From NCBI GenBank assembly GCA_902595425.1, contig CACJPV010000002.1, positions 127,559 through 191,558 of the forward strand: a stretch of DNA of 64,000 nucleotides, written 5' to 3'. The DNA comes from an uncultured Alphaproteobacteria bacterium (GTDB taxonomy: Bacteria > Pseudomonadota > Alphaproteobacteria > HIMB59 > GCA-002718135). This document shows, piece by piece, positions 1-64,000 of the stretch; within the stretch, counting starts at the first letter, position 1, and each line of letters begins with the position of its first letter. The position numbers and the translations under genes were made by a program. Under the pieces are notes generated by a model. The model saw nothing but the letters and a program-made list of their open reading frames with translations. It did no database searches and was not told the DNA's origin.

Positions 1-533
1 AAAAGAGAAAGAATAAAACTAATATTTAAAATAGCAGGAGCAAATGCACCTGCAGCAAATTTTTCATGTACATTTAAAATTGATGTGAAATGAGCAGCCA
101 GAGATATAAAAATTAAATAAGGGAATATAATTTTTCCATAATAAACTGCTAAATCAAATGACTCACTGTTAGTGGAGAAGCCAGGTGCCAGTATTTGAAT
201 AATATACGGCATGCCAAAGAAAAAAATGATGGTTAATAAAAAGGTAACTAAAAGTAACAATGACATTGTATTTTCAACAAAGTCAGCAGCTTCATGATCA
301 TCTCTAGCATCTATTACAATACCCGAAAAAACTGGGATTAGGGCTGCACTATACGCACCTTCTGCCAAAACACGTCGAAAGAAATTCGGAATACGAAATG
401 CTACAAAAAAGGCATCCGATGTTACGGTCGAACCAAGAAAACGAGCTATTAATATGTCGCGAATAAATCCTAATATTCTGCTCAGTATTGTATAAAAACT
501 AACAGTAAAAAAGGATCTAAATATAGTCTGCAT
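1..533 (-). CDS. murJ: Lipid II flippase MurJ, N-terminal part (3' end off the left edge)
   Basis: Partial gene: the ATG is at 531-533 on the minus strand and the frame stays open to the window edge, giving about 177 N-terminal residues. The start MQTIFRSFFTVSFYTILSR, then an R-x-L-GF-x-RD stretch and the segment FRIPNFFRRVLAEGA, are hallmarks of the MurJ/MviN family, which flips lipid II across the inner membrane for peptidoglycan synthesis. Several hydrophobic membrane segments follow. It is transcribed leftwards, away from the small Cys-rich ORF and znuA. The family call is secure; the length and integrity of the rest cannot be judged here. Confidence 0.93.
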   Translation of the reverse strand, partial: MQTIFRSFFTVSFYTILSRILGFIRDILIARFLGSTVTSDAFFVAFRIPNFFRRVLAEGAYSAALIPVFSGIVIDARDDHEAADFVENTMSLLLLVTFLLTIIFFFGMPYIIQILAPGFSTNSESFDLAVYYGKIIFPYLIFISLAAHFTSILNVHEKFAAGAFAPAILNISFILSL

Positions 534-643
534 TAGCTAATTTTATATTGTGATGAGTGATTTGTATAAATTTTATTTGTGTCTCAATTTAGTTGAAAAG
601 CACTAAATCTATTGTTTTTTTATAATCTCATTCAAATATATCC

Positions 644-671
644 TTGAAAATATAGATTGCATTAGTATTAA
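644..671 (+). promoter_or_regulatory. Possible sigma-70-type promoter for the Cys-rich small ORF
   Basis: TTGAAA at 644-649 and TATTAA at 666-671 are separated by 16 bp. Transcription would start about 7 bases downstream, almost at the ATG at 679, so the message would be leaderless or nearly so. This fits the lack of any Shine-Dalgarno sequence before that ATG. In such AT-rich DNA, promoter-like matches arise easily by chance. Confidence 0.3.
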
Positions 672-678
672 GAATGCT

Positions 679-762
679 ATGAAAAATGAAAATCCTAACC
701 CACCTAAGTGTGGCTGTAGCTGTAGCTGCTGTTGTACTTGTGAAGGTGGAGGGTGTTGCTAA
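679..762 (+). CDS. 27-residue cysteine-rich peptide, possible metal-binding (metallothionein-like) protein
   Basis: A small ORF with ATG at 679 and TAA at 760-762. The peptide begins MKNENPNPPK and continues CGCSCSCCCTCEGGGCC: nine of 27 residues are cysteine, in CxCxCxCCCxC and CC arrangements. I do not recognise the family. The density of thiols suggests metal binding, and it lies 41 bp from the 3' end of znuA in the zinc locus. A natural-product precursor or disulfide-rich peptide is an alternative. There is no clear ribosome binding site, but a promoter-like pair would give a leaderless message. An intrinsic terminator begins inside its last codons, which supports a real short transcription unit. 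No ATG lies further upstream in frame before the stop at 604-606. Confidence 0.5.
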   Translation: MKNENPNPPKCGCSCSCCCTCEGGGCC

Positions 763-789
763 ATTAACACCCTAAAGTTCCACCTTTTT
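745..789 (+). terminator. Intrinsic terminator overlapping the end of the Cys-rich ORF
   Basis: GGTGGA (745-750) pairs with TCCACC (779-784), and GGGTGTT (751-757) pairs with AACACCC (766-772). There is an 8-nt loop and a 6-nt bulge on the 3' side. Five T residues follow at 785-789. The T run lies only on the plus-strand side, so it would end the transcript of the 679-762 ORF and not that of znuA. The 5' arm is the Gly-Gly-Gly-Cys coding stretch. Confidence 0.65.
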
Positions 790-802
790 AAATTATTTAA
801 TA

Positions 803-1951
803 TTAACAACCTTTAAGTTCATTACCTAAATTACTTATCAATTTAAAGTAAAGGTCTTTATCAGAAGTAATATTTGCTCCAAGAGGATCAAACACACCTG
901 TTTTTATATTAGTGTCTTCTGCAATAGTTGAAATAATTTTTGGATTAAATTGTGGTTCAGAAAATATACAATTAATTCCTTTATCCTTAATTACATCCTG
1001 AATATCTGCAACCTGCTTAGCACCAGGGAGAACATCCGTATTTAATGTTAAGGCCCCTGCTGCTCTCACCCCAAATCTTTCTTCAAAATATTGGTAAGCA
1101 TCATGAAACACTACAAATTTTGCATCCTTATTAATATCTTTACTGACATCTTTAATTAGTTGATCAAGTGCAATAATAGTTGCCTCAGCATTAGCTTCAT
1201 ATTTATCCTTATTCGCAGGATCTAAATCACCTAATTCGTGAGCAATTTCTTGAACCATTTCTTTGGCATTACTTGGATCTAACCATATGTGAGCATCAAA
1301 CTCTCCATGGTTATGACCTTCATGTCCAGCATGATCGTCATGATCATCGTGATCGTCATGATCGTCGTGATCATCGTGGTCATCGTGATCGTCATGATCA
1401 TCGTGATCGTCATGATCGTCATGGTCATCATGATCGTCGTGATCATCGTGGTCATCATGATCGTCGTGATCATCGTGATCATCGTGGTCATCATGATCGT
1501 CATGATCGTCATGATCGTCATGATCGTCATGATCGTCATGATCGTCATGATCATCGTGGTCATCATGATCACCAAAAATTGACTCTTCTCTAAATTTTAA
1601 TTTTTCAATACTTTCAACTTCCATGAACTCAACAACTTCCGCATTTTTTGCTATAGACTCAAGTGGTCCTTCCATGAACGTTTCCATTCCTTCTCCAACC
1701 CAAAAAATTAAGTCAGCTTCTTCAAGAAGTTTTGCATGTGATGGTTTAAGCGTAAAACTATGAGGTGATGTACTGCCCTCAATTATTAATGATGGTTCAC
1801 CTACGCCATCCATTACGTTTGCAATAAGTGAGTAAAGAGGTTTAATTGTTGTAACAACTTTTAATTCTGCTCGTGCAGAAGAAGTTGTAACAATAATCAT
1901 AGAAAAAAATAAAGCTTTCAAAAGCGTTATAAAATAATTGTTTTGTCTCAT
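803..1951 (-). CDS. znuA: Zinc ABC transporter substrate-binding protein ZnuA with an expanded Asp-Asp-His loop
   Basis: Periplasmic zinc-binding protein of the cluster 9 (ZnuA/TroA) family that delivers Zn2+ to ZnuBC. The N-terminus is a signal peptide ending near ARAE. The family landmarks are present: TSPHSFTLKPS with the first metal His, DAHIWLDP after the loop, and VVFHDAYQYFEERFG. Between them lies a charged loop, residues about 127-215: one Gly-Asp-His, 26 uninterrupted DDH triplets (residues 130-207), then AGHEGHNHGE. ZnuA proteins normally have a His/Asp-rich loop of a few tens of residues; this one is unusually long and regular, which explains the 382-residue length. It is divergent from znuCB-zur across a Zur-box palindrome, so it is probably zinc-repressed. 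Confidence 0.96.
   Translation of the reverse strand: MRQNNYFITLLKALFFSMIIVTTSSARAELKVVTTIKPLYSLIANVMDGVGEPSLIIEGSTSPHSFTLKPSHAKLLEEADLIFWVGEGMETFMEGPLESIAKNAEVVEFMEVESIEKLKFREESIFGDHDDHDDHDDHDDHDDHDDHDDHDDHDDHDDHDDHDDHDDHDDHDDHDDHDDHDDHDDHDDHDDHDDHDDHDDHDDHDDHAGHEGHNHGEFDAHIWLDPSNAKEMVQEIAHELGDLDPANKDKYEANAEATIIALDQLIKDVSKDINKDAKFVVFHDAYQYFEERFGVRAAGALTLNTDVLPGAKQVADIQDVIKDKGINCIFSEPQFNPKIISTIAEDTNIKTGVFDPLGANITSDKDLYFKLISNLGNELKGC
1331..1564. repeat. 26 tandem copies of a 9-bp unit inside znuA
   Basis: The stretch is an uninterrupted run of 9-bp units. On the plus strand they read as variants of atgatcgtc, with synonymous variation (gtc/atc for Asp, atg/gtg for His). Every unit still encodes Asp-Asp-His on the minus strand. 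Units between about 1495 and 1550 are identical to one another, which suggests recent expansion by slippage, while the left part is more varied. Other reading frames are also open across the repeat only because the unit contains no stop codon. Confidence 0.95.
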
Positions 1952-2009
1952 AAAAAAATGTTCCTATAATTAGTTAAGTCTGTTAGATAGTCTTCTGTTA
2001 TAAAACGTA

Positions 2010-2026
2010 ATGTTATAATATAACAT
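2010..2026. promoter_or_regulatory. Zur-box palindrome between znuA and znuCB-zur
   Basis: ATGTTATAATATAACAT is a perfect 17-bp palindrome in the 95-bp divergent intergenic region. It matches the TGTTATA-N-TATAACA type of operator known for alphaproteobacterial Zur. A second TGTTATA half-site lies at 1996-2002 with a degenerate partner arm. The position allows repression of both divergent units by the Zur encoded at 3616-4017. Confidence 0.85.
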
Positions 2027-2046
2027 ATTTTAAAGTAAATAGTAAA

Positions 2047-2790
2047 ATGGCTGAAAAAAACAACTTATTAGTAAAATTAGATAACGGTGGCGTCTATAAA
2101 TCATCAAAGTGGTTGGTAAGAGGAGTATCTTTAGAGTTATATAAAGGTCAAATCGTAACTCTAATTGGTCCCAACGGATCAGGTAAAACCACTACAGCAA
2201 AAATGATTCTAAATATCCTTAAGTCAGATGAAGGAAAAATAGAGAGCTACACTTCTAAGATGGCTTATGTTCCCCAAAAAATTAGTATTGATTGGACAAT
2301 GCCACTTAGAGTTATAGATTTTATGAAATTAACTAATCATATTAATAATGCTGATATAACTGAAGCTTTAAAATTAACTGGTGTAGAAGATTTACTTTAC
2401 AATCAAATTAATAACTTATCGGGTGGAGAATTTCAGCGCGTTCTTATAGCTAGAGCTATTGCAAAAAAACCAGAATTACTTGTTTTAGATGAGCCTGTTC
2501 AGGGAGTAGATTTTAACGGTGAAATAGCACTTTATAATTTAATAAAAAAAATTGCATCAACATTAAATTGCGGCATCTTATTAATTTCGCATGATATGCA
2601 CTTTGTCATGTCAGCAACAGATCATGTAATTTGCTTGAATGGCCACATTTGTTGCTCAGGCTCTCCTAGTGCAGTTATTAAAGATTCTGCATATATAGAA
2701 TTATTTGGTGAGCATACGGCGGCAACCTTATCTTTATATAAACATCATCATGATCATTCGCATGAAACGGATGGGAGTGTTGCTAAATAA
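2047..2790 (+). CDS. znuC: Zinc ABC transporter ATP-binding protein ZnuC
   Basis: Cytoplasmic ATPase of the zinc importer. It has Walker A GPNGSGKTT (residues about 40-48), the ABC signature LSGGEFQR, and Walker B LLVLDEPVQGVD followed by the switch histidine in LISHD. The C-terminus carries a His-rich tail (KHHHDHSHE), common in ZnuC proteins and likely to bind zinc. Its stop codon overlaps the znuB start by one base (TAATG), so the two are translationally coupled. It is first in the znuC-znuB-zur unit, just downstream of the Zur palindrome. Confidence 0.95.
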   Translation: MAEKNNLLVKLDNGGVYKSSKWLVRGVSLELYKGQIVTLIGPNGSGKTTTAKMILNILKSDEGKIESYTSKMAYVPQKISIDWTMPLRVIDFMKLTNHINNADITEALKLTGVEDLLYNQINNLSGGEFQRVLIARAIAKKPELLVLDEPVQGVDFNGEIALYNLIKKIASTLNCGILLISHDMHFVMSATDHVICLNGHICCSGSPSAVIKDSAYIELFGEHTAATLSLYKHHHDHSHETDGSVAK

Positions 2791-3593
2791 TGTTTGATGA
2801 TTTTTTTACTCGAGCTTTAATAGCAGGTGTTGGGATTGCAATTATTGCAGGACCACTTGGCTGTTTAGTTATATGGAGACGTTTATCATACTTTGGAGAT
2901 ACATTATCACACTCAGCCTTACTCGGCGTTACACTCGCTTATGCATTTAGTATGAATATTACTCTGTCTGTTTTCATTATCTCTTCAGTTGTTGCTATAC
3001 TTCTTATTAATTTACAAAAAAGAACAAAATTAGCCGGAGACTCCCTGCTTGGTCTTCTTGCGCATTCTACGCTTGCAATTGGATTGGTATTAATTGGTTT
3101 TCTCACCTCAATTCGTTTTGATCTAATGGGCTTGTTATTTGGTGACATACTTGCAGTAACAACAGATGATATTGCGTTGGTTTGGATTGGCGGAATAATT
3201 ATTTTAGGTATCTTATATTTTATTTGGAAATCTCTTTTCTCCGCAACTGTTAATTATGATTTAGCAGCAGCTGAAGGAATGAGGCCTGAAATTTCTAATT
3301 TAATTTTTACCCTTTTATTGGCTGCAGTAATTGCATTGTCGATAAAAATGATCGGCGCCTTATTAATAACAGGACTGCTTTTAATTCCTGCAGCCATAGC
3401 GCGTAATCTAAGTAACAGCCCAAAACAAATGATAATAATAGCCATTTTAGCTGGTATTGCTTCTGTAGTGCTTGGATTATTTACATCTTTAGAGCTTAAT
3501 ACTTCCTCAGGACCTTCTATAGTAGTAGTATCACTGGCATTATTTATTCTTTCACTCATCCCACTTGAGATAAGGGGTCAGTTGCAAAAATGA
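2790..3593 (+). CDS. znuB: Zinc ABC transporter permease ZnuB
   Basis: Inner-membrane permease of the ABC-3 family, 267 residues with about eight hydrophobic segments. The start FFTRALIAGVGIAIIAGPLG and the stretch RRLSYFGDTLSHSALLGV are typical of ZnuB. The conserved C-terminal motif around KMIGALLITGLLLIPAA is present. It starts within the stop codon of znuC, and zur follows 22 bp downstream. Confidence 0.95.
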   Translation: MFDDFFTRALIAGVGIAIIAGPLGCLVIWRRLSYFGDTLSHSALLGVTLAYAFSMNITLSVFIISSVVAILLINLQKRTKLAGDSLLGLLAHSTLAIGLVLIGFLTSIRFDLMGLLFGDILAVTTDDIALVWIGGIIILGILYFIWKSLFSATVNYDLAAAEGMRPEISNLIFTLLLAAVIALSIKMIGALLITGLLLIPAAIARNLSNSPKQMIIIAILAGIASVVLGLFTSLELNTSSGPSIVVVSLALFILSLIPLEIRGQLQK

Positions 3594-3615
3594 AAACAAT
3601 TTGATAATTTAAAAT

Positions 3616-4017
3616 ATGAGCGAAGCACTAGATACCCTAACAAAAAATCAGCAAACAGTACTTGATATTCTAGAGAGTGCTAAAGAGCCTCTCAAGGCAT
3701 ATGCTATTCTTTTTGATACACAAAAAAAAGGAATCAAAGCACCTCTGCAAGTATACCGCGCTTTGGATAAATTAATTGAAATTGGTAAGGTACATAAAAT
3801 AGAGAGTAAAAATTCATACATAGCTTGTAAGCATAAAAGTTGTGACGCAGGTACATCGACTTCTTTTTTAATTTGTGAGATATGTGATCTAGTTACAGAA
3901 CTTAAGAAAAATGTATCATCTTATTTCTCAAAGCAAAGTGCAGAGGTCAATTTTTCATATTCAAAACACAATTTAGAAATTTATGGAATTTGCAATAATT
4001 GTAAAAGAAATAACTAG
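3616..4017 (+). CDS. zur: Fur-family zinc uptake regulator Zur
   Basis: A 133-residue Fur-family repressor with an N-terminal winged-helix half (residues about 10-75, TKNQQTVLDIL...VYRALDKL) and a C-terminal metal/dimerisation half. Two CxxC pairs, CEIC near residue 96 and CNNC near the C-terminus, form the structural zinc site. It is the last gene of the znuC-znuB-zur unit, and the Zur palindrome upstream of that unit supports Zur rather than Fur, Irr or PerR. With zinc bound it should repress znuA and its own operon. Confidence 0.92.
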   Translation: MSEALDTLTKNQQTVLDILESAKEPLKAYAILFDTQKKGIKAPLQVYRALDKLIEIGKVHKIESKNSYIACKHKSCDAGTSTSFLICEICDLVTELKKNVSSYFSKQSAEVNFSYSKHNLEIYGICNNCKRNN

Positions 4018-4089
4018 TAAATTTCAATAATATTGTATTTTTTGTTTTCGAATCTTTCTAAATGAATAGAAAACCTGATTTATAAATAT

Positions 4090-5049
4090 ATGGAATTAAC
4101 ACTTCTTTATACTATAGTTGGTTTTAGTCTCGCTGCATATTCTGTTATTGCAAATGACTCCGTTCAAACATTAGGAACTTTTATGGCCTCTAACCAGAGG
4201 TTTAAATGGTACTGGTTAGCAACTGCAGCATCTCTTGTTTTAAGCTTTACATTAATCTACGGTTGGAATGTTAACGATGGAGATATTACCTTTGGGCGGT
4301 TAAATAAAATACCTTACCAAACAATTCAGTGGTATCACGCAGCAGCTCCGTTGATCCTTGTATTATTAACTAGAGGAGGAATACCAGTTTCAACAACATT
4401 TTTAGTTTTATCAGCTTTTGCCTCAACAGTTGTTTTAGAAAAAGTACTTTTGAAATCAGTGGTTGGGTACGGGTTGGCTGCCGTTGTTGCGTATCTTGTG
4501 TGGATTGGGATAAGTTATTTTATCAATGAAAAGTTTGATAAAGTACAAGACAAACATAGACGTGCTTGGGTAATTGGTCAGTGGTGTACTACTGGTTTTC
4601 TTTGGTACACATGGCTAAGCCATGATCTTGCAAATATTGCAGTGTTCCTCCCTCGCGAAGTTCCTGTAAATTTATTAATTGTAATTATTATTTTATTGAG
4701 TTCTCTTTTATTTTATATTTTTTGGGATCGTGGTGGACGTATACAAAAAGTAGTCTATTCAAAAACTGGAACGCGTTACACAAGATCAGCCACAATAATT
4801 GATTTTGTTTATGCGGTTATTTTACTTTATTTCAAACAGTATAACGATATACCAATGTCAACAACTTGGGTCTTTGTTGGTTTATTATGTGGTAGAGAAC
4901 TTGCAATTTCTTCAATGAATAAAAATTACAAACTTCGTTATGTTTTTCCAATAATTGGTAAAGATTTTCTTAAAATGATTTTTGGATTATCTGTATCGGT
5001 TGGAATAGTGCTGTCTATTCACTATATATTTATTCCTAACGGCTTTTAG
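4090..5049 (+). CDS. PiT-like multi-spanning membrane protein
   Basis: A 319-residue integral membrane protein with about nine hydrophobic segments. It looks like a distant relative of the PiT phosphate/sodium symporters: an N-terminal IANDSVQTLGTF replaces the usual GANDxAN motif, IPVSTTF (residues about 98-104) and IPMSTTW (about 257-263) are the duplicated PVSTT-type signatures, and SHDLANIAVF resembles the second GAN(D/N)xAN motif. A true PiT protein lies at 6599-7651, so this may carry another anion or be a diverged phosphate carrier. Its 3' end overlaps the convergent SET gene by 14 bp. The fold is fairly sure, the substrate is not. Confidence 0.6.
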   Translation: MELTLLYTIVGFSLAAYSVIANDSVQTLGTFMASNQRFKWYWLATAASLVLSFTLIYGWNVNDGDITFGRLNKIPYQTIQWYHAAAPLILVLLTRGGIPVSTTFLVLSAFASTVVLEKVLLKSVVGYGLAAVVAYLVWIGISYFINEKFDKVQDKHRRAWVIGQWCTTGFLWYTWLSHDLANIAVFLPREVPVNLLIVIIILLSSLLFYIFWDRGGRIQKVVYSKTGTRYTRSATIIDFVYAVILLYFKQYNDIPMSTTWVFVGLLCGRELAISSMNKNYKLRYVFPIIGKDFLKMIFGLSVSVGIVLSIHYIFIPNGF

Positions 5050-5536
5050 TATTTTTTTGTTTTTTTAATTCTTTTTTTAATTTAGGCCAATCATCATCAC
5101 TTAAGATATAGCCTACACATTTTTTTGTTCCGCATTTACAAATGTGATCTTCAAAATCACTATCAAATGGATAACCATAGTTATATGTTAATTCTGCATC
5201 TTTTTTAATATTCTTTATAGCGGATATCCAAATTTCATTATTGGTAATTTCTACTTCACAATTAGGATCACATGAATGATTGATAAATCTTGCATGATTG
5301 CGCAGAACGCCTCCATCGATGTCATATTTTTTGTTTAGTTCAAACACATACACCATTCCATTTTTTTTATTTTTTTCTGCTTTTTTTAATTGGATGTCAG
5401 CGCGTCTATCGCCTTCTTTTTTGGTTACTTTATCTCCAATATATTGAATAACCTGATCGCCTTTTTTAATATTTGATACGGCAAATAAACCAGAACCGTG
5501 TAATGAAGATTTTTTTTTGTACCAATGTTTTTGCAT
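5036..5536 (-). CDS. Small SET-domain protein (putative protein lysine methyltransferase)
   Basis: A 166-residue protein that is almost entirely a SET domain. It has the N-terminal SSLHGSGLFAVSNIKKGD, then RFINHSCDPNCE (the NHSCDPN S-adenosylmethionine-site motif), ELTYNYGYPFD, and a post-SET-like C-x-C-x4-C near the end (CKCGTKKC). These are the residues that bind the cofactor and zinc in lysine methyltransferases. The C-terminus is Lys-rich. SET proteins of this size occur in some bacteria; their targets are mostly unknown. The gene converges on and overlaps the PiT-like gene. The catalytic family is clear, the substrate is not. Confidence 0.85.
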   Translation of the reverse strand: MQKHWYKKKSSLHGSGLFAVSNIKKGDQVIQYIGDKVTKKEGDRRADIQLKKAEKNKKNGMVYVFELNKKYDIDGGVLRNHARFINHSCDPNCEVEITNNEIWISAIKNIKKDAELTYNYGYPFDSDFEDHICKCGTKKCVGYILSDDDWPKLKKELKKQKNTKSR

Positions 5537-5579
5537 GATGTTTTTTTAGATATATTTAACTGATTATCAAGATGTAAAA

Positions 5580-5807
5580 TTAAATAAACCAGTAAAAATA
5601 ACCCAAAGCAAAAATTGGAATTTGTAAACCAAAATTAGTCATCAATGCTCTGTCTTTTGTTATTAAGCCAGCAACCGTCCATCCAATTGCACCTAAACCA
5701 TGAATAAATATATTGATCGGATAATTATTTAAGTTGGTAAGAAGTATTCCTGTTAGAATTAAAACTGTGCTTGCCCATTTCAAATTATTTGTAGAAATAA
5801 AATTCAT
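5580..5807 (-). CDS. Small conserved-looking membrane protein
   Basis: A 75-residue protein with two to three hydrophobic segments (about residues 11-26, 31-50 and 57-75) and no recognised catalytic motif. I do not recognise the family. It lies 44 bp upstream of the SET gene on the same strand, so the two may be co-transcribed, and it is divergent from the phosphate uptake pair. The clean ATG, compact hydrophobic composition and lack of overlapping alternatives make it a plausible real gene. Confidence 0.6.
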   Translation of the reverse strand: MNFISTNNLKWASTVLILTGILLTNLNNYPINIFIHGLGAIGWTVAGLITKDRALMTNFGLQIPIFALGYFYWFI

Positions 5808-5873
5808 CTAAACTCCTAATGTTTAATTAATTAATTTTTTTTATATTACAGATATTAGAATTTAGTCTTTAAT

Positions 5874-5891
5874 TGTAACAAAAATGCAACA
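5874..5891 (+). promoter_or_regulatory. PhoB-like direct repeat upstream of the PhoU-like/PiT operon
   Basis: TGTAACA (5874-5880), AAAA, then TGCAACA (5885-5891): two 7-bp repeats with an 11-bp period, the layout of a Pho box (CTGTCAT-like repeats with a 4-bp A/T spacer). It lies about 40 bp before the start codon at 5930. The match is in architecture and partly in sequence, so phosphate-starvation control is likely but not proven. Confidence 0.5.
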
Positions 5892-5929
5892 TTCCTTTAT
5901 TTTTTAATTAAAAGTTCTATAAGCGCCCG

Positions 5930-6592
5930 ATGTTTGGATTAAATAAAAGCTCATTATTCAGTGATACAAAAAAACTGGAGCGAGAAATTGATGGATTTGT
6001 CGATATTCTCTCTGAAGTTGGATTGGTATTTAAAAGCATTGTTCCAACCTACCTAAATCATTCTGCAAATGGTAAATTTGAGGAAATGGTTGAAAAAGTG
6101 AAGGAAATGGAGAGTAAAGCTGATAAAATCACAAAAGAAGTGGAGCACACTTTATATGAGGAAACTCTAATTCCTGATGCTCGAAGTGATGTGTTACGCC
6201 TCCTAGAACATATGGATGAGCTGATCGGAATGTACCAAGGTAATTGTTATCACTTTTCAATACAAAAACCTAACTTTCCAAAAGAGTTTCATCATGATCT
6301 TATAGAGCTGACTGAAACAGTCGTTAATTGTGTTGAGGCATTGTGCTTAACCGTTCGTTCATTTTTTCGTGATATTAAGACTGTAAGAGATAATGCGCAT
6401 AAAGTTACATTTTATGAAAAAGAATCAGATATAAAATTCAGTTCCCTTGCACGACGAATTTTTGATTCAGAAATGCCTTTAGATCAAAAAATGCATCTAA
6501 GATATTTCGTTGAAAAAATTGATCGCATTTGTGATCAAGCAGAAGATATAGCTGACGAAGTTCAGATCTATGCAATCAAACGATCTGTTTAA
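5930..6592 (+). CDS. PhoU-like DUF47 phosphate transport accessory protein
   Basis: A 220-residue cytoplasmic helical protein of the DUF47/TIGR00153 family, related to PhoU. It has repeated acidic helices with E-x-x-x-D patterns (for example KVKEMESKADKITKEVEHTL and YEKESDIKFSSLARRIF) expected to bind metal ions. These proteins are almost always encoded next to PiT carriers and are thought to modulate them. Here the PiT gene starts 6 bp downstream, so the two form an operon. A PhoB-like repeat precedes the start. Confidence 0.9.
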   Translation: MFGLNKSSLFSDTKKLEREIDGFVDILSEVGLVFKSIVPTYLNHSANGKFEEMVEKVKEMESKADKITKEVEHTLYEETLIPDARSDVLRLLEHMDELIGMYQGNCYHFSIQKPNFPKEFHHDLIELTETVVNCVEALCLTVRSFFRDIKTVRDNAHKVTFYEKESDIKFSSLARRIFDSEMPLDQKMHLRYFVEKIDRICDQAEDIADEVQIYAIKRSV

Positions 6593-6598
6593 TTATTA

Positions 6599-7651
6599 AT
6601 GGACATCTCCATCATTATTTTTCTCTTAGGTGGATTATTTCTTGGGTGGTCTTTAGGTGCAAATGATGCAGCAAATGTTTTTGGAACAGCTGTTGGAACA
6701 CGGATGGTGCGTTTTAAAACGGCAGCTATTGTTTGCAGTATTTTTGTAATTTTAGGTGCCATCATTAGTGGTTCAGGTACCACAGAAACATTAGGTAAAC
6801 TTGGTGCCATCAATGCACTTCCTGGTGCCTTTGCTGCTTGTGTTGCTGCTGGTCTATCCGTTTATCTAATGACGAAAGCTGGTCTACCTGTCTCTACAAC
6901 GCAGGCTATTGTTGGCGCCATTGTAGGATGGAATTTGTATACCGGATCAGACACAAATATTAGAGTACTTATTACGATACTTGGAACATGGGTTCTGTGC
7001 CCAGTTATAGCAGGTGTTATCGCAATGGGATTTTTTACTATTACAAAAAATTATCTCTTAAGACGAAAACTTCATATTTTAAGATTGGATGCTTATACAA
7101 GAACAGCACTCCTTTTAGCAGGAGCTTTTGGTGCTTATAGTTTGGGTGCCAACAATATCGCCAACGTCATGGGCGTATTTGTTCCTATCTCTCCATTTAC
7201 TGATATTTCAATTTCTAGTTTTTTTGTTTTTAGCTCCAAAGAACAATTATTTTTACTTGGTGGATTAGCGATTGCCGTTGGTGTTTTCACCTACTCAAAA
7301 AAAGTGATGTTTACCGTTGGTAATGATCTATTAAAAATGTCACCGGTTGCCGCTTTTATTGTTGTTATCTCTCATTCTATTGTTTTATTTTTATTTGCCT
7401 CTCAAGGTATTAGCAATTTTTTACAATCAATAAATTTACCCTCAATTCCTCTTGTTCCTGTCTCCAGTTCGCAAGCAGTTGTTGGGGCTGTGATTGGAAT
7501 AGGATTATTAAAGGGAGGGAAAGAAGTGCAATGGTCAGTTGCTGGTAGAATTACAATTGGCTGGTTTACACTTCCTGTAATTGCAGCATTAATATCAATG
7601 ATATTATTATTTATTCTCTCTAATATTTTTAATTTAACCGTATCGTTTTAA
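6599..7651 (+). CDS. pit: PiT-family inorganic phosphate transporter
   Basis: A 350-residue secondary phosphate transporter with about ten membrane spans. Both PiT signature motifs are present: GANDAANVFGTAVGTRMV near residues 21-38 and GANNIANVMG near residue 195. The duplicated substrate-site segments LPVSTTQAIVGAIVGW and VPVSSSQAVVGAVIG complete the inverted-repeat PD001131-type structure. It is co-transcribed with the DUF47 gene. The 3' end overlaps the convergent phosphatase gene by 4 bp. It probably imports phosphate with Na+ or H+. Confidence 0.94.
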   Translation: MDISIIIFLLGGLFLGWSLGANDAANVFGTAVGTRMVRFKTAAIVCSIFVILGAIISGSGTTETLGKLGAINALPGAFAACVAAGLSVYLMTKAGLPVSTTQAIVGAIVGWNLYTGSDTNIRVLITILGTWVLCPVIAGVIAMGFFTITKNYLLRRKLHILRLDAYTRTALLLAGAFGAYSLGANNIANVMGVFVPISPFTDISISSFFVFSSKEQLFLLGGLAIAVGVFTYSKKVMFTVGNDLLKMSPVAAFIVVISHSIVLFLFASQGISNFLQSINLPSIPLVPVSSSQAVVGAVIGIGLLKGGKEVQWSVAGRITIGWFTLPVIAALISMILLFILSNIFNLTVSF

Positions 7652-8169
7652 TTTACTGCTCGGTACGCAGTGATAAAATCTTCTTGAACTTTCGTTTCTA
7701 TTGCCCCTTTTCTTCTCTCTCTCACAAGTTCAATTGCATCTTTTTTTTCGTAGCCAAAATCAACTAACAATATTGCAGCAATTGTTCCTGCTCGTCCTTT
7801 ACCACCTCGACAATGAAACAAAACATTCGATCCCTCTATAAGTTCATTTTTAAGTAATACTTTTGTTGTCTCCCATTTGAATTTAAAATCCTGATTGGGC
7901 GCGCCTAAATCTTGAATCGGTAAGTGATACCATTTCAAATGTTGTCGATAAATTTTTTCAACAAACAATTTTTTATCACATAACTTTTCAAATTCTTTAT
8001 CTTCCACAAAAGAAGTAATCGAACTACATTGGTTTTTTGAAAAGAGTTCCAGTTGTGATGCCAGAATATTCTCATCAAATTTTCCTTCATCATTTAAGCC
8101 CGGAAAAGATGTTAAAACTATTTTGCCTGCAAATTTATTTGAATCGACAAAATCATATGCATCAAACAT
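7648..8169 (-). CDS. Tyrosine/dual-specificity-type phosphatase
   Basis: A 173-residue protein with the P-loop HCRGGKGRAG near residue 120, the HC-x5-R signature of cysteine-dependent phosphatases. A candidate general-acid Asp lies upstream in LPIQDLGAP. It resembles bacterial dual-specificity phosphatases of the CDKN3-like kind. It lies 2 bp downstream of the PhnZ-type HD gene on the same strand, so the two are an operon. That pairing at the edge of a phosphonate island suggests a small phosphate ester as substrate, but this is inference; a protein target is equally possible. Confidence 0.8.
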   Translation of the reverse strand: MFDAYDFVDSNKFAGKIVLTSFPGLNDEGKFDENILASQLELFSKNQCSSITSFVEDKEFEKLCDKKLFVEKIYRQHLKWYHLPIQDLGAPNQDFKFKWETTKVLLKNELIEGSNVLFHCRGGKGRAGTIAAILLVDFGYEKKDAIELVRERRKGAIETKVQEDFITAYRAVN

Positions 8170-8171
8170 TA

Positions 8172-8732
8172 TTAGTTTGCAGATGCTTGAAATGAATTTT
8201 CTACGTATTTTCTAAAATGCTCTACAGACGGTGTTTCTTTATTAAGTATTTTTGCCTGATCATCATAACGACGCATTTCAACGGCTTCTTTCATCTGTGG
8301 TTTGTTGATAAATTCGTCTGCTTCCTCTTTTGTAAAAATACCTCCCTGCACTTTAAGTGATTCTTTTGAAGCTTCAGATAGTTGATCATAGTACCCATCT
8401 TCTACAGCCGCCAAATATCGCTTTGATGCAACGTGTGCTCGAATAGGAAGTGTTACTTCTTCACCAAAATATTTTGCTAAATAATCAGCCCCTAAATCTT
8501 CATGCAGGCCATCTTTTCCCTCATGAATAGGATCTTTATCTTCATATATTAGATGACCAATATCATGAAGTAATGCTGCTGTAATAAATGCGTCTGATTT
8601 ATTATTTTGCTCAGCTAGTTCAGCACATTGAAGGGCGTGTTCTAACTGGGTAACATCTTCATTCCCGTATTGAATATCAGCACCTTTTGTCATAAGTAAA
8701 TTCAAAAGTTCATTAACGATATTGTTTTTCAT
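8172..8732 (-). CDS. PhnZ-type HD-domain protein linked to phosphonate degradation
   Basis: A 186-residue HD-domain protein of the phosphonate-associated HDIG family (TIGR03276/PhnZ type). Visible ligands are H32 in TQLEHALQCAELA, the HD pair H56-D57 in ALLHDIGH, H77 in LHEDLGADYL, the His in RAHVASKRYL and the Asp in RRYDDQAKI. Tyr22 in IQYGNE matches the PhnZ Tyr that caps the di-iron site. PhnZ cleaves 2-amino-1-hydroxyethylphosphonate to glycine and phosphate with O2; a partner PhnY*/TmpA-type 2-oxoglutarate oxygenase is not in this window. It shares an operon with the phosphatase and is divergent from the EamA-like gene. Confidence 0.82.
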   Translation of the reverse strand: MKNNIVNELLNLLMTKGADIQYGNEDVTQLEHALQCAELAEQNNKSDAFITAALLHDIGHLIYEDKDPIHEGKDGLHEDLGADYLAKYFGEEVTLPIRAHVASKRYLAAVEDGYYDQLSEASKESLKVQGGIFTKEEADEFINKPQMKEAVEMRRYDDQAKILNKETPSVEHFRKYVENSFQASAN

Positions 8733-8776
8733 ATAAAATTAGTTAGTAAAATTAATTTATATCAAAACAATTACTA

Positions 8777-9619
8777 ATGACAAGTGCATCAATATATTTT
8801 CTAATTTTTTTTGCAGCATTTTTACATGCTTTATGGAATATAATTATTAAATCACTTGATTACTCATTAGCGGGGATTGCCGTAAAAGTTTTTTTTCAAA
8901 GTATTATTTTTTTTCCAATTATTTTTTTTGTACCTTTTCCAGAAGGAATAACATGGTTTTATATAACCTGTTCATTCTTATTACATAGTCTATATTTTAT
9001 TCTATTAGGAAGCATGTATGATCGAAAAGATCTTACGTTTATCTATCCAGTTGCAAGAGGTTGTGCTCCTATTTTTGTAACAATTTTATCTTTCATTTTT
9101 CTAAAAGATATAATTCCCTTTTTTGGCTTAGTTGGTATTTTAATTATTTGCGTTGCCTTGTTATTAATATCATTTAGTAACTTCAATACAAAAGTAGATT
9201 TTAAAACAATTGGTATTTCTATTTTTATAGCTTTTTTAATTTCCATTTATACTTTTTCTGATGGAGCTGGTGTAAGGTCAGTAGACAATAGTTTATCATT
9301 TATTGTTTGGAACTTTTTTTTAGGTGGATGGATTTCTATTGGTTATGTATACCTTACAAAAAGAGAAGATTTATTTAGTTTAAAAATTAAAGATTTGATT
9401 TTAATTTTATCTGCAACAATAGTTTCATTTACCGCCTATGCTATAATCATCTGGTCAATGAAATATGAACCTTTTGGTATTGTTGCCTCTATGAGAGAAT
9501 CCAGCATAATATTTGCACCATTACTGGGTTTAATATTTTTAAAGGAAAAAATTAGTTCTATAAGAATAATATCCAGTATTTTATTCTTTTTAGGAGTTGT
9601 TTTTATATTTAATGCTTAA
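8777..9619 (+). CDS. EamA/DMT-type membrane transporter associated with phosphonate use
   Basis: A 280-residue protein with about ten hydrophobic spans and an internal EamA-type duplication. It has HALWNIIIKS near the N-terminus and the conserved YPVARG segment in the middle, like the family named phosphonate utilization associated putative membrane protein (TIGR03340-type). It sits between the PhnZ-type gene and the AEP transporter. A related paralogue lies at 35769-36611, beside phnA. The substrate is unknown; export or import of a phosphonate or its breakdown product is inferred from position only. Confidence 0.8.
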   Translation: MTSASIYFLIFFAAFLHALWNIIIKSLDYSLAGIAVKVFFQSIIFFPIIFFVPFPEGITWFYITCSFLLHSLYFILLGSMYDRKDLTFIYPVARGCAPIFVTILSFIFLKDIIPFFGLVGILIICVALLLISFSNFNTKVDFKTIGISIFIAFLISIYTFSDGAGVRSVDNSLSFIVWNFFLGGWISIGYVYLTKREDLFSLKIKDLILILSATIVSFTAYAIIIWSMKYEPFGIVASMRESSIIFAPLLGLIFLKEKISSIRIISSILFFLGVVFIFNA

Positions 9620-9642
9620 TTTAAGCAATTTAATAGTTTTTT
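9613..9642 (+). terminator. Weak terminator-like hairpin after the EamA-like gene
   Basis: TGCTTAA-T-TTAAGCA (9613-9627) is an inverted repeat that includes the stop codon of the upstream gene. Six T residues follow at 9637-9642, about 9 nt away. The T run is further from the stem than usual, so termination here would be weak. Confidence 0.3.
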
Positions 9643-9729
9643 AAAATAAAATAAAATTAAATTACTTGAATTAATTCCTTTTTTATCTTTAATAAAACAA
9701 ATAGTTTAATTTTATCAATGGGAGGTAAG

Positions 9730-10749
9730 ATGAAAAAAATAATTACTTTAATAAGCTTTGTAGCTGTATTTTTTTTAAGTTTAGTTAATGCTAATGCTGG
9801 TTCTTTGACAGTATATACTGCAATTGAAGCAGAAGACTTAAAAAGATATGCGGCGACATTTAACGAAGATCATCCAGATATAGAAATTAACTGGGTTCGT
9901 GATTCCACAGGTATTGTTACTGCAAAACTATTAGCAGAAAAAAATAATCCACAAGCAGATATTATTTGGGGATTGGCTGGAACAAGTCTGATGTTAATGA
10001 AAGGAGAAGGAATGTTTCATCCTTATTCTCCTAAAGGGATAGAAAAACTTGATCCAAAATTCCGTGATGGTGATGAGCCAGCTTCATGGACAGGAATTGA
10101 TGCTTGGGTTGCTGCTGTTTGTGTGAATACAGTTGAAATGGAAAAGCATGGTTTCTCCATGCCTTCTTCTTGGGAAGATTTAACTAAACCTGAGTATGAA
10201 GGACATGTAGCAATGCCTAATCCAAATTCATCAGGAACAGGCTTCTTAGATGTTTCTAGTTGGTTACAAATTTTTGGTGAAGATGGTGGTTGGGACTTTA
10301 TGGATAGACTTCATAAAAATATTTCTCACTACACTCACTCAGGTTCAAAACCTTGTAAACAAGCTGCTGCAGGAGAAGTGCCTATAGGAGTTTCTTTTGC
10401 ATTTAGGGGTGCAAGATCTAAAGCAAAAGGTGCGCCAATTGAAATTATTGTTCCATCTGAAGGTGTTGGATGGGAAATGGAAGCAAATGCAATAATTAAA
10501 GGTACTGATAACTTAGAGGATGCAAAAACTTTAGCAGACTGGGCTATTACTCAAAAAGCAATGGAAATGTACAATGAAGCATATGCCGTTGTTGGAATGC
10601 CTGGTGTTGCAAAACCGGTTGAGCATTTCCCTCCAGGTTTATTGGATGCAATGATCAAAAATGATTTTGAGTTTGCAGCAACAAATAGAAAAGCTATCCT
10701 TGCTGAATGGCAAAAAAGATACGATTCTAAATCAGAGCCTAAAAGCTAA
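9730..10749 (+). CDS. phnS: 2-Aminoethylphosphonate-type ABC transporter substrate-binding protein
   Basis: Periplasmic binding protein of about 339 residues with a signal peptide (MKKIITLISFVAVFFLSLVNANAG). It belongs to the Fe3+/AEP-like class of binding proteins (SLTVYTAIEAEDLKRY..., then DIIWGLAGTS) and fits the putative 2-aminoethylphosphonate-binding family (PhnS2, TIGR03261-type). I chose ATG 9730 over the ATG at 9718 because a strong GGGAGG ribosome binding site lies inside the longer version. The ATPase and fused permease follow, separated by a terminator-like hairpin that would favour high expression of the binding protein. Iron is an alternative ligand, but the phosphonate context and lack of tyrosine-cluster iron motifs favour AEP. 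Confidence 0.82.
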   Translation: MKKIITLISFVAVFFLSLVNANAGSLTVYTAIEAEDLKRYAATFNEDHPDIEINWVRDSTGIVTAKLLAEKNNPQADIIWGLAGTSLMLMKGEGMFHPYSPKGIEKLDPKFRDGDEPASWTGIDAWVAAVCVNTVEMEKHGFSMPSSWEDLTKPEYEGHVAMPNPNSSGTGFLDVSSWLQIFGEDGGWDFMDRLHKNISHYTHSGSKPCKQAAAGEVPIGVSFAFRGARSKAKGAPIEIIVPSEGVGWEMEANAIIKGTDNLEDAKTLADWAITQKAMEMYNEAYAVVGMPGVAKPVEHFPPGLLDAMIKNDFEFAATNRKAILAEWQKRYDSKSEPKS

Positions 10750-10765
10750 TTATAATCTATGATAT

Positions 10766-10800
10766 AAAAAGCTTACAATTAATTTTGTAAGCTTTTTATT
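10766..10800 (+). terminator. Intrinsic terminator or attenuator between phnS and phnT
   Basis: AAAAAGCTTACAA (10766-10778) pairs perfectly with TTGTAAGCTTTTT (10785-10797) around a 6-nt loop, and the 3' arm ends in a T run. As phnT starts at 10812, it probably stops most transcripts after the binding-protein gene while letting some through. Confidence 0.75.
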
Positions 10801-10811
10801 ACTTTAATTTT

Positions 10812-11873
10812 ATGGAACAATATCTATCAGTTAAAAATATCAATAAGTTCTTTGGAGATTTTCAAGCGCTTAAAAATGTAAGTTTTAATGTTAAAGAGGG
10901 TGAGTTTGTATGTATACTCGGTCCTTCAGGATGTGGAAAAACAACTTTACTAAGAGTAATCGCAGGATTAGAGAGTCAATCTGAGGGATTGATTAATCAA
11001 AACAATAAAGACATATCTTTACTTCCTCCTGATCAGAGAGATTTTGGAATTGTATTTCAGTCCTATGCTTTATTTCCAAATTTGAGTGTAAAAAATAATA
11101 TAGCCTTTGGATTAAAAACCAGAAAGCAAAATAAAGAAGTAATCGATAAAAGAGTCGATGAATTATTAAAGTTAGTTGGTTTAAGTGATCACATAGATAA
11201 ATTTTCTTCTCAACTATCTGGTGGTGAACAACAGCGTGTTGCATTAGCAAGAGCTTTAGCGCCTTCACCTGGACTACTATTGCTAGATGAGCCTCTTTCA
11301 GCGTTAGATGCAAAAGTAAGACAACATTTAAGATTGGAAATAAAAAATCTTCAGAGAAAATTAGGAGTAACAACAATTATGGTTACTCACGACCAGGAAG
11401 AAGCATTAACAATGGCTGATAGAATAATACTTATGAATAATGGTGTTATTGAACAAGAAGGATCACCTCAGGATCTTTATTCTAAACCAAAAACTGCATT
11501 TTCTGCAAATTTTATAGGAACAACTAATTTATTTAAAGCTAAAAAAATTTCTCAAAATAGTCTCGAAATTAATGGTTCAACATTAGAATGTAATGAAAAT
11601 ATAGAAGATGATTTATTAACAGTAACAATAAGGCCTGAAGATATTAAAATTTCACAAAATGATAATGAAAAAAATATCTTTAAAGGAACAATTAAGGAGC
11701 TTGAGTTTTTAGGATCAAACATAAGAGGGCATATAGAAGTTAACTTTGAATCTGAAAAAGCAAATGTAATTTGTAATTTTGCTTCTGAATATATTTTAAA
11801 TAATAATATTCAAAATAATTCTGCTGTTAGCATTTCATTACAACCGCGCGCTCTTAAAATTGTTAAGACATAA
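10812..11873 (+). CDS. phnT: 2-Aminoethylphosphonate-type ABC transporter ATP-binding protein
   Basis: A 353-residue ABC ATPase with Walker A GPSGCGKTT (residues about 37-45), Q-loop in VFQSYALFP, signature LSGGEQQR, Walker B LLLLDEPLSALD and switch His in VTHDQEEA. The C-terminal about 110 residues form a TOBE-like regulatory domain (VTIRPEDIKIS). It lies between the binding protein and the fused permease and fits the PhnT2 family of AEP importers. Confidence 0.86.
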   Translation: MEQYLSVKNINKFFGDFQALKNVSFNVKEGEFVCILGPSGCGKTTLLRVIAGLESQSEGLINQNNKDISLLPPDQRDFGIVFQSYALFPNLSVKNNIAFGLKTRKQNKEVIDKRVDELLKLVGLSDHIDKFSSQLSGGEQQRVALARALAPSPGLLLLDEPLSALDAKVRQHLRLEIKNLQRKLGVTTIMVTHDQEEALTMADRIILMNNGVIEQEGSPQDLYSKPKTAFSANFIGTTNLFKAKKISQNSLEINGSTLECNENIEDDLLTVTIRPEDIKISQNDNEKNIFKGTIKELEFLGSNIRGHIEVNFESEKANVICNFASEYILNNNIQNNSAVSISLQPRALKIVKT

Positions 11874-11881
11874 GTTTTAAT

Positions 11882-13552
11882 ATGAAAAAAAGTAGAGACG
11901 ATTATCTAACTATATTTTTTATATCAATTATTGGTATTTATATTTTTATAGCTCTTGCATTTCCAATGTATGCAATATTATCAAAAAGTGTTGAAAACAA
12001 AGATGGTATTTTTATTGGTTTTGAAAATTATCAAAGTTATTTTTCAAATCCTGCCTTAGTATATTCGATATATAACAGTTTGTTTGTTTCCATTATCACT
12101 ATGGTTATTACAATCACTTTAGCATTTATTTTTGCTTATGCACTTACTAAAAGTCGTATGGCGGGTAAGGGTATATTTCGTTCAATAGCAATGATTCCTA
12201 TTTTAGTTCCTTCACTATTATCAGGAATTTCTCTTATTTATCTTTTTGGAAAACAAGGAATATTTAGAGAATTATTAATGGGTTATGAAATCTATGGTCC
12301 CATAGGTATTATTATAGCAGAAGTATTTTATACATTTCCTCATGCACTGTTAATAATTATTACTGCACTATCGATTGGTGATGCAAGGTTATATGAAGCT
12401 GCAAAAGTTTTACGTTCAAAACCTATTAGAACTTTTTTTACAGTTACACTTCCATCAGCAAAATATGGTGTAATCAGCGCCGCATTCGTCGTCTTTACTT
12501 TAGTGATTACAGATTTTGGTATTCCAAAAGTAATAGGTGGTCAATTTAATGTTCTCGCAGTTGATGTTTATAAACAAGTTATAGGTCAACAAAATTTTGA
12601 AATGGGTGCTGTTGTAAGCGTTGTGCTGATTTTTCCAGCACTTCTTGCTTTTGTTGTTGACCGTATAGTTCAAAGAAAACAAGTAGCTATATTAACTTCT
12701 CGATCAGTTGTTCATGAGCCTAATAAAAATAAAAACTTTGATACAATTATGTTTATTTATTGTTCTTTTATCTCAGTATTTATTTTAACTATTATAGGAA
12801 TGTGCCTTTATGCAAGTCTTGTAACTTTTTGGCCTTACAACTTAACTCTTTCATTAACCAATTATCAATTTGATCTAATGGATGGGGGTGGTTGGGATTC
12901 ATATTATAATTCTATACGTATGGCATGTTACACAGCTTTCTTTGGAACTATCGTTGTGTTTGCTGGTGCCTATTTTGTTGAAAAATCAAGAAGCGTCAAA
13001 ACTGGCCGTACAATTCTTCATTTATTGTCTATGATGCCTATGGCTATACCAGGATTGGTATTGGGATTAGCTTATATTTTCTTTTTTAATCACCCTGATA
13101 ATCCTTTAAATTTTTTATACGGCACAATGGCAATATTAGTAATTTGTACAATCACACATTTCTATACTGTATCACATTTAACAGCACTTACATCCTTGAA
13201 ACAAATAGATAATGAGTTTGAGCATGTTTCATCTTCTTTAAAACAACCTTTTTATAAAACTTTTTTTAAAGTAACAGTCCCTATAAGTCTTCCAGCAATT
13301 TTTGAAATTGGAATTTATTTTTTTGTTAATGCCATGACCACTGTATCCGCTGTTGTTTTTCTATATAGTTCAAAAACAAATTTAGCATCAGTAGCTGTTC
13401 TAAATATGGATGATGCTGGTGACATTGCACCTGCTGCTGCTATGGGCATGATGATTTTTTATACAAATGCTGCTGTGAGAATAGTTTATGTTCTTATAAC
13501 TAAAAAAATATTAGTAAGATTTCAAAAATGGCGCACAAAGACTACATCATAA
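11882..13552 (+). CDS. 2-Aminoethylphosphonate-type ABC transporter permease, two fused domains
   Basis: A 556-residue inner-membrane protein with about twelve spans and two binding-protein-dependent permease domains, each with an EAA-like loop (YEAAKVLRSKPIRTFFTVTLP near residue 170, and FEHVSSSLKQPFYKTFFKVTVP near residue 450). Fused double permeases are typical of AEP transporters of the PhnSTU kind (TIGR03262-type) and of FbpB iron permeases. It starts 8 bp after the ATPase stop. With phnS and phnT it should form a complete importer. Confidence 0.85.
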   Translation: MKKSRDDYLTIFFISIIGIYIFIALAFPMYAILSKSVENKDGIFIGFENYQSYFSNPALVYSIYNSLFVSIITMVITITLAFIFAYALTKSRMAGKGIFRSIAMIPILVPSLLSGISLIYLFGKQGIFRELLMGYEIYGPIGIIIAEVFYTFPHALLIIITALSIGDARLYEAAKVLRSKPIRTFFTVTLPSAKYGVISAAFVVFTLVITDFGIPKVIGGQFNVLAVDVYKQVIGQQNFEMGAVVSVVLIFPALLAFVVDRIVQRKQVAILTSRSVVHEPNKNKNFDTIMFIYCSFISVFILTIIGMCLYASLVTFWPYNLTLSLTNYQFDLMDGGGWDSYYNSIRMACYTAFFGTIVVFAGAYFVEKSRSVKTGRTILHLLSMMPMAIPGLVLGLAYIFFFNHPDNPLNFLYGTMAILVICTITHFYTVSHLTALTSLKQIDNEFEHVSSSLKQPFYKTFFKVTVPISLPAIFEIGIYFFVNAMTTVSAVVFLYSSKTNLASVAVLNMDDAGDIAPAAAMGMMIFYTNAAVRIVYVLITKKILVRFQKWRTKTTS

Positions 13553-13562
13553 ATTAAAATTA

Positions 13563-14972
13563 ATGACACATAATTATCAATCGCCCTGGTTTAAAGAGGC
13601 ATTGGAGTTAGAAGGTGAGTTAAAAATCAATACATTAAATTCTAAAGAAATTTCAGATATTTGTATTGTTGGTGGAGGATACACAGGGCTTTGGACTGCA
13701 TTAAAAATAAAAGAGAAAAAACCTAAAACAAACATAATTATTATCGAAAAAGATTTATGCGGAAGTGGTGCATCCGGTAGAAATGGAGGCTGTATGATAC
13801 CTCTATCATCTAAATTTCCTGCAATGAAAAAAATTGTAGGAACTAAAGATGCTGTAAGAATGGTAAAAGCCAGTGAAGAAGCTATAAATAAGATTAGTAA
13901 TTACTGTAAATTAAATTCTTTTGATCCTCAAATAAGAATAAATGGAATTGTTTATGCGGCAACGAACAATAAACACAGGGGTGGTTTTGATAATCTAATT
14001 AATGAATTAAAAGATAATAATATAAATAGCTGGGAAAGATTAACAAAAGAAAAAATACAAAAATTAACTGGATCAAAAAGAAATATTGATGGTTATTACT
14101 CTGCTATTGGTGGAAGTTTACAACCTGCTTTATTAGTAAGAGGTTTAAAAAAAATTGCAGAAAAAAAAGGAATAAAGATTTTTGAAAAAAGTGAAATGCT
14201 CTCTTATCAAGATAATGATAAGTTAATAGTTAAGTCAATCAATGGTGAGGTTGAATGCAAAAAATTAATTGTAGCAATAAATGCGTGGACTCCATCTTTT
14301 TTTTCTTTCTTATCAAGAAGTGTGATTTTAGTTTCATCAGATATGATAATTAGTGAGCCAATAAATAATAAAATAGAAAAGTTAAATTTAAATAATGGAA
14401 TAGTAGTTTTAGACTCAAATTTATTCACACATTATTATCGTACCACAATAGATGGGCGGTTAATGTTTGGGAAGGGGGGTAATACATTCTCACTTAATAA
14501 TAAAGTAATTAGATCTTTTGATGGTCCCAGTAGCATTGAAAATTTTTTAAAAAAATCTCTAGTTAAATTTTTTCCATCTCTAAAAAATACGAAAATTATA
14601 CAATCATGGAATGGACCCTCTGAAAGAACAAAAACAGGATTTCCTTTTTTTGGATATCACCCTAAAAATAAAAATATTATTTATGGATTTGGATATTCAG
14701 GAAATGGAATTTTACCCACTTATGTAGGAGGAGAGATTTTAAGCAGTATGGCATTGGAAGAAAAAAATGAATGGACGATGAGTAATTTTTGCAAAGGACC
14801 AATCAAACAATTCCCTCCAGAACCATTTAGATGGATCGGTGCAATAATTATAAGAAATGCAGTAAGAAGAAAAGAAAACGCTGAACAGCATGACAGGAAT
14901 CCTAATTGGATTGATCAACAGCTTGCAAAACTAGCAACTTCAATCGGAAGAGTAGACAGAATAAAAGATTAG
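13563..14972 (+). CDS. FAD-dependent amine oxidoreductase (DAO family), candidate N-alkyl-phosphonate oxidase
   Basis: A 469-residue flavoenzyme of the D-amino-acid-oxidase/PuuB superfamily. The dinucleotide-binding motif IVGGGYTGLWTAL is at residues about 36-48 with the acidic end IIIIEKD, followed by SGASGRNGGCMIP, where FAD docks. C-terminal GYSGNGILPTYVGGEIL is the second FAD segment. It starts 10 bp after the AEP permease. FAD oxidases of this family recur in AEP clusters, and some oxidise N-methylated AEP to phosphonoacetaldehyde; I recall the PbfC/PbfD work but cannot say which type this is. Gamma-glutamylputrescine-type oxidation is an alternative. Confidence 0.72.
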   Translation: MTHNYQSPWFKEALELEGELKINTLNSKEISDICIVGGGYTGLWTALKIKEKKPKTNIIIIEKDLCGSGASGRNGGCMIPLSSKFPAMKKIVGTKDAVRMVKASEEAINKISNYCKLNSFDPQIRINGIVYAATNNKHRGGFDNLINELKDNNINSWERLTKEKIQKLTGSKRNIDGYYSAIGGSLQPALLVRGLKKIAEKKGIKIFEKSEMLSYQDNDKLIVKSINGEVECKKLIVAINAWTPSFFSFLSRSVILVSSDMIISEPINNKIEKLNLNNGIVVLDSNLFTHYYRTTIDGRLMFGKGGNTFSLNNKVIRSFDGPSSIENFLKKSLVKFFPSLKNTKIIQSWNGPSERTKTGFPFFGYHPKNKNIIYGFGYSGNGILPTYVGGEILSSMALEEKNEWTMSNFCKGPIKQFPPEPFRWIGAIIIRNAVRRKENAEQHDRNPNWIDQQLAKLATSIGRVDRIKD

Positions 14973-14978
14973 TTTATT

Positions 14979-15902
14979 TTATTTAATTGCATTTATATGG
15001 TCAGCGAATTCAGATTTTTGCATCAATCTTTTACAACGTTCAAAACGTTCTATTGAATAAGCCCAAAAATCCTCAGCTGGATTTTTATCTGCATGTTGAA
15101 TCAAGCCCCATAAAGTCCAAAGTAAATCGCACATTGCTTTATAAATTATAACTCTTCCTTTTTGAGCTGCAGTTGGCTCTTTGCCAAAATATGCAATCAA
15201 CATTTCATTTTCTTGATTTTCATCCATGCCTGCTTCAACAGAAAGATCACCAAGATCCCACATAGGATCATTCATTCCTGAATACTCCCAATCTACAATC
15301 CACATATTATTTCCATCATCTAAAAAGTTTTCACAAAGAGGATCACAATGACAAGGAGCTAAAGGGTTAGGATTAGCAATTAGTGCCTCTTTAACTGGTT
15401 TAGCCGCATCTACAATGTCATGATATCCATCTGGTAATTCAGCATTTTTAGAAGATAAAATCTTTAAGTACTCATCAATCATATTAAAAAGATCAAAGCG
15501 AAAATCAAAAGTCTCTCCCGAATTATGAAGCTTTGCCAAAGCTAAGCCCGCTCTAGCTGGTGAGCCTTTTCTTGTGCTAAAAAGATTTGGAGTCATAGTT
15601 TCTATTGCATTAATTGCTTTTGAAACCATTATCCCTCTTTCAACATCAGCCCATATAATTTCTGCTGATATACCAGCACGCCATGCTGCCATTGCATTGT
15701 TATATTCAAAAGTTCGATTAATATAATCTTCTGTACCTTTTCCAGGAATACGAACTATCAGATTAATTTTCTCAGTTTCTACTAAATGAACGATATTGGT
15801 CATTCCACCAAGGCGCTTAAGGTTACTATTTTCTGTCGAAATTTTTTCATAACCCTTAATATTATTTAGAATTGAAAAAACTTTATCAATATTTGTATCC
15901 AT
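14979..15902 (-). CDS. Choline/ethanolamine-kinase-like phosphotransferase
   Basis: A 307-residue protein of the APH/choline kinase fold. The catalytic loop HCDPLCENFL (near residue 190) and the metal-binding segment VDWEYSGMNDPMWDLGDLS (near residue 208) match the choline/ethanolamine kinase type rather than antibiotic kinases. The N-terminal LGGMTNIVHLVE is the nucleotide loop. It converges on the FAD oxidase gene (6 bp apart) and is divergent from the SDR gene across a palindrome-bearing region. Choline and ethanolamine are headgroups of the phosphodiesters handled elsewhere in the island, so this kinase may recapture them. The substrate is not shown by sequence. Confidence 0.72.
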   Translation of the reverse strand: MDTNIDKVFSILNNIKGYEKISTENSNLKRLGGMTNIVHLVETEKINLIVRIPGKGTEDYINRTFEYNNAMAAWRAGISAEIIWADVERGIMVSKAINAIETMTPNLFSTRKGSPARAGLALAKLHNSGETFDFRFDLFNMIDEYLKILSSKNAELPDGYHDIVDAAKPVKEALIANPNPLAPCHCDPLCENFLDDGNNMWIVDWEYSGMNDPMWDLGDLSVEAGMDENQENEMLIAYFGKEPTAAQKGRVIIYKAMCDLLWTLWGLIQHADKNPAEDFWAYSIERFERCKRLMQKSEFADHINAIK

Positions 15903-15945
15903 TAAAACCTTTTAAACCTCTAGCTTTCAAAAACATATTTTGTAA

Positions 15946-15960
15946 TTATGTTTAACATAA
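15946..15960. promoter_or_regulatory. Palindromic putative operator between divergent kinase and SDR genes
   Basis: TTATGTT-T-AACATAA is a perfect inverted repeat with a one-base centre in the 122-bp divergent region, about 44 bp before the kinase start and 64 bp before the SDR start. It has the size of a dimeric repressor site. No regulator gene lies nearby, and AT-rich palindromes can occur by chance. Confidence 0.35.
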
Positions 15961-16024
15961 AAATTTTATATAATAGTTTTTTGTTGACCATTATGTATTA
16001 TACTTATTAAACATACATATTAAA

Positions 16025-16789
16025 ATGAAATTAAAAAATAAAAAAGTAATTATTACAGGTGGTGCTTCTGGAATGGGTAAAGCTACAGCAGAATTATTCT
16101 GTAATGAAGGTGCTTTAGTTGCTATTATGGATATAAATAAAACTGAAGGTGAAAAAACAGTAAATAAAATTAATGCAAATGATGAAAAAGCTTTTTTTTT
16201 TCATACCGATTTAACAAAATCAAGTGATGTAAAAAAATCAGTTAGTCAAATTTTAGATTTATTTGGCAGAGTTAATATTTTATTTAATCATGCTGGGACT
16301 ATCATCGTTAAACCTCTTCATGAATCTTCTGAAGAAGATTATGATTATTTAATGGATATAAATGTTCGATCTGCATTTCTTGTTTGTAATGAAGTGATTC
16401 CTTCAATGCTCAATAATAAAGGAGGAAATATTATTATCACTTCATCAATAGGAGGAGAAAAAGGTTTTGCCCTAGAATCATTATATTGCATGACAAAAGG
16501 TGCTGTTTTACAATTAGCTAGATCAATTGCTGTTGAATATAGAGATAAAGGAATCAGGTGTAATGCAATATGCCCTGGTTTTGTTAAAACAAATCATGGA
16601 TTAAGAGAAATCAAAGAATTAGATGAACAAGGTCAAAATTGGAATGAAAATGATTTGCATTCTGTACAGGGAAGAATATGTAAGCCAGAAGAAGTTGCGT
16701 CTGCTGTTTTATACTTAGCTTCTGATGATTCAAGTTTTGTAAATGGAACAGCTTTGTATGTAGATAATGGATGGTACGCAAAAGGATAA
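16025..16789 (+). CDS. Short-chain dehydrogenase/reductase
   Basis: A 254-residue classical SDR with an N-terminal NAD(P)-binding motif TGGASGMGKATAE (residues about 12-24), NHAG near residue 90, the catalytic Ser in ITSSIGG and the YxxxK pair in YCMTKGAV near residue 155. The cofactor-site acidic residue in IMDINK suggests NAD. It precedes the ProV-like ATPase by only 2 bp, so it belongs to that transporter operon. The substrate is unknown; oxidation of an alcohol derived from the imported compound would fit. Confidence 0.82.
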   Translation: MKLKNKKVIITGGASGMGKATAELFCNEGALVAIMDINKTEGEKTVNKINANDEKAFFFHTDLTKSSDVKKSVSQILDLFGRVNILFNHAGTIIVKPLHESSEEDYDYLMDINVRSAFLVCNEVIPSMLNNKGGNIIITSSIGGEKGFALESLYCMTKGAVLQLARSIAVEYRDKGIRCNAICPGFVKTNHGLREIKELDEQGQNWNENDLHSVQGRICKPEEVASAVLYLASDDSSFVNGTALYVDNGWYAKG

Positions 16790-16791
16790 AG

Positions 16792-17802
16792 ATGAGTAAG
16801 TCACCTAAACTTGTATGCAAAAATGTTTGGAAACTATATGGAGATAATCCAAAAGAATTTTTACAAAGTCACAATAACAACCCCGATAAAAAAACAATAG
16901 AGTCAGCGGGGTATATTCAAGCTATTAGAAATGCCTCATTAGAAGTTTATGAAAATGAAATTCTTGTAATAATGGGTCTAAGCGGTTCAGGAAAATCTAC
17001 TTTGGTAAGATGTATGTCAAGATTGGTTGATCCAACTATTGGAGAAATTTTTTTTGAAAATATTGATATGGGCAAATTAACGAAAAAAGAATTAATAGAA
17101 ATTAGACGACATAAGATGGGTATGGTGTTCCAACACTTTGCTCTTTTTCCTCATAGAACAGTAATAGAAAATATAGCTTTTCCTTTGGAGGTGCAGGGCA
17201 TAAATAAAAAAGAAAGAGAGAAATCTGCTTTAGAAATAATTGAACTGGTAGGACTTCAAGGTAGAGAAAATTATTTTCCAAAAGAATTATCAGGAGGACA
17301 ACAACAAAGAGTGGGTATTGGTAGATCTTTGGCAGTCAAACCAGAATTATGGTTTTTAGATGAGCCATTTTCTGCATTAGATCCATTAATAAGAAAAGAA
17401 ATGCAAAATGAATTTTTAAAAATTCAAAACTCACTTAAAAAAACTATTATCTTTATTACTCATGATTTTGACGAAGCAATAAAATTAGCAGATAGAATCA
17501 TTATTATGAATGAAGGAAGAATAGTACAAATTGGTAGTCCTGAAGATTTAATTATGAAACCTGCAGATGATTATGTAAAAGAATTTACGGAAGATTTACC
17601 AAGAGAAAGATTGTTATCAGTAAAAAGTATAATGGATAATAAAAAAGAAACAAATAATTCAGTAAAAGTTTATGAAGATGAAAAAATATTTTCAATTCTT
17701 GAAAAAGTACTTTCCGAAGGCTCGGTTTCAGTTATTGATAAATCAAATAATGTTGTTGGTTCGCTCAGTAAAGAAACAGTATCAAAATTTATTAATAATT
17801 AA
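16792..17802 (+). CDS. ProV-type ABC transporter ATP-binding protein (glycine betaine or AEP importer)
   Basis: A 336-residue ABC ATPase of the quaternary-amine (ProV/OpuAA) class: Walker A GLSGSGKSTLVRCMSRL, the class-specific HKMGMVFQHFALFPH, signature LSGGQQQRVGIGR, Walker B WFLDEPFSALDPL. The C-terminal about 60 residues look like a reduced CBS-type domain. I chose ATG 16792, with AAAGGA upstream and 2 bp after the SDR stop; a longer frame starting at 16771 would overlap the SDR. Its partners are the OpuAC-type binding protein and the fused permease. Although the class usually imports glycine betaine, the adjacent phnW suggests AEP (AepXVW-type). Confidence 0.82.
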   Translation: MSKSPKLVCKNVWKLYGDNPKEFLQSHNNNPDKKTIESAGYIQAIRNASLEVYENEILVIMGLSGSGKSTLVRCMSRLVDPTIGEIFFENIDMGKLTKKELIEIRRHKMGMVFQHFALFPHRTVIENIAFPLEVQGINKKEREKSALEIIELVGLQGRENYFPKELSGGQQQRVGIGRSLAVKPELWFLDEPFSALDPLIRKEMQNEFLKIQNSLKKTIIFITHDFDEAIKLADRIIIMNEGRIVQIGSPEDLIMKPADDYVKEFTEDLPRERLLSVKSIMDNKKETNNSVKVYEDEKIFSILEKVLSEGSVSVIDKSNNVVGSLSKETVSKFINN

Positions 17803-17929
17803 AATTTATTATAATATATAAAAAATCCTTATATTTTCGTTGAAAATTTAGACATTATTGTTCGTTTTTAGTGGTTTTATTCAATACTTTTATTTAGTAT
17901 TTTTGTAAAATTTATTACTGGGAGGTAAA

Positions 17930-18877
17930 ATGAAAATGCTTAAAAATAAATTTAATATTTTATTAAGTTTTATTTTTATTCTATTTGCACAAAATATTTA
18001 TGCAGTGGAATCAAAAGATCCAATCAAACTTACTTTGCACGACTGGACAGGCCAATTAATTACAACTAACATTATGGCAGAAGTTCTAAAAGAGGCAGGT
18101 TATAATGTGGAACTTGTTCCAGCAGATTATATTGCTCAATTTGCAGGCCTTCAAACAGGAGATCTTCATGTGGCAATGGAAATGTGGGAAACAACTGGTC
18201 GAGATGCTATCGATGAATACACAGCTGATGGAAGAGTTGTTAATGTAGGAACTACTGGGATGGATGCAATTGAAGAATGGTGGTATCCTTCTTACATGAA
18301 AGAAAAATGTCCTGGACTACCAAATTGGGAAGCTCTGAATGATTGTGCAGAAGCTTTTTCTACGCCTGAAACATCTCCAAAAGGAAGATACTTAGGTGGA
18401 CCTGTAACTTGGGGCGGATATGATGATGAACGTGTAGAAGCTCTTGGTTTAGATTGGGAAGTAATTCATGCAGGAACTGATGGTGCACTTTTTGGTGAAT
18501 TAGAATCTGCTTATCAGAGAAAAGCACCAATAATGCTGTGGGTTTATGCTCCACATTGGGCTCCATCAAAATATGATGGGGAGTTTGTAGAATTTCCACC
18601 ATACACGACTGAGTGTTATACAGATCCATCTTGGGGTATAAATAAAAATGCAGCTTATGATTGCGGCAAACCAAGAGGTCCTATTTGGAAAGTTGCTTCA
18701 AGCATGCTTAAAGATAAATGGCCGGGTGCTTATGATGCAGTAGAAGCATTTACACTTGATAGTAATGAAATGGGAAATCTTGTTGCTGCTGTTGATCTTG
18801 ACGGCAATACTGTAGAAGCTGTTGTCGCAGACTGGATGGCTAATAATAAAGATAGATGGGGTACTTGGATAAAATAA
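17930..18877 (+). CDS. ProX/OpuAC-type substrate-binding protein (glycine betaine or AEP; AepX candidate)
   Basis: A 315-residue periplasmic protein with a signal peptide (residues 1-25, ending IYAVE) behind a strong GGGAGG ribosome binding site. The body has the OpuAC pattern: LTLHDWTGQLITTNI near the start, TGDLHVAMEMWETTGRD, then MLWVYAPHWAPSKYD with the aromatic residues that form a cation-binding cage. These aromatic residues suit a quaternary or primary ammonium ligand. A ProXVW-like AEP transporter (AepXVW) is known from marine bacteria, as I recall, and the next operon gene but one is phnW. Which ligand it binds cannot be settled by reading. Confidence 0.8.
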   Translation: MKMLKNKFNILLSFIFILFAQNIYAVESKDPIKLTLHDWTGQLITTNIMAEVLKEAGYNVELVPADYIAQFAGLQTGDLHVAMEMWETTGRDAIDEYTADGRVVNVGTTGMDAIEEWWYPSYMKEKCPGLPNWEALNDCAEAFSTPETSPKGRYLGGPVTWGGYDDERVEALGLDWEVIHAGTDGALFGELESAYQRKAPIMLWVYAPHWAPSKYDGEFVEFPPYTTECYTDPSWGINKNAAYDCGKPRGPIWKVASSMLKDKWPGAYDAVEAFTLDSNEMGNLVAAVDLDGNTVEAVVADWMANNKDRWGTWIK

Positions 18878-18898
18878 CCCTTTAATCTTAATTTTTTT

Positions 18899-18923
18899 TA
18901 GGGGGATATCAATCCCCCTTTTA
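18899..18923 (+). terminator. Intrinsic terminator or attenuator after the binding protein
   Basis: AGGGGGAT (18900-18907) pairs with ATCCCCCT (18912-18919) around the loop ATCA, followed by TTTT. It stands out as a GC-rich stem in AT-rich DNA. It lies between the binding-protein gene and the permease gene, so partial read-through would keep the binding protein in excess. Confidence 0.75.
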
Positions 18924-18933
18924 AATTTACAAT

Positions 18934-20922
18934 ATGCAGAAAAAAAAAATATCGAACAAAATTATTTTTATTTCTCTAACTATAGTAACATTTCTTTTGT
19001 ATTGGTATGGCAAAGAAATAGCGAACTACTTTGATAGTAAATGGTTAGTTAAGTATCCCAAACATTATTCATTTCCTTTTGCAATTTATACTACATCATT
19101 TGTTAAATGGTTAATTAATGAGGCTAATTTTTGGCTATTTACTTTTAATGATCTTACTCGTTTCTTTGCGTGGATTATAGAACAACCTTACAATGTAGTT
19201 TTAGCTATATTTTCTAAAGGAATATTAAAAGGTCAAGGTCAAGATGCAATCCAAATAATGGAACCATTAAGCTGGATTTCAGTTGTTGGTATTTTTTTTA
19301 CCCTTGCGCTTTATACAAGAGATAAGTTTTTAATAATACTTGTTGTTCTATCAATAGTTTATTTGGCTGTATTTGATCAATGGCAAAGTTCAATGATTAC
19401 ATTATCTTCAATCATTATTGCTGTTCCAATTGGGGTTGTCCTAGGGATATTATTAGGGATATTGTCCTATAAGTCAAAAATTTTAGAAAAAATTATAACC
19501 CCAATATTAGACCTCATGCAAACAGTCCCAGTCTTTGCTTATTTAGTTCCAATACTTGTAATGTTTGGTTTTGGGCCAGTTTCTGCATTAATTGCCACAA
19601 TAATATATGCAATGCCCCCAATGGTTAGAACTACACTTCTAGCACTTAACAACATTGATCCACAATTAAAAGAGAGTGGGCTCATGTCTGGTTGCACAGA
19701 AAGACAATTAATGTGGAAGGTGCTAATCCCAGTCTCTAAACCAACTTTACTTATAGGTGTAAATCAAGTGATCATGCTATCACTTAATATGGTTATCATA
19801 GCTTCTATGATTGGTGCGGGTGGATTGGGCTATGATGTATTAGCCTCACTAAGAAGATTAGACATTGGCGGAGGTATAGAATCAGGAATAGCAATTGTTG
19901 TTATAGCAATTGCTTTGGATCGTCTAAGTCAATCTTTTGCTAATTTACCAACTCTCTCAAAAAAAACTCAGCAAACTTTTTATAATAAATATAAAAAAAT
20001 AATTTTATTAATTCTATATATAATTGGAATTTATATTCTGGGTACTTTTTTTACTTTTTTTAAGTTATTTCCAAAAGAGTTAATGATTAATACTTCATTA
20101 TTCTGGGAGGAATTAGTCAAATATATAAATATTAATTATTTTGATAATCTAGAGAGTTTTAAAATAACTTTGTTAACTTTTTTTATGCTGCCTATAAAAA
20201 AATTCTTCCTGGGGATCCCATGGCCTTGGTTTATTTTTATTATTACAATTATCGGATGGTATTTTGGAAAATTAAAATTAGCATCATTATGCCTATTAAT
20301 GTCAATTTTTATAGTTACTACAGGTCTCTGGGAAAAAGCTATGATAACGCTTTATTTGTGTGGTTCTAGTGTAATCATTGCTTCTATTATAGGTATCCCA
20401 CTTGGAGTATGGGCAGGTTTAAACGACAGAGCAAATAAAATTTTAACGGCATTTATTGATACCCTTCAAACTTTGCCAAGTTTTGTATACTTAATACCGG
20501 TTGTAATGCTTTTTCGTGTTGGCGATTTTACAGCAATGATTGCTGTGATACTTTATGCACTGGCTCCTGCGGTAAGATATACTGCTCATGGTGTAAGAAA
20601 TATTAATAATCAAATTGTAGAAGCAGCATTAATTAGTGGATGTTCTCAAAGGCAATTATTATTTAAAATAAAACTACCTTTGGCTTTACCAGAAATTTTA
20701 TTAGGCATAAACCAAACTATAATGCTTGCCTTATCTATGTTAGTAATTACTGCATTGGTAGGCACTAGAGATCTTGGTCAAGAAGTTTACATAGGTCTTA
20801 CTAAAGCAGATATAGGAAGGGGTTTAGTTGCTGGTTTGTGTGTAGCTTTTATATCTATTATTGCTGACAGAATTATAAAAGCTGGAAGTAATAAACTTAA
20901 AAATAAATATGGAATCAAATAA
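18934..20922 (+). CDS. ProW-type ABC transporter permease, two fused domains
   Basis: A 662-residue inner-membrane protein, about twice the usual ProW length, with two permease domains. Both halves carry the same conserved segments: VPIGVVLGILLGI, then DLMQTVPVFAYLVP (first, near residue 190) and IPLGVWAGLND, then DTLQTLPSFVYLIP (second, near residue 510). Each ends with an EAA-type loop (ESGLMSGCTERQLMWKVLIP and EAALISGCSQRQLLFKIKLP). Thus one polypeptide may supply both halves of the channel. It ends 21 bp before phnW, which ties the transporter to aminoethylphosphonate. Confidence 0.85.
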   Translation: MQKKKISNKIIFISLTIVTFLLYWYGKEIANYFDSKWLVKYPKHYSFPFAIYTTSFVKWLINEANFWLFTFNDLTRFFAWIIEQPYNVVLAIFSKGILKGQGQDAIQIMEPLSWISVVGIFFTLALYTRDKFLIILVVLSIVYLAVFDQWQSSMITLSSIIIAVPIGVVLGILLGILSYKSKILEKIITPILDLMQTVPVFAYLVPILVMFGFGPVSALIATIIYAMPPMVRTTLLALNNIDPQLKESGLMSGCTERQLMWKVLIPVSKPTLLIGVNQVIMLSLNMVIIASMIGAGGLGYDVLASLRRLDIGGGIESGIAIVVIAIALDRLSQSFANLPTLSKKTQQTFYNKYKKIILLILYIIGIYILGTFFTFFKLFPKELMINTSLFWEELVKYININYFDNLESFKITLLTFFMLPIKKFFLGIPWPWFIFIITIIGWYFGKLKLASLCLLMSIFIVTTGLWEKAMITLYLCGSSVIIASIIGIPLGVWAGLNDRANKILTAFIDTLQTLPSFVYLIPVVMLFRVGDFTAMIAVILYALAPAVRYTAHGVRNINNQIVEAALISGCSQRQLLFKIKLPLALPEILLGINQTIMLALSMLVITALVGTRDLGQEVYIGLTKADIGRGLVAGLCVAFISIIADRIIKAGSNKLKNKYGIK

Positions 20923-20943
20923 ATATTACTTTATTTTATCATT

Positions 20944-22047
20944 ATGGATAAAAAATTATTAACACCTGGGCCACTAACAACTTCTATGAGCACAAAAGAG
21001 GCAATGCTTCATGACTGGGGGTCACGTGATCAAAAATTTATAGATTTAAATCAATCTATCAGAGACTCTTTAATTAAGTTGATTGATGGAGAAGGAAAGT
21101 ATCAGTGTGTCCCTATGCAGGGAAGTGGAACTTTTGCTGTAGAGTCCATGATAAGTTCACTAACACCAAAAGATGCAAATATTTTAATTTTAATTAACGG
21201 TGCATATGGACAACGAATGAAAAAAATGTGCTCTTATTTGGATCGAAACACAATTGAATATGAAGTTGCAGAACATGAACCGCATGATATGAAAAAATTA
21301 GAAGAAATCATTGATGCGAACGCACAATTAACACATGTATTTGCTGTTTATTGTGAGACAACATCAGGAATTCTTAATCCTATTGAAGATATTGCAAGCT
21401 TGGTTGAGAAAAAAAACTTATCCTTGTTTGTTGATGCTATGAGTGCCTTTGGGGCCCTGCCACTTAGCAGTAAAAATGTTACTTTTGATGCTGTTGCCGC
21501 TTCATCGAATAAATGCCTAGAAGGTGTACCTGGTGTTGGATTTATTTTAATGAAGAACCAAGTAATTGAAAATGCAAAAGGAAATTGTCATTCCTTAAGT
21601 TTAGATTTGTATGATCAATGGACAGCAATGGAAAAAAATAAACAATGGCGTTTTACCCCACCAACACATGTCTTAGCAGCTTTCAATCAAGCAATTGTTG
21701 AACATGAAAAGGAAGGTGGTGTTGCAGGAAGAAATGAACGATATAAAAATAATTGTAAAATTATTTGTGATGGTATGAAAGAAATTGGGTTTGAGCAATT
21801 GCTACCTGATGAACTGCAAGCACCAATTATCATTACATTCAAACAACCGAATGATCCTAATTTTAATTTTCAGCAATTTTATAATGCGTTAAGTGATAAA
21901 GATTTTTTAATCTATCCTGGAAAATTAACTGTCGCTGATACTTTTCGTATTGGATGCATTGGTAATTTAAATGAACAAGATATGAAAGATACAATCACAG
22001 CTGTTAAAGAAGTTGTGAGTGAATTAAATATTAATGTTAATAATTAA
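20944..22047 (+). CDS. phnW: 2-Aminoethylphosphonate:pyruvate transaminase PhnW
   Basis: A 367-residue PLP enzyme that converts AEP and pyruvate to phosphonoacetaldehyde and alanine. The family start LLTPGPLTTS and the early HDWGSRD segment are characteristic of PhnW. VDAMSAFGALP carries the PLP Asp and AASSNKCLEGVPGVGF the PLP lysine near residue 193. It follows the fused permease by 21 bp and ends 6 bp before the AllA-like gene, so it is in the transporter operon. No phnX phosphonatase is present; the aldehyde would instead go to PhnY (33024-34463) and PhnA (34463-35704). Confidence 0.93.
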   Translation: MDKKLLTPGPLTTSMSTKEAMLHDWGSRDQKFIDLNQSIRDSLIKLIDGEGKYQCVPMQGSGTFAVESMISSLTPKDANILILINGAYGQRMKKMCSYLDRNTIEYEVAEHEPHDMKKLEEIIDANAQLTHVFAVYCETTSGILNPIEDIASLVEKKNLSLFVDAMSAFGALPLSSKNVTFDAVAASSNKCLEGVPGVGFILMKNQVIENAKGNCHSLSLDLYDQWTAMEKNKQWRFTPPTHVLAAFNQAIVEHEKEGGVAGRNERYKNNCKIICDGMKEIGFEQLLPDELQAPIIITFKQPNDPNFNFQQFYNALSDKDFLIYPGKLTVADTFRIGCIGNLNEQDMKDTITAVKEVVSELNINVNN

Positions 22048-22053
22048 TTTCCT

Positions 22054-22686
22054 ATGAGCGATGCTGTTGAAATTCCTCTAGTTAAAGCTACCAATGAAAC
22101 ACTTAAAGGATATGGGTACTTAATTAACTCCTATGAAAATAGTGATATTGAAATTGTAACGTGGCCCAAACAAGGTTGGCGAGAAATTGATAAAGGAACA
22201 GGAAATGAAGGAGGGAGTACGGAAGGATCTTTTGATACTTGGTGGGAAGGTAGTACTTTGTGGGGACAAAATAATGCTGTTCAACATAACAATAGTGACT
22301 ACGAAGTAGATGGAAAATATATACTAGGACATGCTTTACCACCAACGAGTGAACCAGCAACAGAATATAAAAAACCTGACCATATTTATATCTGGCATGT
22401 GAATTACCACCCTGATGGTGGACAGCTCTTTTATCCCTCCACTAAAAGCCCTTTTATTTCACCATTAGCCTTACCCGGGGATGACGTTCAAGTTGGTGAT
22501 TTTAAGGCGTTTTATTTTGATGGATCACAGGGACTTTATATACACCCAAATATTTGGCATGAAGGAGTCTTTCCAATTAAAGAGAAAAGTTCCTTCCAAG
22601 GACGTCAAGGCAAAGTACACGCAAGAGTAAGTATTGATTTACAAAAAGAGTTTAAAAAATATATCTTTTTTAAAACCAAATTATAA
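22054..22686 (+). CDS. AllA/ureidoglycolate-lyase-like cupin protein
   Basis: A 210-residue protein with a single predicted beta-barrel. The segments IWHVNYHPDGGQLFYP (near residue 112) and GLYIHPNIWHEGVFP (near residue 168) resemble the ureidoglycolate lyase (AllA) cupin fold, with His, Gln and His residues that could hold a metal. It follows phnW by 6 bp. No other allantoin-pathway gene is visible, so real ureidoglycolate lysis is doubtful, and a role in processing a phosphonate-derived compound is possible. Its 3' end overlaps the convergent phosphodiesterase gene by 6 bp. Confidence 0.6.
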   Translation: MSDAVEIPLVKATNETLKGYGYLINSYENSDIEIVTWPKQGWREIDKGTGNEGGSTEGSFDTWWEGSTLWGQNNAVQHNNSDYEVDGKYILGHALPPTSEPATEYKKPDHIYIWHVNYHPDGGQLFYPSTKSPFISPLALPGDDVQVGDFKAFYFDGSQGLYIHPNIWHEGVFPIKEKSSFQGRQGKVHARVSIDLQKEFKKYIFFKTKL

Positions 22687-24120
22687 TTCAAATTCCTGTT
22701 TATATAATTTTGAAAAAAAAATAGGCTGGTCAATATTTACATAATCAACTCGTAATTTAATAATTTTTTTAAATATTTTTTCATTTACACCCATATAAGC
22801 AATCATGGTTTCAATTCTTTTTTCTTTTACAGTTTGTAATTCATTTAAATCATCTTTAATTGTATATTCAATAACTTGTGGATTATAATTATCAGTAATG
22901 TCTGTAAGTTTATCAAAATCTTGACGTCTCAACATATAATTAATTTTAAAGTTTGAGTTAATAATATCCTTCATGATTGTTTTATCTTCAGACCAAAATA
23001 GACATTTTTCAAAAAATTGATAACTATCTACTAATCTCATAACTTGTTTTACTTCTGCATTCTTTATCTCAATATACAAACAACTGTCATAAAGTGCCGC
23101 AATTTCTAAAATTTGTTTTAGAAGCGGCAAAGGTTGATTAGTAAAACTGCTGTTATATTTTTTCCCTAGATCAATTGATTTAAGTGAAGAAAAATTTACT
23201 TTATATATTTCACCGCTTGTATTTGAAGTTCTGTTTAAAGTTTTATCGTGAAGAACAACTAACTCTTTATCTTTAGTTTCTCTTACATCTATTTCTACAT
23301 GTGAAAACCCACATCCAAAAGCAAGTAAGGTAGATGCTATTGAATTTTCAGGAGCATATCTATTTAATCCACGATGACAGACTACTTTGACGGGCCAATT
23401 AGAATTTTTCTTAAACATAGGATTAACTAATTCAGGCTGATTTGAACAAATGCCTAACAAGGGAAGGTTTCTTAATTTTTTCATCCTATTAGGATTCTCT
23501 TCATGCCACAAAACTATCTTTTTATTTTTTTGCTTACATTTTGCAAAAAATTCATTATCTAATAATTTTTCTGGTTCTTTTATATTTTCCCAACACAGAT
23601 GAATTATTTCTGCAGACTCTCCAAATTTAAAAGGATCAAAACCTGGTGGAATTAAAATAGATGATGGAAAAGAATGGCCTATTGCTTTTAAATCTTTAAT
23701 TAATTGTACATTAAAAGAGCCAATAATTATTTTTGGATAATTATATTTATTTAATATATTTAATAAATTTTCACCCGCTGATTTAGCCTTAATATCAAGA
23801 TAAATTCCAGTATTTAACTTAATTGCTAAATTAAGAACATCTTCAAAAAGAGGAGCTGAATTTAAAGGTAATTTATTTCTAACTTCAGAAAAATATAAGT
23901 TAACAATATTCTCACCAGTTGGAAGGCATGAATCATGAAATACAATTAATTGATTGTCCTTTGTTATTTGAATATCAACCTCCCAAAAATCAGCTCCTAA
24001 TGTATTTGCAAAAAGAAATGATTCTAGGGTATTTTCAAGATAATATGTGCTTGCTCCTCGATGAGCAATTGAGTAAGGTTTTTTTGGGTTTAACCAAAGA
24101 TCATTATAATCTTTTTCCAT
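22681..24120 (-). CDS. Tandem glycerophosphodiester phosphodiesterase (two GDPD domains)
   Basis: A 479-residue protein made of two GDPD barrels. The first (residues about 12-230) has AHRGASTYYLENTLESF, an EVDIQITKD motif and IVFHDS; the second (about 240-475) has CHRGLNRYAPENSIAST, EIDVRETKDKELVVLHDKTLNR. In both, the HR...EN...E-x-D...H catalytic set is visible. No signal peptide is seen, so it probably acts in the cytoplasm on diesters imported by the Ugp-type transporter upstream, whose ATPase gene it overlaps by 17 bp. Products would be glycerol-3-phosphate and an alcohol such as choline or ethanolamine. Most bacterial homologues are single-domain. Confidence 0.86.
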   Translation of the reverse strand: MEKDYNDLWLNPKKPYSIAHRGASTYYLENTLESFLFANTLGADFWEVDIQITKDNQLIVFHDSCLPTGENIVNLYFSEVRNKLPLNSAPLFEDVLNLAIKLNTGIYLDIKAKSAGENLLNILNKYNYPKIIIGSFNVQLIKDLKAIGHSFPSSILIPPGFDPFKFGESAEIIHLCWENIKEPEKLLDNEFFAKCKQKNKKIVLWHEENPNRMKKLRNLPLLGICSNQPELVNPMFKKNSNWPVKVVCHRGLNRYAPENSIASTLLAFGCGFSHVEIDVRETKDKELVVLHDKTLNRTSNTSGEIYKVNFSSLKSIDLGKKYNSSFTNQPLPLLKQILEIAALYDSCLYIEIKNAEVKQVMRLVDSYQFFEKCLFWSEDKTIMKDIINSNFKINYMLRRQDFDKLTDITDNYNPQVIEYTIKDDLNELQTVKEKRIETMIAYMGVNEKIFKKIIKLRVDYVNIDQPIFFSKLYKQEFEL

Positions 24121-25153
24121 CTTTATCGAATAGCAATATTCCTTCAGTCATTATTCCCCAATTAACTTCTGAATGTAATTCCACTCTATTTTCAGAAGGT
24201 TGTATTGATCGTATAGTTACATGATCATTAAAATTAACATCATACAAATCTTCCCTTCCTTGAGTTTCTACAAATGAAATTTTTCCTTTTATTTTATTTT
24301 CATATTGAGGACCAAAATGTTCGGGCCTAATACCAAGAGTTAGATTAGTATTTTCAGAAATATTTAAATTCTTTGGTAAATTAATATTTAAATTTTTTGT
24401 GTTAAACATTCCATTTTTATAAACTCCATCAATAAAAGATATTGGTGGATTACCAATAAAGCCTGCAACAAATTTATCTTTTGGATTTTTATACATTTCA
24501 TCAGGAGTGGATAGTTGAATAATCTTTCCATCTTTCATTAGCGCAATTCTATCACACATTGACATAGCTTCAACTTGATCATGAGTAACTAAAATAGCAG
24601 TTATTCCTGTTTCTTTTTGAATTCTTTTAATTTCTGAACGCATTTCTAATCTTAGTTTTGCATCTAAGTTTGCAAGAGGTTCATCTAAAAGCAGAACATC
24701 TGGTTTTCTAATTAAAGCTCTTGCGAGTGCTACCCGTTGTTGTTGGCCACCAGAGAGCTGTGCTGGTTTTCTTTTTAGTAATTCAGGTATGTAAACCAAT
24801 TCAGCAATTTCTTTAACTTTTGAGTCAATAGTTGTGGTATCCAATTTTTTTAATTTTAGTGGAAAAGCTATATTTTCATAAACTGTCATGTGTGGGTATA
24901 AAGCATAATTTTGAAACACAACCCCAACATTTCTTTGTTGAGATGGTATATTTGTCATGTCTTTTTCATCAAACAACAGTTTGCCTGAATTCATTCTATA
25001 AATTCCACAAATTGAGAAAAGTGTAGTTGATTTGCCACAGCCAGATGGACCTAAAAGAGCTAACATTTCTCCACTATGAACAGTAAGATCTAAATTTTCA
25101 ATTACAGAAACAGGTCCAAAAGATTTACTAAATTTTTCTAAAACTAATTTCAT
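24104..25153 (-). CDS. ugpC: Ugp-type ABC transporter ATP-binding protein
   Basis: A 349-residue ABC ATPase of the MalK/UgpC class: Walker A GPSGCGKSTT (residues about 36-45), VFQNYALYPHMTVYENI, signature LSGGQQQRVALARAL, Walker B VLLLDEPLANLDAKLRLEMR, switch His in VTHDQVEAMSM. The C-terminal TOBE domain contains LGIRPEHFG. It is in one minus-strand operon with two permeases and a binding protein upstream and the tandem GDPD downstream. That neighbourhood supports glycerophosphodiesters or glycerol-3-phosphate as cargo rather than sugars. Confidence 0.88.
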   Translation of the reverse strand: MKLVLEKFSKSFGPVSVIENLDLTVHSGEMLALLGPSGCGKSTTLFSICGIYRMNSGKLLFDEKDMTNIPSQQRNVGVVFQNYALYPHMTVYENIAFPLKLKKLDTTTIDSKVKEIAELVYIPELLKRKPAQLSGGQQQRVALARALIRKPDVLLLDEPLANLDAKLRLEMRSEIKRIQKETGITAILVTHDQVEAMSMCDRIALMKDGKIIQLSTPDEMYKNPKDKFVAGFIGNPPISFIDGVYKNGMFNTKNLNINLPKNLNISENTNLTLGIRPEHFGPQYENKIKGKISFVETQGREDLYDVNFNDHVTIRSIQPSENRVELHSEVNWGIMTEGILLFDKDGKRL

Positions 25154-25980
25154 TATCCTTTTGTTCCTCCTCCATAAATATTCATCAATTTTTTTTGAAA
25201 CACTATGTAAATAATAATAACTGGTATAGCGTAGAATGTTCCAACTGATTTAAATAAATTAAAATCAAACTTATTATCATCGAGTATGAGTGCTGAAAGA
25301 TAAGTTGATAGCACTTGTACATCACTACTCGGTGCTAGAACTAAAGGTAATACAAATTCACTCCAACCTGATAAAAAAGAAAAAATCAAAAGAGCGGCAA
25401 TTCCTGGTTGCACTTGTGGCAAAATAATTTTTCTCCAAACCGTAAACCTACTCGCACCATCTTGAATACCTGCCATTTCAATTTCCCATGGAACTGTATC
25501 GTAAAATCCTTTCATTATCCAAACACCAAAAGGTAATTCAAGAGCTGATTTTACAAGTATGACACCTAAAAGAGTATTGTACAAACCCATAATTTGTAAA
25601 GTTAGAAAGATAGCAACTATTAGTGAAATAGTTGGAAAAGCATGTAACATTATTAAACCAGCAAGAAAAATTTTTCTTCCTGGTATATCTAATCGAGAAA
25701 GAACATATCCTGATGTCATTGATAGTGAGGTAACCATTATTGCAGTTGTGCTGGCAAAAATAAAAGTATTAAAAGTTACAGTCCAAATATAAGACTCACC
25801 TGTTTTAGGTGTTTCCCATAAAAATCGCCAATGTTCTAATGTAAAACTACTTGGCCAAATACCGCCTGGAGCAGGATTAGTAAAATTATCGATTATTTGA
25901 AAAATAAACATTATTAGTAATGGTAAAGAAATTATTGTAAGTAATAATGTTATTGGCCATGAACGATAATAATTATTCAT
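25153..25980 (-). CDS. ugpE: Ugp/MalG-type ABC transporter permease
   Basis: A 275-residue permease with six membrane spans, MalG/UgpE class. The EAA loop EMAGIQDGASRFTVWRKIILP is near residue 190, preceded by ELPFGVWIMKGFYD. It overlaps the ATPase gene by one base and abuts the other permease gene directly, so all are co-translated. The cargo is inferred from the GDPD neighbour. Confidence 0.86.
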   Translation of the reverse strand: MNNYYRSWPITLLLTIISLPLLIMFIFQIIDNFTNPAPGGIWPSSFTLEHWRFLWETPKTGESYIWTVTFNTFIFASTTAIMVTSLSMTSGYVLSRLDIPGRKIFLAGLIMLHAFPTISLIVAIFLTLQIMGLYNTLLGVILVKSALELPFGVWIMKGFYDTVPWEIEMAGIQDGASRFTVWRKIILPQVQPGIAALLIFSFLSGWSEFVLPLVLAPSSDVQVLSTYLSALILDDNKFDFNLFKSVGTFYAIPVIIIYIVFQKKLMNIYGGGTKG

Positions 25981-27282
25981 TTATCCCTCTATTCTTGGCT
26001 TAATAACCAAATCCTTAAAGTTAAAAAATTTTAAATAAAACAAGCTAGCAATTATGCCTATTATTACTAGAACCAAAGCATAAGTAGCGCCTAGGCCATA
26101 TTGTAAATTACCTGCATAATTTTGAAGTGCTGTGTGATATGCAGCTAAAGCCCAAACTTCAGTAGATCGACCAGGTCCACCGTTTGTTGCTAATAAAATA
26201 TATTCAAATGAAGTTAGTAACGACAAGGTTTGATAGGCTGTTGTAAACATAATTGGCCATCTTAATTGGGGAATAATAATATTCCATATTTGTTGCCATC
26301 TGTTTGCCCCATCAACCTCAGAAGCATATAACATAGAAGAAGGTATAGCTTTGATTGCTGAAGAAAATAATATCATTCCAAAAGATGCTCCGACAAATCC
26401 ATTAATTAATACTATAACTGTCCAAGCATGTAGTGGTGAATCCATCATCCAGTTTTTTGGTGCTGCCCCAAAGTAAGTTGACATTTGTGAAATAAATCCA
26501 GTGTCCCATGTAAACCATTTCCACATTAAAACATATAAAACTGGTGGGAGTATCCTTGGTAAAAACCAAATGGTCCTGAAAGTAGAAGCTGTTTTTGAAG
26601 GTAGATAAAATGTAGAAATTGCAAGAAACAAACCAAAGATTACATTAAATGTTAAAGTAAAGGATACGTAAATAAGTGTATAAAATGCAAACTTATAAGA
26701 TGATGGGAGGTTATAAATTAATTTAAAGTTATTGTTAGTCCAAGTCCATCCAGTATAACTTTCTTCAATAATTATAGCTCTATCATTTTCATTAATTTCA
26801 AGTTTAATTAAATTTTCTTCAAAAATAGACTTACTATCAAATCTTTCATTAATTATTGACTCTTTGAATATTTCAGCAATCTCTTTTCTATCTCGTGTTT
26901 TTTTAATTTTATTCTTTTTTAATTTTTTAAGTGCTCTCTCTAAATCTTTTCTTTTTAAAAATTTTTCTCCTAAATAAAATGACTTAATTTCATTTGAGAG
27001 AGACTCTTTATATTTTTTACTTACAATTTTTAAACCTTCATCATCAATTAAATATCCAGCATTTTGAAGCTTTTCAATAGTGTCTTTTTGAATATTATAT
27101 TTTTTTATCTCCTTAATAGTTTCTTGATTAATTAAATACTCTCCTCCTTTTATGCCTGTTGATGTTGACATATTTGTAAATGAAAAAAAACCAGTCATAA
27201 CAACTGGTGTTAGAAAGAACAGTAACACCATTATTAGTACTGGTGATATAAAAATAAAACCAAACCAGTTTATTCTATTCAT
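25981..27282 (-). CDS. ugpA: Ugp/MalF-type ABC transporter permease with a large N-terminal extracytoplasmic insertion
   Basis: A 433-residue permease, longer than the usual 290-310 residues of UgpA. After a first membrane span (residues about 9-35) comes a Lys/Glu-rich soluble stretch of about 135 residues, then the usual five spans with the EAA loop SEVDGANRWQQIWNIIIPQL near residue 330. The placement recalls the periplasmic P2-like insertion of MalF, though here it follows the first span. It probably contacts the binding protein. The gene is preceded by a hairpin attenuator separating it from the binding-protein gene. Confidence 0.82.
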   Translation of the reverse strand: MNRINWFGFIFISPVLIMVLLFFLTPVVMTGFFSFTNMSTSTGIKGGEYLINQETIKEIKKYNIQKDTIEKLQNAGYLIDDEGLKIVSKKYKESLSNEIKSFYLGEKFLKRKDLERALKKLKKNKIKKTRDRKEIAEIFKESIINERFDSKSIFEENLIKLEINENDRAIIIEESYTGWTWTNNNFKLIYNLPSSYKFAFYTLIYVSFTLTFNVIFGLFLAISTFYLPSKTASTFRTIWFLPRILPPVLYVLMWKWFTWDTGFISQMSTYFGAAPKNWMMDSPLHAWTVIVLINGFVGASFGMILFSSAIKAIPSSMLYASEVDGANRWQQIWNIIIPQLRWPIMFTTAYQTLSLLTSFEYILLATNGGPGRSTEVWALAAYHTALQNYAGNLQYGLGATYALVLVIIGIIASLFYLKFFNFKDLVIKPRIEG

Positions 27283-27300
27283 AAAATTGTCATAAAGAAA

Positions 27301-27323
27301 ACAGGAGTGAAATTCACTCCTGT
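27301..27323 (-). terminator. Hairpin attenuator between the binding-protein gene and ugpA
   Basis: ACAGGAGTGAA (27301-27311) pairs perfectly with TTCACTCCTGT (27313-27323). On the minus strand the stem is followed by TTTC and further T residues, consistent with a partial terminator after the binding-protein gene. Confidence 0.65.
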
Positions 27324-27340
27324 TTATTTTTCGTTAATTA

Positions 27341-28687
27341 TTATCTAACTATTAGATCATCTCCAAGTTTTGAAGACAATTCGCTTTCTAGATCATTTAC
27401 TGCATCTGCAGCAGATTTAGAGCCAGTCCACACAGACTCTAACCCAGCCCACATTGCCTCAGAAAAAACACCATATTGTAAATGGTTAGGTTGAGCATTA
27501 GCTGATCCTAAAAGTACTTCAGTTGCTTCTGCAGCCCATTGGTCATTTGCATAAAGTCCAACATTTGATTGTTGTTTAGAAATACCAAGGTGAGCTGACT
27601 CAATAGCATGTAAAGAATTGATTCTTGGCTCAGAAGCAATTTTTACAAGTTGAGATGCAATATCTTGTAAATCATCATCATTTTGATTAGTAACAAGATA
27701 AACTAGAGGATGCGTAATAGTGTTTGCTCTTCCTCTGTCATTTCCTGCTGGGATAAGAGTAAATTGAATCGTTCCAAAGAAATCATCATTTCCTTCTTTT
27801 CCTGTGTATCTAGCATAGTGCCATGTACCACCGTGCCAAAAAGCAGCTTTACCGTTTGCAACTTCATTGTACCATTGTCCCCAATCAGTACCGATATGAT
27901 TTTTCTTTGTTACTCCAGCTGCAACAGCATCAGCAAAGAATTGATAAAATTCTTGCATTGAAGCCTTATCAAGCAATAATTTTCCTGATGCAGAGTCCAT
28001 TAACTCTCCACCAAACGATTGATAAAATTGTGCATAATCAGGACCATTAGATACTCTAGGATAAAAACCGTAACCCTCTTCTACTAATCCCATTGATACA
28101 GCTTTTTTTGCATCTTCGAGAACGTTAGCTAGTGTATAATCACCAGAAGCTACTTTTGAAGGTAGTGCATCAATATCACTATCTGAGTAACCAATACCTT
28201 TTAGATATTCTTTCCAAAAGAAAAAAGGTCTGCTCTCTGCATCTTGTGGAAGGCCATATTGTATTCCATTATAAGCTGCAATTTCCATTAGATTGTCATA
28301 AATGTCATTTAAAGGCCAAGCATCCATATCCAAATAGTCTTCTACTGGCACAATATAACCAGCCTGACTCCAAGGTGCTATATCAAGGTGACTGGTAACA
28401 ACAATATTAGGTGCTGATCCATCCTCAGCTGCTAGAGTTACCGCTTGTTTAAACTCACCCCAACCACCAAAGTCTCTTTTGCCTTCTACTGTGATATTGA
28501 TTTCTTCTCCTTGAATTGCCATTTCGCGCGTCAGTATATCAGCGGCCATCTTTATTGCTTCCATTCTGTAGTAGTCAGCTTCATTTGTTCCACCTGCCCA
28601 AACAGTAATTTTCACATCTTTCGCTATAGCAGATCCAAGACTTAAAAAAGCAAATAGGATAGCTATAAAAATATTTCTAAAGTTCAT
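27341..28687 (-). CDS. Family 1 ABC transporter substrate-binding protein (glycerophosphodiester or sugar-phosphate type)
   Basis: A periplasmic binding protein of about 448 residues. I chose the ATG at 28685-28687 because GGAGG lies 6 bases before it, inside a longer frame that would start at 28708. A signal peptide (MNFRNIFIAILFAFLSLGSAIA) precedes the mature start KDVKITVWAGGTNEADY. The fold is that of MalE/UgpB-class proteins, with an aromatic pocket segment WYNEVANGKAAFWHGGTWHYARY. It is first in the operon with two permeases, an ATPase and a tandem GDPD. Cargo is probably a glycerophosphodiester; I do not see a decisive UgpB motif. Confidence 0.8.
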   Translation of the reverse strand: MNFRNIFIAILFAFLSLGSAIAKDVKITVWAGGTNEADYYRMEAIKMAADILTREMAIQGEEINITVEGKRDFGGWGEFKQAVTLAAEDGSAPNIVVTSHLDIAPWSQAGYIVPVEDYLDMDAWPLNDIYDNLMEIAAYNGIQYGLPQDAESRPFFFWKEYLKGIGYSDSDIDALPSKVASGDYTLANVLEDAKKAVSMGLVEEGYGFYPRVSNGPDYAQFYQSFGGELMDSASGKLLLDKASMQEFYQFFADAVAAGVTKKNHIGTDWGQWYNEVANGKAAFWHGGTWHYARYTGKEGNDDFFGTIQFTLIPAGNDRGRANTITHPLVYLVTNQNDDDLQDIASQLVKIASEPRINSLHAIESAHLGISKQQSNVGLYANDQWAAEATEVLLGSANAQPNHLQYGVFSEAMWAGLESVWTGSKSAADAVNDLESELSSKLGDDLIVR

Positions 28688-28710
28688 TTTTTCCTCCAAT
28701 ATTTGCATAT

Positions 28711-28749
28711 CAAGAAAGCTTTAAGTTAAAATTAACTTAAGATTTCTTG
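28711..28749. promoter_or_regulatory. Long inverted repeat in the leader of the Ugp-type operon
   Basis: CAAGAAAGCTTTAAGTTAA (28711-28729) and TTAACTTAAGATTTCTTG (28732-28749) form an 18-bp stem with one extra base and a 2-nt loop. It lies 24 bp before the binding-protein start, just beyond the ribosome binding site. It could act as an mRNA hairpin or as a large operator. No T run follows on either strand. Confidence 0.5.
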
Positions 28750-28886
28750 TATGAACAATATCAAGAACATATTAAAATTTGATAGAATAACAATTTACAA
28801 AAATACATCTTAGTGATGATAAAATATCAATCAATTTCCAAAAATATAGACAGAATGTTGTTATTTTTATAAAATTTAATTTTAAA

Positions 28887-29687
28887 ATGAAAATTATCCA
28901 CTTATCAGACACACATATTAACCCTGAAACTTTGTATGGTATTGATGCCAACCAAAGATTTAAATTAGCCTTAAAGCATATTAGAAAAAATCACTTCGAT
29001 GCCAAGATGCTAATTATTACTGGTGATTTAACACATTTTGGAAATCATGAATCATACAAAATTTTTAATAAGATTTTAACAGAAGCAAAATTACCCAATC
29101 ACCTATATCCAAAATTATTACTTGGTAATCACGATGATAGGGACACTTTTAAAAAACACTTTCCGAATATTAAGACAGATCAAAATGGCTTTGTTCAATA
29201 TACAATAAATTTTGGTGATAAGACATTTATTTTCTTAGATACAAATTTATCTGGTACCGATTCAGGATGCTTGTGTGAAAAAAGACAAGCATGGTTAGTA
29301 AATATTTTAAATAAAAAAAAACAAAATAAGATTTATATATTTATGCATCACAATCCTTTAGCATTAGGTCATTTAAAAAGTGATAGTATAGGTCTTGTTC
29401 AAAAAAATGAATTTAAAAAAATATTAATAAAATTTCAAAAATCTATTCAGCATATTTTTTTTGGCCATCAACATATTACAAGCTCAGGCAAATATTTAGG
29501 TATTACTTTTTCCTCACCTCGCAGCACCTGGGAACCGCTAGTTCCTAATTTTAGTGAAAAATACAGACTTGGAACTGCAAATACTGATCCAAATTATAAC
29601 ATTGTGTTGATAAAAGAAGACTCTTTAGTTGTCCATAGTGAAGATTTTTTAAAAACTAAAATAAATTGGTTTGCAACAGAGCCCTAA
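28887..29687 (+). CDS. GpdQ/CpdA-like metallophosphoesterase
   Basis: A 266-residue calcineurin-like phosphoesterase. The binuclear metal ligands are all visible: D8 and H10 in LSDTHINP, D46 in ITGDLTHFG, GNHDDR near residue 80, MHHNP and GHQH towards the C-terminus. This set and the GNHDDRDTF segment fit the class III phosphodiesterases (GpdQ on glycerophosphodiesters, CpdA on cAMP). It is divergent from the Ugp-type operon, which favours a glycerophosphodiesterase role. No signal peptide is seen. The two activities cannot be separated by reading. Confidence 0.82.
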   Translation: MKIIHLSDTHINPETLYGIDANQRFKLALKHIRKNHFDAKMLIITGDLTHFGNHESYKIFNKILTEAKLPNHLYPKLLLGNHDDRDTFKKHFPNIKTDQNGFVQYTINFGDKTFIFLDTNLSGTDSGCLCEKRQAWLVNILNKKKQNKIYIFMHHNPLALGHLKSDSIGLVQKNEFKKILIKFQKSIQHIFFGHQHITSSGKYLGITFSSPRSTWEPLVPNFSEKYRLGTANTDPNYNIVLIKEDSLVVHSEDFLKTKINWFATEP

Positions 29688-29705
29688 AATATAAATAAAA
29701 AATAA

Positions 29706-30611
29706 CTAATTCTGCATATCATGTGTCAGAGATTGAATATGCGCAGGCATAATATTACAACATCCCTTTAAAAACTTAGCACCATCTTTAAATGCTTTAT
29801 TGGCAAAAGTAGAAAATATTTTAGGTGTTAGATCTTCTCGTAATCCAAGAAAGTCGTTTGGTTGAAGAGAAAATTTTTCACTCAAATCAATTTTTTCTGG
29901 GACATCAATAAATGCATTTACTGCAAAACCAAAAGGGAGATTTTGATTTTTTAGATTAGGAAGAACTCCCTCATAAATTTCTGGAGAGACACACGAGGTC
30001 ATTATACCCTCACAATTAAACTCTTTAATTGTATCTATTAGAAGATCAAAGGGCTCATCGGATGGTAATAAGAAATCTTTTTTAAAATGCAGTCCTAATA
30101 ATATTGGTTTATTAAATTGCTTGATCGCACTTAATGCGGGTTTTATTTCTTTAATTGACGCAAGTACATCTAAATAAAAGAAATCTATGAATGGATTGAG
30201 TTGATTAGCAGTTTGATAAAATTCATCAAACATCTCATTTTCTATATAATTTTCATTTGGTTGATACGTGATACCCCGGGTAGGTATCGAGCCTCCAATT
30301 AGTATTTTTTTATTAGATTTTTTTTTAGCTTCAACAGCTAACTCACCAGCTTTTTTATTTGCAAAATCAAATTTATCACTAATGCCATTCTCAGAAAATG
30401 TACTTTTTCGAACTTTAAAATTATTTGTTATAATTATTTCAGCTCCCGCATTAATAAAATCTAAATGGGAGTCTATTACCAAAGGATTCAAGCCTTCATC
30501 AATTAAGGCTGTTGCTGACCACAATGTACCTTTTGTAATCATGCCTTTGGCAATTAATAATTGGCCCATACCTCCATCGAAAATATATCTATTTTTATTA
30601 AATATTGTCAT
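29706..30611 (-). CDS. Homocysteine S-methyltransferase family protein (BHMT-like)
   Basis: A 301-residue TIM-barrel methyltransferase. It begins FDGGMGQLLIAKGM, the usual homocysteine-binding start, and the three zinc cysteines appear as one in IMTSCVSPEIY (near residue 205) and a pair in LKGCCNI near the C-terminus. It makes methionine from homocysteine and a methyl donor such as betaine, dimethylsulfoniopropionate or S-methylmethionine; which donor cannot be read. It converges on the GpdQ-like gene. Its 178-bp leader holds two adjacent small hairpins. Confidence 0.85.
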   Translation of the reverse strand: MTIFNKNRYIFDGGMGQLLIAKGMITKGTLWSATALIDEGLNPLVIDSHLDFINAGAEIIITNNFKVRKSTFSENGISDKFDFANKKAGELAVEAKKKSNKKILIGGSIPTRGITYQPNENYIENEMFDEFYQTANQLNPFIDFFYLDVLASIKEIKPALSAIKQFNKPILLGLHFKKDFLLPSDEPFDLLIDTIKEFNCEGIMTSCVSPEIYEGVLPNLKNQNLPFGFAVNAFIDVPEKIDLSEKFSLQPNDFLGLREDLTPKIFSTFANKAFKDGAKFLKGCCNIMPAHIQSLTHDMQN

Positions 30612-30642
30612 TTGCTTAAACCTTATGAAATAAATTAGTGTT

Positions 30643-30673
30643 CAGAAATTCTGTAACATTAGTTTTAATGCTA
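30643..30673 (-). promoter_or_regulatory. Two adjacent hairpins in the leader of the homocysteine methyltransferase gene
   Basis: On the minus strand, TAGCATTA-AAAC-TAATGTTA (30673-30654) forms an 8-bp stem with one G-U pair, directly followed by CAGAA-T-TTCTG (30653-30643). They lie 31 bp before the start codon. Homocysteine methyltransferase genes in related marine bacteria can carry S-adenosylmethionine riboswitches, but I cannot match a known consensus here. Confidence 0.3.
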
Positions 30674-30788
30674 AAATATTCTTAATTTTTTTTTTTTTAT
30701 TTTAAAAACTTTGAAAGAAAAAATTACCTCGATTACTTATTTTTAAAGTTAATCTTTCTTTTAAAGTAATGATTCAAAGATTTTAAAA

Positions 30789-31895
30789 TCAAACTTTACT
30801 AATAACAAATAACTCATTTTTAAAATACAAGCCCTTGTTTTGATTTATTATTTTCGCGACTATTTTTTGATATTTTTTTGTTTTTTCCGCCTCCATCACT
30901 TTAAAATCATCAATTTGATTTACATATACAGCCACATTCCATGCAGAAAATATTATTGATGTTGATATTCCACCATAGACTTCATTTGGCAAGGCTCGCA
31001 AATTACATTTTATAATTTTCTTATCTAAGAATTTGATTTTTTTTAAGTCGTCTTTGGGGAAAGATGATTTAATATATTGAACAATCTCTTTCGCTAATGA
31101 TGAAAAAGGTTTTTCATTTGGCCAGATTTTTTTTATGATTTGATTAGCAGGATCCTTGCCAGCTGCATGAACGATAATCAACTTCCCTCTTTTTGTTAAT
31201 GCATTTATCATAGGGGCAATGACATATTTAACTTTTTTTTCAGCAGAAATTCTGGAACGATAAGGTTGTGATGCTATGATAAGGTCAAATTTATTTTTTG
31301 GTCTTAATTTAGTTGGTATAATATCACTTAAAACAAATTCTTGATCCCTTCTGTAAATCACGAGTACTGATGGTGTTTTATAAGTAGGATTACCAGTCCT
31401 TGAGTCTCTCTCAATCTCCCAATTTATTTCTAAGAACTTATTAATTGCACTTAACTGTTTTGCAAAATCAATAGAGGTGTTACCTTTAAGTTTAACTTTT
31501 TTCCAATTTATTTTTTTTTGCTTAGTTGAATTTTTAGACTGTAAATTTGTAGCCTCTGAATAATGCATGTTTGAAATAACAAATACTGTGTTTTTATGCT
31601 CAACAAATCTATCCGGTAATTTTTCAAGCCCAAGTCTGACATCTTCCATGCTGATTTCTTTTGTAGATATTAAATGAGGTATTTGGGGATGTTCTTGGTG
31701 TGCTTGCCGCATTATATTCATTAATAATGACCCATCACCCATACCTGCATCAAAAATTTTTAAACCAGGTTTAGTTGGTTTAATTTTTTTTATATGTGGA
31801 TGTATATTATCAGCAATAATATTCTTTTCATTTGTTGTAGTAACAAATAATAAATATTTTTGTCTATTATCAAAAAATCTAAAATTCTTTTTCAT
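30789..31895 (-). CDS. Class I S-adenosylmethionine-dependent methyltransferase-like protein, function unknown
   Basis: About 368 residues from the ATG at 31893-31895, which overlaps the dehydrogenase gene by 17 bp; a longer frame from 31928 would overlap by 50 bp. The segment IFDAGMGDGSLLMNIM is a Rossmann-type motif I, followed by STKEISMEDVRLGLEKL. A second half with FDLIIASQPYRSRI resembles the catalytic N/D-P-P-Y region of methyltransferases, here S-Q-P-Y. The protein is basic and has no membrane segment. It is the last gene of the phnA-phnY-dehydrogenase operon. A substrate such as a phosphonate or a thiol is possible, but I do not recognise the family. Confidence 0.6.
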   Translation of the reverse strand: MKKNFRFFDNRQKYLLFVTTTNEKNIIADNIHPHIKKIKPTKPGLKIFDAGMGDGSLLMNIMRQAHQEHPQIPHLISTKEISMEDVRLGLEKLPDRFVEHKNTVFVISNMHYSEATNLQSKNSTKQKKINWKKVKLKGNTSIDFAKQLSAINKFLEINWEIERDSRTGNPTYKTPSVLVIYRRDQEFVLSDIIPTKLRPKNKFDLIIASQPYRSRISAEKKVKYVIAPMINALTKRGKLIIVHAAGKDPANQIIKKIWPNEKPFSSLAKEIVQYIKSSFPKDDLKKIKFLDKKIIKCNLRALPNEVYGGISTSIIFSAWNVAVYVNQIDDFKVMEAEKTKKYQKIVAKIINQNKGLYFKNELFVISKV

Positions 31896-33006
31896 TAAAA
31901 AAACCCATTTCTTGACAAGCTTTATCAAAACACTCCATATTACCTAAAAAATTTTTTCCTCTTTCTCCTTCAAACGCACTGGTTACAATATGACGCCAAT
32001 CTTTTTGCGAAATTTTTAATTCACTAAGGCTTGTAGGAACATTCAAATTTCTCAGATTATGCAAAAGTTTTGTGGATGAATTTATTAAATCATTATCAAA
32101 TATTTTCTCTAATTGTGCTTCTGCTTCTTTATTTATACCTTTCATACTTCGCATAACAAAAGGTAAGCTAAATGAACATGCAATTCCATGAGGAATTCTA
32201 TATTTCAAAGTAATTGGATAAGAAATGTTATGTGAAATAGCGGTTTTTGTGTTTGAAAAAGCTAGTCCTGCATGCACGCATGCCAAAGCTAAATTCGATC
32301 TAAGTTGTAAATTTTGTAAATCATTTACCAAGTTAGGTAGGTTCTCTAAAACTATTTTTGCGCCTTTAATTGCATGAAATGAAGATATGGGATTAGCATT
32401 AAGATTCCATATACTCTCCATTGAGTGAGAAAGTGCATCTAACCCTGTTGCAATTGTTAGCTGCTTAGTTTTAGCAATCATAATTGTTGGATCAATAATT
32501 GCCTTTTTAGGATATAGACTTTTATCAGTTAAAGATAATTTATTATTTTTTTCTTTGTCCCAAATAGTTGCCCAACAAGTTAGTTCGCTTGATGTGCCAG
32601 AGGTTGTAGGAACTGCAATAATATCAAGTGGATTGTCAATTTTAGATATTTTTTTACCTCTAACAAAATTTATTAAAAGTTTTTTGTTGCTTTTAAATGC
32701 AGCAAGAACTTTTGCTGAATCAATTACTGACCCTCCTCCAATTGCAACAATAGAATCAATTTTCTTATCACAGCAAGAAAAATTATTTATTAAATTTAGA
32801 AGGTCTAAATAGTCAGGATTGGGTAGGACTTGGTTAAAAATTTTAATAGGTGGATTAGATGATTGTAATAATTGATTTGTATATTGATTAAAAAATTCTT
32901 CTGGATGGGTAATGATGATATATTTTTTATTTTCTAAAACTTTACTAAATTTAGAAAAAGTATTTTCGCCAAAAATAATATTTACTGGATTGTAGTAGTT
33001 TATCAT
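31879..33006 (-). CDS. Iron-type alcohol dehydrogenase, probable hydroxyethylphosphonate/phosphonoacetaldehyde oxidoreductase
   Basis: A 375-residue group III alcohol dehydrogenase. It has the GGGSVIDSAKVLA nucleotide-binding segment (near residue 91), and metal ligands in GLDALSHSMES and in the HGIACSFSLP segment. The start NPVNIIFGE and overall size resemble the phosphonoacetaldehyde reductase/hydroxyethylphosphonate dehydrogenase subfamily. It lies 17 bp downstream of the PhnY aldehyde dehydrogenase stop, and its own 3' end overlaps the methyltransferase gene. In a degradative operon it would oxidise 2-hydroxyethylphosphonate to phosphonoacetaldehyde, feeding PhnY and PhnA. The reverse direction cannot be excluded. 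Confidence 0.78.
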   Translation of the reverse strand: MINYYNPVNIIFGENTFSKFSKVLENKKYIIITHPEEFFNQYTNQLLQSSNPPIKIFNQVLPNPDYLDLLNLINNFSCCDKKIDSIVAIGGGSVIDSAKVLAAFKSNKKLLINFVRGKKISKIDNPLDIIAVPTTSGTSSELTCWATIWDKEKNNKLSLTDKSLYPKKAIIDPTIMIAKTKQLTIATGLDALSHSMESIWNLNANPISSFHAIKGAKIVLENLPNLVNDLQNLQLRSNLALACVHAGLAFSNTKTAISHNISYPITLKYRIPHGIACSFSLPFVMRSMKGINKEAEAQLEKIFDNDLINSSTKLLHNLRNLNVPTSLSELKISQKDWRHIVTSAFEGERGKNFLGNMECFDKACQEMGFFNEKEF

Positions 33007-33023
33007 AATATAGTTTCATATAA

Positions 33024-34463
33024 TTACCAAGGAAGTGAGAACGTTTTAACATTAGTAAAACTTTTCATTGCTTCAATTACCCCTTCTTTATATCCCAAAC
33101 CAGAATCTTTAATTCCGCCAAATGGGGACATCTCTATTCGGTAACCTGGTACTTCCCAGATATTTACGGTACCAACATTTAATTCCTGTATATAATGTTT
33201 CGCTCTATTAAAATTGTTAGTACAAACACCAGAGGATAATCCAAAAGCAGTAGAATTAGAAATTTTAATCACTTCTTCATCAGTATCTGGGACTCTGATA
33301 ATTGGAATTACAGGTCCAAAAGTCTCCTCCTTGACAAGTTCACTTTTGTAATCAACATTATCTACAACTATAGGAGGGAGCAATGCTCCATTTCTACCTG
33401 GGTGATATAAAACTTTAGCACCTTCTTGCTCTGCCATTGATACCCTTTTATCAAAAAGCTCTGCAGCTTCTGCATTAACAACAGTTCCTAAATCTGTTTG
33501 CATATCCATGGGATCGCCAAACTTTATTTTTTTTGCTCTCTCCAAGGCCATTTCAACAAATTTATCAGCAACTTTGTCTTGGCACAAAATTCTCTTTACT
33601 GCTGTACAACGCTGTCCTGAATTTTTAGTTGCACCAGTTACAGCGAGCTCAACAGCTTTTTTTAGATCATCATCACTTAGGTCATTGAGAACAATTAAGG
33701 GGTCATTTCCCCCTAATTCTAAAACAGTTCGTTTATAACCAGCTTGTTCCGCAATATATTTACCAACCCCAACACTACCTGTAAAAGTAATAAGATCTAT
33801 CTTAGGGTTTTTGATCATTTCTAATCCAATATCTTCAGGCCAACCGGTAACAACCGAAAACATTTCTGGTGGAAGGCCAGCTTCGTATAAAACATCTGCT
33901 AAAATCATTGCTGTCATAGGTGTTAACTCTGTTTGTTTACAAACCGTACAATTGTTGGTTGCAATTGATGGCGCAATTTTGTGCGCAACCATATTAAGAG
34001 GATGATTAAAAGGAGTAATCGCTGAAATTGCTGTTAGTGGTTCTCTTATTGTAAATATTTTTCTTGCTTTTCCGTGAGGTGTTAAATCACAAGAAAAAAT
34101 TTCACCATCATCTAAAATACAAAGTTGAGCAGTTAAAGAGAAGACATCAAAAGCTCTTCCAACTTCATATAGAGAATCCTGTTTTGAAATGCCAAGTTCG
34201 TAAGTAATAACATCCGATATTTCATCTTTTCTTTTTACTAATTCTTCAGCAGTCTTTTGAAGTATTTGTTGACGTTCATATCTTGTAAGTTTTGGTTTAA
34301 AATTAGCAGCTATGTCAAGAGCCTGCTTGGCATGCTCTGCAGTTCCAGCAGGCACTGTGCCAATTACTTCATTGGTATAAGGATAATAAACATCAATATT
34401 TTTTTCAGCATCAACTTTTTTTCCAGCAATACGCATAGACTGATGATCAATATTTTTTGTCAT
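33024..34463 (-). CDS. phnY: Phosphonoacetaldehyde dehydrogenase PhnY
   Basis: A 479-residue aldehyde dehydrogenase that oxidises phosphonoacetaldehyde to phosphonoacetate with NAD+. It has the [11 protein letters not shown] cofactor segment, the general-base Glu in [13 protein letters not shown] and the catalytic Cys in [11 protein letters not shown]. The [10 protein letters not shown] start, and the location directly downstream of phnA (1-bp overlap), identify the PhnY branch of the family rather than a generic succinate-semialdehyde enzyme. It links PhnW (20944-22047) and the iron-type dehydrogenase to PhnA. Confidence 0.9.
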
Positions 34464-35704
34464 TACATCGCTCCTGATATTGCATGATAAAAAGCATCAT
34501 AATTATTTAACTTAACGTTAGCATCATTTAAATTAATTTTTTTATTAGAAATAAAAGGAACTTCTCTTTCATGAAGACCTCCATGAGAGCGAAGGGGTTC
34601 TTTTAATTTGCTCAGATCATGGGCTTTTTCTGCTGATCCAATAGTTGAGTTTTTTGAAGACATACAGATGATATCCCCCATTCTATCTGTGGGTAAATCA
34701 TACTGCGCACACCCCTCTTCATTAGTAAGAACCACCTCAATATCTTCTATTTTATTTATTTCAGCAATTGCATCATTAATTCTAGATTTATCATCCAAAT
34801 ACACTGTTGCAAAAGAACCAAGAGCACCATGGTGAACTACGTATGGATCGGTTATTGGAAGAATTACTTTAGAAATATTCTTACCTAATGTTTCATCGAG
34901 TATATCTTGAAGAAAGATCGCATTTGGTGAGCCATCAGATCTAGATTTTGGTTGCATGCCATGATCCGCTGTCACAATAATTGAATTATTATTAATATTT
35001 AGTTGTCCTATATACCTGTCAAACATAGCATAAAAAGCATTTGCTACTTCATCACCAGGTGCATATTTATGTTGGATGAAATCTGTTGTCGATAAATACA
35101 TAATATCAGGATTAAACTCGTTTAATATTTTTAACCCAGCTGCCATTACAAATTCTGATAAACCTTGAGAGTAAACATTTGGTACCTCCATGCCTAACCA
35201 TTTGTTTACATCCTCTATTCCGTTGTCACTTAAATTGGCTTGATCCGATTTTTCAGAAGAAAAACAAATAGCTCTAGACTCATTGAATTTAAGACCATGG
35301 GATAAAAGTTTTCTCAGTTTATCTTTTGCGGTAACAATAGCAATTTTAGCACCTTGCTCATAATATTTTTGAAAAATTGTAGGTGCTCTTAAAAATTGGG
35401 GATCATTCATCATAACCTCTTCTCCTGTTGAAGGAGTATAAAAAAAGTTTCCACAAATGCCGTGTATAGAACTAGGTCTTCCTGTTACGATAGATATATT
35501 ATTAGGGTTCGTAAAACTAGGGATGGCACTATTTACTAATAAGTCTTCTCCGTTTTTTTTAAATGAGTCAATATTAGGTGTGAGATTTAACTTTGAGGCT
35601 TCTTCAAAATATTCTTTTTGACTTCCATCTAAACAAATAACAATTGCAGTTGAAGATGGTATGCCTGGGTATCTTCTTTCATTAATCTCGATTTCTGCTG
35701 ACAT
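34463..35704 (-). CDS. phnA: Phosphonoacetate hydrolase PhnA
   Basis: A 413-residue alkaline-phosphatase-superfamily enzyme that splits phosphonoacetate to acetate and phosphate. The zinc ligands and nucleophile are visible: D26 in VICLDGSQ, T65 in [29 protein letters not shown], and the His in [12 protein letters not shown]. This set is typical of PhnA. It is the first gene of the phnA-phnY-dehydrogenase-methyltransferase operon, overlapping phnY by one base, and lies 64 bp from the divergent EamA-like gene. Confidence 0.93.
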
Positions 35705-35711
35705 AATTAAT

Positions 35712-35730
35712 CTTTTAATAATCTTAAAAG
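35712..35730. promoter_or_regulatory. Inverted repeat between divergent phnA and EamA-like genes
   Basis: CTTTTAA-TAATC-TTAAAAG, two perfect 7-bp arms around a 5-nt centre, lies 7 bp upstream of the phnA start in the only divergent gap of this operon. It may be a repressor site or an mRNA hairpin over the phnA leader. No phosphonate regulator gene is found in the window. Confidence 0.3.
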
Positions 35731-35768
35731 TGGTATCTATAATGATTTAGATGTAAAACCAACAAGAT

Positions 35769-36611
35769 TTGTCTTTAAACTTTGTATTTTTTATTATTTT
35801 ATTAGCAGCATTGTGTCACGCAAGTTGGAGTGCTATTGTAAAGAATAGTAATAATGGTCTTGCAATGATGGCTATTACTTCGCTAATAGAAATACTAGTT
35901 TTTTTCCCTTTGGTTTTTACAGTACCTCTTCCATCCTTAAATATTTGGTACTTTATTATTGCGACAACTATTTTACATGGTTTTTATCGTTATAGTGTTG
36001 TTGTATCGTATCAATATGGTGATTTGTCTTTTGTATATCCAATTGCAAGAGGGGGCTCATGTCTTATTATCGGACTGATTACATTATTATTTATTCAAAA
36101 TAATATTAACTTTACTGGAGTTGTTGGAATCGTTTTTATCTGTTTTGGTTTATTTATGATTTCCTTCTTATCAGCAAAAAAATTTAACAAAGTTGCTTTT
36201 ATTATCGCAGTTATTACAGCAAGCTTAATTGCTACCTACACACTTGTCGATGGAATTGCTGTGCGCTCAAGTGAAAATCCATTTACTTTTATATATTGGA
36301 TGTTGTTATTAAACGGTATACCCATGCTAATTTATGCATCAATCGCAAAAAACGGTTTACGCAAAAAAGAAAGTTATAATATCAAAGATGGTGTTGTTGC
36401 TGGGGTTCTAGCAATACTTGGTTATGGGCTCGTAGTATGGTCAATGCAGTTTATTGAGATTGCCTACGTGTCAAGCATAAGGGAGGTGAGCATAGTATTG
36501 GCTACAATCATCAGCCTTTATATTCTTAAGGAAAAAAATGCGTTCAAAAGGATAATCCCATCAGTCATAATAGTTAGTGGTGTCGCTATTTTATATTTTC
36601 AAATAACCTAA
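35769..36611 (+). CDS. EamA/DMT-type membrane transporter, paralogue of the 8777-9619 gene (TTG start)
   Basis: A 280-residue protein with about ten hydrophobic spans. It starts at a TTG codon; the N-terminus MSLNFVFFIILLAALCHASW and the central YPIARGGS align with the sister gene at 8777-9619, which has the same length and the YPVARGC variant. Both resemble the phosphonate-associated EamA-like family (TIGR03340-type). It is divergent from phnA. Its likely cargo is a phosphonate-related compound, by position only. Confidence 0.78.
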   Translation: MSLNFVFFIILLAALCHASWSAIVKNSNNGLAMMAITSLIEILVFFPLVFTVPLPSLNIWYFIIATTILHGFYRYSVVVSYQYGDLSFVYPIARGGSCLIIGLITLLFIQNNINFTGVVGIVFICFGLFMISFLSAKKFNKVAFIIAVITASLIATYTLVDGIAVRSSENPFTFIYWMLLLNGIPMLIYASIAKNGLRKKESYNIKDGVVAGVLAILGYGLVVWSMQFIEIAYVSSIREVSIVLATIISLYILKEKNAFKRIIPSVIIVSGVAILYFQIT

Positions 36612-36663
36612 AAATTTCGAAAAAACCTAGACTATTGAGCTGAAATTTTTTATAGCGGAAATA

Positions 36664-36825
36664 ATGGAAGAAATTACTGTAAAAGTATCAGCAGAAACAG
36701 AAACTATATGTTGCGATGGTGGTCAAGATGGTTTAGGACACCCCGCAGTTTATTATAGTTTTGATAATCAAGACAAGGTTGTCTGTGGCTATTGCGGTAA
36801 AATTTATATTAAAGAAAAAGAGTAA
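36664..36825 (+). CDS. Small zinc-finger (NDUFS6/zf-CHCC-like) protein
   Basis: A 53-residue protein not covered by longer frames, starting at ATG 36664. It contains ICCDGG (residues 15-20), LGHP (24-27) and VCGYCGKIY (40-48): the C-x(n)-H-x(n)-C-x2-C arrangement of the zf-CHCC family that includes the NDUFS6 subunit of complex I and its alphaproteobacterial homologues. It is 5 bp upstream of the FYDLN-type gene, a neighbourhood I associate with Alphaproteobacteria. It probably binds one zinc ion and may help assemble complex I. Confidence 0.85.
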   Translation: MEEITVKVSAETETICCDGGQDGLGHPAVYYSFDNQDKVVCGYCGKIYIKEKE

Positions 36826-36830
36826 CTAAT

Positions 36831-37187
36831 ATGTATAAAGAATCTTGGGGAGAAAAAAGAATTTGTCCAATGTGTAGTAAACAATACTATGATTTGGGTA
36901 GAACCGAATTAGAATGTCCAGAATGTGGGAAAGAAATTGAGGTTACTACTATGTCAAGACCTAGACGAGGTAGAAAACCAGGAAGTACAAATTCTGCTCC
37001 ACTTTCAAACCCTATACCGCCAAAACCTAAAGAAAAAGATGATGATCTTGATATAGAGAATCTGGATTTAGATAATAGTGATGATAACATTGAAGATGAT
37101 ACAGTTCTTCTTGAAGACGAAACTGATATTGATCCAACTACAGATGTGGGCATCAAACCTCCAGAAGAAAACGAAGAAGAATATTAG
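36831..37187 (+). CDS. FYDLN-acid family protein (TIGR02300-type)
   Basis: A 118-residue protein with an N-terminal zinc ribbon: CPMCSKQYYDLGR (residues 12-24) and CPECGKEI (near 31-38). The YYDLGR segment corresponds to the FYDLN motif that names the family. The C-terminal half is highly acidic (DDDLDIENLDLDNSDDNIED and more) and probably disordered. This family is largely restricted to Alphaproteobacteria and has no firmly known function. It lies 5 bp after the small zinc-finger gene and 24 bp before an MFS gene. Confidence 0.88.
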   Translation: MYKESWGEKRICPMCSKQYYDLGRTELECPECGKEIEVTTMSRPRRGRKPGSTNSAPLSNPIPPKPKEKDDDLDIENLDLDNSDDNIEDDTVLLEDETDIDPTTDVGIKPPEENEEEY

Positions 37188-37210
37188 TTCTTAACTAAAT
37201 AAAAATTTGT

Positions 37211-38449
37211 ATGTTAATGGTTTTGCGCAACACTTGGGCTCTTTTTTTTGGCTTTGGAATTATTTGTTTAGCTCATGGACTTCAAGGAACATTAATTGGA
37301 GTACGATCAGTTCTTGAGGGATTTAGTTTTATTTCAACAGGATTAATTGTTGCAGGATATTATGTTGGATACTTAACGGGCTCTGTTGTCATTCCAATTT
37401 TTCTGAAACGTGTAGGACATATACGCGTATTTGCTGCTCTCGCCTCTCTGGCATCTATAGCCATTCTATTACACACAGTATTCCTCGATCCCTACTCTTG
37501 GTTTTTTATAAGAATTTTAACAGGAGTAAGTTTGTCTGGAATATATATTATAATGGAAAGCTGGCTAAATGATAAATCCACAAATGAAACGCGTGGACAA
37601 CTTTTATCTATCTATATGATGATCACTTTTGTTTTTGTTGGTCTTGGTCAACTACTTCTTAATATTAGTGATCCCATAAAAGTGGACTTATTTATATTAG
37701 TCTCAATTCTTTTATCTTTTGCTTTATTGCCTATCCTTCTTTCCAATACGGAGCAACCTAATACAAATGATACAAAAAGTTTTTCTCTCTCTGAATTTTA
37801 TGCAATTTCACCATTAGGTTTCGTTGGAGCTCTTTTTACTGGTTTAGCACACAGTGCCGTGTTTGGATATGGGGCTGTTTATGCTACTGCTAAAGGATTA
37901 AGTGTCTTGGAAGTATCTATCTTTATGATTATCATCACTTCCTTTGGAGCTTTATCTCAATGGCCTATTGGATATTTATCAGATCGCATGGATAGAAGGT
38001 TAATTTTAATTGGCGTTACTTTTGTTGCTTCTGGGCTATGTGTGTTGATTGTCGGATCCTCTTATATTTCGCTGACTTTATTTTTTATTCTTACTGCAAT
38101 TTACTCTTGCATGTCTTTACCGATGTATTCATTAGCCATTGCACATACAAATGATTTTCTTCAACAAAATGAAATTGTTGCTGCAAGTTCTGCGTTTGCA
38201 AAACTCGTGGGAATCGGTTCAATTCTTGGGCCACTGATGGTCTCTGGTATGATGAGCATAACAGGTCCTAATGGCTATCACATTTATCTTCTTTTAATAC
38301 ATGGGCTACTTGGTTTATTTGGTCTATATCGTATAACAAAAAGAGCAATCCCAGCTGATAGCGAGTCTCAATACGTTCCGCTACCTCGCAATATTACACC
38401 TGCAGGAATGGAGCTCAACCCAGTTACTGAGCCAATCGAGGAACAATAA
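37211..38449 (+). CDS. MFS transporter (YcaD-like)
   Basis: A 412-residue major facilitator with about twelve spans. Segments such as VAGYYVGYLTGSVVIPIFLKRVGHIRVF and WPIGYLSDRMDRR match the two loop-2/3 and loop-8/9 signatures of MFS proteins, and the overall pattern recalls the YcaD subgroup. The substrate is unknown. Its 3' end overlaps the convergent msrQ by 26 bp. Confidence 0.82.
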   Translation: MLMVLRNTWALFFGFGIICLAHGLQGTLIGVRSVLEGFSFISTGLIVAGYYVGYLTGSVVIPIFLKRVGHIRVFAALASLASIAILLHTVFLDPYSWFFIRILTGVSLSGIYIIMESWLNDKSTNETRGQLLSIYMMITFVFVGLGQLLLNISDPIKVDLFILVSILLSFALLPILLSNTEQPNTNDTKSFSLSEFYAISPLGFVGALFTGLAHSAVFGYGAVYATAKGLSVLEVSIFMIIITSFGALSQWPIGYLSDRMDRRLILIGVTFVASGLCVLIVGSSYISLTLFFILTAIYSCMSLPMYSLAIAHTNDFLQQNEIVAASSAFAKLVGIGSILGPLMVSGMMSITGPNGYHIYLLLIHGLLGLFGLYRITKRAIPADSESQYVPLPRNITPAGMELNPVTEPIEEQ

Positions 38450-39029
38450 CTTTGTAATATAATCTGTAGAGCAACAATACTATAATGATAAAAATATATA
38501 TCGCAGGCTCAAACTTATTAGCTCTTACTAGCATAAAGAAATGTAAACTTGATAGCAAAGCTGCTGGATATATTAAATAATGAATTTTTTTCCAAACTTT
38601 ATAACCTAGTTTTTTTATCATTTTTTTTGGAGAAGTAATAACTAGGGGAATCAAAAAAACAAAACTAATAAAACCAAAGGTGATAAAAGGTCTTTTTATG
38701 ATATCTTTAATAATAAAATTCAAATCAAAAAAATGATCCAAAGCAATATACGTCAAAAAATGACATGAAACGTAAAAGAAAGCAAACAAACCAATCATAC
38801 GTCGAATATCAACTAGAAATCGTAATTTTTTGAATTCACTTAATGAAGAAATCAATAGAGTTGCAATTATAAGACGCAAACCCATTTCACCTAAATTATC
38901 CATTAATTTTTCAATGGGGTTAACTCCCAAAGAGCCATTAATAAGTTGAAATGACCACAGAACACTAGGCGCTATTATTGTTAAAAAAATTATGGGCTTA
39001 AATTTTCTAAAAGAGTTAGTTGATATCAT
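38424..39029 (-). CDS. msrQ: Heme-binding membrane subunit MsrQ of the methionine sulfoxide reductase system
   Basis: A 201-residue ferric-reductase-like membrane protein with about six spans. Histidines in FYVSCHFLTYIALDH and KIHYLIYPAALLSSLHFFM are heme ligands. It passes electrons from the quinone pool or flavin reductase to MsrP in the periplasm. The msrP stop lies 3 bp upstream of its start. The N-terminal LRLIIATLLIS and overall layout fit YedZ/MsrQ. Confidence 0.88.
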   Translation of the reverse strand: MISTNSFRKFKPIIFLTIIAPSVLWSFQLINGSLGVNPIEKLMDNLGEMGLRLIIATLLISSLSEFKKLRFLVDIRRMIGLFAFFYVSCHFLTYIALDHFFDLNFIIKDIIKRPFITFGFISFVFLIPLVITSPKKMIKKLGYKVWKKIHYLIYPAALLSSLHFFMLVRANKFEPAIYIFIIIVLLLYRLYYKVIVPRLAQ

Positions 39030-39032
39030 TAA

Positions 39033-39950
39033 TTAATAATATTTTTTTAAATCCATTCCCTCATACATATAACTAACTTCTTCTTCATATCCATTAAACA
39101 TTAAAGTTTTACGTCTCTTAAATTCTCCAATACGTCTTTCCGTGCCCTGACTCCATCTAGGGTGATCAACACTATTATTAACATTTGAATAAAAACCATA
39201 TTCTTTTGGAGCTAACATCGACCATGTTGCGTCAGGCTGTTTATCAACAAATTTAATTGTAGTGATAGACTTAATAGACTTAAAGCCATATTTCCATGGG
39301 ACGACTAATCGTATTGGGGCACCGCTTTGATTGAGTAAGTCATGACCATACAATCCTGTTGATAAAATTGATAGAGGGTGCATAGCTTCATCCATGCGTA
39401 AACCTTCAACGTATGGCCATGGTAACAATCTTCTTTTTTGACCTGGCATTTCTTCAGGACGAAAAACAGTAACAAACTGAATAAACTTTGCTGAAGATAA
39501 AGGGTCTGCTATTTTAATAATTTCAGATAAAGGAAATCCTTGCCAAGGAATGACCATGGACCAAGCCTCGACACATCTTAGTCTGTATACCCGGTCTTCA
39601 ATAGTAACTTTATTTAAAATTTTTTCTAAATCTAGAATTTGAGGATTGTTTATCAGACCTTCTAATGAAATTGACCAGGGCTTTGGTTTAAAATTACTTG
39701 ATTTTTCAGAGGGGTCAGTTTTTCCCATACCGAATTCATAAAAATTATTGTAAGTAGTTATCTCCCCATAAGTATTGAGATTGTCATTTTCATCAAGTTG
39801 ATTGTCATAAAGACCTTCATTAGTTAAATGATTAGCTTGTAAACCATTTGACGCCCCTATTAAAAACCCAGCCGCAACGGATGATTTGATAAATTTTCTC
39901 CTATTTAGGTAGTTTTTATAAGGTGTAATTTCTGAAGATAAGACTTTCAT
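39033..39950 (-). CDS. msrP: Periplasmic methionine sulfoxide reductase MsrP (molybdopterin)
   Basis: About 305 residues from the ATG at 39948-39950, which matches the start MKVLSSEI expected upstream of the twin-arginine motif; a longer frame from 40010 adds 20 hydrophobic residues and is less likely. The Tat signal is NRRKFIKSSVAAGF. The molybdopterin Cys lies in RLRCVEAWSMVIPWQGFPL near residue 146 and the substrate pocket in LVVPWKYGFKSIKSI. It repairs oxidised methionine in periplasmic proteins, with msrQ downstream as electron donor. Confidence 0.92.
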   Translation of the reverse strand: MKVLSSEITPYKNYLNRRKFIKSSVAAGFLIGASNGLQANHLTNEGLYDNQLDENDNLNTYGEITTYNNFYEFGMGKTDPSEKSSNFKPKPWSISLEGLINNPQILDLEKILNKVTIEDRVYRLRCVEAWSMVIPWQGFPLSEIIKIADPLSSAKFIQFVTVFRPEEMPGQKRRLLPWPYVEGLRMDEAMHPLSILSTGLYGHDLLNQSGAPIRLVVPWKYGFKSIKSITTIKFVDKQPDATWSMLAPKEYGFYSNVNNSVDHPRWSQGTERRIGEFKRRKTLMFNGYEEEVSYMYEGMDLKKYY

Positions 39951-40040
39951 GCCTATCTCTATATATATGGTAATTATAAAAAAAGTAGCATCATTAAACT
40001 TACCCTTCAAAATACCATATTTAGTTGATAGATAGATTAT

Positions 40041-41843
40041 ATGAAACGTAATTCACTTTTGTTAATAAGTATTTTTCTAATATTTTTTAATACTTCTTCG
40101 TTTGCTGACAAAACACATGGAATTGCAATGCACGGAAAACCAAAATATGAAGAAGGGTTTACCCATCTTGATTACGTCAATCCTGATGCACCTAAAGGCG
40201 GGACTGTTCGTTTTGGAGCTTACGGGGCCTTTGATAATTTAAATAGGGTTGCTTTTAAGGGATCAAAAGCAGCAGGTCTTGGCTATATCAATGATACATT
40301 AATGAGAAGAGTGTGGGATGAAGCTTTTACGCTCTATGGTCTGATTGCAGAACATGCCGACATGCCTGATGATAGATCATCAATTACTTTTTATATTAAT
40401 CCTAAAGCAAAATTTCATGATGGTTCTCCTATCACAAGAGAGGATGTCTTATTTAGCCTAGAAACTTTTCAAACGAAAGGAACGCCGAATCAAAAAAAGA
40501 CTTACGGCAAAGTTTCATCAACAGAAATGATTGGCACAAATGGAATTAAAATGAACTTTGTTAATAATGAAGACAAAGAACTTCCTCTGATTGTTGCAGG
40601 CTTCCTGCCCATCATCCCAAAAAAATATTATTCAAATATTGATGTTACAAAAACTTTTTTAGATATCCCACTTGGGAGTGGTCCTTATAAAATTGAAAGC
40701 TTAGAGCCTGGGCGTCAAATTAAATATCAACGTGTTAAAAATTACTGGGCTAAGGATTTACCCGTTCACAAAGGTCAGTATAACTTTGATGAAATAATTT
40801 ATGATTATTATAAGGACTCAAATGTTCTTGTAGAAGCTTTCAAGGTAGGGGAATATGATTATCGCCGCGAATATAATGCCAAAAGATGGTTTTCTGAATA
40901 TGAGTTTGATGCAGTCGCAGATGGTGATGTAATTTTAAATGAAATGAAAAATGACAGGCCTTCTGGAATGAATGCACTTGTCTTTAATTCACGAAAAGAT
41001 ATTTTCAGTAATCCACGAGTTCGCTATGCACTATCGTATGCATATGATCATGAATGGATAAATAAAGTTTTATATAATAATGCTTATGTGAGAACAGATA
41101 GTTATTTTGATAATTCTCCACTTGCATCAACTGGCCTACCTTCAGAAGAAGAGTTAGTCTTATTAGAGCCTTTTAAAAACCAATTACCAACAGAGATCTT
41201 TACTTCTTCGTATTCTCCTCCCAAAACAGATGGAAGTGGTAATCCTAGAGAGAATTTAAGAATTGCAAAAAAAATATTAGAGGAAGAAGGATGGGCTATT
41301 AAGGATGGAAAATTAATGAAAGATGGAAAACATTTTGAATTTGAATTTTTAATCGTTAGTCCTTCAGTTGAAAAAATAGCTTTAGCTTTTCAAAAAACAT
41401 TAGAAGTACTTGGTATAACAATGAATGTGCGAACGGTTGACTCATCACAATATCAAGGAAGATTATTAAATTATGATTTTGATATGATTAAGGCTTCTTG
41501 GAATGTCAGCCTAAGTCCAGGAAATGAACAACAGTTCTATTATGGTTCAGAGGTTGGCAAAAAAGAAGGTAGTAGAAATTATGCTGGTGTAAATAGTGAA
41601 GTTGTAGACTTTTTAATTGAACAATTAGTTGGAGCAAAAACTAGAGAAGAGTTAACTACAGCAATTCACGCTTTAGATAGAGTACTTTTATGGGGTCATT
41701 ATGTTATTCCTTTATATCATAGTAATACCGACCGCATTGCGTATTGGAATATGTTTGACTTTCCTGACACCATCCCTCTGTATGGAATTGTCATTGAGTC
41801 ATGGTGGATAGATCAAGAAAAAGAAAAAAAACTTAATCGATAA
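40041..41843 (+). CDS. Family 5 extracellular solute-binding protein (YejA-like, oligopeptide)
   Basis: A 600-residue periplasmic protein with a signal peptide ending near SSFADK. The mature start HGIAMHGKPKYEEGFTHLDYVNPDAPKGG and the later KGQYNFDEIIYDYYKD are typical of the YejA/microcin C-type SBP_bac_5 proteins, which bind peptides for the YejBEF permease. No yejBEF genes lie nearby, so it works with a permease elsewhere or as an orphan binding protein. It is divergent from msrP and followed by an EamA carrier at 8 bp. Confidence 0.86.
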   Translation: MKRNSLLLISIFLIFFNTSSFADKTHGIAMHGKPKYEEGFTHLDYVNPDAPKGGTVRFGAYGAFDNLNRVAFKGSKAAGLGYINDTLMRRVWDEAFTLYGLIAEHADMPDDRSSITFYINPKAKFHDGSPITREDVLFSLETFQTKGTPNQKKTYGKVSSTEMIGTNGIKMNFVNNEDKELPLIVAGFLPIIPKKYYSNIDVTKTFLDIPLGSGPYKIESLEPGRQIKYQRVKNYWAKDLPVHKGQYNFDEIIYDYYKDSNVLVEAFKVGEYDYRREYNAKRWFSEYEFDAVADGDVILNEMKNDRPSGMNALVFNSRKDIFSNPRVRYALSYAYDHEWINKVLYNNAYVRTDSYFDNSPLASTGLPSEEELVLLEPFKNQLPTEIFTSSYSPPKTDGSGNPRENLRIAKKILEEEGWAIKDGKLMKDGKHFEFEFLIVSPSVEKIALAFQKTLEVLGITMNVRTVDSSQYQGRLLNYDFDMIKASWNVSLSPGNEQQFYYGSEVGKKEGSRNYAGVNSEVVDFLIEQLVGAKTREELTTAIHALDRVLLWGHYVIPLYHSNTDRIAYWNMFDFPDTIPLYGIVIESWWIDQEKEKKLNR

Positions 41844-41851
41844 TTTTTTCA

Positions 41852-42742
41852 ATGTCTCAAACACGCGCAAATTTTTTGATGCTTATTGCTAGTTTGATTT
41901 GGGGAACAGCTTTTGTATCTCAAACAACAGGGATGGGGACTATTGGACCTTTTACATTCAGTTTTTCAAGATTTTTTTTTGCAACTATCGCAGTATTGCC
42001 CGTAGCACTATATTTTGAGGCAAATAATTTTTCAAAAATTTTTTCCAATTCAAAACTATTTAAAATATCCATTGCCACTGGTTTTTTTCTTTTTTTGGGG
42101 ATGGGTTTACAGCAATACGCTCTACAAGTTTCGCAGGTATCAAACGTAGCTTTCATTACTACTCTGTATGTTCCCATTGTAGGTATAATCTCTCGATTTG
42201 TTTTTAAATCTCAGTTACATTGGATAATCTGGATTGCCGTACTGTTATGTATGTATGGGTCCTATTTGCTCTCTTCAAATCAAAGTTTAGAAATTCAAAA
42301 ATCTGATGCGTTAATTTTTATTTCCGCATTTTGTTTTGCTTTTCATATTATATTGATTGATATTTTTATGAAGCAATTTAATTCGCCGTTTACTTATGGA
42401 AGCATTCAGTATTTTGTTGTATTTATTTTATCACTTATTTTGGCCTTCACTTTCGAAGAACCTACTTTAAAAAATATCAGCTTTGAGTGGTTTGAGATTT
42501 TATATACAGGGGTTTTATCTGCTGGGCTAGGATATACTCTCCAAATTATCGCCCAACATAAAGCAAGTCCTGCTCCTGCTGCTATCATATTGTCGATGGA
42601 AGGTGTCTTTGCAACAATAGCTGCATGGCTCCTTATTAATCAAACATTAGACTTAAATAAAATTACTGGATGTATTGCAATTTTTTGTGGTGTCATTATA
42701 GTGCAACTTCTACCTATAATAAAAAAAAAATATGACAGATAA
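41852..42742 (+). CDS. EamA/DMT family transporter
   Basis: A 296-residue protein with ten spans and two EamA repeats. The start LMLIASLIWGTAFVSQTTGM and the segment PAPAAIILSMEGVFATIAAWLLINQ (second repeat) are classical for this superfamily of metabolite exporters. The substrate is unknown. It follows the peptide-binding protein by 8 bp and overlaps the PfkB kinase gene by 11 bp, so it is probably co-expressed with both. Confidence 0.85.
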   Translation: MSQTRANFLMLIASLIWGTAFVSQTTGMGTIGPFTFSFSRFFFATIAVLPVALYFEANNFSKIFSNSKLFKISIATGFFLFLGMGLQQYALQVSQVSNVAFITTLYVPIVGIISRFVFKSQLHWIIWIAVLLCMYGSYLLSSNQSLEIQKSDALIFISAFCFAFHIILIDIFMKQFNSPFTYGSIQYFVVFILSLILAFTFEEPTLKNISFEWFEILYTGVLSAGLGYTLQIIAQHKASPAPAAIILSMEGVFATIAAWLLINQTLDLNKITGCIAIFCGVIIVQLLPIIKKKYDR

Positions 42743-43706
42743 ACTAGATGTTGTTGGCATAGGCAATGCCATGGTTGATGCAATGATTCCTTCTAGTAAA
42801 GAAGAGGTAGAAAAAAATAATTTAAATCGAGACTCTATGAATTTAATTGATGAAGACTTAAAAAACTCTCTTCACAAAAATTATTCTATAAAAGAAATGA
42901 TCGGAGGTGGCTCCCTTGGAAACTCTATGTTTGGTATTACCTCTTTTGGTGGAAATGGAAGTTTTATTGGCAAAATTAAAAATGACGAGATTGGAATATT
43001 TCTTCAAAAAGATATGGTCAGAGAAGGTTTGCAGTTCCCCCTTGGTTTTACTTCACCTGATATTTCAACTGGTTGTTGTACTATTTTTGTAGAAGATGAT
43101 GGAACCAGAACAATGTGCACTTTTTTAGGAGCTGGAACATTAATTAGCCCAGAAGATATTTATCCTGAGCATATAAGAAGTCACAAAATTGCTTATTTAG
43201 AAGGATACCTCTGGGATAATCAAAATGCCAAGATGGCCATGAAAAAAATGGTGGACATATGTAAAGAAGATAATCAACAAATAGCATTTACTTTGTCTGA
43301 TTTATTTTGTGTAGATAGGCATCGAGACTCGTTTAAAGAATTAATTGAAAATAACGTTGATATTTTGTTTGCTAACGAAGATGAGATTAAAGCACAATGC
43401 CAGAGCAATAGTTTTGATAAGGCAGTTGAATATGCAAAATCACTAAACATGATAGTTGCAATAACAAGATCAGAAAATGGTTCAGTTGTTGTTAGTAATA
43501 ATGAAGTAATAGAAATTAATCCAGTACAAGTCGATAGGGTTGTTGATACTACGGGCGCTGGTGATCTATATGCTGCTGGCTTTTTATTTGGTATTGCAAA
43601 AAATAAAGATTTAGCAACCTGTGGTCACTATGCATCAATTGCTGCTGCTGAAATAATTTCTCATTATGGCGCAAGACCTTTAGTAAAATTATCTAATTTA
43701 GTTTAG
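42732..43706 (+). CDS. PfkB-family kinase, probable adenosine kinase
   Basis: A 324-residue ribokinase-like kinase. The N-terminal GGGSLGNSMFGITSFGG is the PfkB first signature, and VDTTGAGDLYAAGFLFG with the catalytic Asp is the second, near residue 275. Such proteins in alphaproteobacteria are usually annotated adenosine kinase. The convergent neighbour is adenosine deaminase, with a 14-bp overlap, which supports an adenosine substrate. Ribokinase or another sugar kinase is the alternative. Confidence 0.8.
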   Translation: MTDKLDVVGIGNAMVDAMIPSSKEEVEKNNLNRDSMNLIDEDLKNSLHKNYSIKEMIGGGSLGNSMFGITSFGGNGSFIGKIKNDEIGIFLQKDMVREGLQFPLGFTSPDISTGCCTIFVEDDGTRTMCTFLGAGTLISPEDIYPEHIRSHKIAYLEGYLWDNQNAKMAMKKMVDICKEDNQQIAFTLSDLFCVDRHRDSFKELIENNVDILFANEDEIKAQCQSNSFDKAVEYAKSLNMIVAITRSENGSVVVSNNEVIEINPVQVDRVVDTTGAGDLYAAGFLFGIAKNKDLATCGHYASIAAAEIISHYGARPLVKLSNLV

Positions 43707-44673
43707 TTAAAATTTCTTTTTTCTTTTGATCATCGAGAAATGAATATTCTATAGCATTTCTTGTCATAGATATAAGAGCATCATCAGTAAAACCTATGTT
43801 ACTCATTGCTTCATACTCCCCTTGGATTGTAGCATTAAAGAATGGTGGATCATCAGAGTTGACAGTTACTTTAGCACCCAACTCGTGCAATTTTTTTACT
43901 GGATGATTTTTATAATTTTCATAAATTCTTGTGGCAATATTACTTGTAGGACATGTTTCTAAAACAATATCTTTTTCAATAATTTCTTTTACCAAATCTA
44001 AATCTTCAATTGATCGTACCCCATGACCTAACCGTGTTGGGTGCAATAAATGAATAGCTTTACGAATATTTTCTGGGCCATCCCATTCTCCTGCATGAAC
44101 GGTAATGGGAAAATTTTCTTCTTTTAGCATATCAAAAGTTTTCGAAAATAAGTTTGGAGGGAAATGCAATTCATCTCCTGCCAATCCAAAACCCACAAGC
44201 GCAGGGTGGGGATTTTTTAGAACTTCTTCAGCAGTGTCCTGAACAGATTCAGGTCCTAAGTGTCTAATGCCATTCATTAAATACCGTGATACAATTCCAA
44301 AGTCTCTCTCTGCATTTATTGAAGCTTCTTGAATACTATCCAAAAAAGATTCATAAGTCATCCCCTTAGCCTTTGCATGCGTTGAAGAAACCATCGCTTC
44401 TACATAAAGCACTTTATGAGCAGCACATTCTTTTAGATATTCATATGTTAATTCATAATAGTCTTCTGGTGTGTGAATGACGGAAGTTACGATGTCATAT
44501 TTTTTTAAAAAATCATAAAAGTCCTCCCACTGATAAGCATACTCAGAGCCAAAAAAATCATCTGAAAGGGTGACTTTATTGCGTTCAGCAAATTTTCTGC
44601 ATAATGATGGAGTAATTGTTGCCTCAAGATGGACATGAATTTCTGCTTTTGGTATATGAGATATTGAGTTCAT
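43693..44673 (-). CDS. add: Adenosine deaminase
   Basis: A 326-residue metal-dependent deaminase. It carries the N-terminal zinc motif HVH in AEIHVHLEATI (residues 12-14), ITVHAGEWDG with the catalytic Glu region, RLGHGVRS, ETCPTSNI and the metal Asp in VNSDDPPF near residue 280. It converts adenosine to inosine. Inosine can go to the purine nucleoside phosphorylase at 56242-57069. It converges on the kinase gene, so the two enzymes may compete for adenosine. Confidence 0.9.
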   Translation of the reverse strand: MNSISHIPKAEIHVHLEATITPSLCRKFAERNKVTLSDDFFGSEYAYQWEDFYDFLKKYDIVTSVIHTPEDYYELTYEYLKECAAHKVLYVEAMVSSTHAKAKGMTYESFLDSIQEASINAERDFGIVSRYLMNGIRHLGPESVQDTAEEVLKNPHPALVGFGLAGDELHFPPNLFSKTFDMLKEENFPITVHAGEWDGPENIRKAIHLLHPTRLGHGVRSIEDLDLVKEIIEKDIVLETCPTSNIATRIYENYKNHPVKKLHELGAKVTVNSDDPPFFNATIQGEYEAMSNIGFTDDALISMTRNAIEYSFLDDQKKKEILTKLN

Positions 44674-44699
44674 GAAATTTTTTTTATATTTATAAATTA

Positions 44700-45521
44700 A
44701 TGTCAGTTTTTAATAACATATCAAGGAGAAAGTTTATCTATGGTTCTGCTTGTTTTTGTGGATCATCATTATTTTTACCTTCTTGCACTGAGGTTGCTTT
44801 ATCAGAAAGAAAACAACTTAATATTTTATCAGATGATTTTTTGTATTCAAAAACCTTCCCTGCTTACAATAATTTTAAATCAGAATCCAAACTTATAACA
44901 GGCACATCAGAATATAATCAATTAGTTGATATTGGTTTTAGAATCCGTGATGCAATTAATGTGTATTACAAAACAAATGGACAACAAGATCCAACATCTA
45001 ATTTTCAGTGGGAATTTATTCTTGTTGATGATGATCAAACCAAAAATGCTTGGTGTATGCCAGGTGGTAAAATTGCTTTTTATTCTGGGATCCTTCCGAT
45101 AGCTAAAAATGAAGATGGTATTGCATCTATCATGGGACACGAAATAGCTCACGCAGTAGCAAGGCACTCTGCAGAAAGAGCAAGCACAGCCATGCTAACC
45201 GACCTTGGAATAATGGCTGTAGAACAATTTGTTTTAGGTCAACGATTGCCTCAGGCCTCTGGGTATATTCGTCAATTTGGTCTTGATTTACCTTTTAATA
45301 GAAAACAAGAGTCTGAAGCAGACTATTTAGGAATAATATTTTCAAGCTTAGCAGGTTATAATATTGAAGAGTCTTATAAAGTTTGGGAGCGAATGAAAGA
45401 AGAGGCAGGTTCTGGTCCTGCAGAATTTTGGAGCACTCATCCATCACCAGATAATAGAATTAAAAAATTAAAGGAATGGATACCGATTGTATCAAGACAG
45501 TATCCTGCTATAAGTGTTTAA
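44700..45521 (+). CDS. M48-family metalloprotease, Tat-exported lipoprotein
   Basis: A 273-residue protein with the zinc motif HEIAHAVARHSAE (residues near 150) and the third ligand in KQESEADYLG. The N-terminus has a twin-arginine motif SRRKFIYG and a lipobox LPSC about residue 29, so it is probably exported by Tat and lipid-anchored. It resembles the LoiP/YggG-like envelope M48 proteases that act in protein quality control. Its stop overlaps the fbpC start codon (TAATG). Confidence 0.86.
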   Translation: MSVFNNISRRKFIYGSACFCGSSLFLPSCTEVALSERKQLNILSDDFLYSKTFPAYNNFKSESKLITGTSEYNQLVDIGFRIRDAINVYYKTNGQQDPTSNFQWEFILVDDDQTKNAWCMPGGKIAFYSGILPIAKNEDGIASIMGHEIAHAVARHSAERASTAMLTDLGIMAVEQFVLGQRLPQASGYIRQFGLDLPFNRKQESEADYLGIIFSSLAGYNIEESYKVWERMKEEAGSGPAEFWSTHPSPDNRIKKLKEWIPIVSRQYPAISV

Positions 45522-46567
45522 TGCTAGCAGTTAGTATAAAAAACCTTAGTCACAAAATTAACAATAAACCAATTTTAAATAATGTTAATTTTGAATTAAA
45601 AAAAGATTCTATTGCTTGCATTCTTGGACCTTCCGGTAGTGGTAAAACGACATTATTAAAATTAATAGCAGGTTTAGATAAGGTCCAAAATGGTAAAATC
45701 TTTATAAATGAACAAGAAGTAAGTTCTCCTAATAAACATCTCGCAACTGAGAAAAGAAAAATTGGGTATCTCTTTCAAGACTACGCGCTCTTTCCTCACT
45801 TAACAGTCAAAGAAAATCTTAAATATCCTATTAATTTTAAAAACTCCATTTATACGATTAATGATATTATTGATGTTATTAAATTACCAAATTCTCTTGA
45901 TAAATATCCACATGAATTAAGTGGTGGAGAGCAACAACGAGTTGCTTTAGCAAGATCTATAATTTCTCATCCAGATTTATTATTATTAGACGAACCATTT
46001 TCTAGTCTTGATTTGAATTTAAGAGAAGAAATACGTGATGATACACTTCACTTACTTCAAAAATCTAACGTATCAACAATTATAGTTACGCATGATCCTT
46101 TTGAAGCAATGTTTATTTCAAATCAAATAAACATCATGGATGATAATGGTAGTATTATTCAATCTGGCTCTCCAGCAGATTTGTACAATACCCCTAAGAA
46201 TGAATATGTTACAAGATTTTTTGGAGAAACAAATGTTTTTCATGGTAATGCAGTTGATTCTATAGTTGCTACTCCTGTTGGCAACGTAAGAGTAGATCCT
46301 AAGTATAAAAACAAAAATGTTACAGTTCACATAAGACCTCAAGGAATAAAATTAAGTGAACAACCAACACCTGTTAACGGAATAAAGGGCACAGTTATGG
46401 CTTCAAAGTTAATGGGCTCATTTAGTTTTATTCATTTATCAGTTTTAAATAATAAAAATGAAGTAGTGCATGTTCATAGTCACATGCCTCCTGAATTTAA
46501 CCCTAAACAATCTTCTGCTGTAGAAATTGCAGTGGATGAAAAACATACTTTCGTTTTTGAAAGTTAA
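45521..46567 (+). CDS. fbpC: Ferric iron ABC transporter ATP-binding protein FbpC
   Basis: A 348-residue ABC ATPase. I took ATG 45521, which overlaps the protease stop, over a frame starting at 45476 inside that gene. It has Walker A GPSGSGKTT, VFQ-type LFQDYALFPHLTV, signature LSGGEQQRVALARS, Walker B LLLLDEPFSSLD and a C-terminal TOBE-like domain (VHIRPQGIKLS). The subfamily is FbpC/PotA-like; the convergent fbpAB operon makes iron the likely cargo. Notably, it is encoded on the opposite strand from its partners. Confidence 0.82.
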   Translation: MLAVSIKNLSHKINNKPILNNVNFELKKDSIACILGPSGSGKTTLLKLIAGLDKVQNGKIFINEQEVSSPNKHLATEKRKIGYLFQDYALFPHLTVKENLKYPINFKNSIYTINDIIDVIKLPNSLDKYPHELSGGEQQRVALARSIISHPDLLLLDEPFSSLDLNLREEIRDDTLHLLQKSNVSTIIVTHDPFEAMFISNQINIMDDNGSIIQSGSPADLYNTPKNEYVTRFFGETNVFHGNAVDSIVATPVGNVRVDPKYKNKNVTVHIRPQGIKLSEQPTPVNGIKGTVMASKLMGSFSFIHLSVLNNKNEVVHVHSHMPPEFNPKQSSAVEIAVDEKHTFVFES

Positions 46568-48171
46568 ATACTTTCTTTTCTTTGTGATACTCTTTGCAAT
46601 GCAGAGTTTAAAAATATAATTGGACCTAATCCAACTACAACAATAATAAGAGCGGCAAAAGAAGATTCTTGTAAAAGTTCATCCGAAGCGTACTGATAGA
46701 CATAAGTTGCTAAAGTTTCAAAGTTGAAAGGACGCAATAAAAGTGTGATGGGAAGTTCTTTTAATATATCAACAAAGACCAATATTCCTCCAATTAATAT
46801 ATTGGAAAATATTAAGGGCATAATTACAACTTTAACACCTTTATAAAAACCAGCTCCCATAGTCAAAGAAGCATCCATAGCATTTGGATGAATTTTTAAA
46901 ATTCCTGATCTAATAGATGCATTTCCTACAGCCAAAAATCTAACTATGTAAGCAAATATCAAGACAATAAAACCTCCTGCAACATAACTTAGATGAAGAT
47001 GAAGGTATTTATTAATCCATCCTAGGAAAATTACCATTCCTACTGCCAATATTGTTCCTGGCAGTGCATATCCACAAGACGCAAGAAAAATTAGGGATTT
47101 TTGAAAATTATTTGATTTATATTGAGAGATGATAATTAAAAATATTGAAGCCAGCATAACAAAAAAAGCACCTGTAAGAGCTAAAGTAATACTAAAAAAA
47201 GAAGTGTAGAATATTTGTGTGAAATCAATAATGGAAAAACCACTAAAAATAAAATTTAATAATACAGATACTGGAATAACAAATCCTATAACTATAGGTA
47301 TTATACAAACAAAAAAACAAATTATTTTCTTAACATTTGATGTAGTTTTAGCCTCTATCATATTTTGACCACTACTTTTTTCATGAAATCTTTGATTCCT
47401 TCTAGCAAGATATTCTATAGTTATTAAGACAACTACAAATATAAATAAAACAGATGAAATTTGTGAAGCTCCTGACAAACTATTCATACCAAGCCACACG
47501 TTAAAAACACCTAAAGTTAATGTCTCAAGCGCAAAATATTCAACAGTACCAAAATCAGATACAGTTTCCATTAACACAAGAGCCAAACCAGCTATGATGC
47601 CAGGTCGGGCAAGTGGTAAAGCAACACTAAAAAAACTACTTCTTCCATATATTAAACTTGTTTGAAAAAAAGATATAGGCACTGTTAGAAATGATGCTCT
47701 GGTAGTCATATAAATATATGGGTATAAAACAAATGACATTACAAATATTGCTCCTTCCATAGATCGTATTTCAGGAAACCAATATTCTTCTGCGTTTTTT
47801 AAATTAAAAAACTCTCTTATAATTTTTTGAACCGGTCCAGCGTACTCTAAAAAATCTGTATATGTGTATGCAATTATATAAGCTGGAACTGCTGCTGGTA
47901 ATAATAAAGCCCATTCAAAAAAATTCTTTCCAAAAAAATTATACCTAGTAACAACCCATGCGGTAGATATACCTAATAAAGAACTTAGCAAACCAACACC
48001 TATCATCAATATAATTGTATTCGAAATATATCTTGGCAATACAGTTGAGAATAAATGTGGCCACAATGAAGTGTCACCTAAAAAAGCAGAATAAAAAATT
48101 GCAAATACTGGCGCAATAATAATTAATGCAACCAAGGTAGCAAATAAAGATGAATTATTCCAATTTAACAA
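46564..48171 (-). CDS. fbpB: Ferric iron ABC transporter permease FbpB, two fused domains
   Basis: A 535-residue permease with about twelve spans and two permease domains. The segments VSDFGTVEYFALETLTLGV (first half) and DILKELPITLLLRPFNFETLA (second half) are typical of iron-type FbpB/FutB proteins. It lies 18 bp downstream of fbpA and overlaps the 3' end of the convergent fbpC by 4 bp. Confidence 0.9.
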   Translation of the reverse strand: MLNWNNSSLFATLVALIIIAPVFAIFYSAFLGDTSLWPHLFSTVLPRYISNTIILMIGVGLLSSLLGISTAWVVTRYNFFGKNFFEWALLLPAAVPAYIIAYTYTDFLEYAGPVQKIIREFFNLKNAEEYWFPEIRSMEGAIFVMSFVLYPYIYMTTRASFLTVPISFFQTSLIYGRSSFFSVALPLARPGIIAGLALVLMETVSDFGTVEYFALETLTLGVFNVWLGMNSLSGASQISSVLFIFVVVLITIEYLARRNQRFHEKSSGQNMIEAKTTSNVKKIICFFVCIIPIVIGFVIPVSVLLNFIFSGFSIIDFTQIFYTSFFSITLALTGAFFVMLASIFLIIISQYKSNNFQKSLIFLASCGYALPGTILAVGMVIFLGWINKYLHLHLSYVAGGFIVLIFAYIVRFLAVGNASIRSGILKIHPNAMDASLTMGAGFYKGVKVVIMPLIFSNILIGGILVFVDILKELPITLLLRPFNFETLATYVYQYASDELLQESSFAALIIVVVGLGPIIFLNSALQRVSQRKESI

Positions 48172-48189
48172 AACACTTGATGTTATAGA

Positions 48190-49209
48190 TTACCATCCAA
48201 CTCTATCAATTATTTTTTGTGCTTCAGGAGCAAGTTCAGCTATTTTTATAATTGGTAATTTATCTTCCCTAAAGTTTCCCCAGGAACTAAGCTCTTTGCT
48301 TGGATTTACGATGGGATTAACAGGATACTCAAAATTTATTTCACCATATAATTGTTGAGATTCTTTTGTAGTTAAAAATTCTAACAACAGTATTGCTTCT
48401 TTTTTGTTTTTTGAGTGCAGGGCAACACCTCCACCCGATATGTTAATATGTGCGCCACGGTCACCTTCTTTTTGATTTGGAAAAACCAACTTTACTTTTT
48501 CAGCCCATTTTCTTTGCTCAGGATCTTCAGAAAATTTTAATTTTCCATAATAATAATTATTAATAATTGCTATATTACATTCACCTTCATATATAGACTT
48601 AATTTGAGCTCTATCATTTCCTTGAGGTCTTCGCGCAAAATTATTTACAAGACCTTTTGCCCAAGCTTCCGCATTTGCTTCTCCATATTCTGCTAAAACA
48701 GATGCCATGATTCCTCTATTATAAACATGACTTCCAGGCCTTGAACAAATTTGACCTTTCCATTTCGGGTCGGCTAAGTCTTCTAATCTAGTTATTTCAC
48801 CATCCTTAATTTTTTCTTTATTTACCGCAATAACCCTTGCTCTTTTAGATAGAGCAAACCAATTGTTTTCAGGGCTTCTTAAATGTGATGGAACATTTTC
48901 TATTAATTTTTTAGACTCTATAGAGGCCAAAAGATTCAAATCTGAGTAAATATATAATCTGCCTATATCAACAGTTAATATAACATCAGCCGGACTGTTT
49001 TCTCCTTCTGATTGTAATCTTTGTGCAAGACCTTTTTTGGAATAGATAACGTTTGTTTTAATTCCAGTTTCATTTGTAAATAATTCTAAAAAAGGATTAA
49101 TTAAGAAGGGTTGTCTATGTGAATATATATTAATTTCTTTTGCAAAAAGATTTAGTGAAAAACATGTAATAAAGATTATTGATAAAATATTAAAAGTATT
49201 TTTTTTCAT
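48190..49209 (-). CDS. fbpA: Ferric iron-binding protein FbpA/FutA type
   Basis: A 339-residue periplasmic protein with a signal peptide (residues 1-24, ending LFAKE). The mature start EINIYSHRQPFLINPF and the tyrosine cluster INNYYYGKL near residue 215 match Fe3+-binding FbpA/FutA proteins, in which the tyrosines hold iron. The start overlaps the 3' end of the desaturase-like gene by 20 bp, so both are in one operon with fbpB. Confidence 0.92.
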   Translation of the reverse strand: MKKNTFNILSIIFITCFSLNLFAKEINIYSHRQPFLINPFLELFTNETGIKTNVIYSKKGLAQRLQSEGENSPADVILTVDIGRLYIYSDLNLLASIESKKLIENVPSHLRSPENNWFALSKRARVIAVNKEKIKDGEITRLEDLADPKWKGQICSRPGSHVYNRGIMASVLAEYGEANAEAWAKGLVNNFARRPQGNDRAQIKSIYEGECNIAIINNYYYGKLKFSEDPEQRKWAEKVKLVFPNQKEGDRGAHINISGGGVALHSKNKKEAILLLEFLTTKESQQLYGEINFEYPVNPIVNPSKELSSWGNFREDKLPIIKIAELAPEAQKIIDRVGW

Positions 49210-50209
49210 TAGAATAACTCCTCTTAAAAAGATTAAAATAAAATTTTTTTCGTAACAAATTTAAATTTTTAATAAAATAATTCTTTATTTCAAAAAAAGG
49301 ATTTAAATAAAGTGTTTTTAAATCATGACTTTCGTCTTTTTGATTTTTTTCAATGCCAAGTTTAAGTGTTTCAAAGTCAACAGAATGATGTAATGAACCA
49401 AAAAGCCAATCCCAAATTGCTAGTGCAGCGCCAAAATTTTTATCATGGTGCTCATTAGCTATAGAGTGATGTAGTTGATGTTGAGCTGGGGAAATAAAAA
49501 TATATTCTACCCACTTCCAATATTGAATGCCTATGTGAGAATGCCGTAGATTTGAACCTAAAACATTAAATATAAATACAAAAATATTTACTCCCAATAT
49601 TGTAAATAAGCTAACTGTATTTCCAAATAAAAATATAAATGTTGAAATACTAATAGCTTGTGTAACTGAACTTCTTAAAGAAAAAATAATTCCTTCTAAC
49701 GGATGTGTTCTAAACACTGTCATTGGGGTAAGAACGGTGGCTGAATGATGAACTTTATGCAGTGACCAAAGAATTGGCCAACGGTGCATAAATCTATGTA
49801 TTAAATACTTACTAAAATCATCAATCGTAAATTGAAAAGTCGTAAATGAAATAACCACAATAATAGGTAAAGTATTTGAAAACATACCAACACTCATCCA
49901 ATCTATTGAGTGAAAATAAAAGTATAAGGCTGTAGCTATTGTTAAATGTGTTATCAATATTGGTGAAACTATCATCATTATTAATTGATTGATTAAAAAA
50001 ACTTTATAATCCGATTTTGCTGATTTAGAAAAAAAGATTTTCCAATTAAAAATTTTTTTTAAAGCGACTTTTAAAGTAAATTTTTTACTTAAGATAAACC
50101 AACCTAAGGCAATGAATATTGATATAACAATATAAGCAATAAAAACTCTTTTTTTTGGATCAATAAATTGACTACCAATTTTGAAAAAATAGTCTGACAG
50201 GATATCCAT
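49190..50209 (-). CDS. Sterol desaturase/fatty acid hydroxylase superfamily protein
   Basis: A 339-residue integral membrane protein with several spans and the di-iron histidine clusters of the superfamily: HRFMH and HKVHHSA (near residues 137-155), then HQLHHS with NEHHDKNFG further on. These bind two iron ions for hydroxylation or desaturation of lipids. The substrate is unknown; a lipid headgroup or fatty acyl chain is likely. Co-transcription with the iron importer would link an iron enzyme to iron supply, but this is inference. Confidence 0.86.
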   Translation of the reverse strand: MDILSDYFFKIGSQFIDPKKRVFIAYIVISIFIALGWFILSKKFTLKVALKKIFNWKIFFSKSAKSDYKVFLINQLIMMIVSPILITHLTIATALYFYFHSIDWMSVGMFSNTLPIIVVISFTTFQFTIDDFSKYLIHRFMHRWPILWSLHKVHHSATVLTPMTVFRTHPLEGIIFSLRSSVTQAISISTFIFLFGNTVSLFTILGVNIFVFIFNVLGSNLRHSHIGIQYWKWVEYIFISPAQHQLHHSIANEHHDKNFGAALAIWDWLFGSLHHSVDFETLKLGIEKNQKDESHDLKTLYLNPFFEIKNYFIKNLNLLRKKFYFNLFKRSYSNEKKYF

Positions 50210-50220
50210 ATAACTTCATA

Positions 50221-50244
50221 GTGTGGCTTTTAAAAAAGCCACAC
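50221..50244. repeat. GC-clamped hairpin between the DUF4856 and desaturase-like genes
   Basis: GTGTGGCTTTT (50221-50231) pairs with AAAAGCCACAC (50234-50244), a strong stem with a small loop in the 46-bp gap. Neither strand has a T run after the stem. It may stabilise the mRNA end or reduce read-through from the DUF4856 gene into the desaturase-fbpAB genes. Confidence 0.6.
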
Positions 50245-50255
50245 AAAATTTAATA

Positions 50256-51632
50256 TTAATCATTTTCTGCAGAATCAGAACTGCCCATTGAACTAGCAAG
50301 ATCTTCCATCGCAGATAGTTGATCATTAGCTCTAGCAGTTACGCCAAATTCATCGATCATAAGTTTTTGAATTTTAAGCATATGTAACTTAAACTCACCC
50401 CATTCCTGAGCTTGATCTTTGATGAAATTACCGTTTGAATCAACTCCAACAACTTGTGAAGCATTTAATAAAACTGGTCCAAAGCCCATCATTCTATTCA
50501 TCTTAACAGCTGCTTCTCCTAGATTTTCTGGTCCACACTGAAGTGCTAAAGCAAAACCTTTAAGCTCACCCCAATGTTTTGCATATTTTCTAAACGCATC
50601 AGTTGTATCACCATTTGCTTCAACGATTATTTCAAGCGCTACTATGTCTTTATAAGTTGAACCTGCATACTTAAATACAGACTCAGCAATTACTTTTTGC
50701 CAGTTATCTCTGATAACATCTCTTGCAGCTAACATTGCAGTTCTTTCGTCGAAATTAAGATTACGACCATCAGCATCTCTTATAACTTCTCTTCCGTCTA
50801 TAAATGCTTGGTTAACTGTAGCAAGGTAATTTGTCTTTCCACCTTTATCATAACTTGATGCATAGTAAGCATGAGCATATAGCATCTCAGAATACAAATC
50901 TACAACACCATCTCCATTATAATCTGCTGAAGATAAATCTTTCATCTTGGCAACGTTATAGTTTTCTTCAGCTGATAGTGTTAAAGAATGTGCTGGCGCA
51001 CCCCAATATCCAAAAGCTTCATCCCAACTATGTTCTTTACCAGTATAATAAGATCCTTCTTTGTAAGGTTTATTATTTGGCTTTTCCCCAACTTTCATTT
51101 TTTTTCCAAGATAGTTGTTTACAGCTTGGTTGTAAAAAACAGCACCCATTGCAAATTTAGAAATCAATTGTGTGTAATCAAATCCAGTATTTGGATCAAA
51201 ACCACCTTCAACTTCGCTTGCTTTTTGCATCATATGTTCAATAGTTTCAGGTCCAGTTAGTCCTCCCCAACCAGGAATTGCACCTTTGTACATTTTGCCA
51301 GATAAATTACCGCTACCTATTTCTGAAACCATGGTTTGCATAACTGGAAAACCATCTTTAGATTTTGGGGCAATGATCTCTAAACCATCTTCACCATTGT
51401 AATAAGCCATCATTTTATCGAGATCACCTGTTTTAACAAGTTTTTTCAAACTATCATGTAGAACTTGTCTTGCCATTTGCCCTGTATATTTTACAGAATT
51501 TGTTTTATCACCATCATAACCTTTAAGTGTAATTGGATAAGGTCCATATATCTGATGACCATCAGCCAATAATGATTTTGAAAAACTAATTGCTATTATT
51601 ATTGAAGTAATAATTGTAAATATTTTTTTCAT
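50256..51632 (-). CDS. DUF4856 protein, imelysin-like, probable iron-regulated exported protein
   Basis: A 458-residue protein with a signal peptide (residues 1-23, ending LLADG). It has the KEHSWDEAFGYWGAPAH segment (near residue 199) that characterises DUF4856, a family related to the imelysin/iron-regulated EfeO-IrpA group. The function is unknown, but related proteins bind iron or act at the envelope during iron uptake. It is encoded directly upstream of the desaturase-fbpAB operon. An Irr-box palindrome at 51804-51818 and a GC-clamped leader hairpin (51659-51705) precede it, with a clear GAGGAG ribosome binding site at 51636-51641. Confidence 0.82.
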   Translation of the reverse strand: MKKIFTIITSIIIAISFSKSLLADGHQIYGPYPITLKGYDGDKTNSVKYTGQMARQVLHDSLKKLVKTGDLDKMMAYYNGEDGLEIIAPKSKDGFPVMQTMVSEIGSGNLSGKMYKGAIPGWGGLTGPETIEHMMQKASEVEGGFDPNTGFDYTQLISKFAMGAVFYNQAVNNYLGKKMKVGEKPNNKPYKEGSYYTGKEHSWDEAFGYWGAPAHSLTLSAEENYNVAKMKDLSSADYNGDGVVDLYSEMLYAHAYYASSYDKGGKTNYLATVNQAFIDGREVIRDADGRNLNFDERTAMLAARDVIRDNWQKVIAESVFKYAGSTYKDIVALEIIVEANGDTTDAFRKYAKHWGELKGFALALQCGPENLGEAAVKMNRMMGFGPVLLNASQVVGVDSNGNFIKDQAQEWGEFKLHMLKIQKLMIDEFGVTARANDQLSAMEDLASSMGSSDSAEND

Positions 51633-51658
51633 AAACTCCTCGTAATAAATTTTTAATT

Positions 51659-51705
51659 GCGGGAGCAGAATAACGGAATTGCTGGTAATGTTTTATTGCT
51701 CCCGC
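51659..51705 (-). promoter_or_regulatory. Structured mRNA leader of the DUF4856 gene
   Basis: On the minus strand GCGGGAGCA (51705-51697) pairs with TGCTCCCGC (51667-51659), extended by ATAA/TTAT-type pairs. The loop contains TACCAGCAATT (51687-51677). It is placed between the Irr-box promoter region and the ribosome binding site, about 18 nt from the latter, so it can be read as a cis-regulatory RNA. A related loop motif occurs in the leader at 52202-52249. Confidence 0.55.
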
Positions 51706-51803
51706 GTCCTCTTATTGAGAATCTAAAGACTTTAATATTTATAAAATTTCAAATCTAAATTAAAAAAAAATTCACTAAGTATTTGTACAAAATTTAAATA
51801 TTT

Positions 51804-51818
51804 TTAGAATTATTCTAA
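51804..51818. promoter_or_regulatory. Irr-box (iron control element)-like palindrome upstream of the DUF4856 gene
   Basis: TTAGAAT-T-ATTCTAA, 15 bp with a one-base centre, matches the alphaproteobacterial Irr box (TTTAGAA-N3-TTCTAAA type). It lies about 172 bp before the DUF4856 start, and about 8 bp after the regulator stop. The distance would suit Irr acting as an activator upstream of the promoter under low iron. An identical copy is at 52346-52360. Confidence 0.72.
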
Positions 51819-51825
51819 TTAAATA

Positions 51826-52188
51826 TTAGTTAGAAAAATACTTCTTTTGATCTAAATACCATTGAGTCAGCATCAAAGAATAACTTTCTGACAAACAGTA
51901 AGTTCTCATTCTTCTATCTTTTTTTGAGAATTTTTTGATGAAATAACCCTTTGCAACAGCATAATTAAGAGTTGAGTAAATTGTTGATCTGCAACCAAGT
52001 TTTGATGGTATTTTTTTACATAACAACTCATAAGACATACATTGATTATTGAAGGTTGAAGAAGCAATTTCAAGACTAATTAAACGTGTAAGCGCAGATG
52101 AATAAAAGAAGTTATAACAGGGATCTACATCTTTTTTAGAATAAAAATCTTTTTTTACTAAGTCTACAACGTTCTCTAAACCTAACAT
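51826..52188 (-). CDS. Small winged-helix regulator (MarR-like)
   Basis: About 120 residues from the ATG at 52186-52188; the frame also opens with TTG two codons earlier. It has a helix-turn-helix-like stretch around LCKKIPSKLGCRSTIYSTLNYAVAKGY and a charged wing KKFSKKDRRMRTYCLS, a pattern of MarR-like proteins. Two cysteines lie near the recognition helix. It is preceded by a structured leader and an Irr-box copy and precedes the DUF4856 gene on the same strand, so it is probably an iron-responsive transcription factor for the neighbourhood. I do not recognise a specific family. Confidence 0.55.
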   Translation of the reverse strand: MLGLENVVDLVKKDFYSKKDVDPCYNFFYSSALTRLISLEIASSTFNNQCMSYELLCKKIPSKLGCRSTIYSTLNYAVAKGYFIKKFSKKDRRMRTYCLSESYSLMLTQWYLDQKKYFSN

Positions 52189-52201
52189 AAGCAAATTTTT
52201 T

Positions 52202-52249
52202 TTGGGGTGAAAAATTGCGCTGGTACCTGCAACAACCTTTCAACCCCAA
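52202..52249 (-). promoter_or_regulatory. Structured mRNA leader of the small regulator gene
   Basis: On the minus strand TTGGGG (52249-52244) plus adjacent bases pairs with CCCCAA (52207-52202), with an inner short stem around TTGC/GCAA-type bases. The loop has TACCAGCGCAATT (52225-52213), sharing TACCAGC and AATT with the leader at 51659-51705. It ends about 13 nt before the ATG, with an A-rich stretch in place of a Shine-Dalgarno sequence. Confidence 0.5.
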
Positions 52250-52345
52250 GTAGAAACATACAGATCTTTTTTATGAATTTTAATTTAAGAGTACAGTGTA
52301 TTTTTTATATTAAGGATATATGTTGAAAATTAATCATTATTAAAT

Positions 52346-52360
52346 TTAGAATTATTCTAA
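52346..52360. promoter_or_regulatory. Irr-box-like palindrome upstream of the small regulator gene
   Basis: TTAGAAT-T-ATTCTAA, identical in all 15 bases to the copy at 51804-51818. It lies 158 bp before the regulator start and 1 bp after the HupE stop codon. Both copies have AT-rich flanks extending the palindrome (AAATT and AATTT here). Confidence 0.72.
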
Positions 52361-52361
52361 T

Positions 52362-52964
52362 TTAAATTAATAAAGACATACCAAACAGAGCACATCCAGC
52401 TCCAGCAACTTTTAAAACAATTGATGAAAATTTAGTCTTAATAGCTAGACTTCCTATTCCCACACCAAATAAATGTAACGTAGCTGTTCCAGATGCAAAG
52501 CCAAGTGCAAATAAAATTGGGTTTACTGCCCAAGGCATCTCCATGCCGTGCGCTAATCCATGACACATTCCAAAAATACAAATAAAAATCATTATAATAT
52601 TAGTGGCAATTTTTTTTTCTATCGCAATTGCTATGCCTAATAAAATGACAGAAAAGACTATGCCGTATTCAACAAATATAAAGGCAGATTCTTCTAAATC
52701 AAAAAAGAAAACCTCAATAAGCATACCAATGGTACCACCGATAATCATCATTAAAACAAAGGTTGCAGGAATTGTCCAAATTGCTCTTCCTCCTATTTGG
52801 GCGCTTACAACACCAACACTAACCATTGCTAAAAAATGATCTATCCCTAATACTGGATGAGAAAGACCATCATAAAAACCTACCATACCTGTAAAAGTAT
52901 GTGCATGAACACCAGAGGTATAAAAAATTAGAGATAAAGAGAGTAAAATTAAATTCACTTTCAT
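52362..52964 (-). CDS. hupE: HupE/UreJ-like metal transporter
   Basis: A 200-residue membrane protein with a signal-like start and about six spans. The HPVLGIDHFLAMVSVGVVSAQ segment (near residue 36) and GMCHGLAHGMEMP (near residue 131) are the histidine-bearing signatures of HupE/UreJ, which carry nickel or cobalt, or serve as metal permeases more broadly. It overlaps the preceding hypothetical gene by 4 bp, so both are co-translated. Lack of hydrogenase or urease genes nearby leaves the metal uncertain. Confidence 0.82.
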   Translation of the reverse strand: MKVNLILLSLSLIFYTSGVHAHTFTGMVGFYDGLSHPVLGIDHFLAMVSVGVVSAQIGGRAIWTIPATFVLMMIIGGTIGMLIEVFFFDLEESAFIFVEYGIVFSVILLGIAIAIEKKIATNIIMIFICIFGMCHGLAHGMEMPWAVNPILFALGFASGTATLHLFGVGIGSLAIKTKFSSIVLKVAGAGCALFGMSLLI

Positions 52965-53662
52965 ACAAACCCTTTCTGCTTTCTTGAAAATAACTTTTTA
53001 ATAATGAAATAAATTAGAAATATTATAACTACTATAGCTATATGTGGAATATAAGCACGAATATCAAATTTTTGCCAATGCACTATATCCATAGCAGGCC
53101 CAATATATAAGAGGATAGGTGTCCATGTTAAAGTTTGCTCCCACAAATTAGATCCAAAAAATTCAGCTTCTCCTACAGCAAGAGAATAATGCCCTGAATT
53201 ATTTTCATTAAAAATTTGAATTAAATAAGAACCTGCATTCAAATTAAAACTTCTCTTAAAGCCAGTATCTTCATTAACTTCGGCTCCTATTTCCGGTCCT
53301 TTCCAATACCAATCTCTAGCATATGGTTCATACCAAGCTTCCCATTCAAAATTTTGGCCATCTGCAAAAAATTTTAAAATTTTATTATTTTTTTCATTAA
53401 TCGAATATACAGCAATCGATAACCATAAATGGTCATCATCAACTTTAGGACTTAAAATTCCAGTATAAAATAAAAATTCTTCTTCACTATTAATTAAATA
53501 ATAGTGTGGTTCTCCGTCAAGCTTACCATAATATGCTTTAGATATTTCTGGATCTATAACTTGATGAGGATTATCAATAGAAGGTGAATAATTTATTAAC
53601 TTTGGCTGATGAGCAAATAAATTAGAACTAAATAAAAAGAAAATAATTACGATTAATCTCAT
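52961..53662 (-). CDS. Hypothetical exported protein with a C-terminal membrane anchor, paired with HupE
   Basis: A 233-residue protein with a signal peptide (residues 1-17, ending LFAHQP), an acidic aromatic-rich soluble domain (EWEAWYEPYARDWYWKG is typical), and a C-terminal membrane span (residues about 203-223) followed by KKLFSRKQK. I do not recognise the family. Its last codons overlap hupE by 4 bp, which suggests a functional pair, perhaps an extracytoplasmic metal-binding partner. No Cys pairs are seen. Confidence 0.6.
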   Translation of the reverse strand: MRLIVIIFFLFSSNLFAHQPKLINYSPSIDNPHQVIDPEISKAYYGKLDGEPHYYLINSEEEFLFYTGILSPKVDDDHLWLSIAVYSINEKNNKILKFFADGQNFEWEAWYEPYARDWYWKGPEIGAEVNEDTGFKRSFNLNAGSYLIQIFNENNSGHYSLAVGEAEFFGSNLWEQTLTWTPILLYIGPAMDIVHWQKFDIRAYIPHIAIVVIIFLIYFIIKKLFSRKQKGFV

Positions 53663-53701
53663 TAACTGATTATAGTTTAGCTTTTATCATTTTCCAATTA
53701 A

Positions 53702-53728
53702 ATAAAAAAGGGGCCACATTTGGCCCCT
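53702..53728 (-). terminator. Intrinsic terminator after hsp20
   Basis: GGGGCCA (53710-53716) pairs with TGGCCCC (53721-53727). On the minus strand the stem is followed by a run of T residues (complement of AAAAAA before 53710), placing the terminator 35 bp downstream of the hsp20 stop. Confidence 0.85.
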
Positions 53729-53761
53729 ATCCTTATTAAATATATTTAAAATACTTATAAA

Positions 53762-54199
53762 TTATTTAATTTCTATTAACCGAGCCTTTTTCTCTTCGGG
53801 AATTATGCGCTCTAAATCAATATTTAAAAGACCATTCAACAATTCAGCATTCTTTACTTTTATGTCTTCAGATATTGTAAAGGATCTTTCAAACTGTCTG
53901 GTTGAAATTCCTTTGTGAATAACACCATTACCTTCTTCATTCACTACTTTTTCTTTTTGTTTGTTGCGAACTGTAAGTGTGTTTTCTTTAAGCTCTAATT
54001 CTATATCATCTCTAGAATATCCAGCTAAAGCAACTTCAATCTTATAATCATTCTCATTAACTCTTCGAATGTTATAAGGTGGATAGTTTGAATTATAGCG
54101 CTCTGTGGACTCCAACATTCTATCAAATTCTTCGAAGATTGAGTCAAACCCAACTGAAAAAGGTCTAAGCGAATTCCATACGGATAGGTTTCTTGTCAT
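53762..54199 (-). CDS. Small heat shock protein (Hsp20/IbpA type)
   Basis: A 145-residue chaperone with an alpha-crystallin domain at residues about 40-130 (for example YKIEVALAGYSRDDIELELKENTLTVR) and the LLNGLLNIDLERIIPEEKK end that includes the conserved I-x-I-like region and Lys-rich tail. It binds unfolded proteins under heat. The start is at 54199 with an AGGAG ribosome binding site. The leader shows a sigma-32-like promoter and a ROSE-like RNA thermometer, so it is likely heat-induced at both levels. Confidence 0.94.
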   Translation of the reverse strand: MTRNLSVWNSLRPFSVGFDSIFEEFDRMLESTERYNSNYPPYNIRRVNENDYKIEVALAGYSRDDIELELKENTLTVRNKQKEKVVNEEGNGVIHKGISTRQFERSFTISEDIKVKNAELLNGLLNIDLERIIPEEKKARLIEIK

Positions 54200-54203
54200 A
54201 AAA

Positions 54204-54258
54204 ACTCCTTATTAAGCAAGTTACGTATTGGCACCCACAATGGCATACCAACCATATT
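54204..54258 (-). promoter_or_regulatory. ROSE-like RNA thermometer in the hsp20 leader
   Basis: On the minus strand, CTTGCT followed by a 5-nt TAATA loop and AGGAG forms a hairpin in which the ribosome binding site pairs with CTTGCT and one G is bulged, the hallmark of ROSE elements of alphaproteobacterial small heat shock genes. An upstream stem is formed by TTGGTA with TGCCAA. The whole leader is about 54 nt from the predicted start of transcription. Confidence 0.7.
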
Positions 54259-54259
54259 A

Positions 54260-54287
54260 ACATGGGAATGTTTAAGAATTATTCAAG
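54260..54287 (-). promoter_or_regulatory. Sigma-32 (RpoH)-type promoter of hsp20
   Basis: On the minus strand CTTGAA (54287-54282), 15 bp, then CCCATGT (54266-54260). This is a good match to RpoH consensus elements (CTTGAA and CCCATNT). The predicted start of transcription, about 7 nt downstream, is consistent with the ROSE-like leader that follows. Confidence 0.7.
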
Positions 54288-54294
54288 AGTAAAT

Positions 54295-54951
54295 TTATTT
54301 TTTTCGAATTAATAACAAACCATCAGAGAGGGGGTTCAAGGAAAAGTCCACTCTCTTGTCGTCTCTAATTTTTAGATTTAGGTCGCGTATAGTTTGAGTC
54401 TGAGAGTCAGATTTGGAACTATCTGCTACATCACCGTGCCAAAGCATATTATCAATGATAATTATTCCATTTGAAGGAACTAAACTTAAGGCTAGCTCAT
54501 AATAGTTTGGATAATTATTTTTATCTGCATCAATAAAGATAATATCAAATTGATATTGTCGGTCTATAAAGCTTTGCATCACTTCAGTTCCAGCTCCTAT
54601 AATCGATTTTATTTTTGATGATTGATCATCTTTATCCCAATATTTTTTGGCAATAGGTAAAAATTCATCTGTCGTATCGACAGTTACTATTTGCCCGTCT
54701 TTGGGGAGTCCTCGCGCCATATATAAAGTACTTAATCCTGTAAACCGTCCAATCTCTAAACAAGATTTTGCATTTGAAATCTTTACAATAATTTCTAAAA
54801 ATTGACCTTGCTCTTTTGCAATTTGCATTCGAGCAACATTTCCGAGTGTCTTTGTCTCACTTACAAGTTCATCAACAAGAGTATCTTTTCTATAGCCAAG
54901 TTCTTGTAGATACTTTTTTAAATCTTTATTAATTTCTACTTGTTCACTCAT
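54295..54951 (-). CDS. Class I SAM-dependent O-methyltransferase (family 3)
   Basis: A 218-residue protein of the caffeoyl-CoA/catechol O-methyltransferase-like family. It has SCLEIGRFTGLSTLYMARGL (SAM motif I), IVTVDTTDEFLPIAKKYW, then FDIIFIDADKNNYPNYYELAL with the metal Asp, and GIIIIDNMLWHGDV with the second metal site. It probably methylates a catechol-like hydroxyl group with Mg2+. Its start overlaps the deoA stop by one base, so it is in the nucleoside operon, though the functional link is unclear. Confidence 0.86.
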   Translation of the reverse strand: MSEQVEINKDLKKYLQELGYRKDTLVDELVSETKTLGNVARMQIAKEQGQFLEIIVKISNAKSCLEIGRFTGLSTLYMARGLPKDGQIVTVDTTDEFLPIAKKYWDKDDQSSKIKSIIGAGTEVMQSFIDRQYQFDIIFIDADKNNYPNYYELALSLVPSNGIIIIDNMLWHGDVADSSKSDSQTQTIRDLNLKIRDDKRVDFSLNPLSDGLLLIRKK

Positions 54952-56264
54952 TATGAAATTACTTCATAAATATCTGAATGATTTGAAACCTCTTCATCGC
55001 CAATTAAAAAACACTCTTCTATTTTTTTACTAACATTTTCAAAATCCTTATCTGAATGGTAATACAGTGTTAGTAATGGGGTAGAGGCATCAACCTTATC
55101 TCCTACACCTAGAACATTGTCATAACCAACATTAAAATTAATTTTATCTGTAACCTGTTTTCTTCCACCACCTAGTTGAATAAGCACCAAACCTAGATCT
55201 CTTGTTTTTATTTTTTGGATATATCCCGACTGCTTAACACAAATATCTTTTTTGAAGGCCTTTATTTCTAACTGAGTGTTATATGAAGACAAAATATTTG
55301 ATGCACCCCCTAACGCTCCTACCATTTTTTCAAATTTTTCAGCTGCCGCACCATTTGATATGACAGTATCTATTTTTTTTAAAGCTTCCTGTTTTGATAA
55401 ATTATGCGACATCATTAAAATTGAAGCAACTAATTCGTAAGTTATGTTCATGAGTCTAGGTTCCTTCTCTTGATTAATTAAAAAGTTGATACATTCTATA
55501 ACTTCTAACCTGTGACCTGCTGATTTACCCAATACTTGATTCATATCTGTGAGAATTGCCTCACATTTTAATCCTGCACCCTTTGCAACACGAACAAGAG
55601 AATTCGATAAGTCTCTTGCTATTTCTAAAGTGCTATTAAAAGAACCATTCCCAACTTTCACATCTAGAACTAATGTTTTTAATCCTGATGCTATTTTTTT
55701 AGATAAAATGGATGAAGTAATAAGGGGCAAAGACTCAACTGTTCCCACAATATCTCTAATCGAGTAAAGTTTTTTATCTGCTGGCGCCAGGTTGTCTGTT
55801 TGTCCAATAATCGCGCACCCAACCTCTTTCACAGCTTTCTTAAATGTAGCTAGATCTGGCTGTGTATTATAACCAGGGATTGAGTCAAATTTATCAAGAG
55901 TGCCACCTGTATGACCAAGCCCCCTTCCAGAAATCATAGGAACATACAAACCACAAGCTGCTAAAATAGGAGCTAAAATTATACTTGTTTTATCTCCCAC
56001 ACCTCCTGTTGAGTGTTTATCACAAACTAATTCCTCATCTAAAATACTTGACCAATCAATAGTGTCTCCAGAAGCTGTCATAGCTTCAGTTAAATTGACA
56101 GTCTCTTCAGGTGTCATTCCATTAGAAAAAATAGCCATACTCATTGCAGCAATTTGAGGATCCGAAAATGAACCATCTTTTAACCCTTTTGCAAAAAGGA
56201 AAATTTCTTCTTTTGTAAGAGCTTTTTTATCTCTTTTTTTTCTAATTATTTCCTGAGGAATCAT
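54951..56264 (-). CDS. deoA: Thymidine phosphorylase DeoA
   Basis: A 437-residue nucleoside phosphorylase. The signatures VCDKHSTGGVGDKTS (phosphate-binding, near residues 82-96) and the GRGLGHTGGTLDKFDSIPG segment are diagnostic of pyrimidine nucleoside phosphorylases. It splits thymidine to thymine and deoxyribose-1-phosphate. It overlaps punA by 23 bp and the O-methyltransferase gene by one base. The operon cdd-punA-deoA supports nucleoside salvage. Confidence 0.94.
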   Translation of the reverse strand: MIPQEIIRKKRDKKALTKEEIFLFAKGLKDGSFSDPQIAAMSMAIFSNGMTPEETVNLTEAMTASGDTIDWSSILDEELVCDKHSTGGVGDKTSIILAPILAACGLYVPMISGRGLGHTGGTLDKFDSIPGYNTQPDLATFKKAVKEVGCAIIGQTDNLAPADKKLYSIRDIVGTVESLPLITSSILSKKIASGLKTLVLDVKVGNGSFNSTLEIARDLSNSLVRVAKGAGLKCEAILTDMNQVLGKSAGHRLEVIECINFLINQEKEPRLMNITYELVASILMMSHNLSKQEALKKIDTVISNGAAAEKFEKMVGALGGASNILSSYNTQLEIKAFKKDICVKQSGYIQKIKTRDLGLVLIQLGGGRKQVTDKINFNVGYDNVLGVGDKVDASTPLLTLYYHSDKDFENVSKKIEECFLIGDEEVSNHSDIYEVIS

Positions 56265-57069
56265 TTAATTCAACTTCGTTGATATAATTTTTTATAAGTT
56301 GGAGAATATTTTTTTCAGCAAGACTGGCATTTTCTAAAGTTTCTTGATGACTTAATTTTGTTTTATTCATGCCAGCAGCTAAGTTTGTAATTACACTAAT
56401 AGCGATAACTGGTAAGCTGCAATGATTAGCAACTATTACTTCTGGAACAGTTGACATACCTACTGCATTACCCCCAATAACTCTTAAAGCATTAATTTCT
56501 GCAGGTGTTTCAAAATTGGGACCAGAATACATGCAGTAAATTCCCTCGTAAATTTTTTGATTTAATTTTTTTGCAGTACTAAGAAGTTGATCACGATAAA
56601 ATTTATGGTAGCCATCGCTCATATCATGAAATCTTGGTCCATATTCTTCATCATTTTTTCCAATGAGCGGATTAAATCCACTCCAATTTATATGATCTGT
56701 GATTGCCATTAAACTACCTGCTGGCATAGTTTCATCTAGGCTCCCAGCAGCATTTGTAACAATTAAAAGTTTGCAGCCAATATCTTTTAAAACCCTAATT
56801 GGTTTAGCAAGACTTTGAGGTTCGTGTCCCTCATAAATATGAGAGCGACCATACATACAAACTACTTTTCTTTGACCTATCTCTCCTAATACTAATTTTC
56901 CCGCATGACCTTTAACAGTAGGTTGAGGAAAATCACGAAGGTCTGTATATGAAATTTCTTTGATAATATTTTGAGGTTCAAAAAAATTTGTTAAACCACT
57001 TCCTAATATAACAGCAATATCTGGATTAGTTTTTGTTTGATCTAAAAAAACTTTTGATGAAGTATGCAT
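56242..57069 (-). CDS. punA: Purine nucleoside phosphorylase (PunA/XapA type)
   Basis: A 275-residue trimeric-type phosphorylase: VILGSGL near residue 20, GHAGKLVLGEIG, GRSHIYEGH, TNAAGSLDETMPAGSL, YSGPNFETPAEINAL, and GMSTVPEVIVAN. These are the phosphate and base-site motifs of the family. It cleaves purine nucleosides such as inosine to base and ribose-1-phosphate. It overlaps cdd by one base and deoA by 23 bp. Confidence 0.93.
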   Translation of the reverse strand: MHTSSKVFLDQTKTNPDIAVILGSGLTNFFEPQNIIKEISYTDLRDFPQPTVKGHAGKLVLGEIGQRKVVCMYGRSHIYEGHEPQSLAKPIRVLKDIGCKLLIVTNAAGSLDETMPAGSLMAITDHINWSGFNPLIGKNDEEYGPRFHDMSDGYHKFYRDQLLSTAKKLNQKIYEGIYCMYSGPNFETPAEINALRVIGGNAVGMSTVPEVIVANHCSLPVIAISVITNLAAGMNKTKLSHQETLENASLAEKNILQLIKNYINEVELNDSSGNN

Positions 57070-57485
57070 TATAAATTTTCTGGGCCAAAAGAATCAGGAA
57101 GTAATTCTTCAAGTGTTGATGTTTTCAAATGTCCGCTTGTGTTGCACATATGTATTTTTACATCTAATGTTGCAAACTCTCTTAATCGTTGACGACAACC
57201 GCCACACGGAGAACATAATAAGTCACCAGAGCCAATAACAACAACTTCTTTTATTTTAGTAAAACCATTGGCAATAAGATTACCAATTGCGCTTGCTTCT
57301 GCACATTGTGATTGAGGATACGCAGCATTTTCAACATTACATCCAGCAATTATGGAGTTATCTTCAGTTAAAAAAGCTGCACCTACTTTAAATTTTGAAT
57401 AAGGCACATGGGCATTATTTCTAACTTCTTTTGCAGCATTAAAAAGTTTTTCAAAATTTTCTGAAATCATATATTCGTTTAACAT
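57069..57485 (-). CDS. cdd: Cytidine deaminase
   Basis: A 138-residue cytidine deaminase with the catalytic CAEASAIGN segment (residues near 61-69) and the C-x-x-C pair in CSPCGGCRQRLREF. The N-terminal half contains NNAHVPYSKFKVGAAF. It converts cytidine to uridine for salvage. It is the first nucleoside gene of the operon, 26 bp after the DUF1501 gene stop, and overlaps punA by one base. Confidence 0.93.
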   Translation of the reverse strand: MLNEYMISENFEKLFNAAKEVRNNAHVPYSKFKVGAAFLTEDNSIIAGCNVENAAYPQSQCAEASAIGNLIANGFTKIKEVVVIGSGDLLCSPCGGCRQRLREFATLDVKIHMCNTSGHLKTSTLEELLPDSFGPENL

Positions 57486-57511
57486 GAAATTTAAAAAAAA
57501 ATTATTTATTT

Positions 57512-58663
57512 CTAAATCTTGAACAAATCTTCTGTTAAATTAGGTAGGTCATCACCCCAAAAAACTTCTCGACGCAAAAACTCGGGATCTTTGTTAAAAC
57601 AAATAGACATGGCAGAATTGTAAACTGCTCTTGAGTCGATTGTAGAATTTAAATCTCTGCCTTCAAACAACTCTTTCTTTTTAAGGCCTGGCCAATCCGT
57701 ATACACTTGTGATTTTTTTAATAAACCTCCAGCCATTAGTATTGCACTACCATAACCGTGCTCTGTGCCATAACCCCCATTTTGTTTTATTGTTCTCCCG
57801 AATTCTGTTAAGGTTAAAATAAGTGTATTATCAAAAGCACTACCAAGATTTTCGTAAAGAATTTTTACAATTTCATTTACCTCCTCTAGTTCATCAGCAT
57901 GAGCTCCATCTACCCCTCCCTGTGCTGCATGGGTATCAAAACCATCTAATTCAAAAACAGCTACTCTTGGACCACTTTGGTCTTTTAATTGTTTGGCAGC
58001 TTCAAGGGCGAGCTTTTTTCTATCTTCTGAGTCTGTTGCAATTTGCATTGATAATGGTCTTTGCCTTATTGTATCTAATGTTGATTTAATGAGCGCATTA
58101 TGATCACCTTTAAACTCATCATAAATTCGATCAATCAATTTTGTTTCCACAAAATCAGGAGATGGAAAGAAGTTATTGTTTTGAGGAACTCCTCTTAATA
58201 AAAGTGGCATAGGCAAAGATATTGCTAAACCTTTTCCAACAATATCTGATGCTAACAACCCTCTCCCCAACCATCCTGTCTTTTCTTTGTAAGGGATATG
58301 GGCACCTGTTTCCATTAGGTTTTGTCCATCAAAATGTGATCTTCCTGTGTAAGGAATATTGGTTGCGTGTACAAATGCCGCTTTATCTTGATTCCAAAGT
58401 TGATGAAAAATTTCTAATTTAGGGTGAAGACCAAAATCACTATTTAGTTTTAAAACATCTTCGAGTATCAGTTTTTTTCTTAGTTTTTTTAATCGTTTAT
58501 CCCCAATAACTGGTATTGCTGTAAGACCATCCATTCCGCCACGAAGCGAAATAATGATTAGGTTTTTTTTCTGCATAGAAGCAAAGCTTATTTTTGGAAA
58601 AAATCCTGATAAAAATAATGTTGTTGATCCTCCAATTAAAAAATTTCTTCTGGTACAGTTCAT
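57512..58663 (-). CDS. DUF1501 family exported protein (Tat signal)
   Basis: A 383-residue protein with a twin-arginine start MNCTRRNFLIGGSTTLF. The body contains VFELDGFDTHAAQGG and LTEFGRTIKQNGG, as in DUF1501 proteins, which are related to sulfatase/alkaline-phosphatase-like folds. It overlaps the DUF1800 gene by 4 bp, the usual arrangement of this pair. Function is unknown; the two probably act together in the envelope. Confidence 0.86.
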   Translation of the reverse strand: MNCTRRNFLIGGSTTLFLSGFFPKISFASMQKKNLIIISLRGGMDGLTAIPVIGDKRLKKLRKKLILEDVLKLNSDFGLHPKLEIFHQLWNQDKAAFVHATNIPYTGRSHFDGQNLMETGAHIPYKEKTGWLGRGLLASDIVGKGLAISLPMPLLLRGVPQNNNFFPSPDFVETKLIDRIYDEFKGDHNALIKSTLDTIRQRPLSMQIATDSEDRKKLALEAAKQLKDQSGPRVAVFELDGFDTHAAQGGVDGAHADELEEVNEIVKILYENLGSAFDNTLILTLTEFGRTIKQNGGYGTEHGYGSAILMAGGLLKKSQVYTDWPGLKKKELFEGRDLNSTIDSRAVYNSAMSICFNKDPEFLRREVFWGDDLPNLTEDLFKI

Positions 58664-60096
58664 ACTTTTAATACTCCTGGTAAATTACATATAATTCCAT
58701 ATTGTCGTCCTAAATCTTTGTCTGTAGTGCCAAACCTAAACTGATGGATAAGTGAAGCCATATTTTCATGATCTTCAAAATTATTTTTTAAACACCGTAA
58801 TATAAACCCATGTGATCTATTTTGTGGTTTTAATAAATATGGAAGTTCAACAGAAGCAAACCAAAAACGTCTCAGTAACAATTCTGGCGATACCCAATCT
58901 ACCTCAAAATCACTCCAGCCGTTTGGCTGTTTAGCTCTATAAGGTGAGTTACCTATTTCGCGGAGAATCCAAGATAATTGTCCCTGTCTACCTGTAGGTT
59001 TTGATTTAAATGCATAGTTCATTTTTTCAGCTGAAAGAGGGGTGTTTAGATCGAACATTCTGGATAATTGCATTAACCAGATTTCTGGTGGATGAAATTT
59101 ATGCGAAGTGTCGTTGTATTTAAAAGCTTGTGTAACAACAGCTTTATGGATTTCGATTAGATTACCATTAGATTTATTCCATGCCTCAATTACTGGGTTT
59201 ATCATTTCTTCTGTTGGCTCATCAGAAATAAAGTGTCTACATAATTTAGTTGAAACAAATTTTATACACATCGGGTGTGTTGCTAAATCATGAATTACTT
59301 TCGCAAGTTCCCTTTTTGCATCATTTTTATACTTTTTGCCTAAAACTATCTTCTCTCCTTTTTGATGTTTTTCTTGATCAAACCAAACATCTCCTGTTTC
59401 TAGAGTTTTTCTACTCCATTTGTGACTCCAGCCTGTCATAATATATGCTAATTGTATGACATCCTCTTGTGTATATCCCGCCCTAGGAGATACAGTATGA
59501 AGTTCTAATAATTCCCTTGCATGATTTTCGTTAATAGTGTCCCGTGACTCAACTCCTCTTTTTGAGTTAGGTCCAACAGACTCTGAGTTATCAAGATGAT
59601 GAATCATGCACCAAGAAGTGGTTACAGCCTGAACCATATCTTCAAAAGTTTTTAACATGTTGGGCCTTATAACTTCACGTTGGTAAGGACCGGTACTAAA
59701 CTCTGCTAAAAAATCTTTTTCACTTATAGCAAAATGATTTCCCCAAAAAAGCCAGAAGCGCTCAAACACAGGTTGAGTTCCATACTTTGTTTGATAATGA
59801 CGGATAGCATGCTCGTTTAATTCAAAATATCTTTCACCAGTTTCAATTCTTAGCTGATCTTTTGCTTTTCTGTATGCATTTTTATCATTTTTAAATTTTT
59901 TTCTTAATACTTCTCTGTCCCCGTATACCCATTCCCCATATTTTTTTCGTAATTCTTTTTCTGTTGGGATAGAGCCCTTCCATAAAAAATCAGGAACTGT
60001 GTTTAATTGGTTTAATGCCCAACTGAGAGGCTCTTGAGGAAGCTCATCTTGTGGCGATAATCCAAATGCAATTCTTCTATAAAAATTTAATGACAT
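58660..60096 (-). CDS. DUF1800 family protein
   Basis: A 478-residue protein with DUF1800 features: NENHARELLELHTVS near residue 190, YTQEDVIQLAYIMTGWSH, and FWLFWGNHFAIS earlier. The family is almost always paired with DUF1501 and its function is unknown. No Tat motif is visible at this N-terminus, so the partner may carry the export signal. It is the first gene of the leftward operon that continues into cdd. Confidence 0.86.
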   Translation of the reverse strand: MSLNFYRRIAFGLSPQDELPQEPLSWALNQLNTVPDFLWKGSIPTEKELRKKYGEWVYGDREVLRKKFKNDKNAYRKAKDQLRIETGERYFELNEHAIRHYQTKYGTQPVFERFWLFWGNHFAISEKDFLAEFSTGPYQREVIRPNMLKTFEDMVQAVTTSWCMIHHLDNSESVGPNSKRGVESRDTINENHARELLELHTVSPRAGYTQEDVIQLAYIMTGWSHKWSRKTLETGDVWFDQEKHQKGEKIVLGKKYKNDAKRELAKVIHDLATHPMCIKFVSTKLCRHFISDEPTEEMINPVIEAWNKSNGNLIEIHKAVVTQAFKYNDTSHKFHPPEIWLMQLSRMFDLNTPLSAEKMNYAFKSKPTGRQGQLSWILREIGNSPYRAKQPNGWSDFEVDWVSPELLLRRFWFASVELPYLLKPQNRSHGFILRCLKNNFEDHENMASLIHQFRFGTTDKDLGRQYGIICNLPGVLKV

Positions 60097-60145
60097 AGAT
60101 CAACAAACTAGTTTACATATATTTTGTAATTATAAAATAGTAATA

Positions 60146-60799
60146 TTGATGAATAAAGTATCACTAAAAATTTGTGGAATAACGAATACCTTGTCGGTTA
60201 AAACTGCTCATAAAAATAAAATAAAATCCCTTGGTTTTGCTAGCAATAATTTAAATGGGCCCAATACTGCATCAGATAAAAAAATTCAGTCACTAATTAA
60301 AGAGTGTAAAAGTTACAAAATTGAATCAGTTTTACTTAGTCGTTACGTTTCACTTGATAAATTAATTCAACAAATCGATTTTACTAAACCAAAAACTATT
60401 TCATGCTCTTACCATTTTAGTAAATATGAATTACAAACGTTACGCAAAACCTTTAAAAAGCTCAGGATTGGAATATCAATTAATCCGGAGAATTTTGATT
60501 TACGATATATTAAAAATATCAAACACTTAATAAATGTTATTTATTTTGATATGAACGTATACAAAAAAAGAAGCATAAAAACATATTCACTCAATAAGTG
60601 CATTAAACAAATTAAATCTATTAAAAACTTATCTATTCCTGTTTTTATAGGTGGAGGTATCAATGGGATTAAAGCAAAGCAAATAATTAATTTAGTGAAA
60701 CCTGATGGTATCGATGTTTCACGCAGTCTCAAAAATACAAAAAATATTATCTCTTCAAAGAAACTAAAAAATTTTTTGAAAGAGATTGCTGTAGCATAA
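60146..60799 (+). CDS. Divergent phosphoribosylanthranilate isomerase-like protein (TrpF-like)
   Basis: A 217-residue protein with the TrpF start LKICGITN (catalytic Cys) and the C-terminal segment FIGGGINGIKAKQIINLVKPDGIDVSRSLK, matching the TrpF phosphate-binding loops. The middle is unusual: the family's conserved QLHG segment is not visible, and the region is Lys/Ile-rich. It is therefore a diverged isomerase or a paralogue with a changed substrate. It sits apart from any trp gene, between DUF1800 and the folate operon, and overlaps folK by 36 bp convergently. Confidence 0.65.
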   Translation: MMNKVSLKICGITNTLSVKTAHKNKIKSLGFASNNLNGPNTASDKKIQSLIKECKSYKIESVLLSRYVSLDKLIQQIDFTKPKTISCSYHFSKYELQTLRKTFKKLRIGISINPENFDLRYIKNIKHLINVIYFDMNVYKKRSIKTYSLNKCIKQIKSIKNLSIPVFIGGGINGIKAKQIINLVKPDGIDVSRSLKNTKNIISSKKLKNFLKEIAVA

Positions 60800-61276
60800 T
60801 TTTTTAATCACATAATGATCTTTTAAACCCTTTAGTAAATCTTTTATTGTTAATTGAGTTTCTGGATCTCTAAAAAATGGATCTAAATCAATGAGCGGAA
60901 GTAAAACAAAATCTCTTTCTTTTGCTCGAGGGTGCGGGATAAATAAATTTTTATTTCTAAACTTTTTTTTACCCCAAAAAATTATATCTAAATCAATCTT
61001 TCTTGGTCCATTAACTATTCTTTTATTTTTTTGTAATTTTTTTTCAATAAGTTGAATATTTTTCATTAATTGTACTGGCATCATTTTTGATTGAAGCTCA
61101 AGCACACTGTTATAAAAATAGTTTTGATGTAAGTAACCATATGGTTTTGATTTATAAATATTGCCTATTTTAGAAATATCGCCTAATTTATTTAGTTCAC
61201 TAATTGCAGCAGAAAAATTATTTTTATAATTTCCAACATTAGTTCCAAGGGCTATGTAATATTTAGTTGGATACAC
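60764..61276 (-). CDS. folK: 6-Hydroxymethyl-7,8-dihydropterin pyrophosphokinase FolK
   Basis: A 170-residue kinase of folate synthesis. YIALGTNVGNYKNN, then SKPYGYLHQNYFYNSVLEL and the signature NGPRKIDLDIIFWG with the Mg-binding DLD are classic FolK motifs, and HPRAKERDFVLLPL completes the active site. It starts within the 3' end of folB (14-bp overlap) and is the last gene of the folate operon. Confidence 0.93.
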   Translation of the reverse strand: MYPTKYYIALGTNVGNYKNNFSAAISELNKLGDISKIGNIYKSKPYGYLHQNYFYNSVLELQSKMMPVQLMKNIQLIEKKLQKNKRIVNGPRKIDLDIIFWGKKKFRNKNLFIPHPRAKERDFVLLPLIDLDPFFRDPETQLTIKDLLKGLKDHYVIKKLCYSNLFQKIF

Positions 61277-61607
61277 TTACTGACTCTGCACCGTATCTTT
61301 TTGCAACTTCTGTTTTATTGACCTTAATTGTAACTTTTTTTAATTTAAATCTTTTTTCTAACATATGAGAGGAAGAGATAATTAATCTCTCTAGGGTATG
61401 GTGTTTTGATTGAGTAATATATTGCTTTAACGATTTAGTGATACCAGAATAGTCTTTAAGATTTGACATTGACTCTAAATCTTTGCCTTTAGGCACAGCA
61501 TAACTAAAATTTAATGTAACTTTAAGTAATTGTTTGTTTTGTCTTTCCTGCGGAGTAATTCCTATATTAGCAAAAACTTTTAGATTTTTTATTTCTACAT
61601 TAAACAT
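61263..61607 (-). CDS. folB: Dihydroneopterin aldolase FolB
   Basis: A 114-residue protein with VEIKNLKVFANIGITPQERQ, the family start, and the LTDYS-like YSGI with the later LERLIISSSHMLEKRF. It forms 6-hydroxymethyl-dihydropterin, the substrate of FolK. It overlaps folP by 13 bp and folK by 14 bp. Confidence 0.88.
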   Translation of the reverse strand: MFNVEIKNLKVFANIGITPQERQNKQLLKVTLNFSYAVPKGKDLESMSNLKDYSGITKSLKQYITQSKHHTLERLIISSSHMLEKRFKLKKVTIKVNKTEVAKRYGAESVSVSN

Positions 61608-62413
61608 AAATTTTTATACACTTTGAGTGCTTGGTAGGTTTCTTTTACATCGTGGACTCTAAACATTTTTACTCCTTTTTTATAGCAGTAAAGAGCAGAT
61701 GCTAATGACCCTCCAAGACGGTTGCTGACATCGCATTTATCTATTCCATTTATCCAGCTTTTTCGTGATGAGCCCAATAAGATGCCACAATTATTAATTT
61801 TGAACTTTTCAATATTCTGCATAATTTCCAAATTTTGTGCCAGATTTTTACCAAACCCAATTCCAGGATCGAACCAAATTTTAGATTGAGGTATTTTGTA
61901 TTTATCTATTTTTTTTAATGTTAATTGAAAAATCTTTCTAATATCATTAACAACATTTTTATAAGAATTAACCTTTGATTGCATGATTTTAGGTGGAGCG
62001 GGTGTATGCATTAATACCAACCCATTCCCGTATTTTTTAGTTAGTTGAAAAAGATCATCAGACCCTCCAAAAATGTCATTGATAATATGTGCGCCATTTT
62101 CTAAAGCAAATTCTTGGGTTTCAATTTTTGAAGAATCAATGGAGATGATAAATTGGTCTTTTGGTAATTTTTTTAGAATAGGTGAGAGTTTTTTTATTTC
62201 ATCTTTGTAAGTTATTGGGTCACTGCCGGGTCTGGTACTCTCTGCACCAATGTCAATTATTTGGGCACCATCATTTAGCATTTGCGTAATGGATTTTAAA
62301 GCATCAGATGTTTTGTAATTTTTTCCACCATCACTAAATGAGTCTTTTGTAACATTACAGATCCCCATTATTGTTGGGGGCAGAATAGAAAATTCAGAAT
62401 TATTTAATTTCAT
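61595..62413 (-). CDS. folP: Dihydropteroate synthase FolP
   Basis: A 272-residue TIM-barrel enzyme that joins hydroxymethyl-dihydropterin pyrophosphate with p-aminobenzoate. The two signatures are IMGICNVTKDSFSDGG (residues about 15-30) and DIGAESTRPGSDP near residue 55. SSRKSWI and the C-terminal RVHDVKE complete the active site. It overlaps pabC by one base. Confidence 0.94.
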   Translation of the reverse strand: MKLNNSEFSILPPTIMGICNVTKDSFSDGGKNYKTSDALKSITQMLNDGAQIIDIGAESTRPGSDPITYKDEIKKLSPILKKLPKDQFIISIDSSKIETQEFALENGAHIINDIFGGSDDLFQLTKKYGNGLVLMHTPAPPKIMQSKVNSYKNVVNDIRKIFQLTLKKIDKYKIPQSKIWFDPGIGFGKNLAQNLEIMQNIEKFKINNCGILLGSSRKSWINGIDKCDVSNRLGGSLASALYCYKKGVKMFRVHDVKETYQALKVYKNLCLM

Positions 62414-63168
62414 TATTTTAATTGCTCTTTGTAAATCGCCAACAACCTATTAAACATTTTTGAAGAAGAGCTAAACCATTTTATTGAAGGAATAGATGAT
62501 ACATTGATAACACCCTTTCCTGAACCAACTAAAATTATTTCATCTGCACTTTCTAAGTCTGCAAATTTAATGAATTTATAGCTATAATCTTTACCTATTT
62601 TAGAAAGAAGAAATTCTAGAGTTATTCCTCGATACAAATTACCTTTAGGTAGAATAATGTTGTTGTTTTTTATTACTATTAAGTTTGTTGTGGAGCCTTC
62701 AAGTAAATTTTTATTATGGAAAAATATTATCTCCTCTTTTTGCATATCGATTCCTTTTTGCAGGGATAGTATTTTTTTATATTGTAAATTTTTAATTAAA
62801 GGATTTGATCTTTGATAGTTTACTAACGTACATTGAAAATTTTTTTTTGGACGCAGTCGTGGTCGAAGAGATAGCGATAGGATATTTTTTTTAATTGCCA
62901 CTCTTAATAGATGATCATATTTTTTTATTCTTAAGTTATGTGGCATCAAATTAAAAAGCTCATTAGGAGTTAATGAAAAAGGGATATTCAATTTTTTTAA
63001 ACTCCTGTTAAGTTTAGAGATATGTTCGTTTAATAAAATATATTTTGGCTCCTTTCCAAATAATCGAATAGTAGTGAAAACACCTGTTGAGCCCCATAAG
63101 TGAGCATAGGTGGTTTTTTTTAAATTACTTAGATTGTAAGATTTTTTGAATAAGAAATTTGCCATCAA
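62413..63168 (-). CDS. pabC: Aminodeoxychorismate lyase-like PLP enzyme PabC
   Basis: A 251-residue class IV aminotransferase-fold protein. The GSTGVFTTIRLF segment (near residue 27) and FHNKNLLEGSTTNLIVIKNNNI (near residue 160) are the class signature, with a Lys-rich segment carrying the PLP lysine before it. It releases pyruvate from aminodeoxychorismate to form p-aminobenzoate. Its start lies 44 bp inside the pabA gene; the N-terminal 26 residues match the normal family length, so the overlap looks real. It precedes folP. Confidence 0.85.
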   Translation of the reverse strand: MMANFLFKKSYNLSNLKKTTYAHLWGSTGVFTTIRLFGKEPKYILLNEHISKLNRSLKKLNIPFSLTPNELFNLMPHNLRIKKYDHLLRVAIKKNILSLSLRPRLRPKKNFQCTLVNYQRSNPLIKNLQYKKILSLQKGIDMQKEEIIFFHNKNLLEGSTTNLIVIKNNNIILPKGNLYRGITLEFLLSKIGKDYSYKFIKFADLESADEIILVGSGKGVINVSSIPSIKWFSSSSKMFNRLLAIYKEQLK

Positions 63169-63685
63169 CTGTCAAAAAAGAGTCAGGGTGAAATTGAAAT
63201 CCATAAACATTATTAATAGTATCTTCTATCGCCATAGCAACATTAGTTTCAACACATCGCATTGTTATTTTAAGATTTTGATGAGAAAAAGGCTCTTTTA
63301 GCTTTAAGGAATGGTAGCGACCTCCTAATAGAATTTTATTAGGTTTGAATAATGAGCTTCCATTTAACACTTTAATTCTTGATTGATATCCATGATATAT
63401 TTTTTTTTGGGGGATTATTTGCCCTTTTTCACCATACAAAATTTGTTGAAACCCTAAACATATACCAACTATTTTTTTTAAACCCTTATATTGATGATAT
63501 ATTTTTTGCGTTTCTGGGTAGTTAGAAGGATCACCAGGTCCAGGAGAGAAAACTATAATCTTGCAGGTATCTAATTTTTTTTTATCAATATTAAAATAAT
63601 TTGACACATACGTTGGGGCAAAGTTATCAAGCAAATGCACCAAGTTGTAAGTAAACGAGTCCTCGTGATCAATGACGTAAATCAT
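63125..63685 (-). CDS. pabA: Aminodeoxychorismate synthase glutamine amidotransferase PabA
   Basis: A 186-residue class I glutamine amidotransferase with IDHEDSFTYNLVHLL at the start, SPGPGDPSNYPET, the nucleophile in GICLGFQ (near residue 79) and FQFHPDSFLT at the end. The last motif usually reads HPES, so the catalytic Glu position is Asp here. It supplies ammonia to PabB. It overlaps pabB by 4 bp and pabC by 44 bp. Confidence 0.88.
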   Translation of the reverse strand: MIYVIDHEDSFTYNLVHLLDNFAPTYVSNYFNIDKKKLDTCKIIVFSPGPGDPSNYPETQKIYHQYKGLKKIVGICLGFQQILYGEKGQIIPQKKIYHGYQSRIKVLNGSSLFKPNKILLGGRYHSLKLKEPFSHQNLKITMRCVETNVAMAIEDTINNVYGFQFHPDSFLTVDGKFLIQKILQSK

Positions 63686-64000
63686 ATTTTAAATAAATCT
63701 AAAAGTGATTTTGCTTTGATATAATTTTCTTTGTATTCTTTTTTTGCTTTACTATCAATTACGACACCGCTTGCAGCTGAAATTTCTGTGCGTTTTTTAA
63801 AATTCAAAAGAGCGCGGATAATAATATTAAAGCGCATATCGCCGTTCGCGTTAATATAACCAAAGCTACCGGTATAAATATTTCGATTTAGTCTTTCCCG
63901 ACTATTTAAAAGTTTTAGCGTATTAATTTTTGGACAACCAATGACTGATCCGGCAGGCATCATTGCTGAGATTATATCATGATTGCTAGTCTTCTCTTTA
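63682..64000 (-). CDS. pabB: Aminodeoxychorismate synthase component I PabB, C-terminal part (5' end off the right edge)
   Basis: A partial frame that remains open to the window edge (its end at the right continues beyond base 64000). The visible residues KTSNHDIISAMMPAGSVIGCPK, with the P-x-GS-x-x-G-x-PK chorismate-binding motif, the GSFGYINANGDMRFNIIIRAL segment and ASGVVIDSKAKKEYKE identify the C-terminus of a PabB/TrpE-type enzyme. Overlap with pabA and the fol genes downstream point to PabB. An internal ATG gives a shorter apparent ORF, but the frame extends past it. Confidence 0.9.
   Translation of the reverse strand, partial: KEKTSNHDIISAMMPAGSVIGCPKINTLKLLNSRERLNRNIYTGSFGYINANGDMRFNIIIRALLNFKKRTEISAASGVVIDSKAKKEYKENYIKAKSLLDLFKI

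Follow-up and report, generated by a model that had tools for sequence, protein, structure and literature searches.

Organization of the Locus

The window, i.e., the whole stretch of 64,000 nucleotides that was analysed, belongs to a small AT-rich marine alphaproteobacterium whose nearest named relatives are the AG-447 and AG-337 single-cell genomes and the MarineAlpha5 bins. Two leaders are located on its minus strand (51659–51724 and 52202–52261), each about 80 nt past a perfect copy of TTAGAATTATTCTAA, which we take to be the ICE (iron control element)/Irr-box consensus; these two copies are the only perfect ones in the 64-kb window. The features of the locus, in order of coordinates, are the following:

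46564–48171, minus strand: ABC transporter permease (PF00528)
48190–49209, minus strand: periplasmic Fe(III)-type ABC substrate-binding protein, FbpA/SfuC-like (PF13343)
49190–50209, minus strand: fatty-acid-hydroxylase-family membrane protein, second gene of the operon (PF04116)
50256–51632, minus strand: DUF4856 protein of 458 aa, here the first gene of the operon (Pfam PF16148, E 1.7e-11)
51636–51641, minus strand: Shine-Dalgarno sequence GAGGAG of the DUF4856 gene, read from the sequence
51659–51724, minus strand: leader 1, candidate P1-P2 structured RNA element (covariation; single copy per genome)
51659–51705, minus strand: P2 clamp stem GCGGGAGCA/TGCTCCCGC with a variable loop containing TACCAGCAATT (two-sided changes in 7 of 8 core pairs)
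51681–51687, minus strand: TACCAGC word within the P2 loop of leader 1, not conserved
51706–51724, minus strand: P1 hairpin AGATTCTCAATAAGAGGAC, 5 bp with a 5-nt loop, plus a 1-nt linker; the most conserved part in groups A–D
51804–51818: Irr box TTAGAATTATTCTAA upstream of leader 1, perfect match
51826–52188, minus strand: MarR-like winged-helix regulator of 120 aa (AlphaFold and Foldseek)
52182–52259, minus strand: overlapping small ORF MFLLGVERLLQVPAQFFTPKKICLC, followed by its stop and open in 9 of 9 genomes
52202–52261, minus strand: leader 2, conserved 5′ tail GTATGTTTCTA plus hairpin (A3/A8 alignments)
52217–52235, minus strand: invariant 19-nt tip of leader 2, TTGTTGCAGGTACCAGCGC, without a variable column in 9 genomes
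52346–52360: Irr box TTAGAATTATTCTAA upstream of leader 2, perfect match

A sequence-only reading of the window had already placed two structured leaders here, downstream of Irr boxes and just before start codons, and all three observations hold: the folds reach z values of -3.8 (51655–51710) and -4.5 (52200–52250) against dinucleotide shuffles, with 0 of 200 shuffles as good for either, the boxes are perfect at both promoters, and the gaps between hairpin and start codon are 26 nt for leader 1 and 13 nt for leader 2. Rfam 15 gave no match in the window at the curated gathering cut-off, the best weak matches being far under it. The sequence directly after P2 and after the hairpin of leader 2 is A-rich and shows no U-run as a sign of an intrinsic terminator, so that an attenuator is unlikely.

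Architecture and Covariation of Leader 1

In all its groups, leader 1 consists of the hairpin P1 (4–5 bp with a loop of 5–7 nt), a linker, and the hairpin P2 (at least 8 bp). Groups A (the window), B, E (L075), and F (L097) were found via DUF4856 homologs in the genus, and in these the element heads the operon before the DUF4856 gene. Group C is a shorter form, matched by a group-B covariance model in most genomes without DUF4856, in which the element follows an Irr box and directly precedes an FbpA-type gene; group D is a further form, likewise placed before FbpA. The FbpA proteins behind groups C and D are only about 60% identical to that of the window, which indicates that the element persists while the genes behind it differ. 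P1 of groups A–D has AGATYCTYARTMAKAGRAC in common, the linker is of 1 nt in all versions except group D, in which it is longer, and the P2 loop ranges from 7 nt in group C to about 60 nt in group B. In the group B leaders (L004–L007 and L058–L072), the P2 loop has a further conserved block, AAGGGTAAA.GCGCATCTTAACC, and an ACTAAG located downstream is able to pair with CTTAGT of the P1 region; these features are seen in DUF4856-first operons only.

Among 19 distinct versions, 92.3% of cells are paired over 13 pairs, 10 of which show two-sided changes, although these counts are biased towards structure by an alignment that keeps the P2 arms in register and masks the loop as N, a bias against which slid and shuffled controls guard: the covariation score is attained by 0 of 500 shuffles and the slid controls drop to 47–65% paired. 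MAFFT, when applied to every form of leader 1 together, had put the 3′ arm of P2 in the wrong place, and for this reason the arms were aligned in this way. Two-sided changes affect pairs 4-18, 5-17, and 8-14 of P1 and 7 of the 8 core pairs of P2, so that the covariation check on homologous leaders proposed by the sequence-only reading turned out positive for leader 1. When groups C and D are left out, the 8 most distinct DUF4856-first leaders are 99% paired and have two-sided changes in 9 of 13 pairs; compensations are also found within groups, two in L074, one in L021, and one in group B, where pair 28-80 is AU or GC. Some irregularities are present: 5 of 17 group C leaders carry a single uncompensated stem mismatch, L189 has a mismatch in an outer pair, P1 is weak in group C (-0.4 kcal/mol), and groups B and C have a U-U mismatch at pair 8-14. 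Taken together, the alignments make a conserved RNA structure very probable for leader 1. Of the GC-rich clamp and loop that had been described for it from the sequence, the clamp stem is conserved; the loop word is not kept, and the small 5′ hairpin had not been separated from the rest.

Of 102 genomes of the genus, 79 carry a single P1-P2 element, compared with 0 of 60 genomes from other genera of the order; as a control, the same pattern searched backwards is absent from the genus. In the sister family, DUF4856 homologs have neither an Irr box nor the leader. The FbpA homologs of that family (L236–L243) are located behind other genes, without a recognisable Irr box or P1-P2 leader. On these comparisons, leader 1 is a predicted cis-RNA of an iron operon, restricted to the genus and absent from Rfam.

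Position Relative to the Irr Promoter

The distance between the end of the Irr box and the first base of the leader-1 element is 76–80 nt in every group from A to F, as measured in the window (51724–51818) and its homologs L001–L075 and L176–L193, in spite of a spacer identity between groups that is at chance (0.29–0.55 vs 0.38 expected), while the distance between element and ATG varies from 56 to 131 nt. Similarly, leader 2 begins 83–86 nt after its Irr box in 9 of 9 genomes. The spacing would be set by the promoter, and both RNAs would begin at or near the start of transcription; this placement of the 5′ ends relies on the fixed spacing because the -10 box is indistinguishable from the AT-rich background in all groups except B.

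As for the regulator itself, an IrrA-family protein is encoded in relatives within the genus (154 bits in L264 and 145 bits in L249, against a cut-off of 150); in the draft genome from which the window comes, 84% complete, none was found. The sole Fur-family match in this draft (3616–4017, plus strand) lies beside a ZnuB-like permease and is probably Zur. Since an ICE box is present upstream at both promoters and is kept in homologs, and Irr is present in relatives, both leaders are tied to a predicted Irr (iron/heme) promoter.

Leader 2 and the MarR-like Regulator Behind It

Leader 2 occurs in 9 genomes, each of which also holds the MarR-like regulator, and the sequence of its tip was found in 0 of 384 other sampled alphaproteobacterial genomes. 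The regulator has no Pfam or NCBIfam match; its AlphaFold model (pLDDT 90.7) has MarR-family regulators as best Foldseek matches, among them the heme sensor PefR. A second family of MarR-like paralogs (L026–L045), about 36% identical and present in many genomes of the genus, follows a different conserved gene and has no leader 2. In one genome (L052 in G103) the MarR-like gene is frameshifted and leader 2 is intact; the argument that the leader can survive the loss of its gene was abandoned, since one frameshift in a draft genome from a single cell is unsafe evidence.

The 57-nt core of leader 2 has 10 variable columns across the 9 genomes, compared with differences at up to 15 of 27 four-fold sites in the next gene. 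All changes in the stem lead to a G-U or G-C pair, and the leader is 100% paired; with little variation available, there is one two-sided change and 126 of 500 shuffles match the covariation score, which is therefore not significant. Leader 2 is probably a conserved RNA structure, a judgement somewhat less firm than that on leader 1. The presence of GTTTCTAC recalls purine riboswitches, for which the match is of 19.8 bits (E 4.7), far from the at least 37 bits needed by the three-way-junction model.

Two other explanations were considered for this conservation. In the first, leader 2 would encode a leader peptide of 20–25 codons whose translation is coupled to that of the regulator by a stop near or overlapping the regulator ATG. 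The small ORF is in fact open in 9 of 9 genomes, its stop coincides with the regulator ATG or lies no more than about 15 nt from it, and this ATG has no clear Shine-Dalgarno sequence; however, no Shine-Dalgarno sequence precedes the small ORF either, and the codon positions of the variable columns are 1, 2, 3, 2, 2, 3, 2, 2, 2, and 3. Second positions thus change most (6 of 10), which argues against conservation of the peptide itself, and a conserved peptide was discarded as contradicted by this pattern. Translation of the small ORF could still matter, and the coupled leader peptide as a whole is regarded as rather unlikely.

In the second, slightly less plausible explanation, leader 2 would be a DNA operator through which the MarR-like protein behind it regulates its own gene. 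The leader contains a 41-bp palindrome, it is present exactly in the genomes that have the regulator, and the predicted fold of this protein is of the MarR type. Usual MarR sites, however, are unlike arms separated by 15 bp, as those of the palindrome are, and the one-sided G-U steps in the arms break the DNA symmetry, while the centre is invariant; the changes in the arms therefore fit a putative RNA better than a DNA dyad, and autoregulation at this site is considered unlikely.

Possible Mode of Action of Leader 1

By comparison of the homologs, the predicted P1-linker-P2 arrangement of leader 1 is kept by compensatory changes, in one copy per genome, at a fixed distance from the Irr box and at the head of an iron-uptake operon. 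The reading that we favour, with some reserve, makes leader 1 a 5′ RNA element that acts in cis on an iron-uptake operon under Irr control, and leader 2 a separate hairpin on the mRNA of a MarR-like regulator. Transcription would start at P1 or a few nucleotides before it, so that P1-P2 would cap the 5′ end of the mRNA and may tune the message at a step that follows the transcriptional control by Irr. The most likely route would be an effect on mRNA 5′-end stability together with the maintenance of an open A-rich ribosome-binding stretch, and P1, which bears the conserved letters, may be the contact point for a protein. This mechanism of stability and protein contact is put forward tentatively. 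A more specific version, in which P1-P2 would be a bacterial counterpart of an iron-responsive RNA element, with a 5′-end hairpin bound by an iron- or heme-dependent RNA-binding protein, appears improbable; if true, ocean bacteria with small genomes would have, besides Irr, a second iron switch that acts after transcription.

P1 could instead be a dyad in the DNA near the promoter and serve a second regulator as its operator, with P2 merely a hairpin of the 5′ UTR. The fixed distance of 76–80 bp from the Irr box would then be a matter of DNA geometry, and P1 is indeed a dyad with conserved letters in groups A–D. On the other hand, groups E and F change the letters of P1 on both sides with the pairing kept (GACU..AGUC and UUCUU..AAGAA), a G-U pair in group A breaks the DNA symmetry, and P1 is one nucleotide from P2 in all versions bar group D with its longer linker; an operator at P1 is for these reasons also improbable.

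A metabolite or metal riboswitch, in which heme or Fe2+ would switch ribosome access, is suggested by the iron operon, the structured leader, and the close downstream Shine-Dalgarno sequence, with which the 5′ strand of P1 can pair in group B (-8.3 kcal/mol). Nevertheless, the P2 loop is unconserved and as short as 7 nt, leaving little room for a ligand pocket, there is no Rfam match, and across groups the P1 strand pairs no better with its own Shine-Dalgarno sequence than with those of other groups; an anti-Shine-Dalgarno switch was rejected since own and cross duplex energies show no consistent advantage, except in group B. A riboswitch is accordingly a very remote prospect for leader 1.

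The Word Common to the Two Leaders

The two leaders had attracted attention because of a TACCAGC word followed by AATT, present in TACCAGCAATT (51677–51687, minus strand) and in TACCAGCGCAATT (52213–52225, minus strand) and considered too specific to dismiss. TACCAGC alone is observed 6 times against 3.7 expected, and TACCAGC-N0-2-AATT 2 times against 0.22, a number reached by 3 of 100 shuffles, a figure that takes no account of the many words that a reader could have picked; as the word was chosen after it had been seen, the excess is weak evidence. Only two of the 10 distinct leader-1 sequences that belong to the type of the window have TACCAGC, namely that of the window itself and L003; the remaining 8 have TATCAGC, GATCAGC, or TTCCAGC, and none of these four words is found in the leader-1 versions outside this type. 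The part of the P2 loop that is conserved within the window's group and L075 is the adjoining AATTYCGTT. In leader 2, instead, the TACCAGC..AATT word is invariant, half of it in the apical loop and half in the stem. Models of leader 1 retrieve no leader 2, nor do models of leader 2 retrieve leader 1.

It is hardly credible, then, that the leaders are copies of a single new RNA element defined by this loop: the word is present in both leaders of the window, each behind an Irr box, but leader-1 homologs lose it, it occupies different structural positions in the two leaders, and the models do not cross-detect. The comparison with homologs, which the sequence-only reading had itself put forward, went against the shared loop motif, which was discarded since leader-1 homologs retain the stems without the word. 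On the alignments, the common word is a coincidence and the leaders are two unrelated elements, leader 2 having in common with leader 1 only the layout of the Irr promoter. Of the earlier proposal of a new iron-linked RNA element, what stands is that each leader is conserved, structured, linked to an Irr promoter, and outside Rfam; what falls is the single element with a shared loop.

Comparison with Known Systems and Significance

Neither leader is in Rfam, and both are ordinary in kind. With the Irr box/ICE promoters of Alphaproteobacteria they share the perfect box upstream and an Irr encoded in the genus; however, Irr/ICE control acts at the level of DNA, whereas leader 1 would be an additional conserved RNA at a fixed downstream distance. 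In the ompA type, a 5′-terminal stem-loop stabilises the mRNA. The leader-1 hairpins resemble such stabilisers in their probable 5′-terminal location and in the open stretch for ribosome binding that follows, and differ from them in forming a two-hairpin unit that has its conserved letters in the first hairpin and is tied to one operon, with a putative effect on stability. The SAR11 ffh, pntA, and other small-stem motifs (PMC2704228) are likewise small covarying hairpin leaders in compact marine genomes, but they belong to other genes, have other sequences, and none is iron-linked.

The closest comparison is with "Ca. Pelagibacter ubique", where a putative structural RNA has been noted ahead of the sfuC iron operon (PMC2864753, citing Meyer et al. 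2009, PMC2704228) and the response to iron limitation was proposed to involve post-transcriptional control, with no RNA defined (PMC2864753); in Table 1 of Meyer et al., that 100-bp sfuC intergenic region has no RNA motif assigned (PMC2704228). The P. ubique leader resembles leader 1 in its setting: it precedes the homologous operon with the Fe(III)-binding protein, and its host is likewise a marine alphaproteobacterium, with a comparable lifestyle and an Irr of its own. Unlike leader 1, it has no P1-P2 structure described.

Iron limits growth across much of the ocean. Leader 1 would represent a defined, covarying leader RNA on a marine alphaproteobacterial iron-uptake operon, with a fixed link to an Irr site, and makes the idea of post-transcriptional control directly testable.
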